DNA of 22,022 nt from a virus: positions 1-22,022 of the IMG/VR virus record IMGVR_UViG_3300001450_000370. The stretch is one strand, 5' to 3'. Shown piece after piece: positions 1 to 22,022 of the stretch. A program made the position numbers and the translations under genes. The notes under the pieces are model-generated. The model worked only from the letters and a program-made list of their open reading frames with translations, searched no databases and was not told where the DNA came from. Position 1 is the stretch's first letter. Each line of letters starts with the position of its first letter.

Positions 1-237
1 AAAGTCTGCATGAGTTTGATTAGGTTTATCTACCGGGGTAAAGAAAGCGTGATTGTTTATAGCTGTTAGTATATCTCCTGTGTTAGTTGCTACAGTAAGA
101 CCTGTTGGTCTATGTCTTTTCATGTAACAATAAGAACAGTTATATAAACAACCATAACCAAAACTTGGTGTTATAAAGTCTGTGGATCTACCAGAAGGCC
201 TTATAAGCATAGACTTTCTAGTAATCTCTTCTATCAT
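1..237 (-). CDS. Radical SAM enzyme, N-terminal part (spore photoproduct lyase-like?)
   Basis: The frame is open from an ATG at 237 to the window edge, giving 79 N-terminal residues with the C-terminus missing. Residues 27-38 read GYGCLYNCSYCY. The C-x3-C-x2-C cluster (C30, C34, C37) is the [4Fe-4S] ligand motif of radical SAM enzymes, which cleave S-adenosylmethionine to a 5'-deoxyadenosyl radical. The YCY ending and the preceding FITPSFGYG context resemble the spore photoproduct lyase and Rv2578c-like branches rather than QueE-type enzymes. A thymine-dimer repair role is therefore possible but not shown. The ATG overlaps the TGA of the upstream zinc-ribbon gene (ATGA), which suggests translational coupling and fixes the start. 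Radical SAM assignment is firm; the substrate is inference. Confidence 0.8.
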   Translation of the reverse strand, partial: MIEEITRKSMLIRPSGRSTDFITPSFGYGCLYNCSYCYMKRHRPTGLTVATNTGDILTAINNHAFFTPVDKPNQTHADF

Positions 238-488
238 AGACCTAGCTTTTCTTCATCCATACGATCTTCTAAAAAGGAATCATGCATTCTATCTGCATAT
301 TCATAATCTAATTCGGGTTCTTCAAAGAATTCTTCACAGTCTTCACATACAAATCCTTCTGCAGGTTCTGCGTGCTCTCTACACTCTGTACAAAATTCTT
401 GGGATATGATTGAGCCACAGCAATAACTGCGCCCATCATCATTATCTGTGTAATTTGCCCCACAGCACGGACTTATTAAATTTCCCAT
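234..488 (-). CDS. Small zinc-ribbon protein
   Basis: This 84-residue acidic protein has eight cysteines: CC at 8-9, CC at 23-24, CxxC at 33-36 and CxxC at 48-51. The last two pairs, 11 residues apart, look like a zinc ribbon, and the first two pairs may form a second site. The C-terminal third (residues 52-84) is rich in Glu and Asp and has no recognisable fold. It lies between the nuclease gene and the radical SAM gene and overlaps the latter by an ATGA. A hairpin at 504-527 separates it from the nuclease gene. The leader is A/T-rich with no Shine-Dalgarno sequence. Function is unknown; an adaptor or transcription-linked role is only a guess. Confidence 0.7.
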   Translation of the reverse strand: MGNLISPCCGANYTDNDDGRSYCCGSIISQEFCTECREHAEPAEGFVCEDCEEFFEEPELDYEYADRMHDSFLEDRMDEEKLGL

Positions 489-503
489 TTTTTGTTTAAT
501 TTA

Positions 504-527
504 AAAGGGACCCTTTCGGATCCCTTT
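504..527 (-). terminator. Stem-loop after the nuclease gene
   Basis: A perfect 7-bp stem (AAAGGGA / TCCCTTT) with a 10-nt loop begins 4 nt past the nuclease stop codon. On the minus strand it is followed by T then AAATTAAAC, so the U-tract is short. It could terminate, attenuate or protect a 3' end before the zinc-ribbon gene. Confidence 0.5.
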
Positions 528-530
528 GAT

Positions 531-968
531 TTATAATTGTTTTATTAATTCTAGTACTTCTAAACATTGTATCTTGTTTCTTGGCATAAATAAGACATAA
601 GCCAGGTTATTTTCTTTAAGATGCCGTTTAAACAACTTCCATCTTAAAGGAAAAGATTCATTTGCATAGCCCTTAGTTTCTATAATCCATTTACCATTAG
701 GGTCTACAAAATCTGGTGTATAATTTATAGATCTAACTTTAGATCCTTTATTATACAGCTTTTTTGCGGTTCCTTCATAGCATGCTTGTGGATATACTAA
801 CGCATCAAATATAGTAAAGGAATGTTCTTCATACTCTACAGGTATTTCCTGTTCGTGTAGTAATTGATACATTTTCTTTTCTAATAAAGATTGAAATTCT
901 ATCCCATTATAAGAGGCCTTTTTTGATCTGATCATTGATTTGCCTTTCCTTTTCCCTTTCCACGCCAT
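531..968 (-). CDS. PD-(D/E)XK endonuclease (DUF1064-like)
   Basis: The 145-residue protein has the layout of small phage PD-(D/E)XK nucleases: an early helix with E30 (SLLEKKMYQLL), then YTPDF with D86, then IIETKG with E97 and K99 as the catalytic core, followed by a basic helix (WKLFKRHLKE). The N-terminus is very basic (MAWKGKRKGK), fitting DNA binding. The pattern resembles the DUF1064 / phage endonuclease family, which has been linked to Holliday-junction or branch cleavage; that activity is inferred here. The ATG at 968 shares one base with the TAA of the upstream metallophosphoesterase (TAATG), indicating coupled translation. It sits at the distal end of the replication operon, where resolution or DNA-degradation enzymes are common. 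Confidence 0.75.
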   Translation of the reverse strand: MAWKGKRKGKSMIRSKKASYNGIEFQSLLEKKMYQLLHEQEIPVEYEEHSFTIFDALVYPQACYEGTAKKLYNKGSKVRSINYTPDFVDPNGKWIIETKGYANESFPLRWKLFKRHLKENNLAYVLFMPRNKIQCLEVLELIKQL

Positions 969-2128
969 TAGTCGATAACATTTACTTGAAACATTCCTTC
1001 GTACCCGCGTTCAAAGTGATAAATATGCATCTGTCCGACACGTTGAGTTCCTACATATGCTCTACCCTTGTGCCATTCATCATTACCACATATACTTGGA
1101 ATATGTCTAACCTTAGTCCCCATGATTTCATCTACTAATTCTTTATGTATGTGCCCTACTAAAGCTTCTCTAAACTTAGTATTGCTCCACATTAAAGGTT
1201 CTTCAGTAGCCATAAGTAAAGGGATATTATTCCTTTTTACTTTATCTCCGTGGAAATTTAAGAACATATTTGCTCCATACTGGTAGTACTTTCTCTCATC
1301 AAGTGAATTGTCTACGTCAATGTTAGGGTTATTAGCGTATCTAGACTCTAATAATTCCCCTACATAGAACATTCGTTCAAAGTCATGATTACCTTGTACA
1401 ATAACAACTTTAACCGGAACTCTTTTAGATAACCATGTGATAGCTGTATCCATTAGTTGCCAATAGCCTCTAAAAGATTGTCTCCATCCCATATAATCAT
1501 CTTGCGGTGTTCCTGCTGTAGTTGCCTTGCTTAGGCCTTCCGAATTCATACCATCATTACCTATAGGCATTAATAATTGTTCTATGTTAGATCCTTTTGC
1601 TTTCTCCCATAGTTCCATTATTACTTGCATATAGTGTTCTTCTATTGCTTCCGGACCTTCGCCCGTAATCTTTCCATAATGTATATCCGGTAAGGATAAT
1701 ACACCCAATGAAGGACTTGTTTTAGGTTTATAAGAATATTTACTGACTTTTGGTGACTTTTGTTTTACTGCGTCCAGAAATGCGTTCTTTTCTGAGTTTA
1801 ACTCATGCCATTGATTCAATGGTACTACTGAGTATCTACTATCACCTTTGCTAGTTTGCCAAAACTTTACAGATTTTACATCTTCTAGTTTTAGTCCGAT
1901 CTGTGACAAATGCTGTTTAAAGCCGTTATCATGTATCTCATTTATATTCTCATTTGTGAATTCTTGCACATTATCTTTGCACTTTTGGTAATCAGTCGCT
2001 GCTACTTCTTTTTTACATTCAGTTGCTAGCTCTAAATCAATGTTAAGCTTATCAGCTATCCATTTGTTTCCTTTCTTTAAATAACCTGTCCTAGATCTCA
2101 GAAATTCAATTACATCTTGTCTGTTCAT
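968..2128 (-). CDS. Calcineurin-like metallophosphoesterase with N-terminal HTH-like region
   Basis: The metal-binding motifs of the calcineurin superfamily are in order within 386 residues: DIH at 148-150, GND at 190-192, GNHD at 246-249, H293 in NFHGD, and GHIH at 325-328. Family members include Mre11/SbcD-type nucleases and phage DNA-processing phosphatases. The position between primase and nuclease suggests a nucleic-acid substrate. The first ~50 residues (around GNKWIADKLNI) look like a helix-turn-helix, followed by a linker to about 140, so this is a two-part protein longer than a bare catalytic domain. It overlaps the primase stop by 23 nt and the nuclease ATG by one base. I am confident of the superfamily but not of the substrate. 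Confidence 0.85.
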   Translation of the reverse strand: MNRQDVIEFLRSRTGYLKKGNKWIADKLNIDLELATECKKEVAATDYQKCKDNVQEFTNENINEIHDNGFKQHLSQIGLKLEDVKSVKFWQTSKGDSRYSVVPLNQWHELNSEKNAFLDAVKQKSPKVSKYSYKPKTSPSLGVLSLPDIHYGKITGEGPEAIEEHYMQVIMELWEKAKGSNIEQLLMPIGNDGMNSEGLSKATTAGTPQDDYMGWRQSFRGYWQLMDTAITWLSKRVPVKVVIVQGNHDFERMFYVGELLESRYANNPNIDVDNSLDERKYYQYGANMFLNFHGDKVKRNNIPLLMATEEPLMWSNTKFREALVGHIHKELVDEIMGTKVRHIPSICGNDEWHKGRAYVGTQRVGQMHIYHFERGYEGMFQVNVID

Positions 2129-3110
2129 ATATTATATGTTTTAAAATGTTAAGTGAGCCAACATTCTTCACCAAATCAGACGGGTCTTTTGACCTGTACT
2201 TCTCTGGGATGCATATATTACGTAGATTAAACTTTTCACAGATTTTCCTGGCCATAGTTTGTCCAGGGTTGTTCTCATTATCATAATCATTGTCATAGAG
2301 AACAACTATTTCTTCAAATCTATCATGTAGGTCTTTCATTAATTTTTCTTCAGGATTTTGCATTTCGCTTTGAAAAGCGATTGCGCTATAACCTGCAGCG
2401 TAGAGACACATAACATCTTTTAAAGAAGAGGTAAGAAACAACTGTTTACCTGTATTAGGTAGTTGTTTGAGGCCTTGTATATCAGTAGATTTTGTATTAC
2501 TGCTCCATTTGTAATCTAACTCTAAAGGAGCATAGATTTTGAAGCGCTTGCCTAATTTAAAGGCATAAGTAATTGACTTGCAACTGAATCTGTTTTGGTT
2601 CACCCAGTAATGGCTTATTGGTTCGACGCCAAATCTAACTAATATTTTCTTACTAATAAAGTATTTTGACCAAAACTTTCCATCTTCTTCCGAAAAAGGC
2701 CGTCTTTTCTTCTTTATAATTGTTAATGTTTCTACTATCTTAGGTTGCTTTTGTCTTAAACCCATTACCCCCATAGTAAATAAAGTTTCTTCTTTACGAG
2801 AATTTAAATTTAAGTTAAAATCGCAGTCTATAATTTTCAAAGCCGATATAAAATCACATGTATATTTATACATTACATATCTGAAACAGCTAAACGAATG
2901 TTCTGAACATCCAAAGTCTTTATACAATAGGTTCCCTTTCCAGGAAATGATAGATGCAGTTGGTTTTCTATCCTGTCTTAACTCACTGCAGAAAGGTTTA
3001 CCTAATTGTTTAAAGCTTGGACAATAATACACAAAAATGTCATACTCAGAGATTTCTCTAAGTATGACATCGGTGTGTAAATAGTCATCACTGCTTCTAG
3101 CTTTTATCAT
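2106..3110 (-). CDS. DnaG-like primase with divergent zinc and TOPRIM motifs
   Basis: This 334-residue protein has the two-part plan of phage DnaG-type primases. The N-terminal region (30-76) contains C30, C41, C68 and C75 with the phrases RQDRKPTAS and YKDFG. It matches the CHC2 zinc-finger region of plasmid and phage primases in a loosened form. Residues 222-300 are TOPRIM-like: LFLTSSLKDVM where the Glu-Gly normally sits, then VVLYDNDYD with D273 and D275, then GQTMARKIC and KDPSDLV. The expected TOPRIM glutamate is replaced by serine, which is unusual. It would lay RNA primers for the neighbouring polymerase and helicase. It follows the SSB gene by 2 nt and overlaps the next gene. There is no DnaB-binding C-terminal domain. 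Confidence 0.75.
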   Translation of the reverse strand: MIKARSSDDYLHTDVILREISEYDIFVYYCPSFKQLGKPFCSELRQDRKPTASIISWKGNLLYKDFGCSEHSFSCFRYVMYKYTCDFISALKIIDCDFNLNLNSRKEETLFTMGVMGLRQKQPKIVETLTIIKKKRRPFSEEDGKFWSKYFISKKILVRFGVEPISHYWVNQNRFSCKSITYAFKLGKRFKIYAPLELDYKWSSNTKSTDIQGLKQLPNTGKQLFLTSSLKDVMCLYAAGYSAIAFQSEMQNPEEKLMKDLHDRFEEIVVLYDNDYDNENNPGQTMARKICEKFNLRNICIPEKYRSKDPSDLVKNVGSLNILKHIIYEQTRCN

Positions 3111-3112
3111 GT

Positions 3113-3907
3113 TTAGCTAAACGGATCAGCCTCTTCTACTTTTTGTCTTTCACTCATTGGTTTTTCTGGCATAGTCCAGTCATCATCCTCATTTAAGGCA
3201 TCTGGAGTTACTAGATCAACTGTTGGTACATGCTCTCCCCATTTAAGATCTGCGTTAAAGTCTGCATTAAATGTACCATAATCATCTTTCAACATTTTAA
3301 TGAACATATCATCTCTTTGTGGTTTGATTCTACCAAATTGTTTATTGTATATAGTTTGGTATTTATCATCTTTAACTCCTACTAATAATCTAACTTGATT
3401 ATCTTTTAATATAGATACAAGAGCTTTAACTTCTTTTACATCACCATTAGCTATATTTTTCATAGTCTCAAAAGTTACTTCATCTCCTGCTGCTACATTA
3501 GCCCATGCTTTAGTAAAGAAGATCAAAGTTTCTTCTCCTATATATGCTGGTCTTTCACCATCTTTCTTCCACCATTCGTATGTTGGTGCATCATCAGACC
3601 ATGTAGTTTGACCAAAAGAATTAATCCATTGTTTCTTACCTGCTTTAGAAACTCTATGTTCTCCAGCTAATAAGATCTCTACTCTAGTTGATATATCTTC
3701 ATTTTTAACCCATAGTACAACTTTATTGTAATCTATGTTGTTAAACGACACTTGATAATTAGGTTCAGATTTAACCTTAATGTCTAATGCATGTAATTCG
3801 TCCATTGTTGGATTTACTGCGATAACACTAAAATTAGAAATACCTGAATATAATTTCATTCCTTGTCCTTGTACTGCTTCAGTACTTGCGTTGCTTTTAA
3901 TTGCCAT
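3113..3907 (-). CDS. Putative single-stranded DNA-binding protein
   Basis: The 264-residue protein is predicted beta-rich in its middle and ends in an acidic tail (residues ~237-264) with many Asp/Glu and a final ADPFS. An acidic disordered tail ending in an aromatic residue is typical of bacterial SSB and phage gp2.5-type proteins, where it recruits partner proteins. Its place between the primase and the recombination ATPase fits. I cannot identify an OB fold from sequence alone, so this call rests on tail and context. The leader is an ATAA-repeat tract (AATAAATAAATAAATAGAT) without a Shine-Dalgarno sequence. Alternatives are a structural or replication accessory protein. Confidence 0.5.
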   Translation of the reverse strand: MAIKSNASTEAVQGQGMKLYSGISNFSVIAVNPTMDELHALDIKVKSEPNYQVSFNNIDYNKVVLWVKNEDISTRVEILLAGEHRVSKAGKKQWINSFGQTTWSDDAPTYEWWKKDGERPAYIGEETLIFFTKAWANVAAGDEVTFETMKNIANGDVKEVKALVSILKDNQVRLLVGVKDDKYQTIYNKQFGRIKPQRDDMFIKMLKDDYGTFNADFNADLKWGEHVPTVDLVTPDALNEDDDWTMPEKPMSERQKVEEADPFS

Positions 3908-3929
3908 ATCTATTTATTTATTTATTGGT

Positions 3930-4568
3930 TTATAATTGAAATGAATCGAATTCATCTTCTTCTAATTCTACTACTTCTTCTTCTGTCCCAGCTTCTATCT
4001 CTTGCTCTTCTACTAACTCCATAGTATCTGATAAAGTTGGAATCTCTAATCCACTATCATCAGTGTCTAACTCTTCACTGTCATACTCTGTAGCTATTGT
4101 TTCTTCTGGAGTTTCAAATTGTGTAGGACTCAACATATCTATAATAGCATCTTGAGTTTCTTGCATTTGATTTTTAATCTCTCCAACTGACTCAATAGCT
4201 TCATCTATAGCCTGTTCTAAAGTTACCTGATTAGGATCTATTTCTTCTGCTTGTTCTACAGCAATATCACCACTATTTAATGGTAATGTATCAGAAATTA
4301 AATCACTAGGAGTAACTTCTATAGATTGTTCCCCAGTATCGTCTACAAATGTAAAAGAAAGTTTCTTAACATGAGCTGGTCTTTTACCTTTTAATGCAGG
4401 ATGTTTAAAAACTTCATCTAACTCCCATTTTTTTACATTGTACTTATCGCACATTCCTTTTTTTCCTATGCCGTTTGCTAAATCTTTTAGCAGGTCATTT
4501 ACAGAGATTGTCTCTGGGGTTACCGTAGCTTTTTCTACGCTAACAGCTGTTCTTGCTTTAATCGTCAT
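3930..4568 (-). CDS. Unknown acidic protein with N-terminal HTH-like segment
   Basis: I do not recognise a family. The first ~75 residues are mildly basic and include GIGKKGMCDKYNVKKWEL, which reads like a small helix-turn-helix, followed by a short beta stretch (LSFTFVDD). From about residue 95 the protein is strikingly acidic and low-complexity, with runs of Glu/Asp up to a C-terminus ending DEFDSFQL. The ending in acidic residues plus an aromatic recalls SSB-type tails, so it may compete for or organise the same partners, or mimic DNA. It sits between the SSB candidate and the RecA-like ATPase with gaps of 22 and 15 nt, so a replication or recombination accessory role is likely. Confidence 0.65.
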   Translation of the reverse strand: MTIKARTAVSVEKATVTPETISVNDLLKDLANGIGKKGMCDKYNVKKWELDEVFKHPALKGKRPAHVKKLSFTFVDDTGEQSIEVTPSDLISDTLPLNSGDIAVEQAEEIDPNQVTLEQAIDEAIESVGEIKNQMQETQDAIIDMLSPTQFETPEETIATEYDSEELDTDDSGLEIPTLSDTMELVEEQEIEAGTEEEVVELEEDEFDSFQL

Positions 4569-4583
4569 TTTGTTTGTGTTTAA

Positions 4584-5288
4584 TTAATCTATAAATATTT
4601 TTGACCATTCTAAAGGCATGGTCTTACCTTTTAAGTGTTCACATCTACTGCCAGCAACAATATCATCTAAAGAGTCAAAACTAACCATAGTTTTATCATC
4701 TTCTCTGTATATGTAACCAACTGCATCTGAGTTTGCACAAGTTATTTGCTTAATCTTTCCAGTAAGGTCAATATCTTTTACTGCAACTTCTTTACCTTTC
4801 TTCTCAAGCATTTTGTCCTTTAAGTGTCCAACTAGTATAACATGATCCGCTAGTTTGTTCAAGTTATCTATCCATTTCTTATAGGCCATTCTTAAATATA
4901 AATAGCCAGCGCCATTAGGCAATGATAGAATTGACATACCAGGGTTTTTGTCATCAAAGTTTTTACCCATAGGAGTTTTCATATAAATTTTCTTACCCTC
5001 TGCTTCACACCATTCTTCTAATTTAGAGATAGTGTCAATAGCAATATATTTATATGGTCTTCCTTCTTTCATAATAGTTTTACCTACTTCTGCAAGTTCA
5101 GCTAAACTATTTACTTTTATTTTTAATGCGTCTATCATATCTGATCCATTTTCTAGATCAATTATTAAACAGTCATCAAGTTCTGCTAATATTGAAGTCT
5201 TACCTATCTTAGGTGCTCCATATATTATCATATTCTTTGGCGATTTACGGCTAGCCTTTACCTTTTCAGTTGGTAATTTCATTCTCAT
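4584..5288 (-). CDS. RecA-like P-loop ATPase (Sak4 / AAA_24 type)
   Basis: The 234-residue protein has a Walker A motif GAPKIGKTS at 24-32, a following strand ending LIIDLE (42-46), a Walker B strand YIAIDT at 81-86, and a later LVGH strand at 152-155. This is the compact RecA-core plan of phage Sak4-type ATPases (PF13479), which anneal or pair single-stranded DNA in phage recombination. It lacks the N- and C-terminal domains of bacterial RecA. Its neighbours, a putative SSB and the helicase, fit a recombination partner. Translation could start at M1 (5288) or M3 (5282); both lie inside the 3' end of a tiny overlapping membrane-protein ORF. AAA_24 ATPase is secure; the recombinase role is inferred. 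Confidence 0.8.
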   Translation of the reverse strand: MRMKLPTEKVKASRKSPKNMIIYGAPKIGKTSILAELDDCLIIDLENGSDMIDALKIKVNSLAELAEVGKTIMKEGRPYKYIAIDTISKLEEWCEAEGKKIYMKTPMGKNFDDKNPGMSILSLPNGAGYLYLRMAYKKWIDNLNKLADHVILVGHLKDKMLEKKGKEVAVKDIDLTGKIKQITCANSDAVGYIYREDDKTMVSFDSLDDIVAGSRCEHLKGKTMPLEWSKIFID

Positions 5289-5415
5289 TTATTTTATTCA
5301 TTTTGTTTAATAAGTTTAAGTTCCTCTTAGAACGTCCACTTCCTTTAATATAACTAATTACAATTATTGTAATTGATATAAATAGTAAGAAGTATGTAAT
5401 TATAGATAGTATCAT
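5266..5415 (-). CDS. 49-residue single-span membrane protein
   Basis: An ORF starts at an ATG at 5415 and ends at a TGA at 5266, overlapping the ATPase start by 23 nt. Residues 2-23 (ILSIITYFLLFISITIIVIS region) form one clear transmembrane helix. It is followed by a basic tail (KGSGRSKRN, then NKMNK), as expected for a protein with its C-terminus in the cytoplasm. It has an A/T-rich leader like real genes nearby, and it fills what would otherwise be a 146-nt gap in a tightly packed operon. No family is recognised. It may tether replication proteins to the membrane or act on the host envelope; it could also be a translational-coupling leader for the ATPase gene. Confidence 0.55.
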   Translation of the reverse strand: MILSIITYFLLFISITIIVISYIKGSGRSKRNLNLLNKMNKINENEITN

Positions 5416-5434
5416 ATTTATTTATTTAAATTAT

Positions 5435-6385
5435 TTAAATTTTAGTCCTTTCATTAATTGTAAAAGTACTCATATCCGCTTCAAACGGAAGCATTCCTAA
5501 TAAACCATCTCTGTTTTTTTCTATATGAACCGCTAATAATCCTATTGGATCATGTTGACAGTATAATTCTGTAATTCCATATAAATCATAAGGTCGTTGT
5601 AACATCATAACAACATGAGCATCTTGACCTATACTATCACCTCCAAATAAATCTGTTAGTAATGGTTGGTATTGAGCTTTAGCTCTGTGCTCTTGTTCTA
5701 TGTTTCTATTAAGCTGTGATAAGAGTATATTAACAACTCCCATTTTAGCTTGCATCCACATACAACCTTTAGATAATTTATTAAGCTTTTGTAACTCACT
5801 GTCGTAGTTACCCGCTACTAATCTACTATGATCAAATACATTGATAATCATACGATCAGGCAACGCATTAGTCATCTCGACGCATGTGTCTTTAATATAC
5901 TCTATAGTTCTAGGTACATTATTAAACAGAATAGGGTATTTCTTATATACTTCTACTTTCTCTTTATATAATTCATACTCACCTTCTGTTAGTTTAGTCT
6001 CTACAGATAGTAGATCCAACACTTGCTTCTTAACATCTTTCGATCCAGCCCTAAGTATTTGTTGATGGCCAGGCATTTCAAAACTCCAATATAATACTAC
6101 TACTTTTTTACTTGGATTGTTGTCCAATAAGTCAAATATAAGTTGATTTGAAAATGCTGATTTACCTACCCCAGGCCTTCCTGCGATGACATACATTTTA
6201 CCAGGCTGTAATCCACCTAATAAATTCTTATTCAAGCGCTTCCATTTAGTCGGAAGTACTTTTCTTTTCCCTAACATCCCTGTTCTTACTTCATTTACAG
6301 ATGTATCTACTGATTTTTTTATGCTTGAGAACCCTCTAGATTTAAAGAGTTCTTGTAATTCTTGGCCTTTGTCCTTGTTCTCCAT
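5435..6385 (-). CDS. dnaB-like: DnaB-family replicative helicase (minimal)
   Basis: The protein is a RecA-fold hexameric helicase of the DnaB/gp4 type: Walker A GRPGVGKS at 69-76, catalytic glutamate E103 in SFEM, Walker B strand ending D185 (IINVFDH), LLSQLNR with Q224, and EKNRDG with R292 as the likely arginine finger. It has 316 residues against about 470 for bacterial DnaB. It lacks the N-terminal DnaB domain and keeps only ~60 residues before the ATPase core. It should unwind the fork 5' to 3' for the phage polymerase. Its start lies 44 nt inside the upstream winged-helix gene, which suggests the two are co-translated and may act together. Confidence 0.9.
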   Translation of the reverse strand: MENKDKGQELQELFKSRGFSSIKKSVDTSVNEVRTGMLGKRKVLPTKWKRLNKNLLGGLQPGKMYVIAGRPGVGKSAFSNQLIFDLLDNNPSKKVVVLYWSFEMPGHQQILRAGSKDVKKQVLDLLSVETKLTEGEYELYKEKVEVYKKYPILFNNVPRTIEYIKDTCVEMTNALPDRMIINVFDHSRLVAGNYDSELQKLNKLSKGCMWMQAKMGVVNILLSQLNRNIEQEHRAKAQYQPLLTDLFGGDSIGQDAHVVMMLQRPYDLYGITELYCQHDPIGLLAVHIEKNRDGLLGMLPFEADMSTFTINERTKI

Positions 6386-6905
6386 TTTCTGTTTGTTGTT
6401 CGTTTAAGTCTTCATATTTCTCCCAAGTATGATTGTTCAACCACACTTCTAAATTTTGTAAATAACCTAAATTATGTTTATCTACAATTAATTGTTTGTT
6501 TAAGCAATTCATAATAAATCTATGTTTATGTGCTTTACCTCCTACAATAGTTTTATACTTACTCTTTGCTTTTACATTAGATTTTGCGTCAGGGTCAATT
6601 GCATGTAGCACCCTAACTCCTCTTTTTGGAGCGTTAACTTTAAATGGATATGTGCCGCAAAGCTCTGCAAACATTGCATCAAAGTCTGAAATGAAAAGGT
6701 CGATGAACTCCTGTCTAATCGTGTGATTAGCAGGAGACTCACCAAGCTTTACATATCCTTCTTGTTGCAATTTCTCTAAATCTGGTTTAAGATTAAGGTT
6801 GTTTAACAGAGCAAATCCTTTTTTATATACAATATACAAATAGGTATAGTCATCAGCAGACATTTTAGTGTCTCTAAGTATATCAAATTCTATTTCTATT
6901 TTCAT
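6342..6905 (-). CDS. Winged-helix protein, candidate helicase loader / replication initiator
   Basis: I start it at 6905 (MKIEIEF), giving 187 residues. An in-frame ATG at 6956 would put 17 untypical residues in front and would place a TATATTTG promoter-like motif (6946-6953) inside the gene. The N-terminal half (around residues 12-57: SADDYTYLYIVYKKG to LQQEGYVKL) has the helix pattern and basic turn of a winged helix. The middle is basic (NAPKRGVRVLH, SNVKAKSKYK). The C-terminus is polar and overlaps the helicase start by 44 nt. Phage replisome organisers and helicase loaders often sit directly beside the helicase, so that is the suggested role; the family is not recognised. Confidence 0.6.
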   Translation of the reverse strand: MKIEIEFDILRDTKMSADDYTYLYIVYKKGFALLNNLNLKPDLEKLQQEGYVKLGESPANHTIRQEFIDLFISDFDAMFAELCGTYPFKVNAPKRGVRVLHAIDPDAKSNVKAKSKYKTIVGGKAHKHRFIMNCLNKQLIVDKHNLGYLQNLEVWLNNHTWEKYEDLNEQQTENGEQGQRPRITRTL

Positions 6906-6945
6906 AATATAAAGGATTCTTTTACAGTTGAACGGAACATTAATG

Positions 6946-6953
6946 CAAATATA
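6946..6953 (-). promoter_or_regulatory. Candidate Bacteroidota -7 promoter motif
   Basis: On the minus strand TATATTTG matches the Bacteroidota -7 consensus TAnnTTTG, about 40 nt before the ATG at 6905, in the only sizeable gap (88 nt) between the SF2 helicase and the winged-helix gene. I see no good -33 TTTG. The motif is expected about a dozen or more times per strand by chance in DNA this AT-rich, so support comes from position only. Confidence 0.3.
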
Positions 6954-6993
6954 CACAATTTATTCATATCTACTACTATTATTAAAGTTTTTA

Positions 6994-8148
6994 TTACATC
7001 CACTTTACACCCTTTAAATCATATACTGCATTTTTAAGCCATTTCTCCTCTTGAGAGTCTTTTATGTATAATACATATACTTTACCTATTTTACCTTCTT
7101 CATATCTAATTAATCTACCAACTCTTTGTATCATAGACAATGATTTAGATGTCAACCCACATATTATCCCTAGATTAGCGTTAGGTATGTCAAATCCTTG
7201 ATTCAAAGCTTTAGTGGAACATAATACATTCACTTCACCCTCTCTAAAGCGTCTTAGAGCCTCTTTCTTCTTCTTTCCTGTAATCTTACTATGATACACT
7301 TCAGCTAGAGGTGAAACGCTCTCAGCCAGCATATCTGTAAATTCATTTAGACCTCCAAAGGTTATAATTTTCTTATCTAAGTTAGAATATACTATCTCTT
7401 TAAACTTAGCTATTTTATTATGAGCTCTATCTACAATACTCTTACGTTCTCGTATAGTTTTATAGAATCCAGCAGCATGTGCTTTCATCTCATAACTAAC
7501 ACTTGAACTGCTTAAAGCTATCTTAGCAAACTGGAAAGCGTCAGGATCTAGGGCCATTTTATGCTCTACAAATTTATTATTAACCTTTTTATACTCTACT
7601 CTTTCCTCTTCTGTAAGCTCTAAAGGTATACAGCAGATCTCATAAGGGGCTACTAATTCCATAGCTACACATTCATCTAATGTTAATGTATAGATTGTAG
7701 GTGCTAATGAATGTAGATGTACTTTATACATTGGTTCTTCAGGTGGTGTAGCAGTTAAACATAATATCTTATCATAAGTGTTATTATTAAAGAATTGTCT
7801 GTATTTATTAGACAACCCTAAGTGAATCTCATCACATACTACTAAATCATAATGCTCATCTTTAAACTTATATGCTGATTGATAGCATACTACATCGACC
7901 TTGTCCAAAATATCTTCGGACTCCCATTTTTTGAATTCTTCTTTGAATTGATCTTTAAGTTGCGTCGTTGGCACCAATACGAGAGCCCTTTTACCCCCAA
8001 GAGTGTTAAGCACGTAATTAATAGCCATAACCCCACAACGAGACTTACCAAAACCGGTCCCAGCAATGATGCTACCACAGCAATCATTACTATACCAATT
8101 ATTAAGTGCAATTCTCTGTTCTTTGTCTTTAGTTTCATATAATTTCAT
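6994..8148 (-). CDS. Superfamily 2 DNA/RNA helicase
   Basis: All main SF2 motifs are present in 384 residues: motif I GTGFGKS at 30-36, motif II DEIH at 106-109, motif III TATP at 132-135, a motif V region LNQGFDIP at 315-322, and motif VI QRVGRLIR at 341-348. The DExH box and compact size resemble UvsW / XPB-like phage helicases, which remodel branched DNA or R-loops. Bacterial SNF2-type proteins are larger. ATP-dependent branch migration or replication-restart functions are likely but not proven. It begins 2 nt after the HTH gene, and its stop is followed by an 88-nt gap with the candidate promoter. Confidence 0.9.
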   Translation of the reverse strand: MKLYETKDKEQRIALNNWYSNDCCGSIIAGTGFGKSRCGVMAINYVLNTLGGKRALVLVPTTQLKDQFKEEFKKWESEDILDKVDVVCYQSAYKFKDEHYDLVVCDEIHLGLSNKYRQFFNNNTYDKILCLTATPPEEPMYKVHLHSLAPTIYTLTLDECVAMELVAPYEICCIPLELTEEERVEYKKVNNKFVEHKMALDPDAFQFAKIALSSSSVSYEMKAHAAGFYKTIRERKSIVDRAHNKIAKFKEIVYSNLDKKIITFGGLNEFTDMLAESVSPLAEVYHSKITGKKKKEALRRFREGEVNVLCSTKALNQGFDIPNANLGIICGLTSKSLSMIQRVGRLIRYEEGKIGKVYVLYIKDSQEEKWLKNAVYDLKGVKWM

Positions 8149-8150
8149 TT

Positions 8151-8516
8151 TTATTTAGTTTTTAATTCTTTAAATATCTTTAGATACCTAGCAATAGTTC
8201 TTGATACAGTAACATAATCACAATTTAATATCTCCGCTATATCTCTCATAGGTACATCTAAGTTAGACAGCCAATAAGCAAGTATTCTAGATCTTTGCTC
8301 TGATAATACAGAATATATATTATTATCTAATAATACTATTCTTTCCTGGAGGTTTATTAATCTATCCTTATCTTCTTGTATTAACTCTATACAGTCTTCT
8401 TCAGTCTCTCCACTGTAGTTCCACAATTGATCTGCAGTCATATCAATGGGACCATTATCTTTTTCCCACTGCTGCTCTTCTTCTATTTGTATTGCTACAT
8501 GATGTCTAGTCTTCAT
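8151..8516 (-). CDS. Helix-turn-helix protein (sigma region 4-like)
   Basis: The 121-residue protein has an acidic first half (residues 10-60, probably helical). Its C-terminal HTH, at about 73-115, reads EQRSRILAYWLSNL then MRDIAEILNCDYVTVSRTIAR. The spacing and the AEIL-VTVSRTIAR turn resemble sigma-70 region 4 or LuxR-type HTHs. It may be a phage transcription regulator or a DNA-recognition subunit acting with the adjacent helicase. There is no sigma region 2, so it is not a complete sigma factor. The start overlaps the stop of the tiny membrane ORF upstream by 11 nt, and the helicase follows after 2 nt. HTH is confident; the role is open. Confidence 0.7.
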   Translation of the reverse strand: MKTRHHVAIQIEEEQQWEKDNGPIDMTADQLWNYSGETEEDCIELIQEDKDRLINLQERIVLLDNNIYSVLSEQRSRILAYWLSNLDVPMRDIAEILNCDYVTVSRTIARYLKIFKELKTK

Positions 8517-8622
8517 AGTTTTCTCTTTTATTACGTTCTATTTTTTGACCTTCTGATACAGCATATTTACCTAAACATGCTGTTATTACTATAACTATTA
8601 TTAATATAAATGTTCCGCTCAT
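8506..8622 (-). CDS. 38-residue membrane microprotein (possible lipoprotein)
   Basis: The ORF begins at ATG 8622 after an A/T-rich leader and ends at TAG 8506, overlapping the HTH gene by 11 nt. Residues 5-20 are strongly hydrophobic (FILIIVIVITACLGKYA) and are followed by a charged tail (SEGQKIERNKREN). VITAC could be read as a lipobox, but the N-terminus has no basic residue, so a simple single-span membrane protein is more likely. With the similar ORF at 5266-5415 it is one of two tiny membrane ORFs that bridge gaps in the replication operon. No family is recognised. Confidence 0.5.
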   Translation of the reverse strand: MSGTFILIIVIVITACLGKYAVSEGQKIERNKRENYED

Positions 8623-8653
8623 AATTTTATTTATTGTTTTAATTTGTTAATTA

Positions 8654-8737
8654 AAATAAAGGGGAGGAATTGTAAGTATTTACAAGGTATAACTGCTGAA
8701 TTATTAATTTGAATTACTAACCTCCCCCTTATTTATT
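8654..8737 (-). terminator. Long-stem structured element after the DNA polymerase gene
   Basis: The arms AAATAAAGGGGAGG (8654-8667) and CCTCCCCCTTATTT (8721-8734) pair at 13 of 14 positions, enclosing 53 nt. Inside is a second perfect hairpin, TTGTAA-gtat-TTACAA (8670-8685). On the minus strand the outer stem overlaps the polymerase stop and is followed by TTTATTTTAATT. It may be a terminator, a 3'-end protector or a regulatory RNA. The interior is larger than in a usual terminator. Confidence 0.55.
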
Positions 8738-10619
8738 TTTCCCAACAACTACTAACTGTTACTTCAGCTTTTAACAAACCATTTGTAACTACTTCGTTAG
8801 CAGCTTCTTCCATTAATGCTTTGATAGCTTTTTCCCAGTGTGGGATATACTCATCTTTACATATAGTGTCTATTTGATCATGCACTGTCATTACTATCTT
8901 AACAGGTGCATCATCATTTGTACCAATATAATTACGTATAAGTATTAAAGCTTTCTTAGTCATGTCAGCACTAGCTCCCTGTATAGGTGTATTTTTACTA
9001 GCTCTCTCAATAGACGATAATTCTTGACTATTTTCTCTCGAGTTATACATCTTAGGAAACCAGTTAACAAACCATCTTCTTCTATTATAAGGAGGAAATG
9101 TCTTGATATAACCAAACTGTTTACCAAAATTAGCTAGTTTATCTAAGAATCCTTTGATAGACGGAAATGCTGTGAAGTAATCTTTAATTAAGTCTTCTGC
9201 AGCTTTCTTATCTATCTGTAAAGTTTCTGACAGTTTATTAGCACCCATGCCATAAGCCAAACCAAAGTTAATAGTCTTAACATTAGTTCTAAGTTTCTTA
9301 TGTGCTTTACAATTACATTTAGACTTGTCTTTCATATAAGAGCAATCATCCTCTGCTACATCAGTCCATTTCTCTTTATATACTAACTCAGCACATGTAC
9401 TATGTAAATCTTGGCCTTGAATCAATGCTTCAATCCAAACAGGATCTTTACTACCGTATGCTATTACATTTAACTCTTGACTAGAATAATCTGCTGATAC
9501 AAAACTCCAACCTTCAGGCGCAATAAAACAGTTACGAAATGCGTTATCTGCTGGTATCTGTTGCATATTAGGACGTGAGCTACTAACTCTACCGGTATCT
9601 AATATTTGATTAAAGCTTGTATGTATCTTACCATCAGACTTTAAATTAGTCATAAACTTTTCTCCATAAGAAGAATAGATTTTCATCTGTTCTTTATATT
9701 TAATGTAAGTAGCTACTATATCAAATTGAAAAGCATACCTAAGCATATCTTTCCCATTTACGTTATCAAGTTTAGGTATAATCCCTCTAAGAACTTCTAA
9801 AACTTGTTTTGGTGATGTCCATTTGACATTTACCTTCCGTAAAGTGGATACATCAGAGAATAAATCTCCTTGTATATGCTTAGGTATGAACTGTTTCAAT
9901 TCATCCATATTCAATATATGTTCATCTAATTCTTCTTGGTACTCATCTGCTTTGTTGATAGCATTGTTTGCTAATTTTAACCATTCTTCTGAGTCTAAAT
10001 CTAATCCGTTGTATTCTATATCTGCAAATGCTAATACAACTTCATTCTCTAGATCTATAGTATTTTGTAATTTATATATCTTTGTTTTTATATCCTGTTT
10101 ATCTTTTAAATTAATTAAATGCTCAACATCTTTAGCTGCGTATATTAATTGTGGATTGGTAAAGTCTCCTTTATGATCAACAAAACTAGACTGTTGAGTC
10201 TTATCCATTGTAATCTTAAGGTTTCTTTCTAATGTATTTGATAATGATACTGATAATCCTTTACCACAAGTTAATATTTTCTCTGCTAACATAGTGTCAT
10301 AAACATTCTCACATACTATATTAAAACTAGAACGTATAAAATTCACATCAAACTTAGCGTTATGAAATATTTTAGTGATAGTTTTACTCTCTAGTATTTC
10401 TTTTAACTCTTGTATATCGTGTCCTCTAGTTTCTATTAAGAACTGTTTTTCTTCATCTCCTATTTGAAATAGTATAACTTTATCTGTTGTGTAGTCAAGA
10501 CCTGTAGTTTCAGTGTCAATTGATAATATTACTTTTTCTTTACAATAAGAAACAACTTCTTCCATTGTAACATGGTCAAAGTTATCTCTTTGTAAAGAAT
10601 CATTAACTAAATGTATCAT
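8733..10619 (-). CDS. polA-like: Family A DNA polymerase with 3'-5' exonuclease
   Basis: This 628-residue replicative polymerase has an N-terminal proofreading domain with all three Exo motifs: D35/E37 (DTETTG), N87-D91 (HNAKFD) and Y160-D164 (YAAKD). The polymerase domain has RVSSSRPNMQQIP at 344-356, motif A DYSSQEL from D377, motif B with K448 and F452 (KTINFGLAYG), and motif C VHDQ at 579-582. Motif C normally reads HDE, so Q582 is a deviation, and motif A is SQEL rather than QIEL. F452 aligns with E. coli Phe762, the wild-type class in viral PolA typing. Between motifs A and B, C426, C435, C437 and H440 form a compact possible zinc site. There is no 5' nuclease domain. The start overlaps the 72-aa gene upstream by ATGA. 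Confidence 0.95.
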   Translation of the reverse strand: MIHLVNDSLQRDNFDHVTMEEVVSYCKEKVILSIDTETTGLDYTTDKVILFQIGDEEKQFLIETRGHDIQELKEILESKTITKIFHNAKFDVNFIRSSFNIVCENVYDTMLAEKILTCGKGLSVSLSNTLERNLKITMDKTQQSSFVDHKGDFTNPQLIYAAKDVEHLINLKDKQDIKTKIYKLQNTIDLENEVVLAFADIEYNGLDLDSEEWLKLANNAINKADEYQEELDEHILNMDELKQFIPKHIQGDLFSDVSTLRKVNVKWTSPKQVLEVLRGIIPKLDNVNGKDMLRYAFQFDIVATYIKYKEQMKIYSSYGEKFMTNLKSDGKIHTSFNQILDTGRVSSSRPNMQQIPADNAFRNCFIAPEGWSFVSADYSSQELNVIAYGSKDPVWIEALIQGQDLHSTCAELVYKEKWTDVAEDDCSYMKDKSKCNCKAHKKLRTNVKTINFGLAYGMGANKLSETLQIDKKAAEDLIKDYFTAFPSIKGFLDKLANFGKQFGYIKTFPPYNRRRWFVNWFPKMYNSRENSQELSSIERASKNTPIQGASADMTKKALILIRNYIGTNDDAPVKIVMTVHDQIDTICKDEYIPHWEKAIKALMEEAANEVVTNGLLKAEVTVSSCWEK

Positions 10620-10834
10620 ATTTTAACATTATTAGTTAGTGTAGGGATTGATACTGAATCTATCCCTAAAGGTCTATGTTGACCACAAAGATAAGCGACT
10701 GGTTGTTTGAATCCAAATTGCATTTCAAATAAAGACACATCTTTTATTATCTTAGGCAATCTTACTTCATTTCCTTGTTGTCTAGAAAAGTAATTCTTAC
10801 CATCTTTAGCAAATAATATTTGTTGTTTAGCCAT
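10616..10834 (-). CDS. Unknown 72-residue protein upstream of DNA polymerase
   Basis: This small basic protein is not recognised. It is mixed alpha/beta in character, with several aromatic residues (FAKDGKNYF, FEMQFGF) and one cysteine in YLCGQHRP. It ends in an ATGA overlap with the polymerase start, so it is almost certainly translated with it. It has a typical A/T-rich leader containing TTAACTAAAA, with the inverted repeat at 10855-10920 just upstream. A polymerase accessory role is a guess from position. Confidence 0.6.
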   Translation of the reverse strand: MAKQQILFAKDGKNYFSRQQGNEVRLPKIIKDVSLFEMQFGFKQPVAYLCGQHRPLGIDSVSIPTLTNNVKI

Positions 10835-10854
10835 AATTTTAGTGTTTTAGTTAA

Positions 10855-10920
10855 ATATATATGAGGACTCATTTTAGAAAACAAATTATATAATTTTATT
10901 ATATGAGTCCCCATTTATAT
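10855..10920 (-). repeat. 18-bp inverted repeat between two genes
   Basis: The arms 10855-10872 and 10903-10920 pair at 16 of 18 positions, with a perfect 8-bp core GGACTCAT / ATGAGTCC. The 30-nt interior contains the palindrome AAATTATATAATTT. It begins 10 nt after the stop of the 198-aa gene and ends about 20 nt before the 72-aa gene. No U-run follows, so RNA processing or 3'-end protection is as likely as termination. Confidence 0.5.
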
Positions 10921-10929
10921 CAATTTATA

Positions 10930-11526
10930 TTACAAACCATATTCATCAGTAACCATAGACTTGTCTTTTACAATATCTTTGGCTGTAATTACTCTACCTA
11001 TTGAATCATCTGCTTTTAATAACACATGGTCAACAACTTCATTAGTAATTATTACTAAAGTATTGCTAAAGATATAGTCTCCATTATGTTTAATGAATTC
11101 TCCTTCTTTACCTTTACGTTTAGCTCTAGTTTCGATGTTATCTGCTTGATATGCATCTGGTTCAGTAGTTTCAGAAACCATTACTCTGATTCTTTCTCCT
11201 TCTACTGTAGGATTTAACATGTTAAGTTCTAACATTTCACCTTTTTCTGTTAATTCCCATTCAGGGTTGTTATCAGAGAAATCCATTCCTAAATCTGCAG
11301 AAATATCTTCCATTGTTACATTTACCCAAGCACGCCTAGCTCTGTTACCAAATCTAGAATCGCTGCGATTGAATCTACCTACTGCTGTTACTGGTCCTTC
11401 TTGTACTGTTAATACTTCTGCAAACTCTAAAGATATTTTATCACCTTTAACTTTTCTAGCTGATAATAATAAAGTGTCTCCTAATTTTAAAGTGTTTAGA
11501 CTTCCACTATCGATTTGATTATCCAT
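10930..11526 (-). CDS. Unknown 198-residue protein of the replication block
   Basis: I do not recognise this family. The sequence alternates beta-like segments (TLLLSARKV, ISLEFAEVLTV, RIRVMVSE, NTLVIITNEVV) with charged loops, and has one basic patch (SRFGNRARRAW, around residues 57-67) and another at ETRAKRKGKEGE. This pattern would fit a beta-barrel or OB-type nucleic-acid-binding protein, but that is only an impression. No cysteines, membrane segments or nuclease motifs are seen. It is first in the line of the polymerase cluster, flanked by stem-loops on both sides (10855-10920 and 11552-11578), so its mRNA segment may be processed separately. Confidence 0.65.
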   Translation of the reverse strand: MDNQIDSGSLNTLKLGDTLLLSARKVKGDKISLEFAEVLTVQEGPVTAVGRFNRSDSRFGNRARRAWVNVTMEDISADLGMDFSDNNPEWELTEKGEMLELNMLNPTVEGERIRVMVSETTEPDAYQADNIETRAKRKGKEGEFIKHNGDYIFSNTLVIITNEVVDHVLLKADDSIGRVITAKDIVKDKSMVTDEYGL

Positions 11527-11551
11527 GTTATTTATGTTTTTATGGATTATA

Positions 11552-11578
11552 TGGTGATTTAAATAAGGTATATCACCA
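11552..11578 (-). promoter_or_regulatory. 5'-leader hairpin of the 198-aa gene
   Basis: The arms TGGTGAT (11552-11558) and ATCACCA (11572-11578) form a perfect 7-bp stem with a 13-nt loop, about 25 nt before the ATG at 11526. It could be a leader structure or the basal part of the larger structured stretch that follows at 11594-11735. Confidence 0.4.
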
Positions 11579-11593
11579 ACCTTGTTTATGTTA

Positions 11594-11735
11594 AAAAAAT
11601 AGTGAGATACTCCACTCTTAGTCGTTGTATCATTCGGTATCCGTCCCCAATTCCATTATATCTATAAGTTATTAATTCTCATAGTAGAAAAGTCCGTAAT
11701 ACGTGGTGAGTCTGCAGACTCGTTCACTATTTTTT
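11594..11735 (-). ncRNA. Candidate 142-nt structured RNA / complex terminator
   Basis: A perfect 12-bp stem, AAAAAATAGTGA (11594-11605) with TCACTATTTTTT (11724-11735), closes a 118-nt non-coding interior. The interior holds the 14-bp perfect palindrome GAGTCTGCAGACTC (11708-11721) and, on the minus strand, a GATAC/GTATC pair and CGTATTACG. On the minus strand the structure starts 4 nt after the stop of the 70-aa gene, and its closing arm ends in a run of seven T, as in an intrinsic terminator. The stretch is more GC-rich than its surroundings and has no credible ORF. I read it as a possible small RNA with its own terminator. Confidence 0.4.
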
Positions 11736-11738
11736 GTT

Positions 11739-11951
11739 TTAATATTCGTTGATTAATAGTATGTTCCTATTTTTAATCTTCGATTGTAATTTACTGTTTA
11801 ATATAGCTAACACCATTTTTGTCATCTTAAAGATAGTTGATGTTTTTTCATGTTTATTTGATTCGTGCTCTATACAAGTGATTAATCTTGTTAGTCTTGA
11901 ACAACTCATTCTATTTGGGTTGAATTGTTTACCCCGTACTGTTATTTTCAT
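11739..11951 (-). CDS. Unknown basic 70-residue protein
   Basis: This is a basic, helix-prone protein with no recognised family. It contains RMSCSRLTRLITCIEHE (two cysteines) and a Lys-rich C-terminal half (KMTKMVLAILNSKLQSKIKNRN). Its leader (ATAAATAACATG) is the same as that of the 198-aa gene downstream, which supports a real start. The overall charge would suit nucleic-acid binding. It could still be a non-conserved ORF. Confidence 0.45.
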   Translation of the reverse strand: MKITVRGKQFNPNRMSCSRLTRLITCIEHESNKHEKTSTIFKMTKMVLAILNSKLQSKIKNRNILLINEY

Positions 11952-11982
11952 GTTATTTATGTTTAGTTGATGATTATTTGTT

Positions 11983-12192
11983 TTATTTCTTATAATATTC
12001 TATCCATAAAGAATCAGTTTTATGACTATATTCAATATATTCTTTATCTATTTCATATTGTATTGCATTTCTATGAGTTAATTGTTCATTAGTTAATTTA
12101 CTTATACCACAAGATGATGCAAGTAGTATTATTATTATTGATACAATAAGCATTACTGCAATACCTACTGAGTTACCTCTTTTATTTGTCAT
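11983..12192 (-). CDS. Small phage-encoded lipoprotein (69 aa)
   Basis: The N-terminus is a classic lipoprotein signal: basic MTNKRGN, a hydrophobic stretch (11-24), then LLASSC with the lipidated cysteine at 28. The mature ~42 residues are polar and charged, probably one helix (NEQLTHRNAIQYEIDKEY), ending in SLWIEYYKK. Phage lipoproteins made early often block adsorption or DNA entry of competing phages (T5 Llp, for example). That role is inference here from type and from location in an accessory cluster. It is preceded by one copy of the leader motif ATAAACATTAACTAAA. Confidence 0.65.
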   Translation of the reverse strand: MTNKRGNSVGIAVMLIVSIIIILLASSCGISKLTNEQLTHRNAIQYEIDKEYIEYSHKTDSLWIEYYKK

Positions 12193-12214
12193 TTTTAATA
12201 TATTTAGTTAATGT

Positions 12215-12322
12215 TTATTTGTATTCTTTACAATACCAGTCATATTTCTTATGATAGTATTCACTGTTGTTCATGACTCTCCAAAAGCCATAAAGGTTAA
12301 TCATTTTAATTAATTTAATCAT
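12215..12322 (-). CDS. 35-residue aromatic, basic microprotein
   Basis: The ORF starts at an ATG that overlaps the TGA of the 47-aa membrane gene (ATGA at 12319-12322) and ends at TAA 12215. It is rich in Tyr, Trp and Lys (SEYYHKKYDWYCKEYK at the end) with a hydrophobic MIKLIKMINLYGF start. No family is recognised. The stop-start overlap and the absence of any other gene in this space support translation, but at this length it is uncertain. Confidence 0.4.
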   Translation of the reverse strand: MIKLIKMINLYGFWRVMNNSEYYHKKYDWYCKEYK

Positions 12323-12462
12323 AATGCTTCTATTTTATCAGATACAAACTTTATTTCTAATAGTATAAATGGTACTAAAAATATAATTGTATTATCTTGC
12401 CAGCCAAAGTAAAAGCCAAATCCTTTAACTCTTTCTGTTTTTAATTTAATTGTTTTTGTCAT
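12319..12462 (-). CDS. 47-residue membrane protein
   Basis: The ORF from ATG 12462 follows the repeated 16-bp leader motif. The first 14 residues are basic (MTKTIKLKTERVKG), then come aromatic residues (FGFYFGW) and a hydrophobic segment at about 25-38 (NTIIFLVPFILLEI). It is probably a single-span inner-membrane protein with its N-terminus in the cytoplasm. Function is unknown; it is one of several tiny membrane-targeted products in this stretch. Confidence 0.5.
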   Translation of the reverse strand: MTKTIKLKTERVKGFGFYFGWQDNTIIFLVPFILLEIKFVSDKIEAL

Positions 12463-12499
12463 GTCTTTATTTATTTAGTTAATGTTTATGTTTAGTTTG

Positions 12500-12567
12500 A
12501 AAAAAAGGAAGAGAGAACACTTTGGTATTTACATAGCTTTTGCTAAAACCGTGGCTTTTCTTCTCTC
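12500..12567 (-). terminator. Structured intergenic hairpin with U-run
   Basis: The outer stem GAGAGAA (12511-12517) / TTCTCTC (12561-12567) is perfect. Inside it CAC pairs with GTG, GGT with ACC and TTTA with TAAA. On the minus strand it lies 10 nt after the stop of the small lipoprotein gene, and the closing arm is followed by TTCC and seven T. It is probably a terminator or attenuator ahead of the 47-aa gene. At 57 nt it is too short for a tRNA despite the 7-bp stem. Confidence 0.45.
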
Positions 12568-12577
12568 GACCTATTTT

Positions 12578-12721
12578 TTATTGTCCTCCAGTCCAACCAC
12601 CGCTACAAGTTCTACTCATAGGTTTTCCTGTACCAACGTTATAACATTGGCTAGACATACCACAAGATGTAATAAATAGAGCTACAACTGCGATAATTAA
12701 TATGTTTTTTACTGTTTTCAT
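12578..12721 (-). CDS. 47-residue cysteine-containing lipoprotein
   Basis: The ORF starts at ATG 12721 and ends at TAA 12578. Residues 1-20 are a textbook lipoprotein signal: basic MKTVKN, a hydrophobic core (ILIIAVVALF), then ITSC with C20 lipidated and Gly at +2. The mature peptide is only 28 residues, Gly/Ser-rich, with two further cysteines (C26, C39) that could form a disulfide. No acidic export signal follows the cysteine, so inner-leaflet retention is possible. It uses the repeated 16-bp leader motif. Like the 69-aa lipoprotein nearby, a role in superinfection exclusion or envelope modification is plausible but unproven. Confidence 0.65.
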   Translation of the reverse strand: MKTVKNILIIAVVALFITSCGMSSQCYNVGTGKPMSRTCSGGWTGGQ

Positions 12722-12733
12722 GATTAATTGATT

Positions 12734-13054
12734 TTAGTTAATGTTTATTGGTTTATCAATAGATTTATATTTTAATTTTATCTCTAAACTTCTATTAAGA
12801 AATATAATACCTAATTTATTGTTTTTTATAGATATTAAAATTGTTGGTATAAGAGCTATAATTTCTTCTTTATCTATTTTAAATTTAAAGATAACATTTA
12901 TAAAATGTAATGCCATTATATTTACTGCTCCTAATATAAATGCAGATGTTAAATTGAATGTGTATTTATATTCCATAAAAAAGAATATAAAATTTAATAG
13001 AATAGTACTAGTTATAAGCATTATTCCTGCTATTGTAATTGATTTGTTGTTCAT
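12734..13054 (-). CDS. 106-residue polytopic membrane protein
   Basis: Three hydrophobic segments are visible: about 7-27 (TIAGIMLITSTILLNFIFFF), 36-56 (TSAFILGAVNIMALHFINVI) and 65-76 (IIALIPTILISI), with a basic C-terminal tail (NRSLEIKLKYKSIDK). Charges between segments favour a cytoplasmic C-terminus. No family is recognised; small holin-like or exclusion proteins can look like this, but there is no lysin in the window to support a holin call. The last codons run into the leader motif of the next gene. Confidence 0.55.
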   Translation of the reverse strand: MNNKSITIAGIMLITSTILLNFIFFFMEYKYTFNLTSAFILGAVNIMALHFINVIFKFKIDKEEIIALIPTILISIKNNKLGIIFLNRSLEIKLKYKSIDKPININ

Positions 13055-13091
13055 GTTATTTAATGTATTTAATTATTAATTGATTTTAATA

Positions 13092-13160
13092 AATACACAT
13101 CTTACCGCTATCGTTAACTTAAAGTTTAATAGATAGACATTTATCAATAAGATGTGTATT
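13092..13160 (-). terminator. 13-bp inverted repeat after the 88-aa gene
   Basis: The perfect arms AATACACATCTTA (13092-13104) and TAAGATGTGTATT (13148-13160) enclose 43 nt. Inside, CTATC pairs with GATAG and TTAA with TTAA. On the minus strand the stem overlaps the stop codon of the 88-aa gene and is followed by TATTAAAATC. It is a strong structure with a weak U-tract. Confidence 0.5.
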
Positions 13161-13425
13161 ATGCTGTTAACACACTATCCCAACATTCAGGATAGATGTG
13201 TATATTGTTAGTTTTAAAGTCTAATATATTATCATACTTTATAGATGACAGTTCTTCATCTCCATAAAAAGATGTTACAGATATTACTCCATCATTTAAG
13301 ATTTCGTATACATCCATTGTTTTATCAATGTCATTTTCAATTATAAATACATCTTTAAAAGATAAATCTTTAAATGTGAAAAACATTGTGTTGCAGTAGT
13401 TTGTTAAATGTTGAAATAAATCCAT
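13159..13425 (-). CDS. Unknown acidic 88-residue protein
   Basis: A small acidic, soluble, probably mixed alpha/beta protein. Hydrophobic-strand pairs (DVFIIEND, GVISVTSFYG, NNIHIYPE) are separated by acidic loops. No family or motif is recognised. It has an A/T-rich leader, a structured stretch 37-95 nt upstream and a strong hairpin at its stop, so it looks like a separately regulated unit. Acidic early phage proteins of this size are sometimes host-takeover or anti-defence factors, but nothing here shows that. Confidence 0.55.
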   Translation of the reverse strand: MDLFQHLTNYCNTMFFTFKDLSFKDVFIIENDIDKTMDVYEILNDGVISVTSFYGDEELSSIKYDNILDFKTNNIHIYPECWDSVLTA

Positions 13426-13461
13426 AGTGTTATATAGTTTAAAGTTTGTATTCTAGATGAT

Positions 13462-13520
13462 TGTTGGATAGACCGTTAAATGGCCGTATGACACCAGGTG
13501 CTTGCACCCATTAACCAACA
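13462..13520 (-). promoter_or_regulatory. Nested-hairpin leader element
   Basis: The stem TGTTGG (13462-13467) / CCAACA (13515-13520) encloses TTAAaTG / CATTAA and a GGTGC / GCACC arm with a tight loop. The stretch is more GC-rich than its surroundings and lies 37 nt upstream of the 88-aa gene on the minus strand, so it may be a 5' leader RNA. It lacks tRNA arms. Confidence 0.35.
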
Positions 13521-13530
13521 TTCCCCACAC

Positions 13531-13547
13531 ATAGTAAGGGTCTTTGT
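13531..13547. repeat. Copy 1 of a 17-bp repeat (ATAGTAAGGGTCTTTGT)
   Basis: This matches 13892-13908 at 16 of 17 bases. The two copies flank the 63-aa gene at 13659-13850. They may be promoter or operator sites for a phage or host regulator. Confidence 0.5.
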
Positions 13548-13592
13548 TAGTGTTATTGTTATTGTCTGTGTTTGTGTCTGTGTTTGTGTTAT
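13541..13592. repeat. GT-rich low-complexity tract
   Basis: The plus strand is an irregular TGTGTTTGTGTC-type repeat (CA-rich on the minus strand) with no credible ORF. It is a non-coding spacer between the terminator at 13614-13648 and the nested-hairpin element. Such an unpaired CA-rich segment could be a leader or protein-binding stretch. Confidence 0.5.
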
Positions 13593-13613
13593 CCGTATAG
13601 TATATATAAGAAT

Positions 13614-13648
13614 AAAAAAAAGGAGCAGTTGCTTATACTTACACTCCT
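13614..13648 (-). terminator. Intrinsic terminator of the 63-aa gene
   Basis: On the minus strand AGGAG (13648-13644) pairs with CTCCT (13625-13621), with a further AGT/ACT pair inside, directly followed by a run of eight T including the last stem base. It begins 10 nt after the stop of the 63-aa gene. This is the most canonical Rho-independent terminator in the window. Confidence 0.7.
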
Positions 13649-13658
13649 ATACTACAGA

Positions 13659-13850
13659 CTACGCTCTAGGCGCAATCTGTAGGCCAACTACGAACTTATC
13701 AAACAAGTCCTCGTTGTATGTAGAGATAATCTCTCCTTGGTGTAGCACACCCTCAGCATCTATATAATCCGCTGTCTTACCGCATCTGATTGCTACTCCG
13801 TTCTTGTCTACGACTGTACTAAATACAGTTACTAATACTAAATTTTCCAT
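13659..13850 (-). CDS. Unknown 63-residue protein, first gene of the leftward block
   Basis: The first minus-strand gene next to the divergent region, with its own terminator. The sequence is beta-like at the start (ENLVLVTVFSTVVDKNGVAIRCG) with one acidic segment (YIDAEGVLHQGEIIS). No family is recognised. The leader (TTAAAACCAATAAAATG) is like those of other genes here. Its base composition is less AT-rich than the small genes further left. A monocistronic early gene is a plausible reading because of the close terminator. Confidence 0.55.
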   Translation of the reverse strand: MENLVLVTVFSTVVDKNGVAIRCGKTADYIDAEGVLHQGEIISTYNEDLFDKFVVGLQIAPRA

Positions 13851-14198
13851 TTTATTGGTTTTAATTAGAGGGGGACATTATTGTCCGAAATATAGTAGGG
13901 GTCTTTGTCTGTGTTGGTACACACATTCGAAGATTCAGCAAATTTTTTATTTTTCCCAGAAATTTTTAATTTTTTAATTTTTTTTATTATCTTTGCCCCC
14001 TAATATTATCGTCCCCAGGTAACCAGACAAGGGACTAGACATCGGATTGCGAACTCTAAATAAGAGGGAAATTTTCTCCGGTAATTAGAAAAAGAATTAA
14101 ATATAAACTCTGATTTGGATGAATTGCACACAGGTACGTGCGGTGAAGTAACACCAAGGACATCATCCATAGGTCTCTGAAAAGAAAGCACTGTCAGA
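13851..14198. promoter_or_regulatory. Divergent intergenic region between the two gene blocks
   Basis: No convincing gene lies here. From left it holds: copy 2 of the 17-bp repeat (13892-13908); a T-rich tract on the plus strand (about 13940-13987); TATCTTTG (13988-13995), matching the Bacteroidota -7 motif; then a leader that can form GTCCC/GGGAC (14011-14015 with 14031-14035) and two tandem 4-bp hairpins, GCAC/GTGC (14126-14141) and GGTG/CACC (14142-14155). Transcription runs away from it on both sides, so it is the likeliest place for early/late promoters and perhaps an origin. No origin repeats are evident. Confidence 0.55.
13892..13908. repeat. Copy 2 of the 17-bp repeat (ATAGTAGGGGTCTTTGT)
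   Basis: It differs from the copy at 13531-13547 by one base and lies about 40 nt upstream of the 63-aa gene start on the minus strand. Both copies sit upstream of a leftward gene, which favours a promoter or operator role. Confidence 0.5.
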
Positions 14199-14336
14199 AT
14201 GAAATTTAAATTTGAAAAAGACACTCAGCCAGGGGGAGAGTTATGTTTAATTCACAACCTGTTAATAAAAGACGTTAAAAAGTTGGTTGAGTGTAAAAGA
14301 TTTTTATATATTTGTCCCCAAACAATATATATATAA
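14199..14336 (+). CDS. Possible 45-residue protein upstream of the GroES-like gene
   Basis: The ORF starts ATGAAATTTAAATTTGAAAA at 14199 and ends at TAA 14336, 3 nt before the GroES-like ATG. It is basic, has three cysteines and a helical centre (NLLIKDVKKLVECKRF). The tight spacing favours a real gene. Against it, a good promoter-like pair (14283-14314) lies inside it. One of the two readings is likely wrong, or the ORF is read only from the upstream promoter. Confidence 0.35.
   Translation: MKFKFEKDTQPGGELCLIHNLLIKDVKKLVECKRFLYICPQTIYI
14283..14314 (+). promoter_or_regulatory. Candidate promoter for the rightward structural block
   Basis: TTGG at 14283 and TATATTTG at 14307-14314 are separated by about 21 nt, matching the Bacteroidota -33/-7 arrangement. 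A start site near 14321 would give a ~20-nt leader to the ATG at 14340. The -7 box is followed by TCCCC, as the box at 13988 is followed by CCCCC. Positional fit is good; chance matches are common in AT-rich DNA. Confidence 0.45.
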
Positions 14337-14339
14337 ATT

Positions 14340-14609
14340 ATGAAATTTACTCCAAACGGATCGTGGGTTGTCCTTCCAGACCCAACAATTACAGAAACAG
14401 AATCAGGTATTATTTTAGATGAAGCAACTTCTATTCAGAATGCTAAACGTTCTAATATATTAGAGGTATTAGCTACTGGTCCTATGTGTACATTTGCTAA
14501 AGTAGGGGATACAGTTATGATAGACCCTAGAACTGAAGCGGTTAAATGTAGATTAGATGATAAAGATCTACTATTAGTTGGTGAGCATCAACTATTAGGT
14601 AAAATGTAA
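14340..14609 (+). CDS. groES-like: GroES-like co-chaperonin
   Basis: The 89-residue protein matches the GroES fold in order: SWVVLPDPTITETESGIILDE contains the first strands and mobile loop (20-30), followed by EVLATGP, then KVGDTVMIDPR, and the final LLLVGEHQLLGKM. These correspond to the family phrases VxxVGxG, VxxGDxVxF and the closing DIxAVV strand. Phage GroES analogues (T4 gp31) cap host GroEL to fold capsid protein. Its place at the head of the packaging/head block agrees with that. At 89 residues it is slightly shorter than bacterial GroES (~97). Its stop overlaps the next ATG as TAATG. No GroEL is encoded here. Confidence 0.8.
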   Translation: MKFTPNGSWVVLPDPTITETESGIILDEATSIQNAKRSNILEVLATGPMCTFAKVGDTVMIDPRTEAVKCRLDDKDLLLVGEHQLLGKM

Positions 14610-14890
14610 TGAAACAACCTATTAAACATACAAAAAAGAAGATAAGTGTAAACGGACGTACTCATAAAGTTGAGTATGACGTTTTTTTATTAATACGTAA
14701 TCAATCATCTGATCTATCAAATCATATAGCTGCTTTATATAAGTATGTTCAAATATATGACGCTAAGAAAACACACACAGAAGATGAAGAGATATTATAT
14801 ACTTACTGCACTCAGCAAGAAGATATTATTAATATTATAGATTACATTAAAGAACAAGAAGATGAAAAAGAAACTAACGATAAAGATTAA
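14609..14890 (+). CDS. Unknown 93-residue protein
   Basis: Not recognised. The N-terminus is basic (KQPIKHTKKKISVNGRTHKVEYDV); the rest is helical (LSNHIAALYKYVQIYDAKK) and ends in an acidic run (EQEDEKETNDKD). It begins in a TAATG overlap with the GroES-like gene and overlaps the start of the winged-helix gene by 29 nt, so it is translated as part of this operon. No catalytic or metal-binding motif is visible. Confidence 0.6.
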   Translation: MKQPIKHTKKKISVNGRTHKVEYDVFLLIRNQSSDLSNHIAALYKYVQIYDAKKTHTEDEEILYTYCTQQEDIINIIDYIKEQEDEKETNDKD

Positions 14891-15191
14891 TAGTACGTAT
14901 AAGTACTTACAGGTCTGGAATGGGATTTTTAATCTCACTAATAAAGAGTTAGAAATATTATCTGTATTCATTGATGTACAAAGTACTTCTAAAGAGAAAA
15001 ATCTTAGTAGTATGTCTAATAAAAAAGAAGTAGCTGAGAAACTTTTAATTAAAGATCCTAACACTTTAAATAACTATATAAAGAAGTTTAAAGATAAAGG
15101 GGTATTAAGATTAAAGAGTAATAACTACACTTTAAATAACTTATTAGACCCAAATACTGATACTGTAGAAATAAATTTACTAAAACAATGA
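14862..15191 (+). CDS. Winged-helix DNA-binding protein
   Basis: The 109-residue basic protein has a winged helix-turn-helix pattern: LTNKELEILSVFID (helix 1), NKKEVAEKLLIKDPNTLNNYIKKFKDKG (helix-turn-recognition helix), then VLRLKSNNYTLNNLL as the wing. MarR-, RepA- and phage regulator-type wHTHs share this. It could regulate the switch to structural genes or act in packaging. Another wHTH candidate is the protein upstream of the helicase, with no obvious similarity. The start at 14862 is one of several close Met codons (MKKKLTIKIN). The stop overlaps the next small ORF by 4 nt (ATGA at 15188-15191). Confidence 0.65.
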   Translation: MKKKLTIKINSTYKYLQVWNGIFNLTNKELEILSVFIDVQSTSKEKNLSSMSNKKEVAEKLLIKDPNTLNNYIKKFKDKGVLRLKSNNYTLNNLLDPNTDTVEINLLKQ

Positions 15192-15307
15192 GAGGATCAG
15201 AGGATTTAATTTTCACATCGTTTACGGTGGGAAACTACGAAATATTTATATTTCAAAACCCAGAAGGAGAATTAATAACTGTAAAAACATATAAATATGG
15301 AGAATGA
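15188..15307 (+). CDS. 39-residue bridging ORF
   Basis: The ORF starts with an ATGA overlap on the winged-helix gene's stop and ends at TGA 15307, 11 nt inside the zinc-protein gene. The sequence is beta-hairpin-like (DLIFTSFTVGNYEIFIFQNP, then ELITVKTYKYG). It fills the only gap between the two genes, and stop-start overlaps at both ends support translation. No family is recognised. Confidence 0.5.
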   Translation: MRGSEDLIFTSFTVGNYEIFIFQNPEGELITVKTYKYGE

Positions 15308-15656
15308 AGATAAAAATAAAGATAAGCATGAAAAGTTATATCATAAGGAACCTAGTTTCTTTCAAATGGCTAAGAACTTTGCAGCCTCTGCGAGTAAACA
15401 TATAGCTAATGGTATGAAACTAGTAACTCAAGAAGTATATATGGATAGATTAGATGAATGTAATAAATGCCCGCACTTATTAGAAAAGAAAAAGAGGTGT
15501 GGTTTGTGTGGGTGTGGTTTAGAGCATAAAGCTAAATGGGAAACTTCAGAATGTCCTGATATACCTTCTAGGTGGAATATTAAGAATGAGTCTGATACAG
15601 ATGTTAACTACCCAAGAACTGGTGGATTATCCCCAGATACAGGACCAAGAAATTAA
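15297..15656 (+). CDS. Zinc-binding protein with Cys cluster
   Basis: The 119-residue protein has a charged N-terminus (ENEDKNKDKHEK), an amphipathic helix (FFQMAKNFAASASKHIANGM) and then a compact metal-binding cluster: C55, C58, C68, C71, C73 and C86 in CNKCP, RCGLCGCGL and SECP. The tail is Gly/Pro-rich. The pattern fits a small zinc-ribbon domain fused to a helix. Its TAA overlaps the IHF-like ATG (TAATG), so the two are probably made together; a DNA-condensing or packaging role is possible. I cannot name the family with certainty. Confidence 0.6.
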   Translation: MENEDKNKDKHEKLYHKEPSFFQMAKNFAASASKHIANGMKLVTQEVYMDRLDECNKCPHLLEKKKRCGLCGCGLEHKAKWETSECPDIPSRWNIKNESDTDVNYPRTGGLSPDTGPRN

Positions 15657-15886
15657 TGGATAGAGATAAAAGAGAGATAATACACTACTTAGCTAACAAA
15701 TATAACTTACCTTTGAGTAAAATAGAGGAGATGGTAAATCATCAATTTAAAGTTGTAGCAACAGTAATGGGAGAAGGGAATTTCTCTACTATACGTATCC
15801 CATACTTTGGTAAGTTCTCAGTAAACCCTAATAGAGTTAAACATATAAATAGATTAAAGAATGAAAGTAGTAAGAATAAAAATTAA
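15656..15886 (+). CDS. IHF/HU-like DNA-bending protein
   Basis: This 76-residue protein follows the HU/IHF plan: two N-terminal helices (KREIIHYLANKYNLPLSKIEEMVNHQFKVVATVM), then STIRIPYFGKFSVNPNRV, matching the family's beta segment before the DNA arm (GFGxFxVxxR). It is shorter than host HU (~90), with a reduced arm and a basic tail (NRLKNESSKNKN). HU/IHF subunits are a recurrent feature of crAss-like phage structural operons. It would bend or compact phage DNA, or help at an origin or packaging site. It overlaps the next ORF by 26 nt. Confidence 0.75.
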   Translation: MDRDKREIIHYLANKYNLPLSKIEEMVNHQFKVVATVMGEGNFSTIRIPYFGKFSVNPNRVKHINRLKNESSKNKN

Positions 15887-16004
15887 GTACATACTCCACA
15901 GAATGGGGTTTCATAATGATAAGTGTAGGAGGAGATTATTTTCTACAGAAGCAGATTATATTTGTACAGTTACAGGGAATACACATAAAAAATGTACATT
16001 GTAA
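15861..16004 (+). CDS. 47-residue basic bridging ORF
   Basis: The ORF starts at 15861 inside the 3' end of the IHF-like gene and ends at TAA 16002-16004, sharing one base with the next ATG (TAATG). It is very basic (MKVVRIKIKY, KCRRRLF, THKKCTL) with three cysteines. There is no known family. TAATG coupling and lack of another gene in the gap argue for it. Confidence 0.45.
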   Translation: MKVVRIKIKYILHRMGFHNDKCRRRLFSTEADYICTVTGNTHKKCTL

Positions 16005-16207
16005 TGGGGGATGAAGATATAGATATTTTATTAAGGATGGGATTTTGGGTTCAAGTAAATCCAGTAAAAATCAATAATAAACAGATGTGGAATTGTGAGT
16101 TATACAAAAAAACTAAAAAAACTTGGGATTCATATAAAGTTAAGTCTTTTAAAACCCCTAATAAGTGTTACGACTGGGCATTATCAATATTAACAGTAAA
16201 TTATTAA
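16004..16207 (+). CDS. Unknown 67-residue protein
   Basis: I choose the ATG at 16004, which overlaps the preceding stop as TAATG, over an in-frame ATG at 15992 that adds only MYIV. The protein starts acidic (MGDEDIDILLRMGF) and becomes basic and aromatic (NNKQMWNCELYKKTKKTWDSYK), ending in CYDWALSILTVNY. No family is recognised; there is no membrane segment. Confidence 0.5.
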   Translation: MGDEDIDILLRMGFWVQVNPVKINNKQMWNCELYKKTKKTWDSYKVKSFKTPNKCYDWALSILTVNY

Positions 16208-16209
16208 TT

Positions 16210-16416
16210 ATGGCAAAGTTCAAATGTAATAAGTGCGGTGCAACTAGAGAATTACAAAAAACTACTACAATATTAGTGGGAGAGAAGTGGGTTACTAAAG
16301 AGTCTCTATGTACATGTGAAGATAATAAGTATATGTCACAAGTATACGATGAGAGTTATGCTGGGTTCCCAAATTTAAAAAGAACTGAAGAATCACTAAC
16401 CAAGAAAAATAAATAA
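16210..16416 (+). CDS. Small zinc-ribbon protein
   Basis: The start is taken at ATG 16210, 2 nt after the previous stop. A longer in-frame start (16165) would run through that gene and add a non-conserved-looking extension. The 68-residue protein has CNKCG at 6-10 and CTC at 34-36, spaced like a zinc ribbon or rubredoxin-like knuckle, with beta strands between (TILVGEKWVTKE). The tail is basic. It may bind nucleic acid or a packaging protein; the role is unknown. Confidence 0.6.
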   Translation: MAKFKCNKCGATRELQKTTTILVGEKWVTKESLCTCEDNKYMSQVYDESYAGFPNLKRTEESLTKKNK

Positions 16417-16417
16417 T

Positions 16418-16645
16418 ATGGTATTTAGAAAACATTTAAAAGCTACTATAGCATCCAAAGGAGTTGTTAGGGGTAGAAGATGGTTTACAAAAGTAAATAA
16501 GAACGGAACTCTTAAAGAGATTAAAATGGTATTTCACCCAGAAGATTATGCAAAAGCTAATCCAAATAGGAAGTTATATGGAGACAGAAAGTTATTAGAA
16601 ATATTAGAAAAAAATAAAGAATTATTAAATGAGATTGACGGATGA
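16418..16645 (+). CDS. Basic 75-residue protein
   Basis: A strongly basic protein (MVFRKHLKATIASKG, VVRGRRWFTKVNKNGTLKEIK) with a central FHPEDYAKANPNRKLYGDRK and a C-terminal helix (LLEILEKNKELLNEI). The last 17 nt overlap the start of the next gene. No family is recognised. Charge and position just upstream of the packaging genes would suit a DNA- or RNA-binding role. Confidence 0.55.
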   Translation: MVFRKHLKATIASKGVVRGRRWFTKVNKNGTLKEIKMVFHPEDYAKANPNRKLYGDRKLLEILEKNKELLNEIDG

Positions 16646-17153
16646 TTTAATATTTATAAAAGATGGTAAATTAGCTATGCCTAGCGCATATGCATGTACT
16701 ATTCTTGAGTTTAAAGGTTTGAGTCCAGAAGAATTGTCTTTTGTGTACTTTATGGTGGATCATAGATCTCCATATGCTGTATATGAATGGGAACAACGTA
16801 TAAAAGAGGTTAAGGAGAGTATATTTGATAAAAAATCTAAATGGACTCCAACAACTAAAGTTATGGCTGCTTGTGGTAAATATGAAAAACTTATAGAAAC
16901 ATCTGCGGTTAGATTACTTAAAGCTGCAAAAGAATCTATAGTAAAATTAGAAAAATACTTTAGAACTATAGACCTTACGTTATTAGATGATAGAGATAAA
17001 CCTATATATTCAGCTAAGGATCTTATATCTAACCTTGAAAAAATGGGGAAAGTTGTAGATGGATTGACTAAGTTAGAAGATATAGTAAAAAGAGAAGAGC
17101 AGGCAGCCAACTCAAATAGGGGAGGTGTAGAAGTTAATAAATATAATATGTAA
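16629..17153 (+). CDS. Candidate terminase small subunit
   Basis: A 174-residue, largely helical protein two genes upstream of the large terminase. It contains LSPEELSFVYFMVDHRSPYAVYEWEQR near the N-terminus, a long helical middle (ETSAVRLLKAAKESIVKLEKYF) and a C-terminal helix (SNLEKMGKVVDGLTKLEDIVKREEQ) that may form a coiled coil. Terminase small subunits are short, helical, oligomerising proteins in this position, so that is the working call. I cannot see a clear HTH or family signature. Its TAA overlaps the next ATG (TAATG). Confidence 0.45.
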   Translation: MRLTDDLIFIKDGKLAMPSAYACTILEFKGLSPEELSFVYFMVDHRSPYAVYEWEQRIKEVKESIFDKKSKWTPTTKVMAACGKYEKLIETSAVRLLKAAKESIVKLEKYFRTIDLTLLDDRDKPIYSAKDLISNLEKMGKVVDGLTKLEDIVKREEQAANSNRGGVEVNKYNM

Positions 17154-17419
17154 TGGATTTTATGGAAGATATAGAACTGTATAACCTTGCAATGGATAAT
17201 GCGTATGCATTAATTGTTGGGGATATGAAATTAGACGAGATGATTATAGAATTAGATAATGAAGATGAAGAGGACGACATCCTACCTTTACCTTTTAACC
17301 CGTTTTCTGGGAATAAAATATCTAACTCTATGATAGATATTGTTATCAATCATTATACAGGACTAGAAGAGTATGAGAAGTGTGCTCGATTAGTGAAAGT
17401 TAAAGAGAAGAATGCTTAA
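17153..17419 (+). CDS. Acidic 88-residue protein upstream of terminase
   Basis: Highly acidic in the middle (ELDNEDEEDDILPLPF), with helical ends (MEDIELYNLAMDNAYALIVGD and MIDIVINHYTGLEEYEKCARL). It overlaps the terminase start by 8 nt and the preceding gene by the TAATG junction, so it belongs to the packaging operon. It could be a terminase accessory or a second small-subunit component. No family is recognised. Confidence 0.6.
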   Translation: MDFMEDIELYNLAMDNAYALIVGDMKLDEMIIELDNEDEEDDILPLPFNPFSGNKISNSMIDIVINHYTGLEEYEKCARLVKVKEKNA

Positions 17420-19391
17420 GAATACAGATAGAGTTAGACAATCTGCATTAAATTTTCTTAGGAGTGGTTATTATACTGAAGCACTTCCAGGAACTAAGGA
17501 TTACTATGACTTTTGGGATGAGGAAAAAAATAGATGTCTGTATGGGTTAACGGTAGATAAAGGAACAGAAGATGAGTTGTATATTACAGGTTTTCATTAT
17601 TTTTATTTAAACTATTGTCCTATTGATAGGGCTATAGATGAAAAAATGCCTGATGGTACTATACAAGCTAGGCGTGAAAGAACTTTCCCAGCATTTTATG
17701 ATGGAGATTATGAATACTTCTATGAGATAGAAACAGCTAGGACTAATAATAAACATATGATTGTTCTTAAGGCAAGAAGAAAAGGATATTCATATAAAGC
17801 TGGTAGTATGCTAGCTAGAAATTACTTTTTTGTAAAGAATTCTAAGAACTTCGTTTTTGCAGGGCAGAAAGAATACCTAATTGGGGATGGACTGTTATCG
17901 AAGGCTTGGGAATTCTTATCTTTTATAGATGATCATACAGCATGGGCACAACCAAGACTTAGGGATAGAGAAATGTCTAAGATGTCTGGATATAAGAAAA
18001 AAGTGAACGGAGTAGACATTGAAATGGGTATGAAGTCACAAATTATAGGAGTGAGTCTAAAAGATAATCCAGACAAAGTGAGGGGAAAGGCGGGGGAACT
18101 CGTTTTCTTTGAAGAAGCAGGTTCCTTCCCCGGACTACTCAAAGCTTGGGAAGTAACAATGCCAACTATGCGTCAAGGGTCTAAAACATTAGGGATGATG
18201 GTTGCATTTGGTACAGGTGGTACAGAAGGTGCAGACTTTGAAGCTATGGAAGAGATATTTTATAATCCAGAAGCATATGATTGTATGGATTATGATAATA
18301 TATGGGATGAAGGGTCTTTAGGTAGTAAATGTGGGTATTTTATCCCTATTTACAAAAACCTAGATGGATTTATTGACCCTCAAGGTAATTCTATGAAAGA
18401 GGGAGCTGTAGCCTACGAAGAAGAGATGAGGAATAAGAAGAAGGGGGCTGCAGATGCAAAATCATTAGATCAATATATAGCTGAACATCCTTTTTCCCCA
18501 CAAGAGGCTACATTACAAGTTACAGCTAATTTATTTGATGTAGCATCTTTACAAGAACAATATAATATGGTTAAGGCTAAAAATTTAACATCAATAGGAA
18601 CTATAGGAGATTTATACCATGATACAAAAGGTAATGTTAAATTTAAAATTAATGGGGACTTAAGACAAATAACTAAGTATCCACATCGTAAAGATGATGA
18701 TACTACTGGTGGTGTTGTTATATATGAATCCCCTTATAAGAATGCAGCAAACCAAGTACCTTTAAATATGTATATAATTTGTCATGATCCATACGGGCAA
18801 AGTCAAGCAGCAGATTCAAGTTCATTAGGAGCTGCATATGTTATTAAACGTGTGAATAATATATCTAGTCCAGATGATATTATAGTTGCTAGTTATGTTG
18901 GAAGGCCGCAAAGTTCAGATGACTTTAATAGGAACTTATTCTTATTATCAGATTATTATGGATGTAAGATTGGATTTGAGAATGACCGAGGTGAGGTAAT
19001 ACCTTACGCTAAAAGATTTAGAAAGATGCATAAATTGCAAGAAGAGTTTGAAATGCTAGATAAAAAAGAATTACAATCTAGAAATGTTAAACGTCAATAT
19101 GGTATGCATATGACGGAGGCAAGAAAGAAGCAAGGAGAGATTTATATTAGAGATTGGTTAAATACTCCTAGATCTACTAATGTAGATGGGAAAAAAACTC
19201 TAAATTTGCATAAAATATATGACTTAGCATTTTTAACGGAGTTAATTAAATTTAATCATAAAGGCAATTTTGATAGGGTGATGGCATTCATGATTGGGAT
19301 GTATCATACAAGAGAGTTGTATAATGCGGAAGTAAAAGATGTATTAGAGGATGGAACTACGGATGAGTGGTTCGAAAGGAATTTTTATTAG
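17412..19391 (+). CDS. terL: Terminase large subunit (packaging ATPase-nuclease)
   Basis: The protein pumps DNA into the prohead and cuts the concatemer. In 659 residues the ATPase half shows KARRKGYSYKAG (120-131) where Walker A belongs, without GK[ST]; Walker B LVFFEE at 230-235 with catalytic E235; and a coupling-motif candidate AFGTGGT at 265-271. The RNase H-like nuclease half has D459 (ICHDPYG), E523/D525 (GFENDRGE) and D621 (NFDRVMA) as the acidic triad. The N-terminal ~110 residues are an extra segment. Domain order and length are normal for large terminases; the Walker A form is a deviant but known type in phages. A strong hairpin follows before the portal gene. Confidence 0.9.
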   Translation: MLKNTDRVRQSALNFLRSGYYTEALPGTKDYYDFWDEEKNRCLYGLTVDKGTEDELYITGFHYFYLNYCPIDRAIDEKMPDGTIQARRERTFPAFYDGDYEYFYEIETARTNNKHMIVLKARRKGYSYKAGSMLARNYFFVKNSKNFVFAGQKEYLIGDGLLSKAWEFLSFIDDHTAWAQPRLRDREMSKMSGYKKKVNGVDIEMGMKSQIIGVSLKDNPDKVRGKAGELVFFEEAGSFPGLLKAWEVTMPTMRQGSKTLGMMVAFGTGGTEGADFEAMEEIFYNPEAYDCMDYDNIWDEGSLGSKCGYFIPIYKNLDGFIDPQGNSMKEGAVAYEEEMRNKKKGAADAKSLDQYIAEHPFSPQEATLQVTANLFDVASLQEQYNMVKAKNLTSIGTIGDLYHDTKGNVKFKINGDLRQITKYPHRKDDDTTGGVVIYESPYKNAANQVPLNMYIICHDPYGQSQAADSSSLGAAYVIKRVNNISSPDDIIVASYVGRPQSSDDFNRNLFLLSDYYGCKIGFENDRGEVIPYAKRFRKMHKLQEEFEMLDKKELQSRNVKRQYGMHMTEARKKQGEIYIRDWLNTPRSTNVDGKKTLNLHKIYDLAFLTELIKFNHKGNFDRVMAFMIGMYHTRELYNAEVKDVLEDGTTDEWFERNFY

Positions 19392-19419
19392 TGGTATATT
19401 TATAAACACTGGGGTAATA

Positions 19420-19448
19420 TTTACTTTCGTAGTAGAAACGAAGGTAAA
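19420..19448 (+). terminator. 11-bp stem-loop between terminase and portal genes
   Basis: The arms TTTACTTTCGT (19420-19430) and ACGAAGGTAAA (19438-19448) form 11 pairs including one G-U, with a 7-nt loop, followed by TTTAATTAAATTTG. It lies 28 nt after the terminase stop and 21 nt before the portal ATG. It may partly terminate, or mark an RNA-processing point that sets different portal and terminase levels. The following TAAATTTG fits the -7 motif but sits too close to the ATG to be persuasive. Confidence 0.55.
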
Positions 19449-19469
19449 TTTAATTAAATTTGTAAGATT

Positions 19470-21776
19470 ATGGGATATGATAAAATACCGAGACAAAAGC
19501 TCTCGATAACAAAAAAAAATAAAGAATGGAGGGAAGGATGTGTAGAAGCATATATAGATCTCTCTAATTCAGGTTCAGGTTTTTCTAAACGAAGAACTGA
19601 ACTAAGAGATTTATACGACTATTATAACGGTATAATTGATGATGCTGATTATAACTACGTGTTGAAGCCTTACGGAAAATCTCGTAAGAACTTCCCATCC
19701 CAAATGCGTAACTACCCAATCATTAAACCCATAATTGATCTTCTTCTAGGGGAAAAATCTAAGAGGCCACTCAATTATACCGTTACAGTACAAAATTCAG
19801 ACAGTATATCTATAAAAGAGAATGCTAAGTCTGAAGTAATATTTAAAAATCTGCAACAACACTTTATGCAGTCTGTTCAGAATCAAGGACAAGAAATGGG
19901 GGTAGATCCAGATCAAGAAATTCAACTACCTAAACATATAGCAGATATGTTTGAGTCTTCTTATGTAGATAATAGAGCTATACTTGGTCAGAAGTCTTTA
20001 AATTATATTATGCAAGAGCAAGAAGTGTATGATAAGATACAAAAAGCATGGTTTCATTACTTAGTATCTGGAGAAGTATATACTCATAGAGGAGTCAGAA
20101 GTGCAGAGCCTTTTTATGATATATTAAATCCTATTGATGTAGATTATGATTTAGATCCAGATTTAGAGTTTGTAGAGGATGGAGATTGGGCTTTAGTTAG
20201 AAAATACTCTCATGCATCTACTATTATAGATCATTATTATGAAGATCTTACAGAAGATCAAATATTAGAGCTTGAAGAACCTAGACATTCAGAAACAGGT
20301 GGATCTTATTTAAATGCGCAATCTCCAAGTAATGATGAAAATTCTAATAGAAATAGATTATTAGAGGTTGTTAATGTTTATTGGAAATCAAGAAAACGAA
20401 TCGGTTTTTTAACATACATGGATCCTGAAACAGGCGTTATGGAAGAAGAGGAGGTAGAAGATGGTTTTAGATTACCCCAAGAATTGAAACAAGATGGGGC
20501 ATCTGTTGAGTGGAAGTGGGTTAACGAAGTATGGGAGGGGACAAGAATTGATGGTAGAATGTATATTAATATAAACCCAATAGCTAACCAAAGACTGTCT
20601 TTAGATAATCCTTCTAAATGTAAACTACCTATTAATGGTAGGAGATATTCTGATATTAACTCTAAGAATATATCCTTGGTTAAATTAGGAGTACCATATC
20701 AATTAAATTATAATATTTATAAATACCGTCTTGAAGTAGCTGTAGCTAAGTCTAAAGATATTATAGCACAGTTTGATATTAATATGATACCTAAGAAATG
20801 GGATATGGATAAATTTATGTATTTTGTAGACGCTACAGGTATTGCCTGGGTAGATTACAATAAAGAAGGAGTTAAATTATCTCCACAACATCAATCTGTT
20901 TTAGATATGTCTATTAAAACTATATCTCAGTATATAGAATTATTAAACTCTATTGCTATAGAGTGGGAGAAAATATCCGGAGTAAGTAGACAAAGACAGG
21001 GTGAGATTGGGGCTTATGAAGGTAAAGCATCTTCTCAACAAGCTATATTACAATCATCACATATTACAGAAGATCTATTTAGAAAATTTGAAAGATTAGA
21101 ACAAAGAGATTTCCAAGCATTATTAGATTACTCTAAAGAAGCTTGGTTAACTGGTAAAAAAACTATGTATTCTATGCCAGATGGTACAACAGACTTTTTA
21201 GATCTAAATAGTATGGATCACTTAGAATCTAACTATGGTATATTTGTTTCTGATGCTGGTAAAGATCAGGAAAAATTACAAAACATTAAAGGTTTAACAC
21301 AAGCTATGATGCAAAATGGTACTAAGCCAGCTGCAATAGCAGAGATGTTAGATAGTGATAGTTTCTCTGAGATTAAAAAGAATCTTAAGTTAGCAGATAA
21401 AGCTTCAGAAGAATTAGAAGCTGCTCAACAACAAGCTCAACAAGAACAAGCTCAGCAGCAAATGGAAGCCGCTCAAATGGCTCAACAAGCTCAATCTTTA
21501 GATAAAGAAAAAGATCGTCAAAAAGATATTGAGATTGCACTGATTAATGCTGAGTCTAAAAATGATCCAGAAGGAACTTCTTTAGCTTTAGAAAAAATGA
21601 TGAAAGATTTTGACATTAAAGAAAGAGAATTAGATTTAAAAACAGCAGAATTTGAAGAAAAAATTAGAGGATCTGTAGAAAAAGAAAGTATAGATAGAGA
21701 TTCTAATACAGTAAAGAGAGAAGGTGATCAAATTAAACAACAAATAGCCAAAGAGAATGCTAACAAACGAAACTAG
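19470..21776 (+). CDS. Portal protein
   Basis: A 768-residue protein directly after the large terminase. It forms the dodecameric DNA gate of the capsid. Portal-like features are an N-terminal DLYDYYNG segment, RNYPIIKPIIDLLLGEKSKR near 80-100, and, around residues 505-540, SGVSRQRQGEIGAYEGKASS then QQAILQSSHITEDLFRKFE. That last region resembles the conserved stem/wing region of P22/T7-type portals. From about 640 the C-terminus is a Gln/Ala/Glu-rich coiled coil (AAQQQAQQEQAQQQM and following helices) to residue 768. This could be a barrel-like extension or a scaffold-binding tail. It is close to the size seen in crAss-like phages. The ATG at 19470 fits the frame and leader. Confidence 0.85.
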   Translation: MGYDKIPRQKLSITKKNKEWREGCVEAYIDLSNSGSGFSKRRTELRDLYDYYNGIIDDADYNYVLKPYGKSRKNFPSQMRNYPIIKPIIDLLLGEKSKRPLNYTVTVQNSDSISIKENAKSEVIFKNLQQHFMQSVQNQGQEMGVDPDQEIQLPKHIADMFESSYVDNRAILGQKSLNYIMQEQEVYDKIQKAWFHYLVSGEVYTHRGVRSAEPFYDILNPIDVDYDLDPDLEFVEDGDWALVRKYSHASTIIDHYYEDLTEDQILELEEPRHSETGGSYLNAQSPSNDENSNRNRLLEVVNVYWKSRKRIGFLTYMDPETGVMEEEEVEDGFRLPQELKQDGASVEWKWVNEVWEGTRIDGRMYININPIANQRLSLDNPSKCKLPINGRRYSDINSKNISLVKLGVPYQLNYNIYKYRLEVAVAKSKDIIAQFDINMIPKKWDMDKFMYFVDATGIAWVDYNKEGVKLSPQHQSVLDMSIKTISQYIELLNSIAIEWEKISGVSRQRQGEIGAYEGKASSQQAILQSSHITEDLFRKFERLEQRDFQALLDYSKEAWLTGKKTMYSMPDGTTDFLDLNSMDHLESNYGIFVSDAGKDQEKLQNIKGLTQAMMQNGTKPAAIAEMLDSDSFSEIKKNLKLADKASEELEAAQQQAQQEQAQQQMEAAQMAQQAQSLDKEKDRQKDIEIALINAESKNDPEGTSLALEKMMKDFDIKERELDLKTAEFEEKIRGSVEKESIDRDSNTVKREGDQIKQQIAKENANKRN

Positions 21777-22022
21777 AAGAAACATATTAAATAGAGTTAG
21801 AGCAAGTGGTTATCCAGGTGGAGTATCAGAAGCATTTCGTGCTGCTGAACAAGGTATTGATGTTGTAGATCAATTTGTACAACAACAACAATTAGAACAA
21901 CAACAACAAGCAGAACAAGCCCAAGTCCAAGGGCAACAGATGGCAGAAGGTAATCAATCACCTCCCCCACCTCCCCCTCAAAATACACCAGATGGAAGAG
22001 TTAGTCAACCTAATGTAAATCA
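21757..22022 (+). CDS. Gln/Pro-rich structural protein, N-terminal part
   Basis: The frame opens at ATG 21757, overlapping the portal stop by 20 nt, and runs off the right edge (88 full codons visible). The N-terminus is a short helix (LTNETRRNILNRVRASGYPGGVSEAFRAAEQGIDVVDQF region). It is followed by a Gln-rich segment (QQQQLEQQQQAEQAQ) and then seven consecutive prolines. No family can be fixed from the fragment. Directly after the portal one expects a scaffold, head-completion or auxiliary capsid protein, and a Gln-rich helix plus poly-Pro linker suits a scaffold or assembly factor. Confidence 0.6.
   Translation, partial: MLTNETRRNILNRVRASGYPGGVSEAFRAAEQGIDVVDQFVQQQQLEQQQQAEQAQVQGQQMAEGNQSPPPPPPQNTPDGRVSQPNVN

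Follow-up and report, generated by a model that had tools for sequence, protein, structure and literature searches.

Five small genes, among them two for predicted lipoproteins, lie together on one strand of a 22,022-base virus record from IMG/VR (IMGVR_UViG_3300001450_000370, analysed over its full length and called the window hereafter). A role in the envelope is what one would naturally read into the lipoproteins of this island. The locus raises two questions: whether its genes belong together, and what the most widespread of them might do in the infected cell.

The window and its replication module

The large terminase subunit (TerL) encoded in the window is homologous over its full length to those of human-gut crAss-like phages (NC_055891 and others; 40-42% identity, >95% of the protein covered), and we accordingly assign the window to a crAss-like phage (order Crassvirales), of which it is a 22-kb fragment. 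This bears out a crAss-like link already made in a first-pass annotation, and the hosts are presumed to be Bacteroidota. The minus strand carries replication genes, including a DNA polymerase, and the first plus-strand gene is Cpn10-like by a weak Pfam match, with terminase and portal-like genes also on that strand. One side of the island faces the divergent region (~13.85-14.34 kb), the other a conserved 198-aa gene preceding the polymerase (Table 1). Gene blocks of opposite direction do lie on either side of this region, which the first-pass annotation called a divergent promoter region, but no promoter was demonstrated in it (33 sigma-70-like sites vs. 28.5 in shuffles). An Rfam search of the window found no RNA, and a DNA search of the island region against named phages found no match.

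Several other features of the window were recorded along the way. A low-complexity GT-rich stretch of the divergent region (13510-13610) adjoins a 63-aa gene. The Cpn10-like gene (14340-14609, plus strand), for which 80 relatives were found, heads the plus strand in this clade. Two unrelated phages carrying lipo69 homologues have full Cpn60 genes (L120:1930-3498 and L147:1604-3184). The C-terminal tail of a 119-aa protein (15297-15656, plus strand), around GGLSPDTGPRN, recurs elsewhere in L007:10848-10883 and L011:8778-8813, and we report it as a side observation, a candidate short mobile C-terminal tag. Finally, an 82-aa ORF with a signal-like N-terminus (7890-8138, minus strand), in another frame within the helicase gene (6994-8148), is probably spurious.

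Five small genes in a variable slot

All five minus-strand ORFs previously proposed for 11983-13054 are present, and the two called as lipoproteins (69 and 47 aa, here lipo69 and lipo47) both have a lipobox, far above chance expectation. When ORFs of at least 35 aa are screened with a simple rule for lipobox and signal, the island holds two such proteins vs. a mean of 0.0065 in dinucleotide shuffles (0 of 2000 reached two), and the whole window three vs. 0.085. The start of aro35 falls inside the stop of tm47 (ATGA overlap), as in coupled phage genes. Three of the genes are preceded by exact copies of a 14-mer, AAACATTAACTAAA, each 10-13 nt ahead of the ATG (0 copies in 100 shuffles), which is possibly a translation leader or a recombination boundary of gene cassettes. 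Near copies occur before p70 and before small genes of relatives, the repeat being noted near small genes in L004, L008 and L010.

Table 1. Features of the island and of the adjoining replication genes (positions in the window).
Feature	Position	Strand	Evidence or remark
DNA polymerase (A family), replication module	8733..10619	-	PHROG 17, E 1.6e-108
Conserved 198-aa protein, encoded between polymerase and island	10930..11526	-	Marker for placing the island in relatives
p70, 70-aa cytosolic-type protein, directly downstream of lipo69	11739..11951	-	Near relatives 96-74% identity
lipo69, 69-aa lipoprotein, ...LLASSC/GISK	11983..12192	-	ORF list; type II signal peptide with Cys28 at codon 12109-12111, then a ~6-residue linker and the predicted helix
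lipo69 conserved C-terminal helix (predicted), residues 35-68, EIDKEYIEYSHKTDSLWIEYYK	11989..12090	-	Alignment A4; AlphaFold
Leader repeat AAACATTAACTAAA before lipo69	12203..12216	-	Exact copy
aro35, 35-aa Tyr/Trp-rich aromatic peptide	12215..12322	-	ORF list
tm47, 47-aa protein, one hydrophobic segment	12319..12462	-	ORF list
Leader repeat AAACATTAACTAAA before tm47	12474..12487	-	Exact copy
lipo47, 47-aa lipoprotein, ...FITSC/GMSS	12578..12721	-	Signal peptide, Cys20 codon 12662-12664
Leader repeat AAACATTAACTAAA before lipo47	12733..12746	-	Exact copy
tm106, 106-aa membrane protein, two confident spans and hydrophobic C-terminal region	12734..13054	-	L004 relative

The content of the island changes completely from relative to relative, and it is therefore best regarded as an accessory slot of variable content. 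The idea of one conserved cluster is not supported, only the 69-aa lipoprotein recurring widely. For tm106, two N-terminal hydropathy spans exceed the threshold and the third span that had been proposed is not established: the AlphaFold model (two-sequence input, mean pLDDT 51.5) is too weak on this point and was set aside for its low confidence. This protein is conserved in relatives, if narrowly, with one clear counterpart at L004:355-678 (68% identity, dN 0.21 / dS 0.37; L028 is the same contig), and a scan of viral contigs with tm106 gave no confirmed relative. A 103-aa two-span family (L092, L096 and L102) looked similar by eye but was rejected on profile comparison (E 0.42), and a pairwise match of tm47 to the same family (E 0.0098) covers only 18 columns and was not relied on.

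No confirmed relatives were found for tm47, aro35 or lipo47; for tm47 there was only a weak similarity to a 40-aa ORF in L067 (E 0.45). The tm47 segment NTIIFLVPFILLEIKF, earlier called a single span, could alternatively be a beta hairpin. The mature part of lipo47 is 28 residues long and has two further Cys besides that of the lipobox. In relatives, two-span proteins of ~80 aa whose tail is basic and contains Tyr/Trp recur beside or near the lipoproteins (L014:5371-5613, L019:5219-5464, L020:4418-4660, L025:5336-5587, L023:5084-5320, L123:7302-7538, as well as in L104 and L106), and it is possible that these are lipoprotein partners or separate exclusion proteins.

A family of tiny predicted lipoproteins

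Judged from its sequence, lipo69 is the founder here of a previously uncatalogued family of tiny lipoproteins. Gathering sequences from IMG/VR via the polymerase, the Cpn10-like gene and growing lipoprotein alignments yielded 51 distinct members in viral contigs, a 52nd match (L045) being left out because only its anchor is in common. The first-pass annotation had recognised no family, which stands for the curated libraries (lipo69 has none in Pfam, PHROGs or NCBIfam, the best matches being sub-threshold and consistent with signal-peptide similarity) but not for the 69-aa protein itself, which is conserved across these 51 relatives. Searches of PDB sequences returned no related chain to E 10, and searches of named-phage proteins with lipo69 and tm106 as queries returned no match.

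The Ser-Cys lipobox is kept in all 49 full-length members (the other two are cut by contig ends), and what marks the family is its C-terminal segment, with consensus IDYELDKLYxEYxYKxDSLxIEYYK (core YELDKLYxEYxYKxDSLxIEYYK). lipo69 has both features, as seen in alignment A4 and by profile search, and within this 23-member alignment Ser27, Cys28, Tyr55, Asp60 and Ser61 are invariant along with the start Met. AlphaFold, supplied with the 23-member alignment, predicts a signal helix (residues 5-27), a short linker and one helix of ~34 residues (35-68), with pLDDT about 95 over residues 41-60. A strict heptad coiled coil was rejected for this helix, its hydrophobic periodicity peaking near 3.7-3.8 and not 3.5; that it is right-handed or hendecad-like is only a suggestion, the segment being only 24 columns long. 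The gene is under purifying selection, pairwise dN/dS being about 0.3-0.4 in three of the four pairs tested (the fourth, L109/L142, is very close and has too few changes for an estimate).

Outside IMG/VR, lipo69 matched a single contig among 84,980 species genomes, and this phage contig is in IMG/VR too: a Nanoarchaeota MAG contains the same 18.5-kb phage contig as L109, most likely mis-binned. A match of the L014 homologue to Flavobacterium phage FpV4 (E 0.5) falls in a 1.2-kb gene among structural genes and was dismissed as chance.

Genomic setting and spread of lipo69

Where any window-type core gene is detectable, the lipo69 homologue shares its strand with the nearest replication-module gene (33 of 33 members, 22-3316 nt away). 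The backbones concerned are diverse: TerL identity to the window is 78-82% in G020, G021 and the like, 37% in G016, 27-29% in the 113-120-kb contigs G014 and G017-G019, and 25-26%, with marginal E-values, in G012, G013 and G015. In the unrelated phages examined, lipo69 members share a strand with Sak/exonuclease genes or DNA ligase, and the Cpn60 gene of L120 and L147 is on the strand opposite the lipo69 member.

The closest mature parts to that of the window are found in distant phages (67% in L111, which shares no core gene, and 62% in L109, polymerase 41%) while near relatives are more diverged (only 40% in L041 despite a polymerase identity of 74%), which suggests that lipo69 has been exchanged horizontally. 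A search of 16 contigs matched the five known carriers and none of the other 11, five of which are >80 kb. Absent from many close relatives, lipo69 is therefore an accessory, dispensable gene and probably a mobile one.

Exchange of mature domains at the lipobox

A stretch of 138 nt, comprising 60 nt upstream and the signal peptide, is 95% identical between L014 and L020, and right after the lipobox Cys the two are unrelated, with mature parts of 20 and 141 residues, respectively. The L014 mature part is also found in L023 behind a different signal peptide. Likewise, L045 combines a window-type anchor (MTNKQANSIG...) with a different mature domain, and this domain is found in L033 on another anchor. 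In the swapped lipoproteins of L020, L025 and L023 (138-167 aa), the large mature parts start with motifs resembling the export signal of Bacteroidota surface lipoproteins (CDKRED or CSKEDE), unlike the lipo69 family. Such lipobox-precise swaps would explain a quick diversification of these lipoproteins. One could go further and imagine a modular exclusion locus common to Bacteroidota phages, in which a conserved and leader-tagged lipoprotein anchor would be re-armed by mature-domain exchange at the lipobox (L014/L020, L014/L023, window-type/L045 and L045/L033), thereby evolving envelope effectors against rival phages, although we regard this generalization as unlikely.

Candidate roles of lipo69

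Surface lipoproteins of Bacteroidota (LES) follow an export rule, K-(D/E)2 just after the Cys, and need an acidic signal at +2 to +6 (PMC5080379). We looked for K-(D/E)2 or an S-D-rich motif at +2 to +6, and the LES motif was lacking: 45 of the 50 scored family sequences have no acidic residue at these positions and the remaining five have one. Because this surface-export signal is absent, lipo69 would be lipidated and periplasm-facing. As for timing, the replication genes of crAss001 belong to the middle class and remain expressed until the end, and its lysis genes are late (PMC8375218); by analogy with these middle replication genes, lipo69 would be expressed before lysis.

Two characterized phage proteins suggest what such a protein could do: T5 Llp is a periplasmic lipoprotein that jams FhuA from below (PMC9586334), and Rtp45 (~6 kDa), also a periplasmic lipoprotein, jams LptDE likewise (PMC12685063). 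The best explanation, which we put forward tentatively and by analogy, is that lipo69 acts in superinfection exclusion through a receptor jamming of the Llp/Rtp45 kind. The accessory slot within the replication (middle-gene) strand would then hold small envelope-acting genes, among which lipo69 would be expressed between entry and lysis and would provide a small lipoprotein of the periplasm that presents a single ~34-residue amphipathic, Tyr-rich helix. This helix could bind a host outer-membrane or envelope protein and lock a receptor from below, leaving further phages unable to bind. In the same slot, lipo47 might be an alternative effector, as might the lipoprotein domains swapped among relatives. 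Against exclusion, lipo69 is not related in sequence to Llp, Cor or Rtp45, does not have the disulphide of Llp and Cor and, unlike llp, has no adjoining receptor-binding gene.

The same anatomy and timing are equally compatible with lipo69 engaging another machine of the periplasm or outer membrane (lipoprotein sorting, TonB transport or stress sensing) and so keeping the cell intact or fed. The accessory distribution agrees with this too, and the fact that unrelated backbones carry the family points to a benefit that depends on the host group and not on one receptor. However, characterized small phage outer-membrane lipoproteins are mostly known to act in exclusion, and we consider such another target rather unlikely.

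A lysis role is more doubtful still. lipo69 could be an o-spanin whose partner at lysis would be an inner-membrane coiled-coil protein from another locus: it is a short lipoprotein with a helix and, also in favour of an outer-membrane lysis role, its homologue is the only clear small lipoprotein that the lipobox scan found in three ~86-kb relatives (G020, G021 and G016). In two of these, the structural half encodes a 72-74-aa protein with an N-terminal span and a coiled-coil-like tail (G020:26228-26446 and G021:43291-43515). Yet the gene keeps its replication-module position and strand in 33 of 33 cases (within 3.4 kb) with no lysis-cassette location, the crAss001 lysis genes being late (PMC8375218), and it is missing from five >80-kb relatives, which would be odd for an essential lysis part. 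Moreover, no protein with a transmembrane span plus coiled coil adjoins lipo69, which is not proline-rich and resembles Rz PHROGs at the signal-peptide level only. A search for endolysins (PF01510, PF18013 and PF01832) in 13 relatives found nothing, so the lysis cassette was not placed. Given position and patchy presence, a spanin role is disfavoured relative to exclusion.

Similarly improbable, in our estimation, is that the island is no functional unit at all and gathers unrelated small accessory genes at a tolerant site, with their own partly dispensable roles and lipo69 alone under lasting selection. A composition that differs in nearly every relative, and the lack of confirmed relatives for tm47, aro35 and lipo47, would fit, but the class of content is recurrent here (lipoproteins and two-span proteins), three genes have the 14-nt leader in common, and lipoboxes are enriched; this alternative is in any case compatible with exclusion as the role of lipo69 itself. 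That lipo69 is instead a virion or assembly accessory is highly improbable, nothing direct favouring it beyond the many uncharacterized small genes of crAss-like phages, and the lipobox kept in 49 of 49 members and the location with replication rather than structural genes speaking against it.

Comparison with known phage systems

T5 Llp and Cor (of T1 and phi80) are superinfection-exclusion lipoproteins, and no sequence relation of either to lipo69 was detected: only 2 of 23 members gave a match to the PHROG profile for Cor (phrog_1119), with a best E of 0.046, consistent with signal-peptide similarity. Llp and Cor have an intramolecular disulphide, whereas mature lipo69 and most members have the lipidated Cys only; lipo69 also differs in being a predicted single helix and in its presumed Bacteroidota hosts, and llp is beside a receptor-binding protein gene whereas lipo69 is among replication genes. 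As a tiny phage lipoprotein predicted to face the periplasm, lipo69 is comparable to Rtp45, a periplasmic lipoprotein of about 6 kDa that clamps an outer-membrane receptor complex; a beta strand of Rtp45 pairs with LptD, whereas lipo69 is predicted to be all-helical, and no homology was found. Ltp of Streptococcus phage TP-J34 is likewise a phage lipoprotein with a lipid anchor and an effector part, but a Gram-positive surface lipoprotein from a temperate phage, with another architecture. Rz1-type outer-membrane spanins are short phage lipoproteins too, from which lipo69 differs by lacking a lysis-cassette position, an adjoining inner-membrane coiled-coil partner and proline richness.

Among membrane proteins, T4 Imm is a two-span inner-membrane exclusion protein. 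The ~80-aa two-span proteins beside lipoproteins in L014, L019, L020, L025 and L023 resemble it in size and topology only, and in the window tm106 occupies the corresponding position.

Exclusion lipoproteins have so far been worked out in coliphages, and in the literature searched we found no paper on one in Flavobacterium or crAss-like phages. With a mature part of ~40 residues, lipo69 is an easily cloned candidate for envelope control by abundant Bacteroidota phages. On the features tested, it is neither a member of the Llp and Cor families nor demonstrably a spanin, and represents a new family within a known kind, the phage-encoded mini-lipoproteins; it may work in an Llp-like manner.
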